Source: Nitrospira japonica
GTDB lineage: Bacteria; Nitrospirota; Nitrospiria; Nitrospirales; Nitrospiraceae
DNA length: 64,000 nt
Direction of reading: 5' to 3'
Assembly: GCF_900169565.1 (NCBI RefSeq)
Contig: NZ_LT828648.1
Coordinates: 1 to 64,000 of the forward strand
Each line of letters begins with the position of its first letter. The first letter of the stretch is position 1. Below are positions 1 through 64,000 of this stretch, in pieces. Under the pieces are notes generated by a model, which was not told the DNA's origin, searched no databases, and was given only the letters and a program-made list of their open reading frames with translations. The translations under genes were made by a program, and so were the position numbers.

Positions 1-378
1 CGGGTCTCCGGCGACGACCTCGGTATAACAATGTCCGCGGAGGCGGTCTTCCTTGTTGAATCCGATGCGGACCGGCGCTCCGGTCATCCGGCTCAACCAG
101 GCGGATCGATCCGCATCGGTCAAATCGATGACCCAATCGAATCGTCTTCGTCGAAGCTCTCGCAGAAACCGCCACTGGGAGAGAATCGATCCTCGCTCGA
201 GCGGCAGGACTTCGTCCGCGTGAGGATTGCCGGCCAGCATGGCCTCGGTTCCCCGGTTCACCACCACCGTGAGCCTGGCCGATGGATAGGCGGCTTTCAA
301 CGCTTCCAGGGTCGGCGTCGCCAGCAGCACGTCTCCCAGATAGCGCAATTTGATGACGAGGATGTTGCGGGGCGCCAT
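1..378 (-). CDS. Glycosyltransferase family 9 (heptosyltransferase-like), N-terminal part only
   Basis: The reading frame starts at an ATG at 378 and runs off the left window edge, giving 126 codons without a stop. The N-terminus has the GT9 pattern: a short beta strand with ILVIKLRYLGDVL, a helix PTLEALKAAYP, then a second strand ending in VVVNRGTE. This matches the first Rossmann half of WaaC/WaaF-type LPS heptosyltransferases, which transfer heptose to the inner core on the cytoplasmic face of the inner membrane. It starts 3 bp after the stop of the preceding GT4 gene, so it is the last visible gene of the glycosyltransferase run. The acceptor specificity cannot be read from this fragment. 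Confidence 0.8.
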   Translation of the reverse strand, partial: MAPRNILVIKLRYLGDVLLATPTLEALKAAYPSARLTVVVNRGTEAMLAGNPHADEVLPLERGSILSQWRFLRELRRRRFDWVIDLTDADRSAWLSRMTGAPVRIGFNKEDRLRGHCYTEVVAGDP

Positions 379-380
379 GG

Positions 381-1496
381 TCACGAACCCCGTTCCTGGC
401 AGAGCCGTCGATATACATCCAACGTCTTGGCCGCGGCAGACCGCCAGGAAAACCGCTTCACGCGCTCGAATCCTTTGGCGGTGAGCGAGGCCCGCAGCGA
501 GGCATCTTCCAGCAGGGAGACCATCGCCTCCCCCACCGAGCGGGCATCCTCCGGATCGACCAGCAGCGCCGCATCGCCCGCCGCCTCGGCGACGCCGGTC
601 GTCCGGGACGTAATGACGGGAGTTCCGCAGGCCATCGCTTCGAGAACCGGCATGCCGAATCCCTCGTAGAGCGAGGGGAAGACGAACTGGTCCGCATAGG
701 TGTAGAGCAACTGCAGATCCGCCCGGCCCAGACGGCCGGGACAACAGACTTGCGCCGTGAGTCCATATGTTTTTGCGGATTCCTGGTAGGAACCGAAGGC
801 ATGATCGGGCGACCCGACCAGCAGGAGGCGGCGGCCCTGCAGCGGCCCGCGCATCAGATGGGCCGCTTCGAGAAACCGCCGATGGTTTTTGCGCGGATCC
901 GCCCCGCCGATGAACAGCAGATAGGGTCCGTCGGGGAGCCGGATTCTCGCCCGCAGTTCGGCCATCGCCCGATCGTCCCGGCGCACGGAGAAATCGTCGG
1001 CCACCCCGTTCGGAATCACCGAGAGCCGCTCACGCGGAACCGCATAGAGTTCGCTCAGCTCGCGGGCCGAAAATTCCGACACCGTCACCACCGTCCGGGC
1101 GCGCCCCGCCGTGCGCCTGGCCTTCATCGAGGCCAGGCCTTGGCCCAATACCTTGGTCGAATATTGCGGGAATCGTTCCAGCCAGAGATCGTGGATCGTC
1201 ACGATGCCGCCGTACCGTCCGACCGTGTGGAGCTTGAAGTTGGTGCCATGATAGAGGTCCAGGCGATCCGTCCGTCCCCGCCACCGCATCGCCCACTTCG
1301 CCGCCTCGACCCACGTGATCCGTCCGCCGGTACGCCAGGACCGCGCGTCGTCCGGCAGCACCGAGCCAGGCCGCAGATAGCCGATGAATTCGACGTCGTC
1401 GGCGCCGGCCAGCATGGCCTCCAGCAAATAATAGGTGTGCCAACCGACCCCGCCGCGGTCGCCGACGATGGGACTCGCGTCAATGCCGATCCGCAT
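381..1496 (-). CDS. Glycosyltransferase family 4
   Basis: The 371-aa protein starts at ATG 1496 with MRIGIDASPIVGDRGGVGWH, a typical GT4 N-terminus with a Gly-rich nucleotide/acceptor loop. The C-terminal half carries the donor-site signature: LYEGFGMPVLEAMACGTPVI, an E-x7-E type motif, followed by a GVAEAAGDAALLVDP stretch. The open frame continues upstream to 1892, but that part only shadows the neighbouring gene. The start used here overlaps the stop of the upstream GT4 gene by 17 nt, suggesting coupling. It probably adds a sugar to the LPS core or O-chain using an NDP-sugar; the sugar is unknown. Confidence 0.85.
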   Translation of the reverse strand: MRIGIDASPIVGDRGGVGWHTYYLLEAMLAGADDVEFIGYLRPGSVLPDDARSWRTGGRITWVEAAKWAMRWRGRTDRLDLYHGTNFKLHTVGRYGGIVTIHDLWLERFPQYSTKVLGQGLASMKARRTAGRARTVVTVSEFSARELSELYAVPRERLSVIPNGVADDFSVRRDDRAMAELRARIRLPDGPYLLFIGGADPRKNHRRFLEAAHLMRGPLQGRRLLLVGSPDHAFGSYQESAKTYGLTAQVCCPGRLGRADLQLLYTYADQFVFPSLYEGFGMPVLEAMACGTPVITSRTTGVAEAAGDAALLVDPEDARSVGEAMVSLLEDASLRASLTAKGFERVKRFSWRSAAAKTLDVYRRLCQERGS

Positions 1497-2643
1497 GCCC
1501 GCCCCGCTGTTCGACCACCGCTTCACGATAGATCCGCTCGAGATCCGCAACCGTCCTGTCCAGATCGAAGCGCGCGCGCGCGCGGGAGAATCCTTTGGCG
1601 CCCATCCGCACGCGCCGCGGCTCGTCGCCCAATAATTCGAGAACCGCCGCCCGCAACCGTTCCGAATCGCCGGGCGCGACCAACAACCCCGTCTCTCCCT
1701 GCTCCACCACCTCCGGCACGCCGCCGGTCCTGGTCGCCACCACGGCTTTGCCTGCCGCCATGGCCTCGACCAGCGCGATACCGAATCCTTCCATGAGCGC
1801 CGGATGCACATAGAGGTCCAGCGCGTCGAGGAAGGGCCGGATCGGATCTTGAAATCCCACCATGTGAATCCGCTCCGTGATTCCCAAGTCAACCGCCAAT
1901 GCCCGCAACGACGCGGCGTAAGCAGGCTCCGCGGTTCCGGCCAACAAATAATGCACGTCGGGATGAACCGCGAGAATGCCGGGAAGCGCCCGCAGCATCA
2001 CCTCGTATCCTTTGCGCGGGAACAGATTGGCCGCGGTGCCCAGAAGCAGCGCCGCGGCCGGAACGCCCAACCGTCGGCGGACCTCGGCCACGTCGGATCG
2101 ATCGCCTCCCGCCGCCGTCTCGGCCCGGCGGGAAAAATCGATCCCGCTGTAGACCATGCGCAGCTTCCGGGTTTCGACGCCGCCGGCCTTCAGCGATTCA
2201 GCCACGTGTTCGGAAATGCCGATGACCCGCTCGATCCGGTCGAGTTCATAACGGCGCACCTTCTCCGGTTCGATCTCCTGGCGCACGTGGGCGACGATCG
2301 GCGGAGACGCGGCTGCTCCGCGGAGCGCGCCGAGCGTGTGCGGCACCCACCAGATGTCGTTGACGTGCAGGAGCGCCGGGCGCAGGCGATCCACCAGGTC
2401 GCGCAACCGGCCCACGCTCCGCCACCGCACGAACGGGGAAAACCATTTTCTCCAGGGGACCAGCGCGAGCGGATGCACGGTAAGGCCTTCGCGTTCCAAC
2501 AGAGTCCGAAATGGGCCTTCCGCCGGGCAGACGACGTGAGGCTCCCAGGCCGCACGGTCGAGCCGCGCCAGAACCGCCAGCAAGTCATGCTCCGCGCCGC
2601 CGACGGCGCCGACGCCGTGGATGTAGAGAATTCGCTGAGCCAC
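1480..2643 (-). CDS. Glycosyltransferase family 4
   Basis: The 387-aa GT4 enzyme starts at GTG 2643 (VAQRILYIHGVGAVGGAEHD). The G of that GTG is also the last base of the upstream gene's TAG stop, a 1-nt coupled junction. The C-terminal domain has HPALMEGFGIALVEAMAAGKAVVATR and a PEVVEQGETGLLV segment, the normal GT4 donor-binding elements. It is likely a cytoplasmic LPS core or O-antigen sugar transferase within the glycosyltransferase run. The frame upstream of 2643 is not part of the protein because it would run through the neighbouring gene. Donor and acceptor are unknown. Confidence 0.85.
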   Translation of the reverse strand: MAQRILYIHGVGAVGGAEHDLLAVLARLDRAAWEPHVVCPAEGPFRTLLEREGLTVHPLALVPWRKWFSPFVRWRSVGRLRDLVDRLRPALLHVNDIWWVPHTLGALRGAAASPPIVAHVRQEIEPEKVRRYELDRIERVIGISEHVAESLKAGGVETRKLRMVYSGIDFSRRAETAAGGDRSDVAEVRRRLGVPAAALLLGTAANLFPRKGYEVMLRALPGILAVHPDVHYLLAGTAEPAYAASLRALAVDLGITERIHMVGFQDPIRPFLDALDLYVHPALMEGFGIALVEAMAAGKAVVATRTGGVPEVVEQGETGLLVAPGDSERLRAAVLELLGDEPRRVRMGAKGFSRARARFDLDRTVADLERIYREAVVEQRGGHADRH

Positions 2644-3419
2644 TAGGCGGGACCCCGAGAAGCCGCCGGCGTTCTCGTCGCATCCCACAGCTTCGCATAC
2701 TTGACGAAGGTGTACATGCTGGCGAAGAGGCACACGATCAACCCGCGGACCCCGTCCCGATAGCCCCGCTTGAGCAGATAGGTCTTGAGGAAGACGACCA
2801 GCGGGCGCGCCAGGAGATCGCGGCGGCGCACGGTGGAGACCGTCCTGCCTTTTTCGCGCGCGGCCAGCGTCGTATAGAGGCCGAACTTTCTGAAGTGGTC
2901 GTCGATGCGGCGTTCGGTCTGGTGCTCGAAGGGCTGCACCAGTTTTCCGATTGTTCCGCGCACGATGAGATTTTCATGCACCGGCACGTCGTTGTAGGCC
3001 GCCGTTCCCTTGCGGACCAGGCGGATCTGATAGTCGGGATACAGGCCGGCATGGCGGATCCAGGCGCCGTAGTAGAAATTCATCCGGGGGATCTCATAGG
3101 CGACCGGATCGCCCTCCGTCCACCGGCTCAGAAGGGAGCGGATCTCCTCCGCGAGCGGACCCGGCACCCGTTCGTCCGCATCAACGATGAGGATCCAGTC
3201 GGACGCCGCCCGCTCCATACCGAAGTTCTTCTGAGGCCCGAAGCCGGGCCAGGGCCGGACCACCACGTCGGCGCCGGCGGCGCGCGCCAATTCGGCCGTC
3301 CGATCCTTGCTCTCCGCATCGATGACCAGGCGCTCCTCGGTCCAGCGGACGGACGCGAGGCAGTCGGCGATGTTGATTTCCTCGTTCTTGGTGATGATCA
3401 GCGCAGTGACGGCCGGCAC
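2643..3419 (-). CDS. Glycosyltransferase family 2 (WaaE/KdtX-like)
   Basis: The 258-aa protein begins with TALIITKNEEINIADCL, a GT2 GT-A strand-helix, and carries the metal-binding DADERVPG motif near residues 78-85. The size and C-terminal pattern (YLLKRGYRDGVRGLIVC followed by a short hydrophobic helix) match the WaaE/KdtX group of beta-1,4-glucosyltransferases acting on LPS core heptose. A paralogue with the same architecture lies at 5307-6122. It is coupled to the next GT4 gene through a shared G. WaaE-like is a family inference; exact linkage cannot be assigned. Confidence 0.83.
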   Translation of the reverse strand: MPAVTALIITKNEEINIADCLASVRWTEERLVIDAESKDRTAELARAAGADVVVRPWPGFGPQKNFGMERAASDWILIVDADERVPGPLAEEIRSLLSRWTEGDPVAYEIPRMNFYYGAWIRHAGLYPDYQIRLVRKGTAAYNDVPVHENLIVRGTIGKLVQPFEHQTERRIDDHFRKFGLYTTLAAREKGRTVSTVRRRDLLARPLVVFLKTYLLKRGYRDGVRGLIVCLFASMYTFVKYAKLWDATRTPAASRGPA

Positions 3420-3438
3420 GGGCTGCTCCTCTCGCGCA

Positions 3439-4440
3439 TCACGGCAGGCGCGACGCGGCCGGCGATCCCAGCGCGGCGAACTGCCGGCGATACTGCTCGA
3501 CCACCCGCTGCGGAGGAACCCAGAGCCGCCGCCACGCGCTCAGCCGATCGAGTTCCAGTGCGAGTTTCTTAAGCGGTTTGCCGAGCCGCCGGCCCACGGA
3601 TTCGCCCAGGCCTGAACGGGCGAAATCCTCCGGCTTACACCAGAGGTCGGCCTGCTCGCGCCGATCCCATTTCTGATCGATCGACCATCGTTCGTGCGTA
3701 CAGGCGAAGGGCTCCCTCTTGCTTTTGACCGTGGCGCGGATGAAGTGATGCACGAACGTGGCGCCGAGCACCATGCAGCGGCGCAGGTCTCCGGTGGTGA
3801 GCTCCCGCTTGCGCAGCGTGTAGTAGAGATCCCAATCAGCCGCCTGCACGCGCTCGTCGAGACCGCCGATCTTCTCGTAGGCCGACCGCCGGATCATGAC
3901 GCAGGATCCGACGATGCCCTCGAAGACCGTGTCGGAGAAGGCTCGATGCACTTCCTCGCAATAGCCTTCCCAATCTCCATACATGACCCGCACCATCGTG
4001 CGCAGCCGGTCCGCCGGCTTCCCGCTGGAGAGGCGGCCCTGGCCGATGGCGGCCCAGCGCCCCTGCATCCAATCGGTCAAGGCCGGCGTCGGCATCATTT
4101 CCAAGCCGAGCGGCGAGGCCACGTCGAGCTCGAGCCGATCCATGGCTTTGGTCAGCCGGCCGTTCCAGCCTGGCGCGACGTACAGATCGTTGTTGATGTG
4201 GCACAGCATGTCGCCGCGAGCGGCGCGCGAGCCCAGGTTCATGGACTCCGGATAGCAGAGGTTCCGGTCGTTGCGGATCACGCGGCATCCTTCCGCCTCG
4301 AAAAAATCGGCGGAGCCGTCCGACGAATGGTTGTCGATGACGATCACTTCATAGGAGCCGGTCGTGTAGGCCTTTATACCTTCCAGAAAAAGTTGGTTAT
4401 GGCCCAGCTGGTTGTGGACGGCGACGATGATGCTCAGCAT
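3439..4440 (-). CDS. Glycosyltransferase family 2
   Basis: The 333-aa protein begins MLSIIVAVHNQLGHNQLFLEG and contains VIVIDNHSSDGSADFF, the canonical GT2 nucleotide-sugar site. A CHINNDLYVAPGW segment stands at the DxD position. The middle (IVGSCVMIRRSAYEKIGGLDE) resembles rhamnosyltransferase-type GT2 enzymes, where the acceptor-proximal loop precedes a conserved Asp. It lies between two GT2 genes, all in the same direction with gaps of under 25 bp. It likely builds LPS core or O-chain; the substrate is unknown. Confidence 0.83.
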   Translation of the reverse strand: MLSIIVAVHNQLGHNQLFLEGIKAYTTGSYEVIVIDNHSSDGSADFFEAEGCRVIRNDRNLCYPESMNLGSRAARGDMLCHINNDLYVAPGWNGRLTKAMDRLELDVASPLGLEMMPTPALTDWMQGRWAAIGQGRLSSGKPADRLRTMVRVMYGDWEGYCEEVHRAFSDTVFEGIVGSCVMIRRSAYEKIGGLDERVQAADWDLYYTLRKRELTTGDLRRCMVLGATFVHHFIRATVKSKREPFACTHERWSIDQKWDRREQADLWCKPEDFARSGLGESVGRRLGKPLKKLALELDRLSAWRRLWVPPQRVVEQYRRQFAALGSPAASRLP

Positions 4441-4464
4441 AGGGGGCAGTGATCTCCTTTGGTG

Positions 4465-5310
4465 CTATCCTCGGAAGCCCCGCTTCAATACCTCGCGATA
4501 GAACCGCGGGTTGAGCCACCGGCTCCGGCGTTCGGCCCAGCGGGCAGCGCCGCGAATCCTCTCCTGCATGACGGCCGGATGCCGGCCCGAGAATTCCTTG
4601 AGCACCGCGTAATCGTCGAATTGGAAAGCCTCTTGACGGTAGAGACCGGCCTGGTCCGCCGGCGGGGTATCTCCGTGATGGCGGCTGATCTGTTCCTTGA
4701 CCTTCGCCAGCATGACCTTCGGGTCCTTGACCCACCCATAGTGAAAGATGCGGGCGCCGGACCAGGCGAGCCATTCCTTCGGGCCGCTCTGCAAGTATTG
4801 CTGGGTCGGTTTGAAATGAAATCCCACCGCGTCGCCGCAGGACTCGACCTCGCCGTTGTTGCGAATGACCCGCACCGCCTTGTGATAGAACCAGGGATTC
4901 GTGGACCAGTAGTCCGCCACGAAATGCAGATAGCGGAATAACAGTCCCTTCACCGCGGTATTGCCCAATTCGCGGCGCATGGAATCTTGTAGAGCGCCCA
5001 AGTCATCCTCGTGCATGACTTCGTCGGCTTGCATGTAGAGCGCCCAATCACCCTTGCAGCGGGCGAGCGCGATGTTGGTCTGCTGCGAATAAATCAGTCC
5101 GTCCTTGCGCAGCATCTCGTCCCACACCGACTCGACGATCTTGATTTTGGGATCGCCGATGGAGCGGATCAATTCGAGCGTGCCGTCGTCGCAGCGCCCG
5201 ACGTTGACGACGAACTCGTCGCAGATCGGGAGCACGGAACGGATGGACTCCACCACCGGATAGTCGTACTTCACCGCGTTCCGGCAGAACGTGAATCCGC
5301 TGACCTTCAT
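4465..5310 (-). CDS. Glycosyltransferase family 2-like protein
   Basis: The 281-aa protein starts at ATG 5310 (MKVSGFTFCRNAVKYDYPVV), overlapping the upstream stop by 4 nt (ATGA). The N-terminus follows the GT2 scheme, with FVVNVGRCDDGTLELI and a later WALYMQADEVMHEDD stretch holding acidic residues at the metal site. The variant signature (VGRCDDGT instead of DxxSxDxT) marks a divergent GT2 subgroup that is often found in surface polysaccharide clusters. The longer open frame up to 5760 overlaps the neighbouring gene and is rejected. The donor sugar is unknown. Confidence 0.75.
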   Translation of the reverse strand: MKVSGFTFCRNAVKYDYPVVESIRSVLPICDEFVVNVGRCDDGTLELIRSIGDPKIKIVESVWDEMLRKDGLIYSQQTNIALARCKGDWALYMQADEVMHEDDLGALQDSMRRELGNTAVKGLLFRYLHFVADYWSTNPWFYHKAVRVIRNNGEVESCGDAVGFHFKPTQQYLQSGPKEWLAWSGARIFHYGWVKDPKVMLAKVKEQISRHHGDTPPADQAGLYRQEAFQFDDYAVLKEFSGRHPAVMQERIRGAARWAERRSRWLNPRFYREVLKRGFRG

Positions 5311-6122
5311 GCCGCGTCTCCCGGCCGATTCCCCGATGATGCGGCGCGCGGCGCGGAACTCCGCGTCGAAGTAGGACCGTCCGTCAGCTCCCAGAACTTC
5401 GCGTATTTCATGACGGTGTAATAGGCATAGAGCCCGGAAAGAATCAACCCCGGCATGCCGTCGAGAAAGCCGCGCCGCTGCACGTACATCTTGGCGAAGG
5501 CTCCGAACGGATGGGTGAAGAGCTGCAGGATGGAGAAGCGTCGTCCCTGTTCGACCATCCGCTCGGCCATCAATGTGGAATAGCGATTCTGCTTCTGGAT
5601 GTAATGGTCGAGATCCCGGAAGGGATATTGGAGGGCCGGCTGCGTGAGATGCGCGACCGGTCCGTCGCACTCGAAGCTTTCGTGGACCAGTTCCTCCCGG
5701 TAACGGAACCGATTCTTGCGGAAGAGTTGCGGCTGGCGGTAATCGGGATACCAGCCGCAATGTTCGATCCAGCGGCCGAGGAAATAGTTTTTCCGCGGCA
5801 CGAAGTAGGCGTCCGCCTCCGGTCTCTGGTCGAGCAGGCGTTGGATTTCCTCGCGCAATTCCGGCGTCATCCGTTCATCGCTGTCCAGGCTGAATACCCA
5901 CTCGTGCGAGCAGTGGGCGACGGCCTGGTTGCGCAGCCGGCCGAACCCGTTGAACTCGACCTGGTAGACCTTGTCGGTGAATTCCCGCGCGATGGCGGCC
6001 GTACGGTCGGTGCTGTGGGAATCGACGACGATCAGTTCATCCGCCCACGCGACCGATTCCAGGCAGGCCCGCATGTTGGGCTCATCGTTGTAGGCGATGA
6101 CATAGACGGAATAGCCGGCCAT
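5307..6122 (-). CDS. Glycosyltransferase family 2 (WaaE/KdtX-like paralogue)
   Basis: This 271-aa GT2 protein has YVIAYNDEPNMRACLESV at the N-terminus, DSHSTDRTAAIA, and the metal-binding motif FSLDSDERMTPEL near residues 76-88. The C-terminal part contains PFGAFAKMYVQRRGFLDG and a short hydrophobic helix before a basic tail. This architecture closely parallels the product of 2643-3419, indicating a duplicated WaaE-like enzyme in the cluster. It likely glycosylates LPS core heptose on the cytoplasmic side. The stop overlaps the next start by 4 nt. Confidence 0.83.
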   Translation of the reverse strand: MAGYSVYVIAYNDEPNMRACLESVAWADELIVVDSHSTDRTAAIAREFTDKVYQVEFNGFGRLRNQAVAHCSHEWVFSLDSDERMTPELREEIQRLLDQRPEADAYFVPRKNYFLGRWIEHCGWYPDYRQPQLFRKNRFRYREELVHESFECDGPVAHLTQPALQYPFRDLDHYIQKQNRYSTLMAERMVEQGRRFSILQLFTHPFGAFAKMYVQRRGFLDGMPGLILSGLYAYYTVMKYAKFWELTDGPTSTRSSAPRAASSGNRPGDAA

Positions 6123-6123
6123 C

Positions 6124-7272
6124 TCAGCCGCCCCGTCCGGACGTCGAACCGCCCGCCGGACTCCGCGTCAAACTTTGCGCCAAACTTTGATAGACCGCTT
6201 CCATCCGGTCCAACATCTTGTCGATGGAGTAGGATCCCTCTACCAACGCCCGGCCATTCGCGCCCAAACGGGAGCGCAGTCCGGCATCGCCCAGGAGATG
6301 CGCGATCCGGTCCGCCAACGCCAGACCATCTCGCGGAGGCACGACATAGCCGGTTTGGCCGTCGATGACGACGTCGGGGATGGACCCGATCGTCGTGGAG
6401 ACGACCGGGATGCCGAGCGCCAGAGCCTGCATCAAGACCTGCGGGATCGTGTCGCCTTCGACGGAGGGAATCGCGAACACGTCCAGCGACCGGAACACGT
6501 CCAGCAGATCGTCGCGAAATCCCAATAGTCTGATTCGCCAAGCCGCGCCCGACTGCTCGATGCGGCGGCGGATCGACTGCTCTTCCGGTCCTTCGCCTAC
6601 GATCACGAAGGTGACGTCGTCTCGCTGCGCCGCGATCCGCCCGGCGGCTTCGATGAAGTATTCGTGGCCTTTGTACGTGCGCAAATAGGAAATGATGCCG
6701 ACCAGCAGATGTGTCGCCGGAAGCCCCAATTCGCGCCGGAGGTCGCGCGCGGGCGGCCCGGGCCGAAAGTGCGCGACGTCGAGTCCGATCGGAAAGGCGG
6801 CGACGCGTCCCGGCTCGAGGCCGTCGCGTTCGATCAGATCGCGCCTGGTCCGTTCCCCGCCGGTGACCACCACCATGTCGAGCAGGCGGCGATACAGCAA
6901 CTGCGTGGTCATGTTCCGGTTCAACGGCGTCGAGATGTGGCGGATTCTGATGATTTTCGGCCTTGGCTTCACCAGACGGACCGCGATGCAGCCGATCCAG
7001 CTGTCCCGGGAACTATTGACCTGAAGGATGGCGGGACGCTCCCGATACATGAGCCCCCGCAGTGCGACGATCGCCTGGGGATACCGGTTTCGGCGCATGG
7101 AGAGGAGCGTGACCGGCAGCCCTTTCTCTTGCGCCATGGCGGCGATGGGGCTGCCCGGCTCCAGAATCAAGCGCAGCCGGTGGCCCCGCTTCACCAGTCC
7201 TTCCGCGTGCAGGAGCACGGCCAGTTCCTGTCCGCCGACCGCCGTGCTGGATTCTGAGATGAAGAGGTTCAC
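6124..7272 (-). CDS. Glycosyltransferase family 4
   Basis: The 382-aa protein has an N-terminal SSTAVGGQELAVLLHAEGLV acceptor domain. A C-terminal donor domain holds VGIISYLRTYKGHEYFIEA, then AIPSVEGDTIPQVLMQALAL and IPDVVIDGQTGYVVPPRD, all standard GT4 elements. The start is a GTG at 7272, only 1 bp from the inverted-repeat element at 7274-7486, and no clear Shine-Dalgarno precedes it. Its initiation region was therefore probably altered by that element, and the start is less certain than the family. Role: LPS core or O-chain assembly. Confidence 0.82.
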   Translation of the reverse strand: MNLFISESSTAVGGQELAVLLHAEGLVKRGHRLRLILEPGSPIAAMAQEKGLPVTLLSMRRNRYPQAIVALRGLMYRERPAILQVNSSRDSWIGCIAVRLVKPRPKIIRIRHISTPLNRNMTTQLLYRRLLDMVVVTGGERTRRDLIERDGLEPGRVAAFPIGLDVAHFRPGPPARDLRRELGLPATHLLVGIISYLRTYKGHEYFIEAAGRIAAQRDDVTFVIVGEGPEEQSIRRRIEQSGAAWRIRLLGFRDDLLDVFRSLDVFAIPSVEGDTIPQVLMQALALGIPVVSTTIGSIPDVVIDGQTGYVVPPRDGLALADRIAHLLGDAGLRSRLGANGRALVEGSYSIDKMLDRMEAVYQSLAQSLTRSPAGGSTSGRGG

Positions 7273-7273
7273 G

Positions 7274-7486
7274 AGCCCACATTATTCATGACGGTTCGTC
7301 GCGAAATCACGAAGTCGCCGAGCGAGACGGGCGCGTGGAGCCGCGAGAGAGGGAGGCGTCCTTGAACAGGACGTTGACCGAGCGAGGGGCGAGCCCGCCC
7401 GCCGGCATGCCAGGAAGCCCGCATGCCAGCTTGTCGGAGCGGTGAATCCGTGATTGCAGCAGAAGCGTTCATGAATAATGTGGGCT
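7274..7486. repeat. 213-bp MITE-like element with terminal inverted repeats
   Basis: A perfect 18-bp inverted repeat (AGCCCACATTATTCATGA) lies at 7274-7291 and 7469-7486. The similarity continues imperfectly inwards for about another 25 bp on both arms. The interior has no convincing gene. It contains a small hairpin around CGTCCTTGAACAGGACG and a 13-nt string, AACAGGACGTTGA (7365-7377), that recurs at 60591-60603. The right end overlaps the TAG stop of the heptosyltransferase at 7485, and the left end abuts the GTG start of the GT4 gene. It may be a non-autonomous mobile element or an interspersed palindromic repeat. Confidence 0.7.
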
Positions 7487-8513
7487 AGGATTGCGCCGAG
7501 CGTCGAGGCAGACTTGCCACAACCGAGAAGGCCCGGTCAACCGTTATGTCGGTCAGGCAGGCGAGATGTTTCGAATTCGAGCAGGTCCTGCTGAAGCAGG
7601 GGCTGCAAGGGACCGGATGCATGAGCACGCCGTGGCCGGCTCCGTAGGGCCCGGTGCACAACGGGCTGGTCGGGCCGAACATGGCGGCCACCGGCGTGCC
7701 GACGGCGGCCGCGACATGCATCGGCCCGGAATCATTCGTGACCAACAGGTCGGCGCGCCCGAGCAGGGCCGGCAAAAGTCCTACGGGGAGCGCGCCGCAG
7801 AGATCCAGCGACCGGGCCTTCATCAACGCCTTGACCTGCGCGACTTCCGCGCGCTCGTTCGGCCCGCCGATGAACAGAACGGAGCCGATCCCACGCTGCA
7901 CGATCAAATCGGAGAGCGCGGCGAACGAGGCGACCGGCCACCGCTTCGTGGGCCAACGCGCGGACACGTTGACCGCGACAAACCGTTCCCCGGCCGTCCA
8001 GCCCGCCTGCTTGAGGGCCCGATCCACCGTCTCGTGATCCCGGTGAGGAATGCGGAACTTGAATTCGGCCGGATGCTCGTCCGCTCCCAGGGCCTTGGCC
8101 ACCAGAAGATACCGGTCCACCGCGTGCATGTTGGGATGCGGCACCGGCACGTGCCTGGTGTAAAACCAGGGGCTGCCCTCGCGCGCGTTGGCGAATCCGA
8201 TCCGTTCGGGAACGCCGCTCAACCTCGCCATCGCCGCGCTGCGGAACAGGCCCTGCAAATCGATGGCAAGATCGAACCGGTCGGCGCGCAGAGCCGGTAC
8301 GAGCGACAACCAGCCCTTCACCCCCGGTTCCACTTCCCACAGATGATCGACCCCGTCGATCCGCTCGACCAATCCCGCCCACTGTCGCTTGACCAGCCAC
8401 CCGACCGTGGCCCCCGGATGGGCACGCCGCACTGCCGCAAGCGCAGGCATCGCGTGCACGATGTCGCCGAGGGAGCTGGGCTTGATGAATAGGATGTGCT
8501 GATACGCCTTCAT
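7485..8513 (-). CDS. waaC: Lipopolysaccharide heptosyltransferase, GT9 family (WaaC-like)
   Basis: The 342-aa GT9 protein begins HILFIKPSSLGDIVHAMPAL, the WaaC/RfaC-type N-terminus, and has the C-terminal donor-site motif TNDSGPMHVAAAVGTPVAAM followed by FGPTSP. It is expected to transfer L,D-heptose from ADP-heptose to Kdo of the inner core. It follows the waaF-gmhB fusion by 37 bp, consistent with sequential heptose I/II addition. Assignment as heptosyltransferase I rather than another GT9 is from family resemblance. Its TAG stop lies inside the inverted repeat at 7469-7486, so its extreme C-terminus may have been reset by the element. Confidence 0.8.
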   Translation of the reverse strand: MKAYQHILFIKPSSLGDIVHAMPALAAVRRAHPGATVGWLVKRQWAGLVERIDGVDHLWEVEPGVKGWLSLVPALRADRFDLAIDLQGLFRSAAMARLSGVPERIGFANAREGSPWFYTRHVPVPHPNMHAVDRYLLVAKALGADEHPAEFKFRIPHRDHETVDRALKQAGWTAGERFVAVNVSARWPTKRWPVASFAALSDLIVQRGIGSVLFIGGPNERAEVAQVKALMKARSLDLCGALPVGLLPALLGRADLLVTNDSGPMHVAAAVGTPVAAMFGPTSPLCTGPYGAGHGVLMHPVPCSPCFSRTCSNSKHLACLTDITVDRAFSVVASLPRRSAQS

Positions 8514-8550
8514 AGGTCCGTTGTAGACGCCTGATTATCCGATTCGCTCG

Positions 8551-10278
8551 TCATCCGGCCGACCGGTCGCCTGCCTGTGTCATGGTATCGGCGCGCAGTT
8601 CCGCGTCCTTGAGAATCCATTCGGCCGCTTCGATCATCGTCCGTGCGATAAGATCCGGCATCGCCTGTTCGGTCTTGAGTTGCGCCTTGATCGCTTCATC
8701 GACTGCTCCCGGCACCAGGAGCACGGACTTGGCGCCGATGACGTGCGCCAATTGAATGTCTCGCGCGTGATCGCCGACGAGGTAGCACCGGCGCAAATCG
8801 AGCTGCAGCTCGGCCACGGCCCGATCGACCATCCCACGCGCAGGTTTACGGCAGCGGCAACCATCGTCCGGGTGATGCGGGCAGAAATAGATCGCGTCCA
8901 GCGCCGCGTCGTCCGCTTCCAGCAACCCTTGCAGCCGCGCATGCACGCCCTCCAGATCCTTGAGCGTGAAGAACCCTCGGCCCACACCGGATTGATTGGT
9001 CACGACCACCAGGCGCGCGCCCGCCGCCTTGAGCCGGGAGAGGCCCGTCGTCACACCGGGCAGGAGTTTCAATTCCGCGGCGGATCTCAGATAGCCCGTA
9101 TCCTCGTTCAGCGTGCCGTCCCGATCGAGAAAGACCGTCACCCCGTCGAGGAGCGGGCGCGGGCCGGACGACTCCGCCGCAACCCGAACCGGCTGCGGAA
9201 CCTCCGCCATCGCGGGCGCCGCGGCGGGCCTGCGGATCAACTTGGCCGCCGCATCGTAGACCTGATCGACCGACACGCCGGTCATGCAGCGGTGATCGAT
9301 GGGACATTCGCGCAGCAGGCACGGCGCGCATTCGACCGGGTGCCGTATCAAGGCATGCTCGGCGCCGTATGGCGACGTCGTCCGCCAATCGGTCGGACCG
9401 AAGACGGCGACGATCGGCACGCCGAAGGCCGAACCGATGTGCATCGGCCCCGTATCATTGGTGACCAGCACCGCGCAACGCTTGACCGCGGCCATCAGTT
9501 CCCGGATCGTCGTGGCCCCGGAGAGAATCATCGACCGGCCGGTCAAGCCGGCGGCAATGCTTCGCCCGACCGCCTCCTCGCCCTTCGCCCCGAGAATCAG
9601 CACGGCTGCGGGCTTGCCGTGGGACTCCTCCATTTTACGGGAAAGACGCTCCGCCACCTGCGTGAACCGATCGGGCAGCCACCGCTTGGCGCCCCCGTAC
9701 GTGGAGCCGGGATTCACTCCGATGACCGGATCCTGCGCACCGATTCCAGCTTGCATCAGCCGCGCGGCCATCGACTGCTCTTCCTCCGGCGTGACTCGCA
9801 GCCCTGGATTAGACGGCTCACCGGACAGGCCAAGGGGCTTCAATAGATTCCAATAATAATGGACTTGATGGACCAACGTTCCGGGATCGGGAGGCGCGAC
9901 CGGCTCGGTGAGCAGCATACTGCGGCCGTCTGTCGCGTAGCCGTACCGCCTGGGAATGCCGGCAAGGAAGGCGATGAACGCCGCTTCGAACGCATTCTGG
10001 AAGAGGACCGCCACGTCGAACCGCTCCCGCCGCAGGTCGCCGGCCAGCGCCCACTTGCCCGTCAATCCCGCGTGCCGGCCCCGGTCCTCGTAGACGACGA
10101 GACGATCGACGACGGGATGCGCCTGGAAGAGCTGCGCGACCGCGGGCTTGACCAGCAGAAACAGTTGCGACCCCGGCCACACGCGCTTCAAGCCCTGCAG
10201 GGCCGGCTCGCACATGACGGCGTCGCCCAGCCAGTTGGGCCCCCGAACCAGTACCTTTTTCGGTGTCCCGTCAGGCAT
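8551..10278 (-). CDS. Fused LPS heptosyltransferase II (WaaF) and heptose-bisphosphate phosphatase (GmhB)
   Basis: The 575-aa protein joins two enzymes. Residues about 1-345 are a GT9 heptosyltransferase with VLVRGPNWLGDAVMCEPAL, GVNPGSTYGGAKRW and TNDTGPMHIGSAFGVP. After a linker rich in Ala/Pro, residues about 380-545 form a HAD-IIIA phosphatase with FLDRDGTLNED, VVTNQSGVGRGFF, a Cys/His zinc cluster (CPHHPDDGCRCRKP) and YLVGDHARDIQLA. This is the GmhB pattern, which dephosphorylates D-glycero-D-manno-heptose 1,7-bisphosphate on the way to ADP-heptose. The two steps are usually on separate proteins. The gene overlaps the lpxK stop by 8 nt. Confidence 0.88.
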   Translation of the reverse strand: MPDGTPKKVLVRGPNWLGDAVMCEPALQGLKRVWPGSQLFLLVKPAVAQLFQAHPVVDRLVVYEDRGRHAGLTGKWALAGDLRRERFDVAVLFQNAFEAAFIAFLAGIPRRYGYATDGRSMLLTEPVAPPDPGTLVHQVHYYWNLLKPLGLSGEPSNPGLRVTPEEEQSMAARLMQAGIGAQDPVIGVNPGSTYGGAKRWLPDRFTQVAERLSRKMEESHGKPAAVLILGAKGEEAVGRSIAAGLTGRSMILSGATTIRELMAAVKRCAVLVTNDTGPMHIGSAFGVPIVAVFGPTDWRTTSPYGAEHALIRHPVECAPCLLRECPIDHRCMTGVSVDQVYDAAAKLIRRPAAAPAMAEVPQPVRVAAESSGPRPLLDGVTVFLDRDGTLNEDTGYLRSAAELKLLPGVTTGLSRLKAAGARLVVVTNQSGVGRGFFTLKDLEGVHARLQGLLEADDAALDAIYFCPHHPDDGCRCRKPARGMVDRAVAELQLDLRRCYLVGDHARDIQLAHVIGAKSVLLVPGAVDEAIKAQLKTEQAMPDLIARTMIEAAEWILKDAELRADTMTQAGDRSAG

Positions 10279-11350
10279 AGGCCGTCCCCGTTCCCCCTGC
10301 CGACGCCTTCGCGATCAATTCCCGAAGTTCCCGCTCACCCGCGACGATGTCCGTCCCGAGACGGACGGCCCACCACCCGCCGTCGGAAGGAGCAAGCAGC
10401 GGGGCGAGCTTGCCCGCGTCTTTCTCGGTCGTCAGAATCAGGTCCGTCTTCGCCGCTGCGGCTTTTGCACGCACGTCTGTCACGTCCTCGCGCGTATACC
10501 GATGGTGATCGCGATAGATCATGTGTTCGACCGGCGTCATTCCCAGCCGGATCGCCAGGGCACGAAACGCAGCGGGATCCGCGATTCCGCTGCACAATAC
10601 GGCCGTCTTACCACGGCACCAGTCGAGCGGCTGCGGCGACCCGTCCGCGACGGACACCAGCGTCTCCGGGCGAAAGACCGCCTGCGCGATGGGGACGCCG
10701 GGGATGATCGGCTGGAGCAGATCCGCAATCGCCGCCGCCTGCTCCGGACGGTCGGCCTTCGTCACGACGATCATGGACGCGCGGGCCGCCGCACCGATCG
10801 GCTCGCGGAGCCGGCCGGCCGGAAACACCGCGCGCAGGCCCTCGAAGTCCGTCGCATCGACGAGCAGCAGATCCACGTCGCGCTGGACGGCAAGATGCTG
10901 AAATCCGTCGTCGAGCAGGACGTAATCGACGGGAAATTGGTCCAGGACCCACCGGCCGAGCGCATAGCGGTCGGCGCCGACCGCCACGACCGCGGTGGGA
11001 CAACGCCGTGCCATCAAATACGGTTCGTCCCCCGCCTCGTCCGGAGTCCCCAACACCTTCGCGCCGTTCGAGACGATCAGCCGCGGAGCCGCTCCGCCCC
11101 GCCGGTACCCACGGCTCAAGATCGCGACCCGTTTACCTTCTCTCGACAGTCCTTCGGCCAAACGGATGACGAATGGCGTCTTGCCTGTACCGCCGACCGT
11201 CAGGTTGCCGACGCTCACCACCGGCACGGGCAATTTCCGTCTCGCCAGCCACCCGCGCCGGTATGACGTCGCGCGAATCCGGCCGGCCAGGCCGTAGAGC
11301 CAACCGGCCCAGAGCAGCCACCACCGCACCTGTGACCCTGGCGTGAACAC
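10271..11350 (-). CDS. lpxK: Tetraacyldisaccharide 4'-kinase LpxK
   Basis: The 359-aa protein has the LpxK P-loop VVSVGNLTVGGTGKTP at about residues 44-59, then SRGYRRGG and VLLDDGFQHLAVQRDVD, the conserved LpxK elements. It phosphorylates the 4' position of the lipid A disaccharide at the inner membrane using ATP. The N-terminal segment (WWLLWAGWLYGLAGRI) is hydrophobic and fits the known membrane-associated helix. It sits between waaA and the waaF-gmhB fusion, with 7-8 bp junctions, inside the lipid A operon. Confidence 0.93.
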   Translation of the reverse strand: MFTPGSQVRWWLLWAGWLYGLAGRIRATSYRRGWLARRKLPVPVVSVGNLTVGGTGKTPFVIRLAEGLSREGKRVAILSRGYRRGGAAPRLIVSNGAKVLGTPDEAGDEPYLMARRCPTAVVAVGADRYALGRWVLDQFPVDYVLLDDGFQHLAVQRDVDLLLVDATDFEGLRAVFPAGRLREPIGAAARASMIVVTKADRPEQAAAIADLLQPIIPGVPIAQAVFRPETLVSVADGSPQPLDWCRGKTAVLCSGIADPAAFRALAIRLGMTPVEHMIYRDHHRYTREDVTDVRAKAAAAKTDLILTTEKDAGKLAPLLAPSDGGWWAVRLGTDIVAGERELRELIAKASAGGTGTAYA

Positions 11351-11357
11351 AATCCGG

Positions 11358-12761
11358 TTATCGTCCGGCCATCAGCGGAAGCGAATCGGGAGCCGGCGCC
11401 GGCCTGCGAGTCCCGACCGCGGCGCGCAGCACGTCGTCCACCGCATCGACCGTGGCCTTCAGCGCGCCCCGATTCTGTTCGACGACGGAGCGGGCGGCGA
11501 CCCCGATGCGCGCTCCTTCGTCCGGCCGATCGAGAAGTTCCCCGATCCTTTTGGCCAGCTCTTCGCCGGTCACGCGAACGCCTCCGCCCGCCTGCAACAA
11601 AAACCCGGCGATTTCTGCACAATGGTCCGTATAGGGACCGAAGAGCACCGGCTTGCCCCACAAAGCCGGTTCGAGCAAGTTGTGGCCTCCCACCGGCACG
11701 AGCGTGCCGCCGACGAATGCGACCACGGCTTCCCGATACAGCGTCGCCAATTCACCCCGGGAGTCCAGCAGGATGACGCGCGGCCCCGACCAGGTCTCGT
11801 TCCGGTCCGCCTTCATGGCGGTCCGCCGCCGCACCGACACTCCTCGCGCGCGCACCATCGCCTCCACCTGTTCGGCCCGTTCGATATGTCTGGGGGCCAG
11901 AAGCAACAGCAGCGAGGGATGGTGCTCAGCGAGGGACCGGTAGGCGTCCACGAGCGCTTCCTCCTCACCCGGATGCGTGCTCCCGGCGACGATCAACTGC
12001 TCACCGTCCCGCAATCCCAGGCTCGAGCGGACCGACCGGCTGTCCACCGACTCGGGAGCGGGCTGGTCGAACTTGATGTTTCCGGTGCGCTTCACCACTT
12101 TGGCATCCGCTCCGAGCGCGATGATGCGTTCCGCATCCCGGTCCGACTGCATCAGGCAGAGGCTCAGTGTTTCGAGCATCGAGCGGTAGAACGAGCGCAC
12201 CGGCTCCCACTGCTGGCGGGCGAAGGACCGGCTCGAGAGCCGCCCGTTGACCAGCACCGTGGGAATACCGGACCGGTGCAGGCTGCGCAACAGATTGGGC
12301 CAGAGTTCCGTTTCCACGAACAGATACAGCACCGGACGCAAGTGCCGGATCATGCACGAGACCACCCACGGAAAATCGAGCGGCGCATAACAGTGCTCGG
12401 CCACTCCGCGCAGCCGCTGTTCCACCGCCTCCCGGCCGGTCTCGGTGACGGTCGAAACGGCAAAGCGGTAGTCGGGATGCCGGCGGTGCAGTTCCTTCAC
12501 GAGCGGCGTCACCGCGACGACTTCGCCGAGTGAAACCGCATGGATCCAGACGAGCGGCCGTTCGTCGGGACGGATCGGCGGTCGAGCGAATCCGAAACGC
12601 TGAGGCAGCCCGCGGCGGCAACGTTTCTTGGCCAGCAACAGGCAGAGGATGACGGGCGTCGCGAGCAGGAGCACGGCATTATAGAGGAAGTACCACATGG
12701 CAGTCTGGACAGGTCTCCGATCAGGCTGAGCCCCAATCGGCGCGCTCACGGTCCCGCTCAC
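11358..12761 (-). CDS. waaA: 3-deoxy-D-manno-octulosonic acid (Kdo) transferase WaaA/KdtA
   Basis: The 467-aa protein carries the KdtA pattern: an N-terminal membrane anchor (YNAVLLLATPVILCLLL), HAVSLGEVVAVTPLV, FVETELWPNL with the catalytic Glu region, and GSTHPGEEEALVDAY. It adds Kdo from CMP-Kdo to lipid IVA on the cytoplasmic face. The GTG at 12761 overlaps the TGA of the restored acyltransferase frame by 4 nt (GTGA), which favours this start. An ATG at 12698 (MWYFLYN) is the alternative and would remove 21 residues ahead of the anchor. Confidence 0.92.
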   Translation of the reverse strand: MSGTVSAPIGAQPDRRPVQTAMWYFLYNAVLLLATPVILCLLLAKKRCRRGLPQRFGFARPPIRPDERPLVWIHAVSLGEVVAVTPLVKELHRRHPDYRFAVSTVTETGREAVEQRLRGVAEHCYAPLDFPWVVSCMIRHLRPVLYLFVETELWPNLLRSLHRSGIPTVLVNGRLSSRSFARQQWEPVRSFYRSMLETLSLCLMQSDRDAERIIALGADAKVVKRTGNIKFDQPAPESVDSRSVRSSLGLRDGEQLIVAGSTHPGEEEALVDAYRSLAEHHPSLLLLLAPRHIERAEQVEAMVRARGVSVRRRTAMKADRNETWSGPRVILLDSRGELATLYREAVVAFVGGTLVPVGGHNLLEPALWGKPVLFGPYTDHCAEIAGFLLQAGGGVRVTGEELAKRIGELLDRPDEGARIGVAARSVVEQNRGALKATVDAVDDVLRAAVGTRRPAPAPDSLPLMAGR

Positions 12762-13446
12762 GATCCGTGTGGCCGCGGCGTCATTATATCGTCCGCTTCG
12801 GCGGTGAGCCGGTTCAGCGCGTCTTCCAGCTCCACCCGCTTCGCTTCAAGCTCTTCGGGGCCGGCCGTACGCGGAACGATGAGCGGGCTGCCCCAAAGAA
12901 ACAACCCGCGCGAGCCGGGCCATGGCACCATGAACCGATCCCAGCTCGCGAAGAGTTTTTTTTTGAGCAGGCCGCCGCAATCGGCACGATCGGCAGCCCC
13001 GTCGCCCTGGCCAACTGGATCACGCCGATCTTCGCCACCCGCGCCGGGCCTTTCGGCCCGTCCGGCGTCACGACCAGATCGAGCCCGGAATGGCCCAGAC
13101 GGATCAACTCGCGCAGCGCTTCCACGCCGCCCCTGGTGCTCGAGCCCCTCACGGCAAGAAAACCGAAGCGCTCGACGATGCGCGCGATGATCTCCCCGTC
13201 CTGATGCTGGCTGATGAGCACGTAGGCCCGCTCGCCGCGGTAGGCGAACGGCATCAACAGCTGGCGCGCATGCCAGAACACGAAGATGGCGCGCTTGCCT
13301 TCCCGGTACAGATCGTCGGCAACTTCATGCCCTTTGCTCTCGATGCGCATGGACCGGCCGAGACAACGGATGATCCAAGCGCCGACCGGCGGCAGCACCG
13401 ACAGTTTCACCCAGCGCTCGAGTCGTTTACCCGCGGTGCCGCTCAT
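12758..13446 (-). CDS. DUF374/LpxL-like lysophospholipid acyltransferase family protein, interrupted by a frameshift
   Basis: From ATG 13446 the frame encodes a DUF374-type acyltransferase (FVFWHARQLLMPFAY, ISQHQDGEIIARI, VTPDGPKGPARV) with the HxxxxxxP and DGPKGP motifs. At the A9 run (plus-strand T9 at 12956-12964) the frame becomes meaningless. The next frame continues the family sequence (LFASWDRFMVPWPGSRGLFL to the C-terminus), 65 codons, ending at TGA 12758. That TGA overlaps the waaA GTG by 4 nt, so the second frame is clearly the native end. Uncorrected, the product is 210 aa with a scrambled tail. The cause could be a sequencing error, a true mutation or transcriptional slippage. Likely role: secondary acylation of lipid A. 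Confidence 0.8.
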
Positions 13447-15185
13447 TGGGACACGTCCTGGAACTGCATCGCGTGCAGCCGTTGATAGTGGCCTCCGTGG
13501 CGCAGCAGTTCTTCATGGGTGCCGACCTCGACGATCCTGCCCCGGCTGAGCACGACGATACGGTCCGCGCGCTGGATAGTGGACAGCCGGTGCGCGATCA
13601 CGACGGTCGTGCGGTTTTGCATGAGGTTCGTGAGGGCGAGTTGGACGACGCGCTCCGATTCCGTGTCGAGGGCGGACGTCGCCTCGTCCAGAATCAACAA
13701 GGGAGGATCTCTGAGAATCGCGCGGGCGATGGCCAGCCGCTGCCGCTCGCCGCCCGAGAGCTTGACGCCTTTCTCTCCGACCACCGTGCGATAACTCTGC
13801 GGCAGCCGCTCGATGAAATCGTGGGCGTAGGCCTGCCTGGCCGCCTGCTCGATCTGCTCGTCGGTGGCGTCCCGCCGGCCGAACGCGATGTTGGCGCGGA
13901 CGGAATCGTCGAACAGGACGACGTCCTGCGACACGATGCCGATCTGCGCGCGAAGCGACGCCAGCGTGTAGGACTGGATGTCGATGCCGTCGATGAGGAT
14001 GTGGCCGGCCGTGGGTTCATAGAAGCGGGGCAGCAGATTCACGAGCGTGGTCTTGCCGCTCCCGCTGCTGCCGACGATGGCGACCATCTCACCGGCGCGG
14101 ATGGTCAGGTCGATGCCGTTGAGAGCCGGCACGCTCTGGCTCTCGTAATGGAACGTCACGTCCTGATACGCGACCGACTGGCCGATCGGCGGCAGCACGA
14201 GACTCCCGCGCTCGATTTCCTGTTCGGTTTTGAGATCGATGACGCCGAAGACCCGCTCGGCCGCCGCCAGCGCCTGCTGAATCGTATTGTTGGACCCGGA
14301 CAACCTCCGGATCGGCGTGTAGGCCATGAACATCGCCGTCAGAAAGGAAAAGAACGACCCGGGCGTCATGGCGCCGTTGATGACGAGATAGCCGCCATAC
14401 CAGACGATGGCCGCGACGCCGACCACGCCGATCACTTCCATGTGCGACGAGCCGAGCGACGACACCTGGATGGCCTTCATCGTCGTGTTCAGGAACGCCC
14501 GGTTGCTGTCCTTGAACCGTTGCGCCTCCGCCTCTTCACGACCGTAGGCCTTCACCATGCGGATGCCGGCCAGCGTCTCCTGCAGCGTGGAGGCCATGTC
14601 GCCCATCCGCTCTTGCCCGCTGGCCGCGAGCGCGCGCAACCGCTTGCCCATGCGCACCGTGGTCACGACGGCGAGCGGAATGACGACGATCGACAGCCCC
14701 GCAAGCTGCCAATTCTGATAGAAGATCACGCCGAGCATGGCGAGGAAGGTGAGCCCCTGCTGGAAGATATCCTTTAGAACACCGGCCACCGCGTTGGCCA
14801 TGAGCGTGACGTCGTTGACGACGCGCGAGACGAGCCGACCGGACGTATTCGCATCGTGATAGCCGACCGGCAGGCGGATCATCTTCCCGAAGAGTTCCTG
14901 GCGGATGTCGGTGATGACCTGGTTGCCGACATAGTTCATGAGGTAGTTCTGGCCGTAGTTGAACGCGCTCTTGAGGACCGACACGATGAAGAGCGCGAGC
15001 GGCAACGCGAGCAGAAGCCCCTCGTTCTTGTTGATGAAGATCTCGTCCAGCACCGGTTTCACCAGCCAGGCGTAGGCGCCGGAAAACACCGCCACGAGGG
15101 CGGAACAGACGAACGCCGCGACCAGCCGCAGCCGGTACGGCTTGAGATACCGGACCAATCGCATGAACCGGTCTAGACCCGACAT
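13443..15185 (-). CDS. msbA: Lipid A export ABC transporter MsbA
   Basis: The 580-aa half-transporter has about six N-terminal membrane segments (for example LVAAFVCSALVAVFSGAYAW) and a C-terminal ATPase. The ATPase carries Walker A GSSGSGKTT near residue 375, the signature LSGGERQR, and Walker B LLILDEATSALD. It is expected to flip core-lipid A across the inner membrane. It overlaps the acyltransferase start by 4 nt and the lpxB stop by 13 nt, so it belongs to the coupled lipid A gene string. Other ABC exporters share this fold; the context makes MsbA the best call. Confidence 0.92.
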   Translation of the reverse strand: MSGLDRFMRLVRYLKPYRLRLVAAFVCSALVAVFSGAYAWLVKPVLDEIFINKNEGLLLALPLALFIVSVLKSAFNYGQNYLMNYVGNQVITDIRQELFGKMIRLPVGYHDANTSGRLVSRVVNDVTLMANAVAGVLKDIFQQGLTFLAMLGVIFYQNWQLAGLSIVVIPLAVVTTVRMGKRLRALAASGQERMGDMASTLQETLAGIRMVKAYGREEAEAQRFKDSNRAFLNTTMKAIQVSSLGSSHMEVIGVVGVAAIVWYGGYLVINGAMTPGSFFSFLTAMFMAYTPIRRLSGSNNTIQQALAAAERVFGVIDLKTEQEIERGSLVLPPIGQSVAYQDVTFHYESQSVPALNGIDLTIRAGEMVAIVGSSGSGKTTLVNLLPRFYEPTAGHILIDGIDIQSYTLASLRAQIGIVSQDVVLFDDSVRANIAFGRRDATDEQIEQAARQAYAHDFIERLPQSYRTVVGEKGVKLSGGERQRLAIARAILRDPPLLILDEATSALDTESERVVQLALTNLMQNRTTVVIAHRLSTIQRADRIVVLSRGRIVEVGTHEELLRHGGHYQRLHAMQFQDVSQ

Positions 15186-16303
15186 TCGTCCAATACCACC
15201 TGGGCGGCCCGTCTGGACGCGCCCGGTTCTCCCAACGTGAGCCGCACCTGCTGCAGATTGTCTTTCATATCGTCATACGCCCGCCGGTCGTTCAGCAGCC
15301 GTTCCGTTTGCGCGATCAACCGTTCGGCCGTCGCGTCGCCCTGAATGAGTTCCGGGACTACCGAACTGCCGGCAATGAGATTGACCAGCCCGATCCACTT
15401 GACCTTGATCAGGCAGCGCGCCACCACATACGTGGGCAGCGTGGTCTTGTACAACAGTACCATCGGCGTGCCAACCACGGCCGCCTGCAGAGTCGCGGTG
15501 CCGGAGGCGATCCATAATATATCCGAAGCGGCCATCACTTCGCTGGCCTGGTCCCGCACGAGCACCACCGGGACAGGACTGCCGTGCAGCTGTTCCCGGA
15601 TCAGCGCATCTTTGATCGACGGCGCCTGCGCCAGAATGAACTGAGTCTTCGGATAGCGGGCGAGAAAATCGGCGGCCGCCTTCAAGAGCACCGGCATGAG
15701 CAGTTCGACTTCGGCGACCCGGCTGCCCGGCAGGAGCCCCACCACCGGCGCCTCCGGGTCGAGGCCGAACCGGCGGCGCAACGCCGGTCGGTCGTAACGG
15801 GGCGCCACCGCATCCAGCAGCGGATGCCCCACGTAGGTGCAGGGGACGCCGGCACGGCGGTAGATCTCCTGCTCGAACGGCAGGATCACCACGACATGAT
15901 TGACGCGCCGCTGAATCCATTTGATCCGGCGCGGCCGCCAGGCCCAGATCTGAGGGGCAATATAATAGAGCACCTTCTGCTTGGCGGCCCTGGCCACCCG
16001 CGCGAAATGAAGGTTCAAGGCGGGATTGTCGATCAACACGACCAGATCCCAGGGTTCGGAGCGTAACACGCGTCTGATCGCGCGGATCCGCTGGACAAGG
16101 GCCCGCACTGCCGAGAGGCCGATCAGACCCACCAGGTCCAGCTGCGGCACTCCCGGAATCAGGGCGACTCCCGCGGCCTTCATGCCGTTACCGCCGATGC
16201 CGACCAGCTGGGCCGAGGGATCCAGGGAAAGGATTTCTCTCGCCAGATTGGCTCCGTGCAGATCCCCGGAGGCTTCACCGGTTACGATCAGAATACGGGG
16301 CAT
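15173..16303 (-). CDS. lpxB: Lipid-A-disaccharide synthase LpxB
   Basis: The 376-aa protein starts at ATG 16303 (MPRILIVTGEASGDLHGANL), giving the usual LpxB length of about 380. Conserved features include GIGGNGMKAAGV, YIAPQIWAWRPRRI and LLPGSRVAEVELL. LpxB condenses UDP-2,3-diacylglucosamine with lipid X to form the beta-1,6 disaccharide. The frame continues upstream to 16366, but that part is not conserved and lies in the short gap after the oxidoreductase gene. It follows lpxI and a Gfo/Idh protein and precedes msbA. Confidence 0.95.
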   Translation of the reverse strand: MPRILIVTGEASGDLHGANLAREILSLDPSAQLVGIGGNGMKAAGVALIPGVPQLDLVGLIGLSAVRALVQRIRAIRRVLRSEPWDLVVLIDNPALNLHFARVARAAKQKVLYYIAPQIWAWRPRRIKWIQRRVNHVVVILPFEQEIYRRAGVPCTYVGHPLLDAVAPRYDRPALRRRFGLDPEAPVVGLLPGSRVAEVELLMPVLLKAAADFLARYPKTQFILAQAPSIKDALIREQLHGSPVPVVLVRDQASEVMAASDILWIASGTATLQAAVVGTPMVLLYKTTLPTYVVARCLIKVKWIGLVNLIAGSSVVPELIQGDATAERLIAQTERLLNDRRAYDDMKDNLQQVRLTLGEPGASRRAAQVVLDECRV

Positions 16304-16380
16304 GCGCCTACCACCATCGGGAACGGAGCGGCCGGCCTGACAGGCCGGCTCGATGGGCGGTCCCATATCCTACGACCGCC

Positions 16381-17346
16381 CTAGCTTGTCGCACCCGGCT
16401 CCTCATGGCGTTGCGTGAAGGATTCGATCGCTTTCAGGACCTGATGCGCCAACTCCAACGCGAGCGCGCCGTCTTCACCGGAGACCACAGGGCGCGCGCC
16501 GGTCCTCGCGGATTCGAGAAAGGACGTCAGCTGCAGCTTCAACGGCTCCTCGTCCCCTCCCTGCAGCTGCTGGACGACGATGGAGGGTCTGGGAGCTTCC
16601 TGCTGTTCCCGGCGACAGACCATGCCCTGGCGCGTCTGAAAATCGATCGACACGTAACTGTCCCGCTGAAAGACCCGGAACCGCCGCATCTTGTTCGTCG
16701 AGACCCGGCTGACGGTGAGGTTGGCGACGCAGCCGCCCTTGAACTGGATCCTGGCGTTGGCGATGTCCACGGTGGAGGACAGCACCGGCACGCCGGCCGC
16801 CCGCACTTCTTCCACCGGACCGGGATCGAACGAAAGGACCATATCCAGGTCATGGATCATCAGATCGAGCACGACGTCCACGTCGGTGCCCCGCTCGCTG
16901 AAGCTGCTGAGCCGGTGACATTCGATGAACGCGGGCCGGCCGATGTGCGGCCGCATCACCTGCATGACGGGATTGAATCGCTCGCTGTGCCCCACTTGCA
17001 GACAGAGACCCCGCTGCTTGGCGAGCTGGACCAGTTCACGGGCCTCCGCCGACGTCACGGCAATCGGCTTTTCCACCAGCACGTGCTTGCCGGCCGACAG
17101 ACAGGCCTTCGCCACGGCATGATGCGCCGAGGTCGGTACGGCCACGCTCACGACGTCGACGTGCGGGAGCAGCTCGCCGAGATCGGAAAAGACTTTCGTG
17201 CCCAGTTTGTCCGCGATGACCTTCGCCCGGTCCGGCGAGAGATCCGTGATGCCGGCCAGTTGTGAACCTGGAATCGCCGCATAGAGACGCGCGTGGTGCT
17301 GCCCCAAATGACCTACGCCGATCACACCGGCCCGCAAGGGGATCAT
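16381..17346 (-). CDS. Gfo/Idh/MocA-family oxidoreductase (possible GnnA-like UDP-GlcNAc 3-dehydrogenase)
   Basis: The 321-aa protein begins RAGVIGVGHLGQHHARLY, a Rossmann NAD(P)-binding motif, and has the catalytic-Lys signature HVLVEKPIAVTSAEA near residue 95. The C-terminal domain starts around IECHRLSSFSERGTDVDVV. The start at ATG 17346 overlaps lpxI by 4 nt. A Gfo/Idh enzyme between lpxA/lpxI and lpxB recalls GnnA of Acidithiobacillus and Leptospira. GnnA oxidises UDP-GlcNAc at C3 so that an amino group can be placed there for amide-linked lipid A. The partner aminotransferase GnnB is not in the window, so this role is only inferred. Confidence 0.85.
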   Translation of the reverse strand: MIPLRAGVIGVGHLGQHHARLYAAIPGSQLAGITDLSPDRAKVIADKLGTKVFSDLGELLPHVDVVSVAVPTSAHHAVAKACLSAGKHVLVEKPIAVTSAEARELVQLAKQRGLCLQVGHSERFNPVMQVMRPHIGRPAFIECHRLSSFSERGTDVDVVLDLMIHDLDMVLSFDPGPVEEVRAAGVPVLSSTVDIANARIQFKGGCVANLTVSRVSTNKMRRFRVFQRDSYVSIDFQTRQGMVCRREQQEAPRPSIVVQQLQGGDEEPLKLQLTSFLESARTGARPVVSGEDGALALELAHQVLKAIESFTQRHEEPGATS

Positions 17347-18206
17347 GTCGCTTGTCCGCCTCCGTTCGATCCCGCGGTCGATAATCCGACGACGGCGATG
17401 CGGGACTTTTGCGCTTGCTGCAACATCTCCTCGCGATCCAGGAGGATGGTCCGGCCGGCTTCCACCGCCAGCACCGACGCCTTGACCGACGCCATCACCT
17501 CGATCGTCCGCGGACCGACGGCAGGCAGATCGAACCGCAAATCCTGCTGCGGCTTGCACCGCTTCACGACGACGGCCCCTTCTTTCGCCAATTGTCCGCC
17601 GCGTTTGATCGCCTCGTCGGTCCCCTCGACCGCCTCGACTGCCACGACCACCCGGTCCTTGATCACCACGCATTGACCGATATCCAGCAGACCGATCTGC
17701 TGGGCCACGTCCCATCCGTAACGGATGTCCTCCCACTGTTTCGAGTCCGGTTTCCGCTTGGTCAGGGTACCCGCTTCGGCGAGGATGCCGTCCAGACCGA
17801 ACGTCGATTCGCAGATGGTGATTCCTTCCTGTTCCAATTCCTTGGCGATTTCGCGCAGGATGTCGTCGTCCTTCCACAGCGCGAGTCTGGCGGCGAGGGC
17901 CAACGCGCGAAAATCGGGCCGCACGGTCGTGAAGACATGGGTTTTCTTGATGCCCCCCAGCATGACCGCCTGCCGCACCTGGTCGCCTTGAAACGCTTTG
18001 ATCAGCTTGTTGAGCTGTCCGATCTTGATCCAGTGGATCCGGTCCACGTGGTCGGCCAGCGCGGGATCCGTTTCGCCTTCGTGCGCGACCGCGGAAATCT
18101 GATACCCGAGCTTTCTGGCATTGTCCGCAAAGATGATCGGAAACCGGCCGTTGCCGGCAATGAGACCGAGCCGCTCGCCATTGTGGAGTTCCGGAGTCTT
18201 GGTCAC
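17343..18206 (-). CDS. lpxI: UDP-2,3-diacylglucosamine pyrophosphatase LpxI
   Basis: The 287-aa DUF1009/LpxI-type protein starts at GTG 18206, whose bases overlap the lpxA TGA (GTGA). Conserved stretches are LGLIAGNGRFPIIFADNARK, VMLGGIKKTHVF, and a C-terminal RFDLPAVGPRTIEVM region. LpxI makes lipid X from UDP-2,3-diacylglucosamine by attacking the alpha-phosphate. It replaces LpxH in alphaproteobacteria and several other phyla. The longer frame up to 18650 shadows lpxA and is rejected. Confidence 0.93.
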   Translation of the reverse strand: MTKTPELHNGERLGLIAGNGRFPIIFADNARKLGYQISAVAHEGETDPALADHVDRIHWIKIGQLNKLIKAFQGDQVRQAVMLGGIKKTHVFTTVRPDFRALALAARLALWKDDDILREIAKELEQEGITICESTFGLDGILAEAGTLTKRKPDSKQWEDIRYGWDVAQQIGLLDIGQCVVIKDRVVVAVEAVEGTDEAIKRGGQLAKEGAVVVKRCKPQQDLRFDLPAVGPRTIEVMASVKASVLAVEAGRTILLDREEMLQQAQKSRIAVVGLSTAGSNGGGQAT

Positions 18207-19012
18207 ATGTCCTCCGACTCCTGCTCGTGGATCACCGATCGGCAGATGCCCCGCTTGCTGCCTTCCAGGAACGTGACCACGGCCATGACGTCGGGCTGAT
18301 CGGCAAACTCCGTTCTCGCCAGCTTCGCCGCTTCGGCGGTGCGGTGACCGGACCGGAACAACAAGTCGTAGGCCCGCTTGAGCACGGCAATGCGCTCGCC
18401 CGAGAAGCCGTGCCGGCGGAGGCCGACCGAATTGAGGCCGTACATCCGCGCGCGGTATCCGCCCGCGGCCCGCATGAAGGGCGGCAGGTCCTGCCCCAGG
18501 GCGCAGCAGCCGCCGACCATCGAATAGGCCCCGATGCGCACGAATTGATGAATCCCGCTGAGGCCCCCGATGATCGCGTGGTCGCCGATGGTGATGTGGC
18601 CGGCCAAACTCGCCGCGTTGGCCAGAATGAGATGGCTGCCCAAATGGCAATCGTGCGCGACGTGCACATAGGCCATGAGAAAATTCTTGGACCCGATGGT
18701 CGTCTCACCGCCGCCCTGCATCGTCGCCCGGTTGACGGTGACGTATTCCCGGAGAATGTTATCGTCCCCGATCACGACCCGGGTCGGCTCCCCCTTGTAC
18801 TGCAGGTGCTGCGGCGGCCCTCCGATCGAGACGAAAGGATGCAGTTCGCACCGCTCGCCGATCTGCGTCCATCCTTCGACGCTGACGTGGGAAAAGAGCT
18901 TCGTGCCCTTCCCGATGGTCACATGCTCGCCGACGACACAAAAGGGACCGACGGCCACGTCGTCGGCCAGTTTTGCCTTGGGATGCACGATGGCTTGTGG
19001 ATGAATCTGCAC
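18203..19012 (-). CDS. lpxA: UDP-N-acetylglucosamine O-acyltransferase LpxA
   Basis: The 269-aa left-handed beta-helix protein has hexapeptide repeats from residue 2 to about 190 (IHPQAIVHPKAKLADDVAVG and similar). It contains the catalytic histidine in YVHVAHDCHLG (about H120) and a C-terminal helical domain (NSVGLRRHGFSGERIAVL). It transfers a 3-hydroxyacyl chain from acyl-ACP to UDP-GlcNAc, or to its 3-amino analogue in bacteria with GnnA/GnnB. It is followed by lpxI with a 4-nt overlap. The 89-bp gap to fabZ holds no recognisable gene. Confidence 0.95.
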   Translation of the reverse strand: MQIHPQAIVHPKAKLADDVAVGPFCVVGEHVTIGKGTKLFSHVSVEGWTQIGERCELHPFVSIGGPPQHLQYKGEPTRVVIGDDNILREYVTVNRATMQGGGETTIGSKNFLMAYVHVAHDCHLGSHLILANAASLAGHITIGDHAIIGGLSGIHQFVRIGAYSMVGGCCALGQDLPPFMRAAGGYRARMYGLNSVGLRRHGFSGERIAVLKRAYDLLFRSGHRTAEAAKLARTEFADQPDVMAVVTFLEGSKRGICRSVIHEQESEDM

Positions 19013-19101
19013 GCGCTACCTCCAGTCAACGTTGATCGTTACTCGTACATTCCTGATCACGCACGGGCTGAGTCCCGGCTTCCTGACGCACGTGGAACGA
19101 T

Positions 19102-19551
19102 TCACGTCGGCGCCTGCTCCTCGGTCACCATGGCGGTCACCTCCGCTTCACACACGAGCTCCGTCTCCACGAACGCCTTTCCCTGCATTTTCCAGAACGG
19201 CGCCCGTTTCTTCACCACGTCGATCTCGAACCGCAGCCGGTCGCCCGGCACGACGGGCTTGCGGAACTTCGCTCCGTCCACCCCGGTGAGATACACCACC
19301 GGCCGCTTGCTCTGCCCCATCGACTTGAAGGCCAGCAGCCCGCCGACCTGGGCCATCGCTTCCAGGATCAGCACCCCGGGCATCACCGGCCGGCCGGGAA
19401 AGTGCCCCTGAAAAAACGGTTCGTTGATCGTGACGTTCTTGATTCCCACGATCCGCCGGTCCGGGTCCAACTCCAGCACGCGGTCGACCAGGAGAAACGG
19501 ATACCGGTGCGGCAAGAGCGCCTGAATGTCGGCCTGTTCCATCACGGACAT
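19102..19551 (-). CDS. fabZ: 3-hydroxyacyl-ACP dehydratase FabZ
   Basis: The 149-aa hotdog-fold protein starts at ATG 19551, placed after a strong GAGGAGG Shine-Dalgarno. Hallmarks are LLPHRYPFLLVDRVLELD and the active-site segment HFPGRPVMPGVLILEAMAQ with the catalytic His and Glu. FabZ dehydrates 3-hydroxyacyl-ACP and competes with LpxA for the same substrate, so linkage with lpxA is common. In many Gram-negatives lpxD lies just upstream of fabZ; here the upstream neighbour is an ompH/skp-like gene instead. Confidence 0.95.
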   Translation of the reverse strand: MSVMEQADIQALLPHRYPFLLVDRVLELDPDRRIVGIKNVTINEPFFQGHFPGRPVMPGVLILEAMAQVGGLLAFKSMGQSKRPVVYLTGVDGAKFRKPVVPGDRLRFEIDVVKKRAPFWKMQGKAFVETELVCEAEVTAMVTEEQAPT

Positions 19552-19645
19552 CGTCGGGACCTCCTCGTTTGTCCGACCTCGCTCCCCCATCCTCCTTCGA
19601 CGGAAAAGACGGCGGGTCTCGCCTGTGACACGGGTCGCGTCATCG

Positions 19646-20179
19646 CTACTTGTTCTGCTTGTCGAATTCCTTCACCACCTGCTCGGTCAAATCCAGCGCC
19701 GGCTGATTGTAGATGACGATCCGGACCGCCGCCTCGTTGCCCTTGTCGAGGATCGCGACGTACCCTTCCCTCTGCGCCACGACGCGGGCCGCATCCTCGA
19801 CTTTTTTGGAATACTCGGCGACCGTCTCCCGCTGCTTTTGCTGGATCTCCCGGTTGAAGTCGGCCAATCGCCGCTGATAGGCCTCGATCTTCGCCTGGAA
19901 TTGCCCCTGCCTTTCCTGCTTGACCTGCTCGCTCAGGTTGGGATCCTGCAGCGACTGCTCCATCTCCTTCAACTCCTGATCGTCGGAATTGATGATCTTC
20001 TGCCGGGTCGCGGAGTAGGCCTTCAACTCCTCCAGCGCGCGGGTGCCCGCTTTCGATCGTTCGATGACGTTCTGCTGGTCCATCACGGCCACCCGCAGCG
20101 ACTCGGCCGCCCAAACCGGCCCAGCGCAGGCCACGGCCGCTACCACCACGGTCAATAATTTTCCCAATCCGGTGTTCAT
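19646..20179 (-). CDS. OmpH/Skp-family periplasmic chaperone
   Basis: The 177-aa protein has a signal peptide (LLTVVVAAVACAGPVWA, cleavage about residue 24) and the OmpH pattern: LRVAVMDQQNVIERSKAGTR, a long charged coiled coil in the middle, and VAILDKGNEAAVRIVIYN near the end. Skp-type trimers hold unfolded outer-membrane proteins for BamA. A good Shine-Dalgarno (AGGAGG) stands before ATG 20179. It is the second of two tandem Skp-like genes after bamA; the other is predicted to be lipidated. Confidence 0.9.
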   Translation of the reverse strand: MNTGLGKLLTVVVAAVACAGPVWAAESLRVAVMDQQNVIERSKAGTRALEELKAYSATRQKIINSDDQELKEMEQSLQDPNLSEQVKQERQGQFQAKIEAYQRRLADFNREIQQKQRETVAEYSKKVEDAARVVAQREGYVAILDKGNEAAVRIVIYNQPALDLTEQVVKEFDKQNK

Positions 20180-20225
20180 GCAATACTCCTCCTCTTGCGC
20201 ACCCGCTTCATGTTCGTCACGCCGC

Positions 20226-20780
20226 TCACGGGTATTCGCGGTTGAATTCCTCGATCACTTCGTTGGTGATGTCCAGCTCGGGTTCTCCGTAGATCGCCGG
20301 CCCGCCCTTGCCCTTGTCGATCACAACCTGCAGGCCGTGCCGCTTCGCCACCTTGCCGACCACGATCTCCACCTTGTCCCGGAATCCGTCGAGTACGTCC
20401 TTCTGTTTTTCCTGCACTTCCCGGTTCAGCTCGCCGGCCTTTTGCTGATACTCCGCCATACGCCGCCGGAACACCTGTTCCCGCTCACCCTTGGCGGCCG
20501 GACTCAGCACGCTCGCCTGCTTGACGAAATCCTCTTCCATCCGCCGGAGTTCTTTCTCGTCCATCTCGATCAGGGCCTGCCGGCTCTTGGAAAAGGTCGT
20601 CAGCGTGTCTTTGGCTTTCTTCCCGGCATTGGAATCGTTGAGCAGTCGGGTCGGATCGACCAGGCCGATTCGCCCTTCGATCTTCGTGCTGGCGCAGCCG
20701 GCGCTTATGCCGATGCAGAGCATCAGCCCGAGTACGGCCGCGTGCCACAGCCCATTCGTGTGAGGAGGGTTCCAAGACAT
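20226..20780 (-). CDS. OmpH/Skp-like lipoprotein
   Basis: The 184-aa protein starts at ATG 20780. Its signal sequence ends in a lipobox (GISAGC), so the mature N-terminus should be a lipidated Cys at about residue 29. The rest follows the Skp/OmpH layout: RIGLVDPTRLLNDSNAGKKA, a coiled-coil rich in Lys/Glu, and VIDKGKGGPAIYGEPELDIT. A membrane-anchored Skp homologue beside the soluble one suggests division of labour at the BAM complex. It lies 20 bp downstream of bamA. The frame upstream of 20780 is not needed. Confidence 0.87.
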   Translation of the reverse strand: MSWNPPHTNGLWHAAVLGLMLCIGISAGCASTKIEGRIGLVDPTRLLNDSNAGKKAKDTLTTFSKSRQALIEMDEKELRRMEEDFVKQASVLSPAAKGEREQVFRRRMAEYQQKAGELNREVQEKQKDVLDGFRDKVEIVVGKVAKRHGLQVVIDKGKGGPAIYGEPELDITNEVIEEFNREYP

Positions 20781-20799
20781 AGATCGTGTTCCTTCCGGA

Positions 20800-23109
20800 C
20801 TAGAACAATGAGCCGATGGTGAACTCAAATACGCCTTTTCGCTCGCCCGGTCTGGGGTCGAGATTGATACCGTAGGCCGCGCGCAGCGGACCGAACGGCG
20901 AGATCCACCGCCCTTCGAGGCCCGCGGCGGGCCGCAGATCGAACGACACCTTTTCGCCGTCGTCGAAACCTTTCCCGTAGTCGAAGAAGATCACGCCGTT
21001 CAACTTGGCCTCCGACGAGATCGTGAAAATGAAATCGTTGTTGAAAATGAGCTCCCGGGCGGCGCCCAACAGCGATCCGCTCTCGGTGACGGGTCCCGCC
21101 CGGCCGAATACGAAGCCGCGCATCGTGTTGATGCCTCCGACGAAGAACCGTTCCGTCAACGGGATCGGCTTGCCATGCAGACCTTCGGCGGCGCCGTACC
21201 GCACGTGGATGGAGAATCGCGTGTCCATGGGCAACGGCGTATATTTAATCACATCCAGATAGTACTTGACGAAATTGTTGGTGCCGCCCAGATAGGGCGT
21301 GCCCAAATCGAAGCCGATGCTCGAACGCCATCCGGTCCGCGGATCCATGAAGTAGTCCCGGGTATCCCGCGCGAGCGAGGTGCGGAAACCCGTCGTCGTC
21401 TGGGTTCCCAACTGCTGCAGGACCAGTTCCGGGGCGCCGGCGATCGGATCGCTGAAGTTGAGCTGCTCCGCCACGAGGCTGAAGCTTCCGGTGACGTACT
21501 CCGAGAGCCAGCGGCCGAACGTAAGGCTGGCACCGGCCTTTCGTTCGAAGTAGGTAACGTAGTTCGTCATACTCCGGAAGATGTCGATCTGCATGGACGT
21601 GAGCGAATCGTTCAGGTACGGATTGCGGAAGGTGATCAGGCCGAGGGTGCGCTGCTGGCCGAGCTGGCCGCGGATCCGGCCCATCCAGCCGTTGCCGCCC
21701 AGGTTGCCCTCCGTGATGTCGGCGATGGCCACGAGGCGGTCCAAGGTGCTGAAACCGCCGCCGATGCTGAACTGTCCGGTCGCCTTCTCCTTGACCCGCA
21801 CGTTGAGGTCCACCTTGTCCGCGTCCACCTGCTGCGGGAGGATTTCCACGGTCTCGAAGAAATTCAGGTTGTTCAGCCGCTGGAAGCTGCGTTTCAGGGA
21901 CGGCGTGTCGATGACGTCCTGTTCGTCCACGCGCAACTCGCGCCGGATGACGTTGTCCTTGGTCTTCTCGTTGCCGTTCACGTTGATCTGCCGGATCCGC
22001 ATCATCTCGCCTTCCCTGATGTTCAGCGTGATGACGGCGGTCCGCTCTTCCGGGTTGGGCGTGACGTTGGGCACGACGTCGGCGAAGGCGTAGCCCTTGC
22101 TGCCGTACAGGTCGGTCAGCCGGGTGATCTCGTCGCGGATCTTCTGGCGCTGGAAAATTTCCCCTTCCTTGATCTTCAGCTTCTCGCGCAGCTCCGGTTC
22201 CTCGAATACCGTGTTGCCGCGAAAGCCGACCTCAGCCACCGTGAACGGTTCCCCTTCGATGATGGGATAGGTCACCGTGAACCATTTCTTGTCCTCGCTC
22301 AGATCGACTGCCGGCAGGCCGACCTGGGCGTTGAGAAAGCCGCGGTTGAGCAGGATTTCCTTGATGCGCTCGACGTCGTTGTTCATTTCCTCGCGCTTCA
22401 GCACGCCGGCGTCGGACAGAAACGACGGCAACTTGAGCTGGGTGACCAGGCCGTACCATGGCACCCATTCCCGGGTCGCCATCACTTTGAACATGTCGTC
22501 CTTGGTCGCCGCGCGAAGGCCTTCGAAGTTCACCGTCTTTACTTTGGCCTTCTCGCCTTCCTTGACGAAGAAGGTGAGCCGCTTGCGGTCCTCGTCGAGG
22601 GTCTGCACGACGGGAATGACCTGGCAATCGAAGTATCCGTCCTCCTGGTAGGCCAGTCGGATCTTCTCGGCGCTTTCCTTGGCCTGTTGCTGGTCGAGAA
22701 ACGCCTGGTTCTTGATGGTGATTTTTTCCTTCAGCTTGTCGTCGCTCAGCTCGTCGTTGCCGTCGAAGACGATTTCCGTGATGAAGGGCTTCTCACGCAC
22801 CAGGAACGTCAGGCCGGTTCCGTCCGGCATGGATTCCGTCTCGACCTGCACGTCCTCGAAGTAGCCGGTGTCGTAAAGGATCTTGATCTGGCCGCGGACG
22901 TTCTCGGGGGTGTAGGGATCGCCGACCTTCAGGGTGAGCCGCCCGGCGATGGCCTGCAGTTCGATCTTCTTGTTTCCGCGGATGTCGATCGACGACACCT
23001 TGGTCCCGCCCGACTGGGCCAGAGCTTCGACCGCCAGCGCGATGCCGCACACCAGAGTGACCAGCACGACCAGGAGCCAGAATGAATCGGCTGCGAGCCC
23101 CTCCCTCAC
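20800..23109 (-). CDS. bamA: Outer membrane protein assembly factor BamA
   Basis: The product is about 769 aa from GTG 23109. It has a hydrophobic signal segment (FWLLVVLVTLVCGIALAVEA), five POTRA domains starting at VSSIDIRGNKKIE, and a C-terminal beta-barrel ending FEFTIGSLF, with the terminal Phe typical of outer-membrane proteins. The barrel contains VGGINTMRGFVFGRAGP, matching the conserved (V/I)RGF motif of loop 6. It inserts beta-barrel proteins into the outer membrane. GTG 23109 is preceded by GGAG at a good distance; an in-frame ATG at 23244 is an alternative. It is the first gene of the envelope operon. Confidence 0.93.
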   Translation of the reverse strand: MREGLAADSFWLLVVLVTLVCGIALAVEALAQSGGTKVSSIDIRGNKKIELQAIAGRLTLKVGDPYTPENVRGQIKILYDTGYFEDVQVETESMPDGTGLTFLVREKPFITEIVFDGNDELSDDKLKEKITIKNQAFLDQQQAKESAEKIRLAYQEDGYFDCQVIPVVQTLDEDRKRLTFFVKEGEKAKVKTVNFEGLRAATKDDMFKVMATREWVPWYGLVTQLKLPSFLSDAGVLKREEMNNDVERIKEILLNRGFLNAQVGLPAVDLSEDKKWFTVTYPIIEGEPFTVAEVGFRGNTVFEEPELREKLKIKEGEIFQRQKIRDEITRLTDLYGSKGYAFADVVPNVTPNPEERTAVITLNIREGEMMRIRQINVNGNEKTKDNVIRRELRVDEQDVIDTPSLKRSFQRLNNLNFFETVEILPQQVDADKVDLNVRVKEKATGQFSIGGGFSTLDRLVAIADITEGNLGGNGWMGRIRGQLGQQRTLGLITFRNPYLNDSLTSMQIDIFRSMTNYVTYFERKAGASLTFGRWLSEYVTGSFSLVAEQLNFSDPIAGAPELVLQQLGTQTTTGFRTSLARDTRDYFMDPRTGWRSSIGFDLGTPYLGGTNNFVKYYLDVIKYTPLPMDTRFSIHVRYGAAEGLHGKPIPLTERFFVGGINTMRGFVFGRAGPVTESGSLLGAARELIFNNDFIFTISSEAKLNGVIFFDYGKGFDDGEKVSFDLRPAAGLEGRWISPFGPLRAAYGINLDPRPGERKGVFEFTIGSLF

Positions 23110-23319
23110 TGATGTGGTGCTCCATGCATAAACGGTCGACGCGAGAAGCGCACACTCCACCCGGCTCGAACGTGAAACGACACCCTGTGTCGGGGCTTCC
23201 GTCGCAGGCAACGTGGGTCCGGAACCATTGCTGACGGCGGCCATGAAGGTAATTGACGTGAGAAACCGATGCACTCGACGCAGACGCACCCTCACGAACG
23301 TTCCGCGCAAAACTGTTGG

Positions 23320-23348
23320 ATTATAGGAAGCAAGTATTTCAATGTAAA
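23320..23348 (-). promoter_or_regulatory. Sigma70-type promoter for the bamA-lpx operon
   Basis: On the minus strand TTTACA (23348-23343) and TATAAT (23325-23320) are separated by exactly 17 bp, a perfect -10 box. Transcription would start near 23313, leaving a leader of about 200 nt before GTG 23109 (or about 70 nt before ATG 23244). The divergent galU gene starts at 23440. This is the strongest promoter seen for the envelope gene train. Confidence 0.75.
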
Positions 23349-23439
23349 GCGGTTTTGGGCGGTCGGGTCGTCTCGGCGCTCCGTCCGCGCCGGTCACGCA
23401 TTTCTTGACTTCACCTACCCCATCACATACTATCAACGC

Positions 23440-24351
23440 ATGTCGCGCTCGAACGTCCGCAAGGCCATCATTCCCGCCGCCGGAATGGGCACCAGGTTCC
23501 TCCCCGCCACCAAGGCCTCGCCCAAGGAAATGTTGCCGCTGGTCGACAAGCCGCTGATCCAATATGCGGTGGAAGAGGCCGTCGCCTCGGGCATCGAGGA
23601 CATCATCGTCGTCACCGGCCGGGGCAAGCGCGCGATCGAGGACCATTTCGACCGCTCCGTCGAGCTCGAGGAAAATCTCAAGGGCAACGGCAAGGCCCAG
23701 CTGCTCAGCCAGATGCGGCACATCTCAAATCTGGCCAATTTCTGCTACGTCCGGCAACCCGAAGCGCTCGGCCTGGGGCACGCGGTGCTCTGCGCCCAGC
23801 GGCTGATCGGCGACGAACCGTTCGCCGTCATCCTCGGCGACGAGATCATCGACGCGCAGGTGCCGGGACTGGCCCAGCTCATCCATACCTACAAGCGTCG
23901 AAACGGCGCGGTACTCGGCGTCCAGGAAGTCCCGCACCAGGAAGTGAACCGTTACGGCATCGTCTCTCCCGGCAAGCTCGCGACCGGCCTGCATCGGGTG
24001 CTCGACGTGGTCGAGAAGCCGTCCCCCTCGGACGCGCCGTCGAACCTCGCGGTCATCGGCCGCTACGTCCTGCCCCCGGAAGTGTTTCCGATCCTGCGAA
24101 AGACCAGACCCGGCAAGAACGGCGAGATCCAGCTCACGGACGCCTTGAAGGAGCTGGCGCGCGCCGCGCCGATGTACGCCTTGGAAATCCAGGGGCAACG
24201 GTACGACGCCGGCGACAAGCTGGGCTTCCTCATCGCGACGGTGGAGTTCGCGTTGAAGAACCCCGCGCTTGGCTCGGAATTCACCGACTACCTTCACGCG
24301 CGGATGACGCCCCAGAAGGGACAGCGCCGATCCCGCGCCCACAAGGCCTGA
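23440..24351 (+). CDS. galU: UTP-glucose-1-phosphate uridylyltransferase GalU
   Basis: The 303-aa nucleotidyltransferase starts at ATG 23440 ([20 protein letters not shown]). It contains the GalU nucleotide loop [37 protein letters not shown], and a metal-site ILGDEIID segment. It makes UDP-glucose from glucose-1-phosphate and UTP, feeding the LPS glycosyltransferases encoded to the left. It is divergent from the bamA operon. The upstream frame from 23269 covers the bamA promoter region and is rejected. Confidence 0.95.
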
Positions 24352-24424
24352 CCGCGCCGCCGATTGCTCCACCAGACCCGAGCTACCATTAGCCCAGACC
24401 GCACAGGACCATAGAGACACATCC

Positions 24425-26932
<2,508 letters not shown>

Positions 26933-26934
26933 CG

Positions 26935-27996
26935 ATGACGCCGCCGGCCTTGCACAAGGCGCGCGTTCCGCTCCGCGAATTCGACCTGATCCGCTCGTTG
27001 CGCCGGCTCTGCGCCGGCCGTGATGCCTCGTTGAAGCGTGGCATCGGCGACGACACAGCCGTCACGGCCGGTCCTCCCGGCCTCGACCTGCTGTTGACGA
27101 CAGACCTGCTTGCCGAACGGATCCACTTCGATCGGCGAACGGCCGATCTTTCCGACATCGGCTTCCGCAGCGCCGCGGCGAACTTGAGCGACATCGCGGC
27201 GATGGGCGGCGACCCCAAATATCTGCTGATCGCCCTGGCCCTTCCGAACGGCGCGACGGCCCGCCACGTGGGCGAGCTGTACCGAGGCATCATGGCGGCC
27301 TGCCGGCCGCACCGCGTCCTGGTGATCGGAGGAGACACGTCCGCGTCCGCCGGCGGCTGGTTCGTCGGCGTGACGGCGGTGGGAACGGTGGAACGGGGGC
27401 GGGCGCTGCTCCGCAGCGGCGCGAAGGTGGGGGACGCGATCTATGTCACGGGCACGCTCGGAGATTCGCTGGCGGGCCTGGCACTGGCGAACGAGCGCCC
27501 CGGTCGACGATCGCGAACCGCGATCCTCTCGACGCGTCAGCGGCAGTTTCTGCTCAAGCGCCATCTGCGACCGGACGCCCGCGTGACCGTCGGCCGTTGG
27601 CTGGTTCGGGAACGGCTCGCAACCGCCGCCATCGACCTGTCGGACGGTCTATCCGGGGACATCCGGCATCTCTGTGAAGAGAGCAAGGTCGGCGCAGAAA
27701 TCGACCGGGCCTCGCTTCCCCTGTCGCAGGCCGGTCTGGCCTATGCGAAATCCACCGGGTCGGATCCCGCCACGATGGCGGCCACCGGGGGCGAAGACTA
27801 TGAGCTGCTGTTCACGACGCCGATTCGGTTGTGCGGGAAACTCGAACGGGCGGCCCGGCGAAAGGGATTCCGGCTGACGAAGATCGGAACGATCAAGCCG
27901 GCGCGATTCGGCATTCAGGCTCGGTGGGCTGACGGACTGAAACCGCTTCCCGTCACGAGCTACCGGCATTTTCAATCTCCGCGCGGAGAATCCTGA
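26935..27996 (+). CDS. thiL: Thiamine-monophosphate kinase ThiL
   Basis: The 353-aa protein has the ThiL/PurM-type N-terminus LREFDLIRSL, then GIGDDTAVTAGPPGLDLLLT with the Mg/ATP Asp residues, and SAAANLSDIAAMGGDPKYLL. Later come VTGTLGDSLAGLAL and AIDLSDGLSGD. It phosphorylates thiamine phosphate to the diphosphate coenzyme, the last step of the pathway; thiSGE lie at about 47-48.6 kb. It is translated 2 bp after lon, so the two genes are probably cotranscribed. Confidence 0.93.
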   Translation: MTPPALHKARVPLREFDLIRSLRRLCAGRDASLKRGIGDDTAVTAGPPGLDLLLTTDLLAERIHFDRRTADLSDIGFRSAAANLSDIAAMGGDPKYLLIALALPNGATARHVGELYRGIMAACRPHRVLVIGGDTSASAGGWFVGVTAVGTVERGRALLRSGAKVGDAIYVTGTLGDSLAGLALANERPGRRSRTAILSTRQRQFLLKRHLRPDARVTVGRWLVRERLATAAIDLSDGLSGDIRHLCEESKVGAEIDRASLPLSQAGLAYAKSTGSDPATMAATGGEDYELLFTTPIRLCGKLERAARRKGFRLTKIGTIKPARFGIQARWADGLKPLPVTSYRHFQSPRGES

Positions 27997-28001
27997 GCAT
28001 C

Positions 28002-28532
28002 ATGCCACGGTTCCGCTCGCTCATGCGCCAGCTCCTTCACCTGCAGGAATCGCCCGAGCGCACCGCCATGGCCTTCGCTATCGGGGTCGCCATTGCGTTC
28101 TGCCCGCTCTACGGCCTGCACATGGCGCTGGTCGTCTTCTGCACCTGGGCCTTCGGGCTGAATTTCGTCGCGTTGATGGCCGGCGCGCTGGTCAACAACC
28201 CCTGGACGATCGTCCCGGTCCTCGGCGCCACCTATTGGACCGGCGCGTTGATCCTGGGCCGCACCGAGGTACCCACCTTCGATTGGCACGATTTGAGTTT
28301 CATGGCGGTGTACCAGCAAGTATTGCCCTATGCCATCCCCTTCCTGCTGGGAGGAACCATCCTCAGTCTGGCCGGCGCGCTGCTGGCCTATCCGATGGCC
28401 TATCGTTTGATCAGCAAGTACCGCCGGTCGAGCCATCCAACGGAACACCGGTCCATCCAGCAGGCCGCCGCTCAATCGCCGCTCGGAACGTCCCACCCCG
28501 AGCCATTGCCGCCCCGCGATCCGCTGGGCTAA
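28002..28532 (+). CDS. DUF2062 domain membrane protein
   Basis: The 176-aa protein has ESPERTAMAFAIGVAIAFCP, the conserved DUF2062 start, then hydrophobic segments at about residues 40-80 and 108-135. NNPWTIVPVLGATYW is typical of the family. DUF2062 proteins are small inner-membrane proteins of unknown function, often near lipid or glycosyl transfer genes. It lies 5 bp after thiL and 14 bp before the HD-domain gene. The C-terminal 35 residues are polar and probably cytoplasmic. Confidence 0.83.
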   Translation: MPRFRSLMRQLLHLQESPERTAMAFAIGVAIAFCPLYGLHMALVVFCTWAFGLNFVALMAGALVNNPWTIVPVLGATYWTGALILGRTEVPTFDWHDLSFMAVYQQVLPYAIPFLLGGTILSLAGALLAYPMAYRLISKYRRSSHPTEHRSIQQAAAQSPLGTSHPEPLPPRDPLG

Positions 28533-28546
28533 GATGAAGGCGTCCT

Positions 28547-29974
28547 ATGACGCCGCCGGATTCTCCGCGTCAATCCAACGCCCCCTACGACGGCTCGGCG
28601 CTGATCGCCGATCCCATTCACAAGTACGTCTCCTTCACCGTTCCCTACGCGCAATCGGACCAGCACGAGGGCACCGAGAAGGACTTGATCGACTCGCCCT
28701 GGGTGCAGCGGCTCCGCTACATCTATCAATTGCAGAGCGCCCGCTGGGTGTACCCCTCTGCGGAGCACACTCGTTTCGTCCACTCGCTGGGCACCATGCA
28801 CGTGGCCGGGAAGTTCGCGAGGCACCTCTATCCCTTCTTAAAGAAAGTTGCGCCCGACGCGCCGTCGGAGCACTACGTCGAGTCGTTCCTCCGCGTGACC
28901 GCGCTCGCGCACGACATCGGACACGGGCCTTTCTGTCATTTCTTCGACGACAATTTTCTCCACTCCTTCAACGCGAGCCACGAACGGCTCGGCCAGATCA
29001 TCATCCGGGACCATCTCGGGCCGATCATCCGGAAAATCCGCCGTAGTCCCTCCGGCTCGTTTGAGAAGGGCGAAGAATTGGACCCCGATCAGATCGCGCA
29101 CGTAATCCTCAAGGAAAAAGGCAAGGACAACTCCCGCCTGCCGCGCTGGCTCAACGTCCTGCAGCCGGTGATCGGCGGCAGCTACACGGCGGACAATCTG
29201 GACTACGTCCTCCGGGACTCCTACATGTGCGGCGTGGCGGTGGGACCGGTCGATCTGACGAGGCTGATCCACTATACGATCCTCACCGACAAGGGTTTCA
29301 CGATCCACAAGACGGGCTTGCCGGCGCTCCAGATGTTCTTGAACACGCGGATGTATCTCTACTCCAACGTGTACTTCCACCGGACGACCAGAGCGATCGA
29401 CATCCACCTGCGGGACATCTTCGGCGACACGATGAAGCTCATTTTCCCGCACGACCCGCGGAAGAAGATGGACGACTACCTCACGCTGACCGACTGGTCG
29501 CTGCTCGAGCAGGCGCGGAGCTGGCGGAAATCCCGGCAGAGCGAAGAACGGCGCCTCGGCGAGGAATGGGCCAGGATCCTCGACCGGAACGTGAAGTGGA
29601 AAATGGCCTACAGCACCGTGTTGAAGGAAAAGGGGCAGGAGCGGGGCATGGACTTCCCCAGCGACGAACACTTCGCCAGGCAGATCAGAAAAGAACTGCC
29701 GGCGCCGCTTCAGAAAATCGAGTTCCGCGTCGACATGGCCCCGCTGGATCCTCGTCCCGATCCCAAGGACCGGCGCGGCAACCCCCTTTACGTCTACGAC
29801 CCAGGCACGAAGCAGGTCTCGGTGGAGCCGCTGGAAGAATTCCTGGATTTGCTGCCGACCCGCCTGGTCCAGTTCCGCATCTATTCACACGACCACGAAC
29901 ACGACGCAGCCCTCTCGCGCGCCGCCGCCACGGTACTGAATAAGACCCCCTCTAGCCTCGAATCGAACTACTAG
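28547..29974 (+). CDS. HD-domain phosphohydrolase (SAMHD1/YdhJ-like)
   Basis: The 475-aa protein carries the HD motif set: His79 in TRFVHSLGTMH, His122-Asp123 in LAHDIGHGPFCHFF, and a later Asp in YTADNLDYVLRDS. The N-terminus (DPIHKYVSFT, LIDSPWVQRLRYIYQL) is the classic start of SAMHD1-like dNTPases and related phosphohydrolases. The substrate may be dNTPs or another phosphoester. Its TAG stop coincides with the left end of the repeat element at 29972. It is the last gene of the galU-lon-thiL run. Confidence 0.86.
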   Translation: MTPPDSPRQSNAPYDGSALIADPIHKYVSFTVPYAQSDQHEGTEKDLIDSPWVQRLRYIYQLQSARWVYPSAEHTRFVHSLGTMHVAGKFARHLYPFLKKVAPDAPSEHYVESFLRVTALAHDIGHGPFCHFFDDNFLHSFNASHERLGQIIIRDHLGPIIRKIRRSPSGSFEKGEELDPDQIAHVILKEKGKDNSRLPRWLNVLQPVIGGSYTADNLDYVLRDSYMCGVAVGPVDLTRLIHYTILTDKGFTIHKTGLPALQMFLNTRMYLYSNVYFHRTTRAIDIHLRDIFGDTMKLIFPHDPRKKMDDYLTLTDWSLLEQARSWRKSRQSEERRLGEEWARILDRNVKWKMAYSTVLKEKGQERGMDFPSDEHFARQIRKELPAPLQKIEFRVDMAPLDPRPDPKDRRGNPLYVYDPGTKQVSVEPLEEFLDLLPTRLVQFRIYSHDHEHDAALSRAAATVLNKTPSSLESNY

Positions 29975-30153
29975 CAGGCTGTTGAACAGCCTGCGCAGCA
30001 TTCTGGTGGCATCTGAGACTACATGCCTTGGAGGGTCTTCGGGACAGTCCCTTGTAGTGGGTCCGTTTTCTCTTCTGTCATGCTCGCGAACGCGGGCATC
30101 CAGGCCTACCAGTGTGCTCCGGGTGAACGGCGGTCTTCTTCAGCAGCCTACTA
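29972..30153. repeat. 182-bp element with terminal inverted repeats between convergent genes
   Basis: The left end TAGCAGGCTGTTGAA (29972-29986) and the inverted right end (30139-30153, reading TAGTAGGCTGCTGAA on the minus strand) match at 13 of 15 positions. The left arm also forms a near-perfect hairpin at 29974-29994 (10-bp stem). The TAG at each end is the stop codon of the adjacent convergent gene (HD phosphohydrolase and 30151-30885). The interior holds no gene. Such intergenic palindromic elements are frequent in Nitrospira (recalled knowledge, not checked). Confidence 0.6.
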
Positions 30154-30885
30154 CGCGGAGACTTTCAGGGAGCGGCGAGTCCAGAGCAGCGACTTTTCCT
30201 CTTCCAGGATCTTTCGCTGATCGGCGTTTGGAGCGTGGGAGCCGCTCAGGTGGGCGGGAAACCGGCGTTCGAACTGCTCGATCGCTTTCGACGCTTCTTC
30301 TTCGCAGCCGGTTCGAGCCAGCAGGTCGATGAGACGGAGATACGCCGGTACGACGAACCCAAGATGCCGGGAGTCTGAGGCGCGCTCGATCACGTGCCGA
30401 TAGCCTGCGGCCGCCCGGTCGGCATCGGCTGCCTCGAGACACAATCCTTCGAGCATGTGCACGTTGAGGCGATCCGTATTGGCGCTGACGCTTTTTCCCC
30501 ATTCTCCCGTGACCAACGAGCGCAACTCGTCGGACGACAGTCGGACGACGGTCTTCTTGGAGGACCGCTGCAACCGCGCCACGACATCCCGCGCTTCGGC
30601 CCATCCTCCGTACAAGCCGATCAAATAGCCCTGGCAATGCCCCTGCGCCTCGCAGGGTCCGTCGGTCGGAGAGAAGCCCTTCTTGTCCACCTTCGTGGAG
30701 AGAAAGACCCGGCCTTGCGCCTGTCCGCAAATCGTGCACAGCGTGGTTCCCTGCGGCGCGGCATACACGTACATGCGGACGAGGGATCGATCGAACAGAT
30801 CGACGGCGAGGATGCGCCCGGCTCTGACTTGCGCCTGGTGGAACAGCCATAATCCCAGCAACGCGACGATTGCCAGGACGTACAT
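30151..30885 (-). CDS. Uncharacterised membrane-anchored protein with a Cys-rich segment
   Basis: The 244-aa protein starts at ATG 30885 with a single N-terminal membrane helix (MYVLAIVALLGLWLF), then a soluble region. A Cys-x2-Cys pair (LCTICGQAQG) and PCEAQGHCQG follow, which could bind metal. The C-terminal half is helical (AAAGYRHVIERA, LRLIDLLARTGCEEEASKAI), suggesting TPR-like helices. I do not recognise the family. The frame continues upstream to 31083, but without a better start. Its stop lies in the repeat at 29972-30153. It is divergent from the exported protein gene at 31156. Confidence 0.65.
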   Translation of the reverse strand: MYVLAIVALLGLWLFHQAQVRAGRILAVDLFDRSLVRMYVYAAPQGTTLCTICGQAQGRVFLSTKVDKKGFSPTDGPCEAQGHCQGYLIGLYGGWAEARDVVARLQRSSKKTVVRLSSDELRSLVTGEWGKSVSANTDRLNVHMLEGLCLEAADADRAAAGYRHVIERASDSRHLGFVVPAYLRLIDLLARTGCEEEASKAIEQFERRFPAHLSGSHAPNADQRKILEEEKSLLWTRRSLKVSA

Positions 30886-31155
30886 GGTGATTTCGAGACT
30901 GACGTATCCGTCTCCCACCAGGCTCCTCGAAGACAATGCACAACGGCTGAAGAAGGAGAGGTAAACGAATCCAGCATACCACTCTCCTTTAGAAACCCAA
31001 GGAGTTCTTGACTTCCGGGTCGAAGGCCTCGACGAGATGGTCCGTTTTGGCAGTTCCCGGTCCTTCCGACATGGTCCAGACACACAATCTGCATTTCTCT
31101 GTCTCGAACCACGGACTCTTGCGATACTGGCTGGATGAAACGGAAGGAGAAGGCC
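30886..31155. other. Divergent intergenic region without a recognised gene
   Basis: The 270-bp stretch between the divergent genes at 30885 and 31156 shows no open frame of known type. The only clear signal is the Shine-Dalgarno AAGGAGAAGG just before ATG 31156. No promoter good enough to annotate was found. Confidence 0.5.
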
Positions 31156-31524
31156 ATGTCACACTGGGCGATCTCGATAGTCCTTACGGTCAGTCTGCTG
31201 CTCGCCGCCGCACCGGCGTCGGCACAAACGTCCGGCAGCCACCCGCCGGCCAACGCCGCCGGGATCCTGAATGCGCTCCCTCCGGATCTCTATATGAAAC
31301 TGGAACGCTTGGCCCAGTTGCTCGACCAGAACATCAAGGCAGGCAAGCTGACCGATGCACAGCTTCAGCAGGAACTCATGTCGGGACGATTGGAGCAGAC
31401 GATCCGCGGCCTTGGATCTGAAGCCAACCAGCTGCTGGAAGAGATTCAATCGGACATGCAGAACGGCAAAGGCCCAGGGGAGAGTGCCCTGATGCCCTTG
31501 CTGGGAGGACTGGGCGGGAAATAA
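31156..31524 (+). CDS. Small exported protein of unknown function
   Basis: The 122-aa protein starts at ATG 31156, chosen because AAGGAG lies 6 bp upstream; an in-frame ATG at 31135 has no such site. It has a signal peptide (AISIVLTVSLLLAAAPASA, cleavage near residue 25). The mature part is helical and Gln/Leu-rich (LAQLLDQNIKAGKLTDAQLQ) and ends in a Gly-rich tail. I know no family for it. It is likely periplasmic. Confidence 0.65.
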   Translation: MSHWAISIVLTVSLLLAAAPASAQTSGSHPPANAAGILNALPPDLYMKLERLAQLLDQNIKAGKLTDAQLQQELMSGRLEQTIRGLGSEANQLLEEIQSDMQNGKGPGESALMPLLGGLGGK

Positions 31525-31568
31525 GCACGCCAACTTACCTGTCTCTGGGCGAGACCTGCCCCGGCGAT

Positions 31569-32585
31569 TCAGTACAAATTCTTTCGATAGTCGCGCTGCA
31601 AGCCTTTTTCCATGATGCCGGGGACCGACACGGCCGCGCGCGCCAGCTTGGCCTGAAGTCCGCGCGCCTTGCTGTGCTTGATATGCGCCACGAACATTGC
31701 GGCCGAATCGATGCCTTCCGCACGCGGCTTCGCCGGCCAGAGTCCGGCCCGAGTCAACGCCGCGCTCTCGCGAATGCTCAATGCAGGCTGCTCGATGCAA
31801 GTCAGGAGGATCGGCATCTTGCCCGCCACGGACAAATCGGTCCGCACTGCGGCATCGGTCGTGATCCGCGCCCTGCCGGACAGCAGGGCGACCTTCGTAC
31901 AACCTGGGATGAGCAGGGCCGCCGCGACATGCGGCTGCGTCAACATGTTTCGAAAGCTGTCCGCGCGGCGGTTCCCCGGTCGGTCGGCGATCCAGGCACA
32001 GCCCTGTCGCAGACGGATCAGCATGTCTTGCGGATCGCCCTTGGGACTCACATCCGCATGGCCTTTCGCATCGACGGTTGCAAGCGCCATGAAGCGGCTT
32101 GCAGCCACAAAGTCCGGCGCGTCGTCCGGCATCTGATGGTGCGCTGGTGCTTCCCAAAATTTCGAGCGGATCAGCGCCTTGGCGCAATGGACGTAACATT
32201 CGTCCACGTGGATCTCGACCTCTCCGCCCTTGACGGCAGCGACACGCCCGCCGACGCGTAACGTCTCGCCGATGCTGGGGGTCAGGAACAGCGCGCCGAA
32301 TCCCAACCCTTCGCGGGCAAGCTGCAGCTCGTCCAGCGCCGCCGCCGGCAGTCTCAGTCGGGAAGCGTCTAGGACCTGTACAAATCCCTGTTCGCCCCCG
32401 CCGAGCGTCATGCCGACGTTGCGGCCGTCGCCGAACGCAGCAAACAGCAGCGGCGACGCCGCGATCCATCGTCTCGCTCCGTCATCGAGATGATCGATGA
32501 CTTTCAGATCGATCGGTCCGGGAACCTTGCCGATACACGCTTCCAGTTCCGCGACATTTTCAATTGAGTCACTCACGTCAGCCAC
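31569..32585 (-). CDS. Pyridoxamine 5'-phosphate oxidase-like FMN-binding protein
   Basis: The 338-aa protein appears to have two split-barrel units. The N-terminal part includes GGGEQGFVQVLDASRLRLP, then LGFGALFLTPSIGETLRVGG. The C-terminal unit has RFMALATVDAKGHADVSPKG, CAWIADRPGNRRADSFRNM and VALLSGRARIT, the typical PNPOx-like FMN site. Proteins of this type are flavin- or F420-linked oxidoreductases of mostly unknown substrate. GTG 32585 is the longest start and GTG 32576 is also possible. It is convergent with the gene at 31156. Confidence 0.8.
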   Translation of the reverse strand: MADVSDSIENVAELEACIGKVPGPIDLKVIDHLDDGARRWIAASPLLFAAFGDGRNVGMTLGGGEQGFVQVLDASRLRLPAAALDELQLAREGLGFGALFLTPSIGETLRVGGRVAAVKGGEVEIHVDECYVHCAKALIRSKFWEAPAHHQMPDDAPDFVAASRFMALATVDAKGHADVSPKGDPQDMLIRLRQGCAWIADRPGNRRADSFRNMLTQPHVAAALLIPGCTKVALLSGRARITTDAAVRTDLSVAGKMPILLTCIEQPALSIRESAALTRAGLWPAKPRAEGIDSAAMFVAHIKHSKARGLQAKLARAAVSVPGIMEKGLQRDYRKNLY

Positions 32586-32650
32586 TTCGCTGTTGAATTT
32601 TTCCCGCTCGCCGGTTGTCTTGAACGGTTGGATTCTGCCATAGTGCGGCC

Positions 32651-33097
32651 ATGCGGAGAATGCTCATTGGGAGTCTCGCGGTCCTCCTGTGCGGATGCGC
32701 GGCCAGCCTGGCCGACATCCGCAAGACCACGCCGACGCAGTCGGGAACATTTCCGGCGCCGCCGGCAACCTTGGCCGCCTGCGTGCAGCAGAACGTCGAG
32801 CGGGTCTTGTCACCCTATCAGATCAATCAGGTGGCGAGCCCCGACCAAAAAGAATACTACATCACCGCGACCCGCCATGCCGACGGCGTCGCCAAGGAAC
32901 CGCTGATTGCCTTCGACCTGTTCCTCGTCGCCTTTGACAATGGCTCGCTCGTCGAGCTCCGCGAAGGCGCGTCGGACGGCCATTCCCTCACCCGCCGCGT
33001 ATGGCCCATCGTCGAGTCCTGCGCCCAGAAAACATCCGGAGCCAACAGTCCGTCTCCATCCGCTTCACCGGCAACGCCCGCCCCTTTGACGCCCTAA
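32651..33097 (+). CDS. Putative lipoprotein of unknown function
   Basis: The 148-aa protein has a short signal sequence with the lipobox LLCGC, so Cys16 is the likely lipidated residue. The body (ACVQQNVERVLSPYQINQV, FDLFLVAFDNGSLVELREG) looks like a compact alpha/beta domain, and the C-terminus is a Ser/Pro/Ala-rich tail. I do not recognise the family. ATG 32651 or the nearby ATG 32660 could be the start. It would be anchored to a membrane facing the periplasm. Confidence 0.6.
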   Translation: MRRMLIGSLAVLLCGCAASLADIRKTTPTQSGTFPAPPATLAACVQQNVERVLSPYQINQVASPDQKEYYITATRHADGVAKEPLIAFDLFLVAFDNGSLVELREGASDGHSLTRRVWPIVESCAQKTSGANSPSPSASPATPAPLTP

Positions 33098-33161
33098 ACG
33101 CGTCATCCCTTGTTCGGGTGAGACAGGTCTACCACGGACATATCCAAGCCAACGAAAGGAG

Positions 33162-33530
33162 TCAGGGCTTCCCTGTACGTGGAAGCCTAGGACGCACGCG
33201 AATGCGTCCTGGCTCGACCGTCACGATTGCACCAGACTCAAGTTCAGTGCCGTATCGTTTCAGAACGATTTCGCACAGAGTCGCTTGCTGAGAGGAAGAG
33301 ACAACTACCAGACGAATTATTCCGGCATGCGCCTGGTCGCGTACTACAGCCAACTCGCCGAAATCCTTGTCGAGAGTGATGAGAATGCGACTTTCCCGAT
33401 AGGCCAGTGCCAGGATCTCCTCGTCACCTGGATCAGCAGACAAGTCTCCTATCCAGACAACATCATGCCCTGCGGCTTTCAACGGGGCCACAGCGGTACC
33501 TGATATACAGGTATCGAGGAGGAGTTTCAC
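33162..33530 (-). CDS. DUF5615 PIN-like protein (putative toxin)
   Basis: The 122-aa protein begins MKLLLDTCISGTAVAPLKAA and has HDVVWIGDLSADPGDEEIL and SRILITLDKDFGELA, with the acidic residues expected for a PIN-like/Mut7-C nuclease fold. DUF5615 proteins are usually encoded just after a DUF433 protein as a toxin-antitoxin-like pair. That is the case here: ATG 33530 overlaps the DUF433 stop by 4 nt. RNase activity is inferred from the fold, not shown. Confidence 0.83.
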   Translation of the reverse strand: MKLLLDTCISGTAVAPLKAAGHDVVWIGDLSADPGDEEILALAYRESRILITLDKDFGELAVVRDQAHAGIIRLVVVSSSQQATLCEIVLKRYGTELESGAIVTVEPGRIRVRPRLPRTGKP

Positions 33531-33778
33531 GAGGCGGGTTCGAGGGGCAGCGGCTCAATCCGCTCATGGCCGACAAGCCGGTGAGCATATGCAAGACAAG
33601 CTTGAATATCCTCACGTTCCAGCCACGGATATCCAAGCAGAATCGTATCGAATGTGTCACCTGCAGCGAGCATGCCGAGAACATGCTCAACAGCAAGCCG
33701 GCGACCTCTCACAATCGGCTTACCACGGAATATTTCCGGGTTGACTGTAATCCGCTTAAGCAAAAGTTGCTCATCCAT
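33527..33778 (-). CDS. DUF433 protein (putative antitoxin)
   Basis: The 83-aa protein has RITVNPEIFRGKPIVRGRRL and VEHVLGMLAAGDTFDTILLG, the DUF433 helix-turn-helix-like signature, and a C-terminal YPWLEREDIQACLAYA. A Shine-Dalgarno GAGGTGA lies just before ATG 33778. It is the first gene of the DUF433/DUF5615 pair and presumably neutralises the partner and represses the operon. That is the family expectation only. Confidence 0.83.
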   Translation of the reverse strand: MDEQLLLKRITVNPEIFRGKPIVRGRRLAVEHVLGMLAAGDTFDTILLGYPWLEREDIQACLAYAHRLVGHERIEPLPLEPAS

Positions 33779-33892
33779 AGCTCACCTCGAGTGAGTGCAT
33801 GATAGCGCACTTCAGTGGAGAAAACACCTTGCACATCTTCCTCTGTTTTCCCTCCTTGCTCCTATGGCCCTTTGGCATGTTTCCGCTCGCTC

Positions 33893-34450
33893 TCACGGCT
33901 TGGCTGGAACCGGCTCGACCCGCTCCTGAATCTTGACCCAGGCATCCCATCCATGGCGCTTCGCGGTGCTCATGATGACTTGCCGCGCCGTTGCGATACT
34001 GCGAGCCATCTGTTCCCTGCTTGCGCCTGGCTGATGCCGCACGACAATCGCCAGCGTTTCCGGATCCGCCTCGACGACATGAAGGGAATAAGGCCGATCG
34101 GCACTCGCCTGTTCCTGCAGCTGCGCATTCGCCGTGAGCGCTAGCCATTCGATACTGGTCGGAGTGTACGGAGTCAGGCCGGATCGTTTCGGCACCTGCG
34201 GTTCGCTGCGACGCTCGCGCACCGCCTGTTCGTCACGCTCGACCTTGCACTCCCCGGCCACGCAGGCCTGCATCTGCGCCTGCCGCTTGTCTTCACACGC
34301 GACCCGATCCTCCGAACTGAAGGCATTGCCGAGACAAGCCCGCAGCCCCTCCTCGACCGTATTGAGGCAACTCGCACAAGGGGTCTGGGCAGAAAGCGGA
34401 GAGGCGACACAGAGGAGGGCAGCCAAGACGAAGACAAGAAAAGCGTGCAT
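33893..34450 (-). CDS. Exported Cys-containing protein of unknown function
   Basis: The 185-aa protein starts at ATG 34450 after GGAAG. It has a signal peptide (FLVFVLAALLCVASPLSA) followed by CASCLNTVEEGLRACLGNAF and later CVAGECKVERDEQ, giving several Cys that may form disulfides. The C-terminal half (LHVVEADPETLAIVVRH, AKRHGWDAWVKIQERVEPVP) has a mixed alpha/beta look. No family recognised. The longer frame to 34510 adds a non-conserved prefix. It is divergent from the gene at 34646. Confidence 0.62.
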   Translation of the reverse strand: MHAFLVFVLAALLCVASPLSAQTPCASCLNTVEEGLRACLGNAFSSEDRVACEDKRQAQMQACVAGECKVERDEQAVRERRSEPQVPKRSGLTPYTPTSIEWLALTANAQLQEQASADRPYSLHVVEADPETLAIVVRHQPGASREQMARSIATARQVIMSTAKRHGWDAWVKIQERVEPVPAKP

Positions 34451-34569
34451 AACGGGATCTTCCGATGGCAAAGAGACGATCGAGAGGGCTCTAGGATGTT
34501 CTCCGTACATGGTAAGCCCGTTCAGACTGAATGTCTAATAGGTGACGGATGATTTCGATGCATGCGGGC

Positions 34570-34598
34570 TTGCCCCCTCCTCGCGAGCCACGTATTCT
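34570..34598 (+). promoter_or_regulatory. Possible promoter for the exported pair at 34646-36351
   Basis: TTGCCC (34570-34575) and TATTCT (34593-34598) are separated by 17 bp on the plus strand, about 48 bp before ATG 34646. The match is moderate (both boxes deviate from consensus), but the spacing and position fit. Confidence 0.4.
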
Positions 34599-34645
34599 GG
34601 GGCATTCCTTTTCATACTGGCGTACAACGATCTGATGGAGGACAC

Positions 34646-35395
34646 ATGTTCATCGCCAAGCGAATCCCGTTTCTCTTCCTCGCGGCAGTCTCGTGCGTGG
34701 CCGTGACGGCCATCGGCCAGGCCGAACAATGGGACGGCCCGGACAATCTCACGGGGACTCTTTCGAGATCCGGCCATGTCACGGTCGGAGAGCAGATCCA
34801 GGCAGAAGGTCCAAAGGCCCTGTTGGAAGTGACCAGGCCGCTGGGCGCGTCGGATGATCGCAACGACCGTTTGTTCAGCGCGAATAACCTGTACAAAGGA
34901 GCAACCGGCGTTCGCTTCGAAGTCGACACGCGACATGCCTACGCGGGCGCCGCGAGGGGCAAGATCGACATTCTGCCTGCCGATATGGATTTTGCGGTGC
35001 ACCGCAAGGCCGCTATCGGCGTGTCGACCATCAACGAGCGCCTTCCGGGCGACTATACGCTGATCGTCGGCGGCAAGATCCTGGCGGAAGAGGTCAGAAT
35101 CAAGCTGATCAAGGACTGGTCGGACTATGTCTTCAATACCGACTACGCCCTGAAACCTTTGCCGGAGGTCGAACGGTTCATTCATACGCATCGTCACTTA
35201 CCAGCCATCCCCAGTTCAGCCGAAGTCGAACAAGACGGCATCAATCTCGGCCACATGCAGGCGAAGCTGCTGCAGAAGGTCGAAGAGCTGACTCTCTATG
35301 TGATCGAACAGCATAAAGCCATCGAGGTGCTGCAGCGGAAGCTTACGGAGGTGGAACGCGTCAACGCCCTGCCGGACGCCGCCGCTCAGCCGTGA
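34646..35395 (+). CDS. Exported protein with a Bacteroidetes-style tail-fibre C-terminal domain
   Basis: The 249-aa protein starts at ATG 34646 after GGAGGA and has a signal peptide (FLFLAAVSCVAVTAIGQA). The C-terminal about 70 residues (LPEVERFIHTHRHLPAIPSS, EVEQDGINLGHMQAKLLQK, VEELTLYVIEQHKAIEVLQ) strongly resemble the conserved end of many Bacteroidetes tail-fibre or S74-peptidase-like surface proteins. The middle region (LLEVTRPLGASDDRNDRLF) is like the beta-rich part of those proteins. It is followed 32 bp later by another exported protein. Transfer from Bacteroidetes is a possibility. Confidence 0.7.
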   Translation: MFIAKRIPFLFLAAVSCVAVTAIGQAEQWDGPDNLTGTLSRSGHVTVGEQIQAEGPKALLEVTRPLGASDDRNDRLFSANNLYKGATGVRFEVDTRHAYAGAARGKIDILPADMDFAVHRKAAIGVSTINERLPGDYTLIVGGKILAEEVRIKLIKDWSDYVFNTDYALKPLPEVERFIHTHRHLPAIPSSAEVEQDGINLGHMQAKLLQKVEELTLYVIEQHKAIEVLQRKLTEVERVNALPDAAAQP

Positions 35396-35427
35396 TCACC
35401 GGCCTTGGAATGGATGGGAGACGAACC

Positions 35428-36351
35428 ATGCACGCACCAACCGCCTCAGTGCTCATCACCGCCTGGCTCGCGTTCGCCGCGCTTTCGGCACCGATTCACG
35501 TTCAAGCCCAAGCCGATATGGTGCTCAAGCACAGTATCCAGCCCGGTGAGTCCAAGAACTACGACCACACGAGCGGCATCGTCCTATCGAACGGGTTTTG
35601 GGCCAAAGCAGGATCGGACGTCACCGCGACGATTAATCAATCACCGGGATTTTTTGTCGACAAGACGCCGCTCGATACTAAGGACAAGCAGTACACCTCC
35701 AACGAAGGCCGCACCTTCGTGGTGGCGGGGTGCGTGCCGCACAAACTGAAAGTGAAGTTCATCGGATCACACTGGGTCGCCTGCAACGATCTGGACGACA
35801 AAAAGGAAAAGGTGGTCGAAAGCAAGTTCATCTCCTGCCTCGACCTGTTCGAAAACGGCGTCCTGCAGGAATTCTTCCTCAAGGAAGTGAACAACCGCAC
35901 GTGGCAATCGTTCCGCTTTTCCTGCGGAGAGCTTCGGCCGGACGGCACCGTCGGCGGTCAGCTTGAAAAGACGGCCTTCCTGTTTGATTTCGAGAAGGAA
36001 GGGAAGCCCTATACCACCACCGTGCCGGACAATCATCTCTCGTTCGGGATTCTCGAAATATACAACCAGCTGCAACTCCGTGAGAATCTGCTGCAGTTCG
36101 CCATCGAGCATGCGAGCCCCGAGGCCCTTCACGAGGCCGGAGAGAAAGGCCGCCGGCTGGAGGACTTCAACTTCAGCGACAAAGTGCCGAATGCCTTCGG
36201 ACTCGGCGGATCGATCGGCGTCATCCATTGGCAATGTCCGCCCAGCATGGTCATGACCGGCGCCGCCATCGGGCACGTCCCGGACAAGAAGGACAAGCAC
36301 ACCCGACCGGTCTATATCCTGGGAGAATGTAGGAAGCTGATGAAGAATTGA
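35428..36351 (+). CDS. Exported protein of unknown function, partner of the tail-fibre-like gene
   Basis: The 307-aa protein starts at ATG 35428 after GGGAG, with a signal peptide (LITAWLAFAALSAPIHVQA). The early mature part (GIVLSNGFWAKAGSDVTATI) resembles the short beta repeat seen in many secreted proteins (ITLKPGFHAKAGS type). Further along are several Cys (VAGCVPHKLKVKF, HWVACNDLDD, FISCLDLFENG, WQCPPSMVMTGAAIGHV). I do not recognise the whole. It is probably cotranscribed with the gene before it and secreted or periplasmic. Confidence 0.65.
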   Translation: MHAPTASVLITAWLAFAALSAPIHVQAQADMVLKHSIQPGESKNYDHTSGIVLSNGFWAKAGSDVTATINQSPGFFVDKTPLDTKDKQYTSNEGRTFVVAGCVPHKLKVKFIGSHWVACNDLDDKKEKVVESKFISCLDLFENGVLQEFFLKEVNNRTWQSFRFSCGELRPDGTVGGQLEKTAFLFDFEKEGKPYTTTVPDNHLSFGILEIYNQLQLRENLLQFAIEHASPEALHEAGEKGRRLEDFNFSDKVPNAFGLGGSIGVIHWQCPPSMVMTGAAIGHVPDKKDKHTRPVYILGECRKLMKN

Positions 36352-36667
36352 GAGATGGGGCGCTCAGTCCCCACTGTTCACCGTTGGAGGAATGGCGCCC
36401 TCGCCGTTTCGGGCATTCGCCAGCGCTTGCTGGCTTGCCGTGACGCCCAATCTCACTTAGCCCAGAAACTAGTTCCGTCCAGACCGTTGGTCGAACGGAA
36501 CGTCGGACATCTGTGCTACCCGCCAGAGCGGGTCGCGAGATTACGCTACGGCAAGAAACGCAGCGGTGATGCATGCCTTCAACGCCGAGGGCGCTCTTCT
36601 GTCCTGGCCCATCCGGTGATTGCAGTAACAGTCGGTGCTGAGATCCTGAGATGGATCAGCGAAGAGT
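36352..36667. other. Intergenic stretch without a recognised gene
   Basis: About 316 bp with no convincing coding frame on either strand; open frames here lack known motifs and start signals. It leads into the interspersed repeat copy at 36668. Confidence 0.5.
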
Positions 36668-36795
36668 TGGGTATGTCATTCTCGCGAAAGCGGGAATGAC
36701 ACACTGCAGTGCGTCGGATGGCAAACTGACCACTGCCCTTTCCGTCCTTGGTTTCGGATTTGTAATTTGGAGCTTCGGATTTCCCTGGGAACCAG
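36668..36795. repeat. Interspersed repeat, copy A
   Basis: This copy starts with a hairpin made of CATTCTCGCGAAAGCGGGAATG and continues to a 64-bp block (36732-36795) that ends CTGGGAACCAG. It recurs at 38855-38973 with few changes in the block and more divergence before it. The two copies flank the 68-aa gene, the nucleotidyltransferase gene and the IS30 element. Confidence 0.75.
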
Positions 36796-36837
36796 CTAGG
36801 CACCGGCCAGGCCGAAGCCAGTCCCCTCGAAGCGGCT

Positions 36838-36865
36838 TTGTCTTTCCTTTCCGGTACTGTACAAT
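36838..36865 (+). promoter_or_regulatory. Possible promoter of a leaderless transcript
   Basis: TTGTCT (36838-36843) and TACAAT (36860-36865) are 16 bp apart. ATG 36872 follows the -10 box by only 6 bp, so transcription would start at or next to the start codon. No Shine-Dalgarno is present before that ATG, which fits leaderless translation. Confidence 0.5.
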
Positions 36866-36871
36866 CCCCGC

Positions 36872-37078
36872 ATGGCCTTCGACCCTGCCAATCCCCCCAT
36901 CTGGTTGCGCAAACTCCACGTGACTGCGGCGCAGATCAGTCCGGATGACTATCCCTCGACGCCGGAAGAAGGCATCTTGGAGTGCTGCCGCCTGTCGGAT
37001 GCGCATATGGCCTTATCCAAAGCCTTTGCCGCTGCGCTCTTTTCTGAGTCGTCGGGAGCGGAGGCCGAGCAACCGTAA
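36872..37078 (+). CDS. Small protein of unknown function upstream of a nucleotidyltransferase
   Basis: The 68-aa protein begins MAFDPANPPIWLRKLH and is mostly helical (LSDAHMALSKAFAAALF) with an acidic C-terminus. No family recognised. It lies 24 bp before the nucleotidyltransferase gene in the same direction and appears to share its promoter. By analogy with other small-protein/nucleotidyltransferase pairs it could be an antitoxin or regulator, but the sequence alone does not show this. Confidence 0.55.
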   Translation: MAFDPANPPIWLRKLHVTAAQISPDDYPSTPEEGILECCRLSDAHMALSKAFAAALFSESSGAEAEQP

Positions 37079-37102
37079 CCAAGCCCATTTCTTGGTGGCA
37101 GC

Positions 37103-37729
37103 GTGGATACAGATGAGCCATCCCTCAAACCCAACTGGTCTCTTCCTTCCGACCTCCTCTCATTCTTAGCCAACGCCCAGACCATCTTATCTAAGGCTTC
37201 CATTCCCCATTGTCTGATCGGCGGAGCCGCGCTCGGAGCTTGGGGACGGCCTCGAGCGACCAACGATCTTGATCTCTTGGTCCTAGTCGACGACGAATCT
37301 CGGACACGACTCATCACACAGCTTTCATTGTCTGATATCAGGGTGAATCAGCGATGGCTAGACGCCAATCCGATGGCCAAAGCGCGGGTCACTCGCTTTG
37401 CCGCACCGAGCTGTCCGGACTATCCTCTCGACATCATTTATGCAGCAGACCGGCATGAACACGAGACCCTGGCACGCGCCCAGAGAGTCTTGCTCCAGGG
37501 TCTTTCACTCACCGTGGTTTCTCCTGAGGATTTGATCCTCCTCAAATTGAAAGCCAGCCGGCCAACGGATTTTGACGACGTCCTTGCCATCGTCAAGAAC
37601 CCGCGTCTCCAACTCGACCTGGCTTACCTATGGGATTGGGTAGATCGGCTGGGTTTACAGGGCGAGCTTCAGTACGTATTTCAGGCGGCAACCGGTGAGG
37701 AACACGGCAGCGGCCAGCAGCCTCCCTGA
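37103..37729 (+). CDS. Nucleotidyltransferase-fold protein (AbiEii/MNT-like)
   Basis: The 208-aa protein starts at GTG 37103. It contains CLIGGAALGAWGRPRATNDL followed by DLLV, the GG...RxTxDLD signature of the polymerase-beta nucleotidyltransferase superfamily with two metal-binding Asp. VVSPEDLILLKLKASRPTDF is a typical C-terminal element of AbiEii/DUF6036-like proteins. Members include toxins that add nucleotides to tRNA or proteins. It is paired with a 68-aa gene and followed by an IS30 element. The target is unknown. Confidence 0.78.
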   Translation: MDTDEPSLKPNWSLPSDLLSFLANAQTILSKASIPHCLIGGAALGAWGRPRATNDLDLLVLVDDESRTRLITQLSLSDIRVNQRWLDANPMAKARVTRFAAPSCPDYPLDIIYAADRHEHETLARAQRVLLQGLSLTVVSPEDLILLKLKASRPTDFDDVLAIVKNPRLQLDLAYLWDWVDRLGLQGELQYVFQAATGEEHGSGQQPP

Positions 37730-37830
37730 ATGCTCCTCACCCAATCCGGTGAGCTTTGGCAGTTGGGATTTCCAACATATGAATTCGGAACTGTGATTTG
37801 GGATGAAGCTCTCGCCTGGTTTCCCTAAAT

Positions 37831-38853
37831 TCACAAACGAAGTGCAACACCTGTTGGATAAGGTGTTGCAATGGGACGACACTATGCACAGCTCTCCTTG
37901 GAAGACCGGTGTACGATTGCCCGGGCTCGCGACGCCGGGCAAACAATCCGCCAAATCGCAGCAGCTCTGGATCGCGCGCCATCGACCATTCTGCGGGAGC
38001 TGAGGCGCAATCGCGGCCAGCAGGTCGGCTATGCGCCCGCCTACGCCCAGCAGCAGACCCGCAGCCGCCGGTGGCGCGGGAGTCGTCTGCTCCGTCATCC
38101 GGCGCTGCAGGTCCACGTCCTGCGCTGGTTAGGATGGGGCTGGTCGCCCGCTCAAGTCGCCGGACGGCTCAAGCGCGATGGCGGGGTGCTGCGCATCAGC
38201 TACGAGTCGATCTACCGGTTCATCGCCAGCCAGATCCGCCGGACGAAAGACTATCGCTGGCGGCACTATTTGCCGCGAGGTAAAAGCAAGCGTGGGTGGC
38301 GGGGGCGCAAAGGCGGCAGTGCCGTGGACCACATCCGCCGCCGCGTGGCGATTGGCGAGCGACCGGCGGCGGTCCAGCAGCGGCAGGAACCCGGCCATTG
38401 GGAGGCCGATCTGATGCTGTTTGCGAAATATGGCCAAGCGGTCCTGGTGACGCATGAACGTCGCTCGCGCGTGTTGGTGGCGAGCCGACAACCGAGCAAG
38501 GCGGCCTCGCCCGTCGCACGCCGCCTCACCGCCCTGTTTCAGACACTGCCGCCGGCCTTGCGCCGCACGATCACCTTTGATAATGGCACCGAATTCGCGT
38601 ATCACTATCAGCTGCACCCGCTCGGCATGCAGACGTTTTTCTGTGACCCGCATGCGCCGTGGCAGAAAGGAGGCATCGAAAACGGGATCGGCCGGATGCG
38701 ACGCGCCCTCCCGCGGAAAACGGACTTGGCCACGCTCTCCACCCGCCGCTTGCTGGCGCTGGTGCGGGCCTACAATCACACCCCGCGCAAGTGTCTAGAC
38801 TATGAGACGCCCGCAGAGGTGTCTACTCGTGATCTGTTGCACTTCAAATGTGA
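37831..38853 (+). mobile_element. IS30-family insertion sequence
   Basis: Inverted ends TCACAAACGAAGTGCAACA (37831-37849) and, on the opposite strand, TCACATTTGAAGTGCAACA (38835-38853) match at 16 of 19 positions. They enclose one transposase gene of IS30 type. The total length, about 1.02 kb, fits the family. The right end lies in the hairpin part of interspersed repeat copy B. No clear target-site duplication longer than 2-3 bp could be seen. Confidence 0.88.
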
Positions 38854-38881
38854 CTCCACCTTCCCGCTGTCGCGGGAATGA
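37871..38881 (+). CDS. IS30-family transposase
   Basis: The 336-aa protein has an N-terminal helix-turn-helix (YAQLSLEDRCTIARARDAGQ, APSTILRELRRN), the IS30 SYESIYRFI motif, and a DDE integrase core: GHWEADLMLF, TFDNGTEFA, and PWQKGGIENGIGRMRRALPR. It catalyses cut-and-paste or intermediate-circle transposition of the element. The frame runs through the right inverted repeat (38835-38853) and stops at 38881 in flanking DNA. The last nine residues therefore come from the target site. Confidence 0.93.
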   Translation: MGRHYAQLSLEDRCTIARARDAGQTIRQIAAALDRAPSTILRELRRNRGQQVGYAPAYAQQQTRSRRWRGSRLLRHPALQVHVLRWLGWGWSPAQVAGRLKRDGGVLRISYESIYRFIASQIRRTKDYRWRHYLPRGKSKRGWRGRKGGSAVDHIRRRVAIGERPAAVQQRQEPGHWEADLMLFAKYGQAVLVTHERRSRVLVASRQPSKAASPVARRLTALFQTLPPALRRTITFDNGTEFAYHYQLHPLGMQTFFCDPHAPWQKGGIENGIGRMRRALPRKTDLATLSTRRLLALVRAYNHTPRKCLDYETPAEVSTRDLLHFKCDSTFPLSRE

Positions 38882-38973
38882 CAAACTTCAGCGTTTCTGG
38901 ATGACCCACTACTGCCCTTTCCATCCCTGGTTTCGGATTTGTGATTTGGAGCTTCGGATTTCCTGGGAACCAG
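38855..38973. repeat. Interspersed repeat, copy B
   Basis: A second copy of the repeat at 36668-36795. The hairpin part (CTTCCCGCTGTCGCGGGAATG) begins right after the IS30 end, and the 63-bp block at 38911-38973 ends in the same CTGGGAACCAG. It directly precedes the tandem array that starts at 38975. Confidence 0.75.
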
Positions 38974-38974
38974 C

Positions 38975-39320
38975 AGCGGGTGGCGTGGTGGCCGGCTTGA
39001 TCGCGCGCAACGGAAGGGACCCACTCTCACTTCTCTAGGGAGGACTGAGAGGCGGGCGTTGCGACATGTGCCGAAGCTCGGGCACCCTGCTCGCTTCTAC
39101 TCCCCCCCTAAAGATAGCGACACGTGACCAGGAGCGGGTGGCATGGTGACCGGCTTGATCCCCTTACACCTCCCTAAGGAGGACTGAGAAGCGGATGCTG
39201 CGACATGTGCCGAAGCTCGGGCACCCTGTCCGCTTCTACTCCCCCCTAAAGATAGCGACACGTGACCATGAGCGGGTGGCGTGGCGACCGGCTTGATCGC
39301 GCGGAACGGAAGGGACCCAC
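38975..39320. repeat. Tandem repeat array, about 2.3 copies of a 138-158 bp unit
   Basis: Unit 1 runs 38975-39132, unit 2 runs 39133-39270, and a partial unit 3 runs 39271-39320. Each starts AGCGGGTGGC. Units 1 and 2 share GACATGTGCCGAAGCTCGGG and CTAAAGATAGCGACACGTGA. Unit 2 lacks about 20 bp present in units 1 and 3 (CGCAACGGAAGGGACCCACT and close variants). No gene is encoded. The region lies downstream of the M23 peptidase gene on its 3' side. Confidence 0.8.
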
Positions 39321-39406
39321 TGGGGGATGGGTGGAGTGAGCACGTCAAGCTGGTTGACACGACAGGACCCGCGAATCCCAACCTCACGTGTCGCGACCCG
39401 ACTATT

Positions 39407-40441
39407 TTATTGCTTGGCTGAGATCGCCCCTGCTGAAACGGGTGAGGCCGCAGAAGAGGCCGAAGCAGGAGGCATACCGGACGCGGCGGCGCTGCTGAAC
39501 GGCAGATCGAGGAGCGCGTAGGGGTTCACGCGGGCGCCGTTCAGCTTGACGCCCCAATGGAGATGCGGACCGGTGGCGCGGCCGGTGGCCCCGACCTTGC
39601 CGATGACCTGGCCGGCTTTGACCAAATCACCTTCCTTCACCAGCACTTCAGACAGATGGAAGTACATGCTGTAGAAGCCCAACCCGTGATCGACGAAGAT
39701 CCCCTTGCCGGAAAAAAAATGATCGACCGTGAGGCGCACGACCCCGTCGTTGGTCGTGGCGACTTCCGTGCCCAACGGCGCACCGATGTCTTCTCCATTG
39801 TGGGGATTGCGCGGCTGGCCGTTCATGACCCGGACGCTCCCGAAAATGCCGGTGCGCTTGCCGCTGACCGGCTCGACAAACGAGCTTCGCCAGAGCCGCG
39901 AGGCGGAATTCTCAACCAGCGCCTGCTTCACCTGCTCCTGCTCCGCCTTCCAGCGCGTGACCGCCTTGTCGTCCAGGTCGACCTTGTCCTTGGGCAGCGT
40001 GAGATGCTCGATGTTGAACTTTTCCTTCGTGACCAGCACGTTGTAACTCAGGTGCTTGACCTCTTCTCCTTTGGTCACGACGACCGCCAACTCGTGCGTG
40101 CCCGGTTCGTCCTGCATGTCGATGCCGATGAGGCCGACGTAGCCCGGCACCTCGCCCCGCCGGTACTCCCGGAAGAAAGGAACCGTGCGGTTGAGGATCG
40201 TCCCCTTGACCTCGGTGACTTCCTCCTGGTGTGGCACCTTGACCACCACGACTTGCCCCTGTTTGCCGCTGTATTGGCCGTCGCTGCCTCTGGGCGGAGG
40301 AGGCGCAGTGGAGAACAATTCAACGGGAAAGACGCTCGTCAGCAGCACAACGCCGGTGATGATCGTCCGGTCGAAGGACGACATCCGCCTGAAGGTCCTC
40401 GTCGAAGTGCGCTCGGTCTGTACGGCAGCCTGTTCCATCAT
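39407..40441 (-). CDS. M23/LytM-family metallopeptidase with N-terminal membrane anchor
   Basis: The 344-aa protein starts at ATG 40441, overlapping the pafA stop by 4 nt (ATGA). An N-terminal hydrophobic segment (TIITGVVLLTSVFPVELF) acts as signal or anchor. A beta-rich domain with VVTKGEEVKHLSYNVLV follows, then a C-terminal M23 domain with HNGEDIGAPLG and GPHLHWGV. All zinc ligands of active LytM endopeptidases are present. It probably cleaves peptidoglycan crosslinks in the periplasm. The C-terminus is Ala/Ser-rich. Its coupling to pafA, a cytoplasmic enzyme gene, is unexpected. Confidence 0.88.
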   Translation of the reverse strand: MMEQAAVQTERTSTRTFRRMSSFDRTIITGVVLLTSVFPVELFSTAPPPPRGSDGQYSGKQGQVVVVKVPHQEEVTEVKGTILNRTVPFFREYRRGEVPGYVGLIGIDMQDEPGTHELAVVVTKGEEVKHLSYNVLVTKEKFNIEHLTLPKDKVDLDDKAVTRWKAEQEQVKQALVENSASRLWRSSFVEPVSGKRTGIFGSVRVMNGQPRNPHNGEDIGAPLGTEVATTNDGVVRLTVDHFFSGKGIFVDHGLGFYSMYFHLSEVLVKEGDLVKAGQVIGKVGATGRATGPHLHWGVKLNGARVNPYALLDLPFSSAAASGMPPASASSAASPVSAGAISAKQ

Positions 40442-41832
40442 CGATAGAAGCGCAGTCCCGATACCTGGGCGACCAATTCGTCCACGCGGCGGTTCACCGC
40501 GCTGAAGGGGTCCATGCACAGGATCGTTTCTTCCCAATAACCGTTCAGCTTCAAGTAGGTCCAATCGACCGTGTACGAGCGGTTCTTCGCCCGCGCGAAC
40601 CGGATGAAGTCGCCACGCACTTTGGCCCTGGTGGTCTGCGGCGGCGTGGACATGGCGCGCTGCACGGCGTCTTCTTCCACCACCCGCTCCACCAGGCCGC
40701 GAGATTCCATGAGATAGTACAACCCCCTGGTGCGTTTCACGTCGTGAAATTGGAGATCCAACAGGAAGACGCGCGGATCGTCCCACCCGCAGCCCTTCTT
40801 GTCGATGTACGACTGGATGAGATGCCGCTTGGTGACCCAGTCGACCTCGCGCACGAGCTGCAGCGGGTCTTCTTCGAGCTTGTCGAGGATCGTGGCCCAT
40901 CGTTTCCAGACGTCGTCCAGGATCGGATCGTGGTCCTGCTGAGCCAGATATTCCTGGGCCCGCTCCAGATAGACGCGCTGGATCTCCACGGCGGTCAACT
41001 GCCGGCCGTCATCCAGCTTCACCTTGCGTTTCACGGTGGGATCGCGGGAGATCTCCCGGATGGCCTTCACCGGATCCTCCAGCTCCATCCCGTGCACCGT
41101 GTACCCCTCTTCGATCATCGAGAGCACCAGCGTGGCGGTGCCGACCTTGAGGTAGGTCACCAACTCGGACATGTTGGAGTCGCCCACGATGATGTGCAGC
41201 CGGCGGTACCGTTCGGCGTCGGCATGGGGTTCGTCCCGCGTGTTGATGATGCTCCGCGATGACGTAGTCGAGGAGGAGGTCTTTTCGTGAATATGCTGCG
41301 CACGCTGCGAGATGAAGTACTGCGGCTTGCCGGACACCTTCAGCACCTTGCCGGCGCCGCTGTAGATCTGCCTGGTCACGAAAAAGGGAATGAGCTGTTC
41401 CGTGACCTTCCAGAAGTCGACGTCGCGCCGCATGAGGAAATTCTCGTGGCACCCGTAGGTGTTGCCCAGCGAGTCGGTGTTGTTCTTGAAGATGTAGATC
41501 TCGCCCGAGAGTCCCTCTTCGCGCAGCCGTTCCTCGGCCGCCGGCAGACAGGCCTCCAGCAGACGCTCCCCGGCCTTGTCGTGGACGACCAGATCGAGGA
41601 TGTTGTCGCATTCCGGGGTCGAATATTCCGGGTGGCAGCCGGTGTCCTGATAGAACCGCGCGCCGTTGACGAGGAAGGCGTTGGAGGGCCAACTGTTGGG
41701 AATCAGCCCTTCGAAGATATAGCCGAGCACCTTCTCCATGGGCAGGTAGATCCGGCCGTTGGGCGAGAAGATGAGCCCATATTCGTTCTCCAGGCCGAAG
41801 ATCCGCTGCTTCATGGGACCGGGGGACATCAT
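40438..41832 (-). CDS. pafA: Pup/UBact-protein ligase PafA
   Basis: The 464-aa protein starts at ATG 41832 after GGGAGGAA; ATG 41829 and ATG 41814 (MKQRIF) are alternatives. It contains GLENEYG (about residues 13-19) with the catalytic-site acidic residues of the glutamine-synthetase-like ligases. Further elements are TGCHPEYSTPECDN, YIFKNNTDSLGNTYGCHENF and IVGDSNMSELVTYLKVG. It lacks the long Dop-specific insertion, so it is the ligase that joins the modifier's C-terminal Glu to substrate lysines. Its promoter at 41910-41938 separates it partly from prcA. Confidence 0.92.
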   Translation of the reverse strand: MMSPGPMKQRIFGLENEYGLIFSPNGRIYLPMEKVLGYIFEGLIPNSWPSNAFLVNGARFYQDTGCHPEYSTPECDNILDLVVHDKAGERLLEACLPAAEERLREEGLSGEIYIFKNNTDSLGNTYGCHENFLMRRDVDFWKVTEQLIPFFVTRQIYSGAGKVLKVSGKPQYFISQRAQHIHEKTSSSTTSSRSIINTRDEPHADAERYRRLHIIVGDSNMSELVTYLKVGTATLVLSMIEEGYTVHGMELEDPVKAIREISRDPTVKRKVKLDDGRQLTAVEIQRVYLERAQEYLAQQDHDPILDDVWKRWATILDKLEEDPLQLVREVDWVTKRHLIQSYIDKKGCGWDDPRVFLLDLQFHDVKRTRGLYYLMESRGLVERVVEEDAVQRAMSTPPQTTRAKVRGDFIRFARAKNRSYTVDWTYLKLNGYWEETILCMDPFSAVNRRVDELVAQVSGLRFYR

Positions 41833-41909
41833 TGGATTCAGTTCCTCCCAGTACGTACCTATTGACCCGTCAGCCGCCGGCGCGGGTCGATACGACGCCC
41901 TAACCAGAC

Positions 41910-41938
41910 AGAATACACACCCTATCCGGGATCTTCAA
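41910..41938 (-). promoter_or_regulatory. Promoter of pafA and the M23 gene
   Basis: On the minus strand TTGAAG (41938-41933) and TATTCT (41915-41910) are 17 bp apart, about 80 bp before ATG 41832. The 151-bp gap between prcA and pafA holds no other gene; in particular it is too short and has no frame for a Pup-like protein. Confidence 0.55.
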
Positions 41939-41983
41939 CAGAACCGGGAGATCGCTCGGACTCGCACGCGAGGGAGGCGACCG

Positions 41984-42667
41984 TCAGGACAGCAGCTGTT
42001 TGGTTTCGGTTGGGGTGAAGCGGCGGAATTTTCTGCTGTCCCTCGTGCGATCCAACACCGCGACCTCCAGGCTCTCCGGGGACAACTTCTGGCTTCCGGT
42101 CGGATCGAGGGACGAGACGCAGAGCGAGAGCGCGGCCTTGAGATCCGGCGGCTCCGCGGGCAGCTTGTCTTTGAGCAGAGCCTGCACCGCCTCGGACTTG
42201 CCGCCGATGACCGCGTAGAGACGCTCGTCGATGATGCTGCCGTCGAACGAGATGCGGTACATCTCGTTGGCATGCCCGTTGTTGCCGACCTGCACGACCA
42301 GGATCTCGACTTCGAGCGGCTTGAGCTCCTGGCCGAAGATGGTGCCCAGGCTCTGGGAGTAGCCGTTGGCCAGCGAGCGGGCGGTCACGTCTTCACGGCT
42401 GTACATGAATCCCTTGAGATCGGCGTGCCGGATGCCGGCCTTGCGGAGGTTCTCGAACTCGCTGTACTTGCCCGCGCCGGCGAAGGCGATGTTGTCGTAG
42501 ACCTCGGAAATCTTGTGGAGGGAGGCGCTGGGATTGTCCGCGGCCAACAGGATGCCGTTCACGTATTCCATCGCGATGATGGAACGGCCGCGGGCGATGC
42601 CCTTGCGGGCATACTCCGCCTTGTCCTGCATCATCTGTTCGGGCGAAACGTAATAGGGCATCGCCAT
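41984..42667 (-). CDS. prcA: Proteasome subunit alpha PrcA
   Basis: The 227-aa protein has the alpha-type N-terminus (YYVSPEQMMQDKAEYARKGI, then ARGRSIIAMEYVNGILLAAD). That helix gates the 20S pore, and there is no N-terminal catalytic Thr. Later elements are YDNIAFAGAGKYSEFENLRK and IDERLYAVIGG. It forms the outer rings of the 20S core with PrcB and docks the ARC ATPase. It starts 2 bp after prcB ends. Confidence 0.94.
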   Translation of the reverse strand: MAMPYYVSPEQMMQDKAEYARKGIARGRSIIAMEYVNGILLAADNPSASLHKISEVYDNIAFAGAGKYSEFENLRKAGIRHADLKGFMYSREDVTARSLANGYSQSLGTIFGQELKPLEVEILVVQVGNNGHANEMYRISFDGSIIDERLYAVIGGKSEAVQALLKDKLPAEPPDLKAALSLCVSSLDPTGSQKLSPESLEVAVLDRTRDSRKFRRFTPTETKQLLS

Positions 42668-42669
42668 GG

Positions 42670-43494
42670 TCAGTGTTCCTTCGCCCGGCGGGCGGCGATC
42701 ATCTCGTCGTAGATGCCGCGGATCTGCTGCTCGGGCACGTCGGTAATCCCGGTGGCGTTCACGATCTTCGCAGTGGGATAGATGCCGCGGACCAGATCGG
42801 GACCTCCGGTGCCGACGTCGTCGTCGGCGGCATTGTACAGGGCCATGAGCGCGAGCTTGAGTGCGTCCTGCTCGGACATCCCCTTGCGGAAATGTTCCCG
42901 CATGGCGTTGCGCGCGTCCTTCCCGCCGGACCCAATGGAGTGGTAGTCCGATTCCTCGTATCGCCCGCCCGCCAGGTCGTACTTGAAGATCCGGCCCTCC
43001 CCGCGTTTCAGGTCGTAGCCGACGTAGAGCGGCATCACGACCAAACCTTGAAAGACCATGGGCAGGTTGGCCTTCACCATCTGGCCGAGCTTGTTGGCCT
43101 TGCCTTCGCAGGACAGCTGCACGCCTTCCAGCTTTTCGTAATGTTCCAGCTCGGTCTGAAAGAGCTTGGCCATCTCGATGCAGGGCCCCGCGGCACCTGC
43201 GATCGCCATAGCCGAGTAGTCGTCGATCTTGAAGACCTTCTCGATGCGCCGCTCGGCGATTTGGAAGCCCTCGGTCGCGCGACGGTCTCCGGCGATCACG
43301 ACCCCGCCCTGATACCTGAGGCCCAGCACGGTGGTGGCCTGCGGCACGGTCACGGACCCGGCCTGCCTGGCAACATCCGCTCCGGCAGGCGCCAGCGCCG
43401 CGGCCCGGACGCCCGGGGTGAGATCGGGGTGTTGCGCCGTGAGGAAATCGAAAAAACTGGAGTCGTCGTGATTGGGGAGAAAAGGCAGTTTCAT
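42670..43494 (-). CDS. prcB: Proteasome subunit beta PrcB
   Basis: The 274-aa precursor starts at ATG 43494, sharing one base with the dop TGA. A propeptide of about 53 residues precedes the catalytic threonine in TTVLGLRYQGGVVIAGDRRA, which matches actinobacterial PrcB around the mature Thr1 and contains the Asp17/Lys33-type region. Autocatalytic cleavage would release Thr54. It forms the proteolytic inner rings of the 20S core. The longer frame to 44358 shadows dop. Confidence 0.94.
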   Translation of the reverse strand: MKLPFLPNHDDSSFFDFLTAQHPDLTPGVRAAALAPAGADVARQAGSVTVPQATTVLGLRYQGGVVIAGDRRATEGFQIAERRIEKVFKIDDYSAMAIAGAAGPCIEMAKLFQTELEHYEKLEGVQLSCEGKANKLGQMVKANLPMVFQGLVVMPLYVGYDLKRGEGRIFKYDLAGGRYEESDYHSIGSGGKDARNAMREHFRKGMSEQDALKLALMALYNAADDDVGTGGPDLVRGIYPTAKIVNATGITDVPEQQIRGIYDEMIAARRAKEH

Positions 43495-44993
43495 CAGGCT
43501 TTCAACTTCTCCAACAAGGCCTCGGCGCTGTCGGATTGCTCCAGCAAATCGGCGGTGAGCGCCTCGGTGCCTCGGAGCGGATCCATCAGCGGCACTTTCT
43601 TGATCGTCGTGTTGCCCAGGTCGAACAGCACGGAGGTCCAGCTCGCGCCGTAGATCGACTTGGCATATTTCCCCACGCAGCGCCCGCGGAAAAAGGCCCT
43701 GGTCCCCGACGGCGGCATGAACTCCGCCCGCGAGATTTCCACGTCCTGCACGATGCGCTCGACCATGTGGCTGCGCTCGAGGGTGTAGTACAGACCCTTG
43801 TCGGGGCGGACGTCGTGGTATTGGAGATCCATCAAACGGATGCGGGGATCGTTCCACCCGCAGCCCTTGCGCTCCATGTAGGATTCCATCAGGTGGCGCT
43901 TGGCCACCCAATCCAGCTCGCGGACCAGCGAACGCGGATCGCGCTCCAGCTTGTCGAGGACTTCTTCCCAACGGACGAGCACGTCCTTCGTCACCTGCGG
44001 CAGATCGTGGCAGGCATAAAAGTCCATCGCCGCCTTGAGATAGCCGCGTTGCATCGCCAAGGCCGTCGTTGCCTGCCCGCCGGCCAGCCGCAGCGGCTCC
44101 TTGATCGTGAGATCCCGCGACACCTGCTTGATGGCCCGGACCGGGTCTTCCAGCTCGAACTTCGGCAGGTCCGCGCCCGCTTCCACCAAATCGAGCACGA
44201 TCGCCAGCGTGCCGACTTTCAGATAGGTCGAAAGCTCGGCCATGTTGGCATCGCCCACGATGACGTGAAGCCGGCGATACTTGGCATATTCGCAATGGGG
44301 TTCGTCGCGGGAGTTCACGATGGGACGCTTCACCATCGTGTTCAAGTCGACCAGGCATTCGAAGAAGTCGGCCCGCTGAGAGATCTGGTAGTCCGCCGGG
44401 CTGGTCTGATTCTCCGCTCCCACTTTCCCCGCGCCGGCGAAGATCGGACGGGTCACGAAGAACGGCGCCAGGACCTGGACGAGCCGTTCAAACGGCACGG
44501 ACCGGGACACGAGATAATTCTCGTGGTAGCCGTAGCTGTTGCCCTTGCCGTCGGAATTGTTCTTGTACAGGACGATCTGTTCGCGGCCCCGCGCCTTGGT
44601 CATGGCGTCGAGGCACTGGGCGAGAATCCGCTCGGCCACCCGTTCGAAGGCCACGACCTCGCGGGCGTTCGTGCATTCCGGCGTGGAGTATTCGGGATGG
44701 GCCCCGTCGACGTAAAGACGCCCGCCGTTGGCCAGGACCTTGTTCAGCTGCCGGTTGTAGTCGGGATTGGGCCGCTCCCGCTCGCCGTCGACCTCGAAAC
44801 CACGGGCGTCGAGGAGCGGATTTTCGTTCTCGTAGTCCCATACCGCATGCGGTACCGAGAGACCGGGATAATGGCCGATGACGGCGAGGGAGTTGGTAAT
44901 GGGATCCGACAGGGCGGCGTCGCGCGATGCGATGCCGAATTCCGTCTCCGTACCCAGCACCCGAGGTGTCGAAGGAGCGTTAGCGTCCGCCAT
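43494..44993 (-). CDS. dop: Depupylase/deamidase Dop
   Basis: The 499-aa protein contains GTETEFGI (residues 14-21), the Dop active-site start. It has the Dop-specific loop between about residues 40 and 90 (VWDYENENPLLDARGFEVDG), which PafA lacks. It shares AHPEYSTPECTN and VLYKNNSDGKGNSYGYHENY with PafA. In the Pup pathway Dop deamidates the modifier's C-terminal Gln and removes it from conjugates. It lies 10 bp after the ARC gene and overlaps prcB by one base. Confidence 0.93.
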   Translation of the reverse strand: MADANAPSTPRVLGTETEFGIASRDAALSDPITNSLAVIGHYPGLSVPHAVWDYENENPLLDARGFEVDGERERPNPDYNRQLNKVLANGGRLYVDGAHPEYSTPECTNAREVVAFERVAERILAQCLDAMTKARGREQIVLYKNNSDGKGNSYGYHENYLVSRSVPFERLVQVLAPFFVTRPIFAGAGKVGAENQTSPADYQISQRADFFECLVDLNTMVKRPIVNSRDEPHCEYAKYRRLHVIVGDANMAELSTYLKVGTLAIVLDLVEAGADLPKFELEDPVRAIKQVSRDLTIKEPLRLAGGQATTALAMQRGYLKAAMDFYACHDLPQVTKDVLVRWEEVLDKLERDPRSLVRELDWVAKRHLMESYMERKGCGWNDPRIRLMDLQYHDVRPDKGLYYTLERSHMVERIVQDVEISRAEFMPPSGTRAFFRGRCVGKYAKSIYGASWTSVLFDLGNTTIKKVPLMDPLRGTEALTADLLEQSDSAEALLEKLKA

Positions 44994-45003
44994 GGATCAT
45001 GTT

Positions 45004-46773
45004 TTACAGATAGTGGCCCGTGGTGACCGTCTCTATCTGGCGCGAATCGGTCGGGGCGCCGCTGATCGTCCGGATGTGGACGATCTTCTCGCCTTTCTTC
45101 CCGGCCACCTTGGCCCAGTCGTCGGGGTTGGTCGTGTTGGGCAGATCCTCGTGCTCCTTGAACTCTTCCCTGATGGCCCGGATGAGGTCCTCGGATCTGA
45201 GCCCACGCCCTTCCTGGGCGATCGCCCGCTTGACCGCGTACTTCTTCGCGCGCGACACGATGCCCTCGATGAGCGCCCCGCTGGCGAAATCCTTGAAGTA
45301 GAGAATTTCCTTTTCGCCATTGGCATAGGTCACTTCGATGAACTTGTTCTCCTCCGAGGTCGCATACATCGCGTCCACGGTGATCTGGGTCAGGTGCTCG
45401 ACCAGGGCCTTGGCGTCTCCGCCGTGCCGCTTGAGTTCGTCTTCCGCGAACGGCAGGTCCGTGGCGAGATACTTGGAGAAGATGTCCTTCGCGGCGGCGA
45501 TCTCCGGCCGGCCGACCTTGACCTTCACGTCCAACCGCCCGGCGCGCAGCACCGCGGGGTCGATGAGGTCCTGGCGGTTGCTGGCTCCGATCACGATCAC
45601 ATTGCGTAGGCTTTCGACGCCGTCGATCTCCGAGAGAAACTGCGGCACGATCGTCGATTCGATGTCGGACGAGATGCCCGTCCCGCGCGTGCGGAACAAC
45701 GCGTCCATCTCGTCGAAGAAGACGATGACCGGATTGCCGTCGGCGGCCCGCTCCTTCGCCTTCTTGAACACTTCCCGGACCTGCCGCTCCGATTCACCGA
45801 CGTACTTGTTGAGCAACTCGGGACCCTTCACATGGAGGAAGTAGCTCCGGACTTCCTTGCCGGTGAGGTGGCCGAGTTTTTTGGCGATGGAATTGGCGAC
45901 GGCTTTGGCGATCAGCGTCTTGCCGCAGCCGGGCGGGCCGTATAGGAGCACGCCCTTGGGCGCGCTGAGATGAAATTCGGCGAAGAGCTCCGGGTGCAGG
46001 AACGGCAACTCGACGGCGTCGCGCACCTGCTCCAACTCGCGCTGGAGGCCGCCGATGCGGGCATAGTCCACGTCCGGGACTTCCTCGAGAACGAGCTCCT
46101 CCGCTTCGGATTTCGGCAGCTTCTCGATGACGCAGCCGGACCGCGGATCGTACAACAGATGATCGCCCACGCTGAGGCGCTCCAGAATCAGCGGGTCGCC
46201 CAGCTCCGCGACTTTTTCCTCGTCGAAATGCAGCGTCACGAGCGCGCGGTTCCCTTCAAGCAAATCCTTGAGCCGCACGACCTCGCCCTGCACGTCGAAG
46301 CCCTTGGCCTCGATGACGTTGAGCGCTTCGTTGAGGATCAGCTCCTGTCCCTTGCGCAATCCTTTACCGCTCACGGAGGGATGAAGGCTGACCTTCATCT
46401 TGCGGCCCGACACGTAGACGTTGCCGGTGCCGTCCTGATTGAGACTGGAAAAGATCGCGTAGGTCGAGGGCGGCGCGGTCAGCTTTTCGACTTCGGCGCG
46501 CAAGGCTTCGATCTGCGCCTTGGCTTCCTGCAGCGTCAGGACGAGTTTTTCGTTTTGCTTGGTGGCTTGATCGAGCTGGTAGCGGGATTGATACAGCCGG
46601 CGGATTTCTTCCTCCATCGACTGGATCTGGACTCGAAGCTTCTCGGCTTCACGGGCATGTTCGTCATTGCGATGCATTACATCCGCCTCTCCATCGGACA
46701 ACCGTTTCGTCATTCGCGTGACGGAATCGCGGAGGGACCGGAGTCGGCTCGGACTTCCCTTCTTCCCGCTCAT
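45004..46773 (-). CDS. Proteasome-activating AAA ATPase ARC/Mpa
   Basis: The 589-aa protein has an N-terminal coiled coil (about residues 35-100) that binds Pup in mycobacteria, an OB-fold region (TYAIFSSLNQDGTGNVYVSG), and one AAA+ module with Walker A GPPGCGKT at about 278-285 and Walker B VIVFFDEMDAL. The C-terminus ends GHYL, equivalent to the GQYL tail with which Mpa docks into the 20S core. It should unfold tagged substrates and feed them into PrcA/PrcB. It is the first gene of the cluster. Confidence 0.93.
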   Translation of the reverse strand: MSGKKGSPSRLRSLRDSVTRMTKRLSDGEADVMHRNDEHAREAEKLRVQIQSMEEEIRRLYQSRYQLDQATKQNEKLVLTLQEAKAQIEALRAEVEKLTAPPSTYAIFSSLNQDGTGNVYVSGRKMKVSLHPSVSGKGLRKGQELILNEALNVIEAKGFDVQGEVVRLKDLLEGNRALVTLHFDEEKVAELGDPLILERLSVGDHLLYDPRSGCVIEKLPKSEAEELVLEEVPDVDYARIGGLQRELEQVRDAVELPFLHPELFAEFHLSAPKGVLLYGPPGCGKTLIAKAVANSIAKKLGHLTGKEVRSYFLHVKGPELLNKYVGESERQVREVFKKAKERAADGNPVIVFFDEMDALFRTRGTGISSDIESTIVPQFLSEIDGVESLRNVIVIGASNRQDLIDPAVLRAGRLDVKVKVGRPEIAAAKDIFSKYLATDLPFAEDELKRHGGDAKALVEHLTQITVDAMYATSEENKFIEVTYANGEKEILYFKDFASGALIEGIVSRAKKYAVKRAIAQEGRGLRSEDLIRAIREEFKEHEDLPNTTNPDDWAKVAGKKGEKIVHIRTISGAPTDSRQIETVTTGHYL

Positions 46774-46834
46774 CAGTGACCATCCAAGGAAGCGTCAATC
46801 CGTTTGCACCACACTGAAGTCCAAGTCTGCGTGG

Positions 46835-46863
46835 ATTCTATCATCCGCTATTTTCACGGTCAA
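46835..46863 (-). promoter_or_regulatory. Promoter of the proteasome cluster
   Basis: On the minus strand TTGACC (46863-46858) and TAGAAT (46840-46835) are 17 bp apart, about 60 bp upstream of the ARC start. This is a good sigma70-type match and would drive ARC-dop-prcB-prcA. Confidence 0.65.
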
Positions 46864-46916
46864 CAGGACTGCGGGTTCCCGCGCGCACGGATCGCGCATT
46901 TGCGCCGAAGACGTCA

Positions 46917-47543
46917 TCACGATGACGCCGCGTCGATCAGCTCGCGCGCGGCTCGTTCGACGTCGGGCGCCGACAGAATCGCCGCGATCACCGCGACGCC
47001 GAACGCACCGGCTCCGCGGACCTCGCGCGCGCGTTCCGCCGTCACGCCGCCGATGCCGAGAACCGGAATGCGCACCCGCGCGCAGATTTTTTCCAGCTCG
47101 TGCAGACCCAACGGCGGACCGAACGACACTTTCGACGGCGTTGCATAGATGGGACCGAAGACGACGTAGTCCGCGCCCTCCGATTCTGCGCGCAGCACCT
47201 CCTCTCCGGAATGAGCGGAGACGCCCACCACGCGATCGGGACCGACAAGCCGGCGCGCCACGGCGACCGGCAGGCTGTCGCTGCGCAAATGGACGCCGGT
47301 GTGTTCCGTGGCCAGGGCAAGATCGACACGATCGTTGATCAGCAGACGGCATCCCGCCGGATCGGCGAGTGCCCGGAGTTCCCGCGCAAGGGCCAGCAGC
47401 GCCCGGGTGGACAGATCCCGCTCGCGGACCTGCACCGCCGTGACGCCGCCGCGCAATGCCTGTTCCACGACCGAGCGCAGCGGCCGGCCGCCAGTCTGTT
47501 GCCGGTCCGTGACGAGAAGAAGACGGGAGTCGAAGCGGGGCAT
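46917..47543 (-). CDS. thiE: Thiamine-phosphate synthase ThiE
   Basis: The 208-aa TIM-barrel protein starts at ATG 47543 (MPRFDSRLLLVTDRQQTGG). It has GVTAVQVRERDLSTRALLAL, CRLLINDRVDLAL, GVHLRSDSLP and YVVFGPIYATPSK, all ThiE hallmarks. It couples HMP-PP and thiazole phosphate to thiamine phosphate. It is the last gene of the thiS-thiG-thiE run. The frame extends upstream to 48299 as a shadow of thiG. Confidence 0.92.
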   Translation of the reverse strand: MPRFDSRLLLVTDRQQTGGRPLRSVVEQALRGGVTAVQVRERDLSTRALLALARELRALADPAGCRLLINDRVDLALATEHTGVHLRSDSLPVAVARRLVGPDRVVGVSAHSGEEVLRAESEGADYVVFGPIYATPSKVSFGPPLGLHELEKICARVRIPVLGIGGVTAERAREVRGAGAFGVAVIAAILSAPDVERAARELIDAASS

Positions 47544-47575
47544 GGGCGCAGCGGCCGGAACCGGATGCCCGCCGG

Positions 47576-48349
47576 TCAGAGCATCCCCTCGATCGGGCTG
47601 CTCGCCGTCGCGTACAGTTTGCGCGGAATGCGGCCGGCCTTGTAGGCGAGCCGTCCCGCATGCACCGCGTACCGCATCGCTTCCGCCATGGCGATCGGAT
47701 CCTGGGCCCCGGCGATCGCGGTATTCATCAACACGGCATCGGCGCCGTACTCCATGGCCAGCGCGGCATCGGACGCGGTCCCGACGCCGGCATCCACCAC
47801 GATCGGCACCTTGACCGTCTCCATGATGATCTTCAGATTGTAAGGGTTGCGGATCCCCAGCCCCGACCCGATCGGCGCGGCGAGCGGCATGACCGCCGGG
47901 CAGCCGATGTCGACCAGCTTCTTGGCGACGATGGGGTCGTCGTTCGTGTAGGGCAATACGATGAACCCTTCCTTGACCAGAATCTTCGCGGCCTCGAGAA
48001 GGCCCACGGTATCGGGAAAGAGGGTCTTCTCGTCGCCCAGAACTTCCAGCTTGACCAGATCGGACACGCCGGCCGCCCGGGCCAGTCTGGCATACCGCAC
48101 CGCGTCCTCCACCGTGTAGCAGCCGGCGGTATTCGGAAGGATGATGTACTTCTTCGGATCGAGGTAGTCGAGCAGGTTTTCCTTGGATCGATCCGTGATG
48201 TTGACCCGTCGGACGGCCACCGTGACGACGTCGGCTCCGGATACCTCGATTGCCTTCTTGGTTTCCTCGAAGTCCTTGTACTTGCCGGTTCCAACCCACA
48301 GCCGCGACTTGAACTCGCGGCCGGCAATCACCAAACGATCGTCATACAT
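47576..48349 (-). CDS. thiG: Thiazole synthase ThiG
   Basis: The 257-aa protein has [45 protein letters not shown] and [19 protein letters not shown], the full ThiG signature. ThiG forms the thiazole from deoxyxylulose phosphate, dehydroglycine and ThiS-thiocarboxylate. It follows thiS by 18 bp. The assignment is secure. Confidence 0.96.
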
Positions 48350-48367
48350 GGCTACCGCCCTTCTCCA

Positions 48368-48610
48368 TTATATAAGGGAAGCCGCGTCGGCAATCCCGGT
48401 TCCGCCCCCGATGAACCCCAGGATTTCGACCCGGTCTCCGTCCTGAAGTCCCCGCCGATCAAACTCGGCGCGGTCCAGGATTTCCAAGTTGAGTTCCACG
48501 GCCACCCGTTCGGTCGTAATGGCGAGTTCGCGCAGCAGATCGCCGACGGTTCCGCCGGACTGAAAGCCTCGCGGCTCCCCGTTCACCCGAATGTGGATCG
48601 ACTGATTCAT
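48368..48610 (-). CDS. thiS: Sulfur carrier protein ThiS with a C-terminal extension
   Basis: The 80-aa ubiquitin-like protein begins SIHIRVNGEPRGF and contains TVGDLLRELAITTERVAVEL, NLEIL and DRVEILGFIGGG. ThiS normally ends in Gly-Gly, whose carboxylate is adenylated and thiolated. Here nine more residues (TGIADAASLI after the Gly stretch) follow before TAA. Either the tail must be removed or this copy is unusual. It is the first gene of thiSGE. Confidence 0.85.
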   Translation of the reverse strand: MNQSIHIRVNGEPRGFQSGGTVGDLLRELAITTERVAVELNLEILDRAEFDRRGLQDGDRVEILGFIGGGTGIADAASLI

Positions 48611-48616
48611 CGGATT

Positions 48617-48646
48617 ATCCTAGGTAACCGGAATTCCGATTGTCAA
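48617..48646 (-). promoter_or_regulatory. Promoter of a probably leaderless thiSGE transcript
   Basis: On the minus strand TTGACA (48646-48641) and TAGGAT (48622-48617) are 18 bp apart. The ATG of thiS (48610) follows the -10 box by 6 bp, so transcription should begin at the start codon. There is no room for a TPP riboswitch. Confidence 0.6.
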
Positions 48647-48702
48647 CAAAGCCTCCCGCCTCCCTTGTCAGCGGACGCTCCAGGACGGCACAATGGGCCG
48701 TC

Positions 48703-49197
48703 GTGCACACGCCCATCAATAATCAGAAAATCGCCGCAACCTTTCGCGCCATGGCCGAGCTTCTGGCAAGCCGGCGGGCCAACCCCTATCGGGTCCGGGC
48801 CTACCGCCGGGCCGCCGACTCGGTCCTCAGCCTGGAAGAAGACCTGGCCTCGGTCGCTCAGCGGCAGGCGCTGGAAGACATTGACGGCATCGGACGGGAG
48901 CTGGCGGAAAAGATCGAGGAATTCCTGCGTACGGGAACCGTGAAATCGTACGAATCGCTGAAGACTCCCCTCCCCGACCCGGTCAAGGAATGGGCGGCTC
49001 TGCCCGGACTCTCGGATTCCCTCGTCACCTACCTGTACACGCGCCTCAGCATCACGACCCTGGAGGATCTCGAGCGGCTGGTCCGCTCCCACATGCTGCG
49101 CACGGTGCCGGGCTTCACCGGACCGGAAGACGCGCTGTTGAACGCGATCGCCTCGCTCCGCTCGCGGACGCAGCCTACGACGGACGCAGCTCCTTGA
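48703..49197 (+). CDS. Stand-alone PolX N-terminal-like helix-hairpin-helix protein
   Basis: The protein is about 164 aa from GTG 48703; a TTG at 48640 is an alternative. It has TFRAMAELLASRRANPYRVR, AYRRAADSVLSL and EDIDGIGRELAEKIEEFL, which match the 8-kDa and HhH part of bacterial PolX / DNA polymerase beta. The palm and PHP domains are absent. A second HhH-like unit (AALPGLSDSLVTYLYTRL) follows. It may bind gapped DNA or act in repair. Its end overlaps the convergent ctpA gene by 23 bp. Confidence 0.75.
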   Translation: MHTPINNQKIAATFRAMAELLASRRANPYRVRAYRRAADSVLSLEEDLASVAQRQALEDIDGIGRELAEKIEEFLRTGTVKSYESLKTPLPDPVKEWAALPGLSDSLVTYLYTRLSITTLEDLERLVRSHMLRTVPGFTGPEDALLNAIASLRSRTQPTTDAAP

Positions 49198-50536
49198 AGA
49201 TCTTCCAGGTCTTGAGCATCTCCACCGCCTTCTGCAGCTGAACGTCCTGATCCATGGCAAGATCGCCCGACGGATCGGCCGACGGAGCCGCGGCCGGAGC
49301 GCTTCCGTTCTTGGTCGCAGCCTCTTCGGGCTTTGCGCCGGTGGATGGCTGCTCCTTCCCCGCTGCGGCGCCAGGTTTGGCCTTGGCGTCCGCGTCCTTC
49401 TCTCCCGGTTTGGCGTCAGCCTTCGCCACCGTGACCGGCGACTGCGGCTTCACGACGATGTCCGGCGTGATGCCGGTCGACTGGATCGATCGGCCTTTCG
49501 GCGTGTAGTACTTGGCGGTGGTCAGACGCAACCCGGATCCGTCACCCAAAGGAAGGATCGTCTGCACCGATCCCTTGCCGAACGACGTCGTGCCGACGAT
49601 CACGGCGCGCCCGTAGTCTTGCAGCGCTCCGGCCACAATTTCCGACGCGCTCGCCGATCCCTCGTTGACCAGAATGATCATCGGCGCATCGTCCATCTGA
49701 TCCCTGCCCTTGGCGAACCATTCGTCCTTCTTGCTCTCGCGGCCCTTCGTATAGACCACGAGTTTGCCGTTCGGCAGGAACTGCTCAGAAACTTCCACGG
49801 CCGCCGTCAGCAGGCCGCCCGGATTGTTCCGGAGATCGAGGATGGTGGACTGGAGCTTCTGTTCCTTGAACTGCTTCAGCACACGGCTGAGATCCCGGCC
49901 CGTGGCTTCCTGGAACTGCGTCAGCCGTACGTAGCCGATGTTGTCCATCACCTTCGACTTGACGCTCTCGATTTTGATCGTGTCGCGCACGAGCGTGAAC
50001 TGGAGCGGATCCGTCGTGCCATCCCGTTGAATCGTGAGATTCACCTTGGAGCCCTTGGGACCGCGCATCTTCTGCACCGCGTCCATCAGTGTGAGGTCCT
50101 TGGTCGTCTCGTCGTTGACCTTCGTGATGTAGTCGCCCGCCTTGATGCCGGCGCGGAACGCCGGGGTGCCCTCGATGGGCGCGATGACCGCCAGCCGATT
50201 CTCCTTCACCCCGATCTGGATGCCGACGCCCCCGAACTCGCCTTTCGTCTCGACCTGCATCTCCTTGTACATCTCGGGCGTCATGTAGGCCGAATGGGGA
50301 TCGAGCGTGGACAGCATCCCGCGGATCGCGCCCTGAACGAGATCTTTCACTTTCGTTTCATCGACGTAGTTTTTTTGAACCTGGGTCAGGACCTCGGAGA
50401 AGGTCTTCAACTCCTCGTACGTCTCGGTGGCATGGCCGGTGCGCTCCCATCCCTTGCCGATCACGACTCCGAAGACCAGAGCCAGACCGATCACCGGACT
50501 CAACATCCAGAATCGCCGCCGTGGATACCGTTCCAT
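49175..50536 (-). CDS. Carboxy-terminal processing protease CtpA (S41 family)
   Basis: The 453-aa protein starts at ATG 50536 and has an N-terminal membrane segment (FWMLSPVIGLALVFGVVIG). A PDZ domain follows at about residues 95-175 (GGVGIQIGVKENRLAVIAPI). The S41 catalytic region contains Ser in NEGSASASEIVAGAL and Lys in GTTSFGKGSVQ. It cleaves periplasmic proteins near their C-termini and often follows envC. The C-terminal tail after residue 385 is Ala/Lys/Pro-rich and low complexity. It is the last gene of the ffh-to-ctpA train. Confidence 0.92.
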   Translation of the reverse strand: MERYPRRRFWMLSPVIGLALVFGVVIGKGWERTGHATETYEELKTFSEVLTQVQKNYVDETKVKDLVQGAIRGMLSTLDPHSAYMTPEMYKEMQVETKGEFGGVGIQIGVKENRLAVIAPIEGTPAFRAGIKAGDYITKVNDETTKDLTLMDAVQKMRGPKGSKVNLTIQRDGTTDPLQFTLVRDTIKIESVKSKVMDNIGYVRLTQFQEATGRDLSRVLKQFKEQKLQSTILDLRNNPGGLLTAAVEVSEQFLPNGKLVVYTKGRESKKDEWFAKGRDQMDDAPMIILVNEGSASASEIVAGALQDYGRAVIVGTTSFGKGSVQTILPLGDGSGLRLTTAKYYTPKGRSIQSTGITPDIVVKPQSPVTVAKADAKPGEKDADAKAKPGAAAGKEQPSTGAKPEEAATKNGSAPAAAPSADPSGDLAMDQDVQLQKAVEMLKTWKIFKELRPS

Positions 50537-50632
50537 AAGCCTCAATCCTTTCCTTCCGGACAGACCGCCTTCCGACTCTGTCCCAGCCTCCGAGAGCCGA
50601 CGTTCCGAGTCCGGATCTCGCGCGCACTCATG

Positions 50633-51817
50633 TTACCGTTTCGTCAACCATTGCATGGGATCGACCGCTTCGGTCCCTTCCCGCAGTTCGAAGTATAAAG
50701 TATTTTCCTTCGTCATGCCCGTATCTCCGGTCTCCCCGATGGCCTGGTTCGCCGTCACCTGCGCGCCCACCGTGGTCAGAATTTTCGAGGCGTGCGCGTA
50801 CAGGGAAAAGAACCCGTTGGCATGATCCAGGATTATAACGAGTCCGTAGCCTTTCAACCAGTCCGCATAGACGACCGTCCCCTGCATGACGGCATGGATG
50901 AGGCTTCCCTCGCTTGCGCGGATCTCGATTCCCTTCCGCTGGACGTAGGTATTGAATGTGGGGTGCTTCTGGCGGCCGAAATACGAAATGACGCTGCCGT
51001 CCACCGGCCATGGAAGCATCCCTTTCACGCCCCGGTGCTGGGTGCCGGCGACCGGCGGCCTCGCCAAGGCCGCGCGCCGCCGCTGCTCCAATTCACGCAG
51101 CAGGCTGTCGATCCTGACCGCGGATTTTTCCAGTTCCTGCAGGGCCCGTTCCGAGGACTCCTTTTCCTGCGTAATCTTCGTCAGATAGACCTTCTTCTCT
51201 TTTTTGACCGAGCTCATCTCATGAAGCTGCTTCTCGGTACTCTGCTTGTAGACCCTCATGCCCGCGCGCGCCGATTCCCGCTGCCGCTCGGCCTCCTCCA
51301 TGTCGTTGACGTCTGATTTGAACGTCTCGAGCAGGGCGTAGTCGCGCTCGGAGACGGCAGACAGGTACTGAAGCCTGCGCTGGAAGTCGCCGTACGAATC
51401 GGACGCCAGCAGGGTCTTCCAATACCCAGACCGCCCTTCCATATATTGCACGCGCAGACGCGCCAGAATGGCGTCCCGTCTCTGCCGGATGCTTCCCTGC
51501 AGCTTGGTGATCTGCTGGTTGATGGTCTCGATTTCCTGATCCTTCTTGCGGATCTTGCGGCTGACGTCCTGGTTCGCGTGTCTCACCTGCACGAGCCGCT
51601 CGTCGAGCGTCTGGAGCCCCTGAAGCAGGGAGTCGCGCTTCTTGCCCGCCTCGTCCGCCTGTTTCCGCTTTTCCTCGATTTGATCCTTCAGGCGTTCGAG
51701 CATCTTGCGCTCTTTCTCGATCTTGTCGCTGATTGCGTCGGCCGAGACCTGGGAGGCCGCTCCCAGCGACGAGACGAGGCAGGCGGCAAGCAGAAATCCG
51801 GCCGTCCAGTGTCTCAT
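50633..51817 (-). CDS. envC: Murein hydrolase activator EnvC
   Basis: The 394-aa protein starts at ATG 51817, overlapping ftsX by 4 nt. It has a signal peptide (TAGFLLAACLVSSLGAASQV), long coiled coils from about residue 30 to 260, and a C-terminal LytM domain. The zinc-ligand positions are degenerate (QRKGIEIRA and LYFELREG in place of HxGxD and HxH), as in EnvC proteins that activate amidases rather than cut murein. FtsEX in the membrane controls it during division. Confidence 0.92.
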   Translation of the reverse strand: MRHWTAGFLLAACLVSSLGAASQVSADAISDKIEKERKMLERLKDQIEEKRKQADEAGKKRDSLLQGLQTLDERLVQVRHANQDVSRKIRKKDQEIETINQQITKLQGSIRQRRDAILARLRVQYMEGRSGYWKTLLASDSYGDFQRRLQYLSAVSERDYALLETFKSDVNDMEEAERQRESARAGMRVYKQSTEKQLHEMSSVKKEKKVYLTKITQEKESSERALQELEKSAVRIDSLLRELEQRRRAALARPPVAGTQHRGVKGMLPWPVDGSVISYFGRQKHPTFNTYVQRKGIEIRASEGSLIHAVMQGTVVYADWLKGYGLVIILDHANGFFSLYAHASKILTTVGAQVTANQAIGETGDTGMTKENTLYFELREGTEAVDPMQWLTKR

Positions 51818-52713
51818 GCCTTGGCCTCGTCGAACCGTCGAAGCGAGACGAAGCTTCCGGCGCATCCGAGCGCCATGCCGACGACGATCAGCGCCAGGCA
51901 GAGCGGCATCGGGAAAAAAGCCAGCAGATTGTCCAGCCCGCTGAGCTTCCCGCTCGTCCGCATCTCGCGCCGAAACAACTCGTACAGGAGCTTGAGCATG
52001 AACAGCGAGATCGCGCTTCCGAGACCGCCGAGCACGGCCCCTTCCAGCAGGTAGGGAATGCGGATGAAGCCGGTGGTCGCGCCGATCAATCGAAGAATGG
52101 CGATTTCGTCGCGCCGCGCCAGCAAGGTCAACCGGATGGTATTGGCGATGATCGTCACCGCCGCCGCGGAGAGGATGACTCCGATGCCGATGGCCACCAG
52201 CTCGATGGATCGGATCACCATTGCCAGCGCGTCGATCCAATCCTGGTTGTAATCCACCTTGGCGACGTCGGTCATGCCTTGCACCCGCTCCGACCAGCGC
52301 TTCACCGCGTCAAGGGACCGGAAAGCCGGTCCCAGCGTCACGACGAACGACGCCGGAAGCGGATTCTGTCCCAAGCCTTCCAGCAAATGCGATTCCGACG
52401 GGAACTGATCCTTGAATTCCCCGAGGGCCTGCTCCTTGGAGACGAAATGGATCGCCGCCACTGCATGGTCGCCGCGCAACTGTTGCTCGAGATCGGCCCG
52501 CGCATCCGATGAAAGATGGTCATCAAGGTACACGATGATCTTGATGTCGTCCTGGAGCCAGCCGGCCGCCGCGCGCAGATTCACGTAGAGGAGAAGGAAC
52601 ACGCCGACACAAGCCAGGGTGAAGGCGGTGGTCAGGATCGCCACCATGGTCGTGGTGCGGTTGGTGCGCAAATTGACCCAGGCCTCCCGCAGGAGATAGT
52701 ACAGCGTTCTCAT
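51814..52713 (-). CDS. ftsX: Cell division protein FtsX
   Basis: The 299-aa protein starts at ATG 52713, overlapping the ftsE stop by 4 nt. It has the FtsX layout: TLYYLLREAWVNLRTNRTTT, a first membrane helix (ILTTAFTLACVGVFLLLYVN), a periplasmic domain, then three C-terminal helices including IELVAIGIGVILSAAAVTII. It transmits FtsE ATPase changes to EnvC. Overlaps of 4 nt on both sides indicate coupled translation. Confidence 0.94.
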   Translation of the reverse strand: MRTLYYLLREAWVNLRTNRTTTMVAILTTAFTLACVGVFLLLYVNLRAAAGWLQDDIKIIVYLDDHLSSDARADLEQQLRGDHAVAAIHFVSKEQALGEFKDQFPSESHLLEGLGQNPLPASFVVTLGPAFRSLDAVKRWSERVQGMTDVAKVDYNQDWIDALAMVIRSIELVAIGIGVILSAAAVTIIANTIRLTLLARRDEIAILRLIGATTGFIRIPYLLEGAVLGGLGSAISLFMLKLLYELFRREMRTSGKLSGLDNLLAFFPMPLCLALIVVGMALGCAGSFVSLRRFDEAKA

Positions 52714-53378
52714 GCCGGGACCCACTTCTCCGGCGTGAGCGTCCCGTGGGACAGCGTGATCACCCGCCGGTTGACCTGCGTCATGACCTGAGGATCGTGC
52801 GTCGCGACCACCACGGTGGTGCCGCGCGCGTTGATCAGCTTGAAGAGCTCGATGATCTCGGCCGTCAGGCCGGGATCCAGGTTGCCCGTCGGCTCGTCCG
52901 CCAACAGCACCACGGGGCCGTTGACGATGGCCCGGGCGATGCAGACGCGCTGCTGCTCGCCGGTGGACAGGACCATCGGCAGCTGATCCCGTTTGTGCTC
53001 GACTCCGACGGCCCGCAACGCTTCCGTGACCTTGCGCCGGATGTCCTGCGCGGAGATGCCCTGCACCAGCAACGGAAGGGCGACGTTGTCGAAGACCGTT
53101 TTTTTCGCCAGCAGGCGGAAGTCCTGGAACACGGTGCCCACCTTGCGCCGCAGGTACGGAATGTCCCCCTGCTTCAGGGCGGTGACGTTCTTGCCGTAGA
53201 CGAAGACCTGCCCGTCGTCCGGCCGTTCGGCGCCGATCAGCATCCTGAGCAGCGTGGACTTGCCGGCGCCGCTGGCCCCCATGAGCAGCACGAATTCGCC
53301 TTTCTCGATTTCCAGGGTGACGTTCGACAGGGCCGGACGCCGGTCATACTGCTTGGACACGCGAATCAGTTCGATCAT
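52710..53378 (-). CDS. ftsE: Cell division ATP-binding protein FtsE
   Basis: The 222-aa ATPase has MIELIRVSKQYDRRPALSNV, Walker A LMGASGAGKSTLLRML, the Q-loop VFQDFRLLAKKTVFDNVALP, the signature LSTGEQQRVCIARA, and Walker B VVLLADEPTGNLD. These are typical of FtsE. Together with FtsX it links the divisome to murein hydrolysis via EnvC. It lies 5 bp after yraN. Confidence 0.95.
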   Translation of the reverse strand: MIELIRVSKQYDRRPALSNVTLEIEKGEFVLLMGASGAGKSTLLRMLIGAERPDDGQVFVYGKNVTALKQGDIPYLRRKVGTVFQDFRLLAKKTVFDNVALPLLVQGISAQDIRRKVTEALRAVGVEHKRDQLPMVLSTGEQQRVCIARAIVNGPVVLLADEPTGNLDPGLTAEIIELFKLINARGTTVVVATHDPQVMTQVNRRVITLSHGTLTPEKWVPA

Positions 53379-53383
53379 GGAGA

Positions 53384-53791
53384 TTACCAGCGGAGATCGT
53401 CCCCCGGAACGTCGAAGGCGTCGCAGATATGTTCGATACGGGGCGGACCGGATCCCGCCCGCTGCTGCACGAGCACCACGTCAAACCGGCAGGACCGGCG
53501 GCTCCAATGATGCCGTGCGAGAAATTGCGCGGCGAGACGGATCAGCTTCTGCTGCTTCTGTTCGTGCACGGCATAGGCGGCTCCGCCGAATTCCTCGGTC
53601 CGGCGCGCCTTCACCTCCACGAAGACCAGGGTCGGTCCATCTTCGGCGACCAGATCCAACTCGCCCAGGGAGGAGCGGAGATTTCTCGCGACGATCCGAT
53701 AGCCCTTGCGGATCAAAAAGTCCTCCGCCGCCGCTTCTCCTTCTTGCCCAAAGAGCCGTCTGGGGTCAAGGATTCTCACTGAACTGCTCAT
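53384..53791 (-). CDS. YraN/UPF0102 family protein
   Basis: The 135-aa protein starts at ATG 53791 (MSSSVRILDPRRLFGQEGE), overlapping rnhB by 26 nt. It has GEAAAEDFLIRKGYRIVARN, LGELDLVAEDGPTLVFVEVK and RFDVVLVQ, the UPF0102 restriction-endonuclease-like fold with Glu-x-Lys active site. The family often follows rnhB. Function is unproven; nuclease activity is inferred from the fold. An in-frame start further upstream is less likely. Confidence 0.88.
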   Translation of the reverse strand: MSSSVRILDPRRLFGQEGEAAAEDFLIRKGYRIVARNLRSSLGELDLVAEDGPTLVFVEVKARRTEEFGGAAYAVHEQKQQKLIRLAAQFLARHHWSRRSCRFDVVLVQQRAGSGPPRIEHICDAFDVPGDDLRW

Positions 53792-54440
53792 CCATATCCA
53801 TGAACGACATATCAATATGCGGGACAGGCCGGGGAGCCAGGATGTTCGCGACCGGCGCGAAGGTGCGCCGGTGAATCTCCGACGGTCCGTGCTCGCTCAG
53901 GCGCTGCCGGTGCTCTTCCGTTCCATAGCCCTTGTGGGACAGGAAATTATACTGCGGATAGACGGCATGGTACTCGGCCATGAGCCGGTCCCGAGTCACT
54001 TTGGCGACGATGGACGCGGCCGCGATGGAGACGGACAGCGCATCGCCCTTGATGATGGACCGAACCGGCAGCCTCGCCCTCGGCAAGCTGACGGCATCGA
54101 TGAGCAGGCAATCCGGCACGAGCGAGAGGGCGGCGACGGCCCGGTACATCGCCAGGCGCGTGGCCTCCAGAATATTCACGCGATCGATCTCTTCATGGGA
54201 GGCCGAACCGACGCCGATGGCCACGGCTCGTTGCGTGATGAGGATGAAGAGGTGATTGCGCTCCGGCTCGGTGAGCTGTTTGGAGTCGTCGATCCCGGCC
54301 AAGCGGCACCGGCTGGGCAGGATGACCGCAGCGGCGACCACGGGGCCGGCGAGCGGGCCTCGCCCCGCTTCGTCGAGGCCGGCGATCCGGCGGTAGCCGC
54401 ATCGCCTGGCCTCCAATTCAAATTCGTCGGTAGGTCCCAC
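53766..54440 (-). CDS. rnhB: Ribonuclease HII
   Basis: The 224-aa protein starts at GTG 54440 and carries YRRIAGLDEAGRGPLAGPVV, with the DE catalytic pair. LPSRCRLAGIDDSKQLT, SIAAASIVAKVTRDRLM and the conserved SHKGYGTEEH also fit. It removes ribonucleotides from DNA. It lies between rplS and yraN, a common arrangement in this operon. Confidence 0.95.
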   Translation of the reverse strand: MGPTDEFELEARRCGYRRIAGLDEAGRGPLAGPVVAAAVILPSRCRLAGIDDSKQLTEPERNHLFILITQRAVAIGVGSASHEEIDRVNILEATRLAMYRAVAALSLVPDCLLIDAVSLPRARLPVRSIIKGDALSVSIAAASIVAKVTRDRLMAEYHAVYPQYNFLSHKGYGTEEHRQRLSEHGPSEIHRRTFAPVANILAPRPVPHIDMSFMDMDEQFSENP

Positions 54441-54503
54441 GAAGTCGCCTTCACCAAGGAGGTCGCGGCAACCGGTCCACGTGGTCGAGAAAACCCGGTA
54501 TCG

Positions 54504-54935
54504 CTAGGCGTGCGCGGGAGACGCGGATTCGACTTTGGCTCCCGCCGGCTCCTCCGCGCGCGCGGCCGGAGCCTGGGCCTTGCTCTCGGCCACGAATTCG
54601 CGATCCTCCACGCGGGAGAACTTGCCTTTCTTGCCACGGAGATAATAGAGCTTGGCCCGTCTGACTTTTCCCTGGCGCATGACGTCGATCTTGGTGACGA
54701 TCGGCGAGTGCACCGGGAAAATGCGCTCCACCCCGACGCCGTAGGAAACCTTGCGTACGGTGAACATTTCCGTGTTCAGCGTCCCCTTACGGGCGATGAC
54801 CGCCCCTTCATAGACCTGAATGCGTTCCTTCTCGCCTTCAATGACCTTCACGTGCACACGCACCGTGTCCCCGATCTCAAAATGGGGCATCGATTTCTTC
54901 GTGAGCGACCGTTGTACTCGTTCCAGCTGATTCAT
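54504..54935 (-). CDS. rplS: 50S ribosomal protein L19
   Basis: The 143-aa protein has the L19 core: [53 protein letters not shown] and [14 protein letters not shown]. About 25 extra C-terminal residues rich in Ala, Glu and Pro extend beyond the normal end near 118. It is located after trmD in the usual rpsP-rimM-trmD-rplS order. Confidence 0.96.
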
Positions 54936-54938
54936 GGC

Positions 54939-55721
54939 TTACCCCTCCTCCCCGCATCGAACCGGCATCGCCGGCGTGCCTTCTCGGATAATGTCATCCA
55001 ACAATTGACGATCTTCCTGATTCAATACACGATCCCTCAACAGATCCGGCCGATGCCGGTAGGTCGTGCGCAACGCCTCCTTGCGCCGCCAGCGCCGAAT
55101 CACCTCATGGTGACCGGACAGGAGCACCTCCGGAACGGCCATGCCCCGCACCTCGACCGGTCTGGTGTAGTGGGGATACTCGAGCAGCGATTCGCTGAAC
55201 GATTCCTCCACGTTCGAGGCGGGATCCCCGAGGACGCCCGGCACCAACCGCGCCGCCGCATCGATCAGCACCAGCGCCGCCAGTTCTCCGCCGGTCAGCA
55301 CGTAATCCCCCACCGACACTTCCTCGGGTCCGAGCGACACCCTGACCCGCTCGTCGATGCCTTCATAGTGGCCGCAGAGCATCACGAGCGGCCGCGAATC
55401 CTCGGCCAGGCTTTTCGCGTAGGCCTGCGTGAACGGACGGCCCTGCGGCGACGGAAACAGCAGCCGGATCGACTCGCCATTCCGCTGATAGCCCGCCCGG
55501 ATCTCCTCGACCGCGCGCAAAATCGGTTCGGCCTTCATGACCATGCCGGCCCCGCCGCCGTACGGCACGTCGTCCGCGACCTTGTGTTTGTCGAGCGTAA
55601 AGTCGCGCAGATTGTGGACCTGCACGGTCAACAGCCCCTTCTCCTGCGCCCGCTTCAACATGCTCGCGCCGACGACGGGGGCGATCATCTCCGGAAACAG
55701 CGTGATGACGTTACAACGCAT
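54939..55721 (-). CDS. trmD: tRNA (guanine37-N1)-methyltransferase TrmD
   Basis: The 260-aa SPOUT methyltransferase has MRCNVITLFPEMIAPVVGAS, PYGGGAGMVMKAEPI, LMLCGHYEGIDERVRVSLG and VGDYVLTGGELAALVLIDA, which form the trefoil knot binding S-adenosylmethionine. It methylates G37 of tRNAs to prevent frameshifting. It overlaps rimM by 11 nt. Confidence 0.97.
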   Translation of the reverse strand: MRCNVITLFPEMIAPVVGASMLKRAQEKGLLTVQVHNLRDFTLDKHKVADDVPYGGGAGMVMKAEPILRAVEEIRAGYQRNGESIRLLFPSPQGRPFTQAYAKSLAEDSRPLVMLCGHYEGIDERVRVSLGPEEVSVGDYVLTGGELAALVLIDAAARLVPGVLGDPASNVEESFSESLLEYPHYTRPVEVRGMAVPEVLLSGHHEVIRRWRRKEALRTTYRHRPDLLRDRVLNQEDRQLLDDIIREGTPAMPVRCGEEG

Positions 55722-56253
55722 CGCGGTCCTCGACCAGTTCCTCGAGCGCCCGCACGATCATGCGCCGTCCCAGCACGTCGACCGATGCCACGAAATTCTT
55801 CACGGCGGGGATGAGGAGCTCGCGATCTCCATCGCGGACGACGATGATATGCTGCCCCGGCAGTTCCCACAACGCGTCGATCGTTCCCAACGCTCGGCCC
55901 CCTTCATCTTCGACGCGCATCCCGACGAGATCGCACTCGTAAAATACGTCGGCCGGTTCGGCCGCCCGCCCCTTCTCGCGCGGCGGGACCTGAATCAGCG
56001 TTCCGCGCAGCAGGCCCGCGGCTTCGGGCGTGGTAATGCCGGCAAAACGCATGATGTAAGACGCGCCGGCGCGCCGCACATGCGTCACCTCTTCGTTACG
56101 AACCAGCCCCTCCGCCCCGACGACGCTCACGGACTTCAACCGGTCGAACCGGCCGGGCACATCGCTCAACGGACGAACCTTCACTTCCCCCTTCACGCCG
56201 AAGGGCCGTTCGATTCGGCCGACCGTGACGCGATCGTCCTGCGCGGCGACCAA
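55711..56253 (-). CDS. rimM: 16S rRNA processing protein RimM
   Basis: The 180-aa protein has VTVGRIERPFGVKGEVKVRP, LSDVPGRFDRL and a C-terminal PRC-barrel with FYECDLVGMRVEDEGGRALG and LIPAVKNFVASVDVLGRRM. RimM binds S19 and helps mature the 30S head. Its position between rpsP and trmD is standard. Confidence 0.95.
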   Translation of the reverse strand: MVAAQDDRVTVGRIERPFGVKGEVKVRPLSDVPGRFDRLKSVSVVGAEGLVRNEEVTHVRRAGASYIMRFAGITTPEAAGLLRGTLIQVPPREKGRAAEPADVFYECDLVGMRVEDEGGRALGTIDALWELPGQHIIVVRDGDRELLIPAVKNFVASVDVLGRRMIVRALEELVEDRDAL

Positions 56254-56257
56254 GGAA

Positions 56258-56542
56258 TTATGCCTCTTTCTTCTTCGCCGTCTTCTCGGTTTCGAACTGC
56301 TTCCACAGCCCGGACCGGCGCAACAGTGTCTTGACCGTCACCGTGGGCTGGGCGCCCTGGTGCAGCCACCTGAGCACGCGCTCCTGCTTGAGTTCCGGCA
56401 ATCCCGCCGGCTTGAGCGGATCGAAGATCCCCAAAATTTCCAGGAACCTTCCGTCGCGCGGCTTCCGTGAATCCGCCGCCACGACCCGATACAGGGGGCG
56501 TTTATGTCGCCCGGTTCTCGTCAATCGCAAATGAACGGCCAC
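56258..56542 (-). CDS. rpsP: 30S ribosomal protein S16
   Basis: The 94-aa protein has AVHLRLTRTGRHKRPLYRVV, AADSRKPRDGRFLEILGIFD and a Lys-rich end. These are the expected S16 features. It follows ffh by about 100 bp and precedes rimM by 4 bp. The Shine-Dalgarno AAGGAGG stands before ATG 56542. Confidence 0.97.
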   Translation of the reverse strand: MAVHLRLTRTGRHKRPLYRVVAADSRKPRDGRFLEILGIFDPLKPAGLPELKQERVLRWLHQGAQPTVTVKTLLRRSGLWKQFETEKTAKKKEA

Positions 56543-56646
56543 TGTCAGTCCTCCTTTGAAATAAGCGAGCTATCTGGAATACCCGTCAGCCCGGTTGAGT
56601 GTCGATCCGGATGGTTCACACGCCTGCGCCTGCGGGAAGCGGCGCG

Positions 56647-57993
56647 TTACCTCGAGTTCAGCAGCTGCGCCAATTGGCGGCGGCCGCTCGCGCCCGTCAG
56701 CATCTTGGCGAGCTTGCGCGCCGAGAGAAACTGCTTGATCAGGCGGTTGACTTCCATCACGTTGGTCCCGCTCCCGCGCGCGATCCGCTTCTTGCGGCTG
56801 CCGTTGATGAGCGTATGGTCGCGCCGCTCCCGCCGGGTCATCGAATCGATGATCGCGACGACGCGCTTCATCTCCCGTTCCGGCACCTGCCCCTCCATGG
56901 CTCCGCGGAGCTTCTGGCCCCCCGGCAGCATGCCCAGGATCTGATCCAACGAGCCGAGCTTGTTGACCTGTGCCAACTGGGCGCGGAAATCCTCCAGCGT
57001 AAAGGTATTGCTCGTCAGCCGCTTCTGCGCTTCTTCCGCCTGCTCGCGCGTGAACGTTTCCTGCGCCTTCTCGATCAGGGACAGCACGTCGCCCATCCCC
57101 AGAATACGGGACGCCATGCGGTCCGGATGGAACAGTTCCAGCGCATCGAGCTTTTCCCCGACGCCCAGGAACTTGATCGGCTGGCCGGTCACCGCACGGA
57201 TGGAGAGCACGGCGCCGCCCCGCGCATCGCCTTCCACTTTGGTGAGGATGATGCCCGTCACCCCGACGCGCTCGTGAAACTGCGTGGCCATGTTGACCGC
57301 GTCCTGTCCGGTCATGGCGTCGGCGACCAGCAGCACTTCGTGGGGTTTCACCGCGGCTTTCACCGCGACGAGTTCGCCCATCAACTCATCGTCGACATGC
57401 AGGCGCCCGCCCGTATCCAGTACGACCACGTCGAACCCCTGGTCCGTTCCGCGCCGGACGCCGTCTTGACAGATGCGCACGACGTCGGTCTGCGAAGCCC
57501 CGGCCTGGTCCTGCCGGTGCACGTCGATCTGAAGATCCCGTCCCAAAGACGCCAATTGATCGCCTGCGGCGGGGCGGCGGGGATCTGCCGCAACCAGCAG
57601 CACGCGCCGGCCTTGCTGTTTGAAGAACCGGGCCAGCTTGCCGCAGGTCGTGGTCTTGCCGGCGCCTTGGAGTCCGACCATCATGACGACGGTCGGCGGC
57701 GCCGACGATAGTGCAAGCCCGGCCTTCTCCCCGCCCATCATGGCGCGGAGTTCGTCCCAGACCACTTTCACGACCTGGTGGCCCGGCGTCAGGCTCTGCA
57801 TGACTTCCTGGCCGACGGCCTTCTTGCCGACCCGTTCGACGAAGTCTTTGACGATCTTGAAATTCACGTCCGCCTCGAGCAAGGCCAGGCGGACTTCCTT
57901 CATGGCTTCCGCGATGTTCTGCTCGGTGAGTACACCGGAGCCGCGGAGCTTCTTCAGGATTTTTTCGAATTTTTCGCTGAGCGCGTCGAGCAT
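56647..57993 (-). CDS. ffh: Signal recognition particle protein Ffh
   Basis: The 448-aa GTPase has an N domain (MLDALSEKFEKILKKLRGSG), the G domain with GLQGAGKTTTCGKLARFF, DTGGRLHVDDELM and TKVEGDARGGAVLSI, and a Met-rich M domain (ILGMLPGGQKLRGAMEGQ, TRRERRDHTLINGSRKKRIA) that binds 4.5S RNA. It targets nascent inner-membrane proteins to FtsY. It is the first gene of the operon from the promoter at 58077-58105. Confidence 0.96.
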   Translation of the reverse strand: MLDALSEKFEKILKKLRGSGVLTEQNIAEAMKEVRLALLEADVNFKIVKDFVERVGKKAVGQEVMQSLTPGHQVVKVVWDELRAMMGGEKAGLALSSAPPTVVMMVGLQGAGKTTTCGKLARFFKQQGRRVLLVAADPRRPAAGDQLASLGRDLQIDVHRQDQAGASQTDVVRICQDGVRRGTDQGFDVVVLDTGGRLHVDDELMGELVAVKAAVKPHEVLLVADAMTGQDAVNMATQFHERVGVTGIILTKVEGDARGGAVLSIRAVTGQPIKFLGVGEKLDALELFHPDRMASRILGMGDVLSLIEKAQETFTREQAEEAQKRLTSNTFTLEDFRAQLAQVNKLGSLDQILGMLPGGQKLRGAMEGQVPEREMKRVVAIIDSMTRRERRDHTLINGSRKKRIARGSGTNVMEVNRLIKQFLSARKLAKMLTGASGRRQLAQLLNSR

Positions 57994-58076
57994 ATCGTCA
58001 CAAAGAAAAAGGCAATCGAAGCCGCTGTATCCAGATCTCCGATCGCCTCGAAAAATCTAGCAAAAGAGCACCGGGC

Positions 58077-58105
58077 AGTCTAATGAACCGTGCCGGTGAA
58101 GTCAA
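58077..58105 (-). promoter_or_regulatory. Promoter of the ffh operon
   Basis: On the minus strand TTGACT (58105-58100) and TAGACT (58082-58077) are 17 bp apart, about 84 bp before ffh ATG 57993. It faces away from the promoter at 58127-58155, 21 bp apart, so the two could compete for polymerase. Confidence 0.55.
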
Positions 58106-58126
58106 GGGATCGACGCGAGCATTTTG

Positions 58127-58155
58127 TTGACATGCCCGGGACCTTTCGCTATGGT
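58127..58155 (+). promoter_or_regulatory. Promoter of the DUF4321 gene
   Basis: TTGACA (58127-58132) and TATGGT (58150-58155) are 17 bp apart, about 50 bp upstream of GTG 58205. The -35 box is a perfect consensus. Confidence 0.6.
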
Positions 58156-58204
58156 CCTGAACATGAATCGCTGAGTGTCCTCAACGGGTTATGAGGTCGT
58201 GATC

Positions 58205-58465
58205 GTGAGAAAATCTCCCTGGGTTCTCCTCATCTTTCTGCTCATCGGTGGACTTCTGGGCGGGATTCTGGGAGAGATTCTCCGCGTCATGGCGCCCCAA
58301 GGCACCATTCAAGCCGTATTCGCGACCAACTTTACCCCGGGCATCAGCCCGCCCCTGACGATCGATCTGATCCTGATCAAACTGACCCTGGGCTTCAGCT
58401 TGAAGATCAGCCTGCTGAGTCTCCTGGGCATGTTTCTCGGCGTGTACCTCTACAAAAACGTCTGA
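58205..58465 (+). CDS. DUF4321 domain membrane protein
   Basis: The protein is about 86 aa from GTG 58205, placed 7 bp after GAGGT. It has two membrane segments (VLLIFLLIGGLLGGILGEIL and ISLLSLLGMFLGVYLY) separated by a short loop, the pattern of DUF4321 proteins. Function is unknown; the family is small and found in several phyla. It stands alone between the divergent ffh and convergent uvrB genes. Confidence 0.8.
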   Translation: MRKSPWVLLIFLLIGGLLGGILGEILRVMAPQGTIQAVFATNFTPGISPPLTIDLILIKLTLGFSLKISLLSLLGMFLGVYLYKNV

Positions 58466-58562
58466 AGCCGGGACGGGCCTTTCATTAAATTTCATCCTCG
58501 CCTCACCCGACCTCCGATACGGCGAACGGGCGGACGGATTGTTGAACGTCTTGGAGCGGACA

Positions 58563-60566
58563 CTAGCTCCCGGACTTCAGCTCCAGATCTCTCAGCTTCA
58601 GCGCCCGGATTCGATTTCTCAGGACGGCGGCCCGCTCAAACTCCAGCAGCTTGGCCGCCTCTTTCATTTCTTGCTCCAACCGTTGAATCAATCCGGAATC
58701 CGACGGCTCCGCGCCGTAGGACGACTCCGCATCAGCGGCAAGCTCCAGTTGCACCGGATCCGGCTCGACGCCGGGATAATCGAGCGCCGGGATGCTCTTT
58801 CTGATCGAGGTCGGCTCGATCCCGTGCCGTTCGTTATATTCGCGTTGAATCATACGCCGGCGCGCGGTCTCATCCATCGCGGCCTTCATGGAGTCAGTGA
58901 CTGAATCACCGTAGAAAATCACCCGCCCGTGGACGTTTCTCGCGGCCCGGCCGGCGGTCTGCACGAGGGATCGATACGACCGGAGATACCCTTCCTTGTC
59001 GGCATCCAGAATGGCCACCAAAGTGACCTCGGGGAGATCGAGCCCTTCTCGCAGGAGATTGATCCCCACCAGTACGTCGAACTGCCCGCGGCGGAGATCC
59101 CGGACGATTTCGGCCCGTTCGAGGGTCTTGATGTCCGAATGCAGATAGCGAACTTTGACCCCTAATTCGTGATAGTACTCGGTCAGATCCTCGGCCATGC
59201 GCTTCGTAAGGGTCGTGACCAAAACGCGCCCCTCCCGGGCCGTCTCCTTCCGGACCTCTTCCAGCAGATGATCCACCTGCCCCTTGGCCGGATGGAGTTC
59301 GATGTTCGGATCGAGCAGACCGGTGGGCCTGATGATCTGTTCGACGACATCTCCCTTCACGTGTTCGAGTTCGTAGGGTCCGGGCGTCGCCGACACATAG
59401 ATCACCTGACTGAGGATTTGCTCGAATTCGTGAAACTTCAGCGGCCGGTTGTCCACCGCCGACGGCAGCCGGAACCCGTAGTCCACCAACGTCCGCTTTC
59501 GCGAATAGTCCCCCTCGTACATCCCGCCGACCTGAGGCACCGTCGCGTGGGACTCGTCGATGATGAGCAGAAAGTCCTTCGGAAAATAGTCGATCAACGT
59601 CGGAGGCGGTTCGCCGGCGGCCCGGCCGCTCAGATGGCGGGAGTAGTTTTCGATCCCGTGGCAGTAGCCCATCGCGCGAATCATTTCGAGATCGAATTTG
59701 GTGCGCTGCGCGATGCGCTGCGCTTCGACCAGCTGGTTCTGCCGCTTGAACAGGGCCACCCGCTCGTCGAGTTCTTCTTCGATGCCCGTGATCGCCCGCT
59801 CATAGCGGTCGGGTGCGATCAAATAGTGGGTGTTCGGATAGACGGCGATCTTGGGCAGCTTGCCGAGCGACTTGCCGGTCAGCGGATCGATCTGATGGAG
59901 GGCATCCACGACGTCGCCGAACAGTTCGACCCGGACGGAGCGGGCCTCCTGCGACGCAGGAAAAATCTCGATCACGTCCCCGCGGGCGCGGAACGTTCCA
60001 CGGTGGAAATCGACGTCGTTCCGGGCGTACTGAATCTCCACGAGCTTCGCGAGGATCTTTTCACGGCGGATCTCCATTCCTTCTTCGAGGTACAGGAGCA
60101 TGTCGTGATAGACCTCGGGCGAACCCAGTCCGTAGATGCAGGAGACCGACGACACGATCAGCACGTCGTTGCGTTGCAACAGCGACGTCGTGGCCGCATG
60201 CCGCATTTGATCGATGGCGTCGTTGATCGAGGAATCCTTGGCGATGTACGTATCGGTCTGCGGAATGTACGCTTCCGGCTGGTAGTAGTCGTAATAACTG
60301 ATGAAGTATTCGACGGCGTTGTGCGGGAAGAACTGCTTGAATTCCTGATACAGCTGACCCGCCAGGGTCTTGTTGTGGACCAGCACGAGCGTGGGCTTCT
60401 GAACCCGCTCGACCACGTTGGCCATCGTGAAGGTCTTGCCCGACCCGGTGACCCCGAGCAGGGCCTGATGCCGGCGTCCGGCGAGGACGCCGGACGCCAG
60501 TTTGTCGATAGCCTGCCCCTGATCTCCGCACGGCTTGAACGACGCTTCGAGTTGGAACTGCGGCAT
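58563..60566 (-). CDS. uvrB: Excinuclease ABC subunit B UvrB
   Basis: The 667-aa protein has Walker A GVTGSGKT (residues 38-45) and the beta-hairpin [15 protein letters not shown] that clamps damaged DNA. Helicase motifs include [10 protein letters not shown] and [10 protein letters not shown], and the UVR motif lies near the C-terminus ([20 protein letters not shown]). UvrB verifies lesions with UvrA and recruits UvrC. It starts at ATG 60566. A 130-bp gap with a repeat fragment separates it from the DEAD-box gene. Confidence 0.97.
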
Positions 60567-60590
60567 GGCAACCTCTCAGTCCGTTACTCT

Positions 60591-60637
60591 AACAGGACGT
60601 TGAAAACGTCCGCCAGCGGCGTTCTCGCCTCGTTCAG
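60591..60637. repeat. Short palindromic repeat fragment
   Basis: A hairpin GGACGTTGAAAACGTCC (60595-60611, 7-bp stem, 3-nt loop) is followed by GCCAGCGGCGTTCTCGCCTC. The 13-nt string AACAGGACGTTGA is shared with the element at 7274-7486. It resembles, from memory, the abundant intergenic palindromes of Nitrospira genomes. It lies between uvrB and the DEAD-box gene. Confidence 0.45.
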
Positions 60638-60693
60638 AAACCCACCGCCTCGCGGTCGTCTGGATGCCCTAGCCGCCGGACGCGACGGGACCG

Positions 60694-61986
60694 TCAGCGT
60701 CCGTATCCGCTCGAGCGGACCGGCGAAGCGGCCCGCCGATGCAGTCCGTCGCTGTTCCCGTTCGTCCGGTGAAACTGTTCGTTTCGACGGCGGTGGCGAG
60801 GGGGCGCTTGCGGCTCGCCGTTCGGAAGCGCGGCGGCGGGAGGCAATGAGACGAACGTCGGCAGCGGCAACTTTTTGGTTTGAATGCGCAGCTGTCGCAC
60901 CATTCGCAGATATTCCCGCTCTTCCGACTCGGAAAGAATCAGGTACGTGGCTCCCTCTTTTTCCGCACGCCCGGTCCGGCCCGTCCGATGCACGTACGAA
61001 TTCGGATTGCTCGGCAGCTCATAATGGATCACCTGCGCGACATCGGGAATGTCCAAGCCGCGTGCCGCCACGTCGGTGGCGACCAACGATCGGAGCCTGC
61101 CGGAGCGAAACGCACCCAGCGTCCGTTCCCGTTGCGCCTGGCTGTGGTTCCCGGTGATCGATCCCACGGAGGCCGGGTCGCCGCCCAGTTTTGCGGCCAG
61201 ACGCCGCACCTTGTACTTCTGATCGCAAAAGACCATGGACCGCTCTCCCGCCTTGACGGACTGCAGCAACGTGTGCACGAGTTGCGTGCGCGACTGCTCG
61301 GCAGGCACCACGTAATAGGCATGCGTGATCGTCGTGGGACTGCTGACGCCGGGATCCACCGAAATTCGCGCGGGATCGCGTTGCATGCTCCTGGCAAGCT
61401 CTTGGATCTCGGGGGAAAACGTCGCGGAAAACAGCAGCGTCTGTCTTTCACGCGGCAGCAGGCCGAGAATGCGCTGGATGTCCCGCAGAAAACCGCGATC
61501 CAACATCTGGTCGGCTTCGTCCATGACCAGCCACGTGACCGCACCCAGGTGAAGATGGCCGGAGCCGGCGAGATCCAGCAAGCGGCCGGGGGTTCCGACC
61601 ACGACCAACGGCGGCCGTTTGAGCGCGCGGTAATGGCGCTCGATCGGCGTCCCGCCGTAGACGGCCAGCGACGTGACGGACGGCGGAGCGTACTTGCGCA
61701 ATTCCATCTCGATCTGCAGCGCCAATTCACGGGTCGGGGCCAGGATCAGATACTGCGGGCACCGCCCCTGTGCCGGTCCTGCGGCGGGCCGAAGAGCCCG
61801 TTCGATCATGGGCAGCAAGAAGGCCAGTGTCTTGCCGCTTCCGGTCTTGGCCTGAGCCATCACATCGCGTCCCTCGAGGGCGGGAGGCACCGCGGCCTGC
61901 TGAATCGGCGTGGGGGCGGTAATCCCGGCCTGCTGCAGGCGCTGGGCAAGAAAAGGGGGTAGATTCATCTGAACAAACTTAGACAT
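60694..61986 (-). CDS. DEAD-box RNA helicase
   Basis: The 430-aa protein has the Q motif (AGITAPTPIQQAAVP), motif I AQAKTGSGKT, Ia APTRELA, II VMDEADQML, III SAT and VI HRTGRTGR, followed by a basic tail (PRHRRRNEQFHRTNGNSDGL). These place it with RhlE/DeaD-type cold-shock or ribosome-assembly helicases. A Shine-Dalgarno AAGGAG precedes ATG 61986. It is downstream of the RRM protein gene but separated by a terminator hairpin. Confidence 0.92.
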   Translation of the reverse strand: MSKFVQMNLPPFLAQRLQQAGITAPTPIQQAAVPPALEGRDVMAQAKTGSGKTLAFLLPMIERALRPAAGPAQGRCPQYLILAPTRELALQIEMELRKYAPPSVTSLAVYGGTPIERHYRALKRPPLVVVGTPGRLLDLAGSGHLHLGAVTWLVMDEADQMLDRGFLRDIQRILGLLPRERQTLLFSATFSPEIQELARSMQRDPARISVDPGVSSPTTITHAYYVVPAEQSRTQLVHTLLQSVKAGERSMVFCDQKYKVRRLAAKLGGDPASVGSITGNHSQAQRERTLGAFRSGRLRSLVATDVAARGLDIPDVAQVIHYELPSNPNSYVHRTGRTGRAEKEGATYLILSESEEREYLRMVRQLRIQTKKLPLPTFVSLPPAAALPNGEPQAPPRHRRRNEQFHRTNGNSDGLHRRAASPVRSSGYGR

Positions 61987-62083
61987 AGCACTCCTTATTG
62001 GATTGAACTTCCCGGGACTGCAAGTCGACCGGTTACACGGTCGAGAGACGCATCGTGAGGATGGGCAATTCTAGGAAGAGAAC

Positions 62084-62106
62084 GGGGCCGTCGATGCGAC
62101 GGCCCC
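62084..62106 (-). terminator. Intrinsic-terminator-like hairpin after the RRM gene
   Basis: GGGGCCGTCG and CGACGGCCCC form a 10-bp GC-rich stem with a 3-nt loop. On the minus strand the stem is followed by GTTCTCTTCCT, a weakly T-rich run. It lies 25 bp after the RRM gene stop and before the DEAD-box gene, so it probably ends or reduces the RRM transcript. Confidence 0.6.
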
Positions 62107-62131
62107 GACATGAACCGACTGTGGCGCGGGC

Positions 62132-62434
62132 TTAGTGCCGGCCGCCACCGAACCCGCCGCGGCCTCCGCCGCCACCAGAGCGTGGTTCCTGGGGACGGGC
62201 TTCGTTGACTGTCAACGTGCGGCCGCCCAGTTGGGTACCGTTCAACGCGGTGATCGCGGTTTGCGCTTCCGAATCATTGGACATTTCCACGAAGCCGAAG
62301 CCGCGCGATTGTCCGGTGAACTTATCCGTGATGATTCGGGCTGACGCCACCGCCCCATGGGCAGCAAACAAGTCACTCAGTTGCTGCTCGGTCGTGGAAT
62401 ACGGCAAACCCCCAACATAAATCTTCGAACCCAT
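62132..62434 (-). CDS. RRM-domain RNA-binding protein
   Basis: The 100-aa protein starts at ATG 62434 after a strong AAAGGAGG. A single RRM fold has RNP2 (IYVGGLPYS) and RNP1 (RGFGFVEM) and ends in a Gly/Arg-rich tail (RSGGGGGRGGFGGGRH). Such bacterial and cyanobacterial RRM proteins are often cold-induced RNA chaperones. It has a leader of about 190 nt if the promoter at 62639-62668 is used. Confidence 0.92.
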   Translation of the reverse strand: MGSKIYVGGLPYSTTEQQLSDLFAAHGAVASARIITDKFTGQSRGFGFVEMSNDSEAQTAITALNGTQLGGRTLTVNEARPQEPRSGGGGGRGGFGGGRH

Positions 62435-62638
62435 TGGGTTCCTCCTTTGAGAAATAGGTGTTGTCTTGGACTTGAGCAGAGGAGGCGAGGAAGGAATGGG
62501 CCGAAGACGCAAACACGATGGCGACTTAGGTCTGGCTTCCGATCAGATCCCCGGGCAGAACCAAAACAACATCAGGTATCAGGCCTTGTCACTCTCCGCT
62601 GTGGCGCCACCAGGCCTTTCGCAGCGCTACGGTTGTGG

Positions 62639-62668
62639 ACTGTACCGCACAATGGTATCCGATTGCAA
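62639..62668 (-). promoter_or_regulatory. Possible promoter of the RRM gene
   Basis: On the minus strand TTGCAA (62668-62663) and TACAGT (62644-62639) are 18 bp apart. Transcription would begin about 200 nt before ATG 62434, leaving a long leader with several GC-rich segments, as in cold-shock genes. The 266-bp stretch 62435-62700 holds no gene. Confidence 0.4.
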
Positions 62669-62700
62669 GAGTTGAATGACTCGCCGTCCCGTCCGGCCGG

Positions 62701-63468
62701 TCAGTATGCCGCTGGATTGGACAGCGGCCGCTGGGAAAACAAGGGAACTGCGTGCAAGCTATCGAAATACAAGGACGAATCCCCCAGCACCACCAATCCT
62801 ACTTCGCCAAACCCGAGCGAATGGTCCTGAATGGACAGAACCTGGGCTCCGTCGAAAAACGTTTCCAGAAAATCTTTGCTGATGATCGTGTTCCGCTGAA
62901 TCCTGAGCGAATGCCACTCGGTGGCTTTGGGTACAATGGCGGTCTGCCCCAGCACCGTCACGTTTCCATCCACCATCCGGACGACCTCCAAACGCTTTGC
63001 CGAGAGATCGATAATCGCGGCATAGAATTGCGAGGCATCCTTCAGTCCGATGATGATCCCTCCCCGGCCCGTTCCTCCTTCCGCGGGAAACCGCAGACGG
63101 ACCGAGACATCCGGATATTCATACTGCAGCTTGCTCGCGACGAGCATCCGATAGCAGGTTTCCTGTTTGCAGGAAGACACCGCTTTGAGCATGTTCGGAG
63201 GCGACGGAGACTCGGGATCCGCTTCGATGGTCCAGGTTCCCGTGGACTCACCCCCGAAGGTCAGCTGCGAAAAGTCCGCCGGTGATTCGGACGGCTGCTG
63301 CTGATCGAACGTCCACCGGTTAAACAGGCCGCCGGTGATTTGCCCCTTGAGGTTGGCTTCTTTTTCCGATTGAGTCTCTATCTGGATCGCGTCGGCCGGC
63401 GCGTACAGCACGGCCGCCTGACCCATGGTTGACACAAGGATCGCCACGCATATCTTGGACAGATTCAT
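62701..63468 (-). CDS. Exported beta-sandwich protein of unknown function
   Basis: The 255-aa protein starts at ATG 63468, overlapping the gene at 63465 by 4 nt. It has a signal peptide (ICVAILVSTMGQAAVLYAPA). The body looks like a concanavalin/laminin-G-type beta-sandwich: VSVRLRFPAEGGTGRGGIII, QFYAAIIDLSAKRLEVVR, and LGFGEVGLVVLGDSSLYFDS near the end. Such domains in exported proteins often bind sugars. The exact family is not assigned. Confidence 0.65.
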   Translation of the reverse strand: MNLSKICVAILVSTMGQAAVLYAPADAIQIETQSEKEANLKGQITGGLFNRWTFDQQQPSESPADFSQLTFGGESTGTWTIEADPESPSPPNMLKAVSSCKQETCYRMLVASKLQYEYPDVSVRLRFPAEGGTGRGGIIIGLKDASQFYAAIIDLSAKRLEVVRMVDGNVTVLGQTAIVPKATEWHSLRIQRNTIISKDFLETFFDGAQVLSIQDHSLGFGEVGLVVLGDSSLYFDSLHAVPLFSQRPLSNPAAY

Positions 63469-63758
63469 GATTCGGACGTGTTCCCTTCGTTGGTCATAGT
63501 CATGATGGACCGGGGCTGCCCCAAGTCGACAATGTCCCGCTGACGCTGATCCCGCTCCCGGAGAATCTCTTTTCGCCGCTGCCAGCGGTTCCACGTCCAC
63601 CAGTGCAGCTTGTCGCGAAACGTCACCACCGGGGGCCGGACGCTGCCGCCGGGAGCATGCTGAAAATCATAGCCCTGGTGGGTATTGCGGCGCTCAAAAA
63701 ATCGCCGGTACAGATGATCGTAGATACCTTTTGCTCCATCGCCCGCCACGACAATCAC
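63465..63758 (-). CDS. Small protein of unknown function
   Basis: The 97-aa protein is rich in basic and aromatic residues (YDHLYRRFFERRNTHQGYDF, LHWWTWNRWQRRKEILRERD). It has no signal peptide or recognised motif. It lies 3 bp after the DUF255-like gene and overlaps the next gene by 4 nt, so it belongs to a small operon. Function unknown. Confidence 0.55.
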   Translation of the reverse strand: MIVVAGDGAKGIYDHLYRRFFERRNTHQGYDFQHAPGGSVRPPVVTFRDKLHWWTWNRWQRRKEILRERDQRQRDIVDLGQPRSIMTMTNEGNTSES

Positions 63759-63761
63759 TCC

Positions 63762-64000
63762 TTATGACGACAACAACCGTTCCAGTTCTTTCGGCTCGGC
63801 CACCGGAGCCGAGCACGTCCGCCCATGACAGACGTACGCAGCCGGATTCCCTTGCAGGCCCGTCTTTCCCGCAGCCAGCGGCAATTCGGGTTCGCTCGCC
63901 TGTCTCGATGGATCGACCGCCAATACCACCCGATTCGACAGATAGCGCTGGTGCACCGTCGTCAAGAGCGCCTCCGTCAACCGATGACTCCGAGGTCCGA
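63762..64000 (-). CDS. C-terminal end of a thioredoxin/DUF255 (YyaL-like) protein, partial
   Basis: The frame is open to the right window edge and ends at 63762. The end (GNPAAYVCHGRTCSAPVAEP, then KELERLLSS) matches the conserved C-terminus of DUF255/YyaL or spermatogenesis-associated protein 20 homologues, where a YVC...C.AP motif closes the glycosidase-like barrel. Only about 79 residues of a protein of about 680 are visible, so the start and thioredoxin domain lie outside the window. Confidence 0.7.
   Translation of the reverse strand, partial: GPRSHRLTEALLTTVHQRYLSNRVVLAVDPSRQASEPELPLAAGKTGLQGNPAAYVCHGRTCSAPVAEPKELERLLSS

Follow-up and report, generated by a model that had tools for sequence, protein, structure and literature searches.

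The DNA analysed here, called the window below, is a stretch of 64,000 nucleotides at the start of contig NZ_LT828648.1 of Nitrospira japonica. In it, waaC and the next glycosyltransferase gene are separated by 213 bases (7274-7486) that form an inverted-repeat element, and the locus raises the question of how these bases came to lie there, what they derive from and what they mean for the two genes. A sequence-only reading had taken them for a MITE-like element whose insertion may have reset both gene ends and the spacing of the operon.

The element and its flanking genes

Coordinates together with gene and domain calls bear out that the element fills the gap between the two genes. Its left arm, AGCCCACATTATTCATGA (7274-7291), and its right arm, TCATGAATAATGTGGGCT (7469-7486), pair without a mismatch over 18 bp, and the longer, imperfect arms that had also been described extend to 47 nt with 74% complementarity and 119 nt between them. 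A search of the whole window for inverted repeats (seed 12, length of at least 18, distance of at most 2500) returned seven: five palindromes that overlap, one repeat whose arms lie 1768 nt apart, and 7274-7486, the sole compact hairpin. The 16-base end motif, allowing up to three mismatches, occurs three times in the window, twice as the ends of the element itself, versus 0.2 occurrences expected. The element was also said to provide the waaC stop and to touch the start of the next gene: the TAG stop of waaC (7487-7485, - strand) indeed spans one of its edges, and the GTG start of the glycosyltransferase gene (7272-7270, - strand) lies one base from the other. The features are as follows.

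6124-7272, - strand: group-1 glycosyltransferase gene (PF13692/PF00534), GTG start adjoining the element
7272-7275: left target copy CGAG (CTCG on the - strand), a decayed YTAR
7274-7291, + strand: left terminal inverted repeat, 18 bp, perfect
7276-7484, + strand: element core, 209 bp, ends CCCACATTATTCATGA inverted, match to covariance model R1
7329-7400, + strand: inner arm A of the consensus fold, alignment columns 56-134 (coordinates converted by hand)
7402-7429, + strand: inner arm B, tip hairpin, columns 136-166 (coordinates converted by hand)
7469-7486, - strand: right terminal inverted repeat
7485-7488: right target copy CTAG, with the waaC TAG stop inside on the - strand
7485-8513, - strand: waaC-like heptosyltransferase gene (PF01075)

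The limits of the core presume that the flanking tetranucleotides count as target copies. R1, a covariance model built from 56 copies of the element, covers all 213 positions of the window copy with a score of 230.7 bits. By eye, all long frames within the element are broken by one-base indels between the aligned copies, and the element is thus non-coding.

An empty site in a relative

In a genome of the same genus (G006), waaC and the glycosyltransferase gene (91% identical to its orthologue here) are adjacent and free of the element, with a 4-base stop/start overlap, GTGA. The empty site reads ...GATCCTTGTGAACC in G006, and its equivalent here reads ...AATCCT[AGCCC ... GGGCT]CGTGAACC; the waaC product ends in ARSL* in G006 and in AQS* in N. 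japonica. Two other genomes, G001 and G004, have a different sequence upstream of the gene and offer no empty-site evidence. The G006 site shows that 7274-7486 is an insertion, and one that changed the spacing of the genes, from the 4-base overlap to 213 added bases.

Further copies and a transposase with the same ends, which the sequence-only reading had proposed to look for in the genome itself, are scarce or missing there. A DNA search of the genome matched the element alone, and the end motif with two mismatches occurs at two further places, both without an inverted partner. The covariance search found one decayed second copy (G000:C1:1876277-1876431, E 1.3e-7). Four 46-nt partial R1 matches in the same genome were rejected as copies, as they belong to a different repeat. 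A search with PF13701 detected no IS1380 transposase in this genome, and the window copy is therefore probably stranded. The main evidence for mobility comes instead from relatives, which hold dispersed copies, the empty site, and IS1380 elements that share the end of the 213-bp element and have similar target duplications. It could be objected that a single good copy in the N. japonica genome and a conserved fold are what an immobile host RNA gene, or an ordinary intergenic sequence, would also present; this explanation has next to no probability left, as it is refuted by the empty site and by copies at many different places in relatives, and no Rfam match lies over the element.

Eight copies in G006 were queried against the N. 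japonica genome as joined flanks. One (L195) aligned across the joined site, one (L200) matched with both flanks but about 80 other bases between them, three matched with one flank and three found nothing. The right flank of one G006 copy, L199 (G006 flank query 1949-2099), holds another repeat, present at more than 20 places in G006.

A repeat family of the Nitrospiraceae and its target

DNA matches to the 213 bases were found in 33 of 61 genomes, that of N. japonica included, many of them full-length, and identity to the element is 69-88% among the matches listed. R1 has matches in 145 of 175 genomes and in all 22 genera of the Nitrospiraceae; up to 13 places were scored per genome, which makes the copy numbers minimum values. 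Of 395 genomes sampled across the phylum, 98 have matches, and six of those 98 lie outside the family. One of the copies sits at the locus of a heptosyltransferase relative (L117). Plasmids and phages gave no element match, nor did viral contigs when searched with one exact-end pattern. Searches of open PMC text listed no paper that seemed to describe the 213-bp element family. The kind of element is known, the family itself is new, and its fold is kept unusually well.

The 81 full-length matches were reduced to 70 distinct copies by leaving out copies close to a contig edge, copies whose insides were identical and copies containing N. A YTAR tetranucleotide flanks 44 of the 70 on the left, 52 on the right and 34 on both sides, and is absent from one or both sides in 36. 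Identical tetranucleotides occur on both sides of 22 copies compared with 15.1 when sides are shuffled (13 of 2000 shuffles were as high). A YTAR target duplication is thus probable for the family, in eroded form. It is invisible in the window copy because CTAG on one side is matched by CTCG (- strand) on the other, and the empty site in G006 has CTTG. At two loci (L215 and L224), the flanks just outside the copies could pair with one another (GCCCATTG with CAATGGGC in L215, for instance), a pattern that insertion into the loop of a pre-existing hairpin, perhaps a terminator, would leave.

Stop codons at element junctions

YTAR contains TAA or TAG, so that some copies sit on the stop codon of a gene and re-create it. 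A TAA or TAG gene stop forms the junction in 27 of the 70 copies. Among 43 gene ends reading into the element, called from ORF length and third-position GC and including some antisense frames (for example, on the left side of L001), the stop lies exactly at the junction in 30 (29 TAG or TAA, one TGA); against the one third expected by frame, a slightly different selection with 31 junction stops gives p 1e-6. The 27 of 70 exceed the background of 29 Nitrospira-like loci, where 113 of 679 YTAR sites are gene stops (p 1e-5), and show no excess over the window, where 18 of 54 are (p 0.21). Active targeting is not claimed, given the lack of excess over the YTAR sites of the window, and the placement on stop codons may be a passive channelling by the target.

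If the target is duplicated, an in-frame TAR within it must already have served as the stop when the element arrived, and the junction genes would therefore not be cut. In G006, a DsrE-like gene (L197) ends in YLYIKP with TAA at the junction, and its end coincides, to the residue, with that of its element-free orthologues in N. japonica, G003 and G005. Another G006 gene (L195) ends in GSP with TAG at the junction; the element-free orthologue in N. japonica ends in SSP TAG, and that in G003 (L242) ends a few residues earlier (FWDKK*). A Pfam scan of ten junction proteins gave matches above the cut-off for six, below the cut-off only for two and none for two. The junction genes include those of a pyruvate kinase and an NAD kinase, whose C-terminal domains are almost complete, and of a glycyl-tRNA synthetase beta subunit.

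By the same token, the proposal that the insertion reset both gene ends holds in part. The spacing of the GTG start did change, whereas the TAG of waaC, which lies within a YTAR target and has parallels in L195 and L197, is probably waaC's own stop, and the TTG in G006 probably a change in G006. The qualification is due to G006 itself, which has CTTG and a protein one codon longer.

A conserved fold

On the + strand, the predicted folding energy of the element as RNA is -114.5 kcal/mol, compared with -78.6 (sd 4.2) for 200 shuffled sequences (z -8.6), and on the - strand it is -102.2 kcal/mol, compared with -74.0 (sd 4.9; z -5.7). An alignment of 56 of the 70 copies (205-216 bp; three outliers or divergent copies were excluded) yields a consensus shape of an outer stem and two inner arms. 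Its 68 consensus pairs are standard pairs in 97.5% of cells versus 88.2% after shuffling, and 42 of the 68 show changes on both sides versus 23.8, comparisons that are flattered by the structure having been derived from the same alignment. None of 500 shuffles was as high on pairing or on both-side changes, and slid controls pair in 28-42%. Changes on both sides affect eight of the nine pairs of arm B.

How this fold is kept is a separate matter from the mobility of the element. Even if the element is a MITE, template switching between the arms of the palindrome during replication may maintain the pairing as a byproduct, without any selection on folded RNA or single-stranded DNA; such an origin is a serious minority candidate. 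It is consistent with the counts over the 55 pairs predicted on both strands, where there are 52 G-U cells and 37 A-C cells, an excess too slight to point clearly to either strand as the one under selection, and with the lack of a clear orientation bias relative to neighbouring genes (24 '<E<' and 18 '>E>' of 64, from an analysis in which gene starts are unreliable). Against it, the two inner arms show covariation of their own, apart from that of the outer stem, and some unpaired positions (G51, A52 and A81 among them) are invariant in all 56 copies. These two features lean towards selection, on RNA or on single-stranded DNA, over template switching. A tentative and rather doubtful extension is that the element is a structured RNA (or single-stranded DNA) module moved by a transposase and kept by selection across the family, which settles through YTAR on the stops of intact genes and might supply messages with a ready-made 3' or intercistronic structure.

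Rfam 15 has no match over the window copy at E up to 1, two weak matches lying outside the element, and none to copies L033 and L048 at E up to 0.5. A second family of hairpin repeats, about 122 bp long with ends like GATGNTCAAAAAGGCC ... GGCCTTTTTCAACATCC, was seen at G000:C1:3470643, 3475404, 3477813 and 3743202 (L300-L303), at L113 11835-11954, L231 547-661 and L232 677-799, and in part in the window at 60593-60638. Its inner arm (GAGGCRTAC..GTAYGTYGAG) matches R1 positions 70-116 (E 5e-4 to 7e-3 in 4 Mb). A hairpin module common to arm A and to this otherwise different family is a hint of a common binding partner.

A probable parent among IS1380 elements

The search for a parent took in IS1380 and IS630 loci. 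In the family-wide search, YTAR together with the end motif CATTATTCATGA (up to two mismatches) occurs in 10 of 26 IS1380 loci (94 kb), compared with two matches in 80 other loci (846 kb), L117 and L175, of which that in L117 is the element copy. Six IS1380 elements could be delimited. They are 1691-1707 bp long, with left ends like CCCGGATAATTCACGAC and right ends like CCCGCATTATTCATGAC, and are flanked by CTAG/CTAG in L267, L270 and L269 (the last at a contig end), CTAA/CTAA in L265, CTAG/TTAG in L266 and TTAG/CTAG in L264; the tetranucleotides are thus identical on both sides in four of the six. NCBIfam classes the L266 and L270 transposases as IS1380. In the best case, that of L266, the right end of the IS1380 element is identical to CCCACATTATTCATGACGGT (7276-7295) at 20 of 20 bases. 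The 213-bp element has two such right-type ends, and the IS1380 left end differs. Between the inside of the element and that of IS1380, short chance-level matches were all that was found, and the inside is not IS-derived.

The most fitting description of the element is an IS1380-related MITE, both of whose ends are of the right type. Judging from the shared ends, the intact IS1380 insertion sequences of relatives are the probable parent, and their transposase would be what moves it. One circumstance that sits uneasily with this is that PF13701 is absent from several copy-rich genomes (for example, G009, G015, G020, G028 and G033) as it is from that of N. japonica. IS5 elements use YTAR/CTAG targets, and a parent in that or another YTAR-target family, with the shared IS1380 end due to coincidence or capture, would account for both the target and the many element-rich genomes without IS1380. 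Such a parent is improbable, as far as a search of IS1380 and IS630 loci goes, in view of the 20 identical end bases in L266 and of the enrichment of the motif at IS1380 loci.

Two other candidates were tried as parent and rejected. The IS1380 elements of the first 14 genomes have different ends, for example CCCTATTCTCCGGC in G017, and the tested IS630 loci have no such ends, apart from a single locus close to a copy of the element and from weak matches that lack an inverted partner. G017 also holds another IS1380 element of about 1.54 kb (L088, L090, L092 and L094), with 19-20 bp perfect ends CCCTATTCTCCGGCTAAGC, whose four copies are more than 99% identical and which was probably active recently.

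Proposed history of the locus and comparison with known systems

The best explanation of the locus as a whole, with a probability of about 0.85, is a non-autonomous, IS1380-related MITE of the Nitrospiraceae that was moved in trans to the waaC stop, with predicted effects through spacing and through its hairpin. An IS1380 transposase acting in trans would have brought the element to a CTAG composed of waaC's TAG stop and the pyrimidine before it. Duplication of the four bases on insertion would have left waaC its stop and displaced the GTG of the glycosyltransferase gene, formerly overlapping that stop, by about 0.2 kb. Immediately ahead of the GTG, the operon transcript would then carry a highly stable hairpin and would lose its stop/start coupling, so that the GTG would be accessible only beyond a stem of about 100 kcal/mol or once that stem was cleaved. 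The hairpin may offer a site for RNase III-type cleavage of the kind reported for Correia elements. These effects on translation and mRNA are predicted from the arrangement of the genes and the fold; RNase III-type processing is a fair guess. No site fits a sigma-70-like promoter pattern in 7150-7650 (a search covering the sigma-70 type alone), and no terminator pattern was found around the window copy.

The repeat occurs in the majority of the genomes sampled from a large family to which nitrifiers belong and whose members are mostly uncultured, and it is tied to a probable parent transposase that can be tested. Its YTAR target shows how an element can occupy a stop codon without cutting the gene, and the strong covariation of its inside, not usual among MITEs, is directly testable.

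Among known systems, the closest is the IS1380 family (NF033539 / PF13701), in particular the subgroup L264-L270, which shares the CCC..ATTATTCATGA end and YTAR-type target tetranucleotides. Members of this subgroup are 1.69-1.71 kb long with a transposase gene and a CCCGGATAATTCACGAC-like left end, whereas the element is geneless and has two right-type ends. A piggyBac survey takes IS1380 as outgroup (PMC10813416). piggyBac elements likewise have a 4-bp target duplication, of the TTAA type, but are animal elements, and the target here is mostly CTAG. For Correia elements of Neisseria, a review (PMC10969869) reports RNase III cleavage at the repeats and the presence of promoters. They resemble the element in being short, repeated and intergenic with inverted ends, and differ in their ends and host; no outward sigma-70-like promoter was found for the window copy in 7150-7650. 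ERIC elements of enterobacteria, which are known for compensatory changes, are also intergenic imperfect palindromes. According to the same review (PMC10969869), they alter transcripts when located at the 3' ends of genes. They differ from the element in sequence, length and host.
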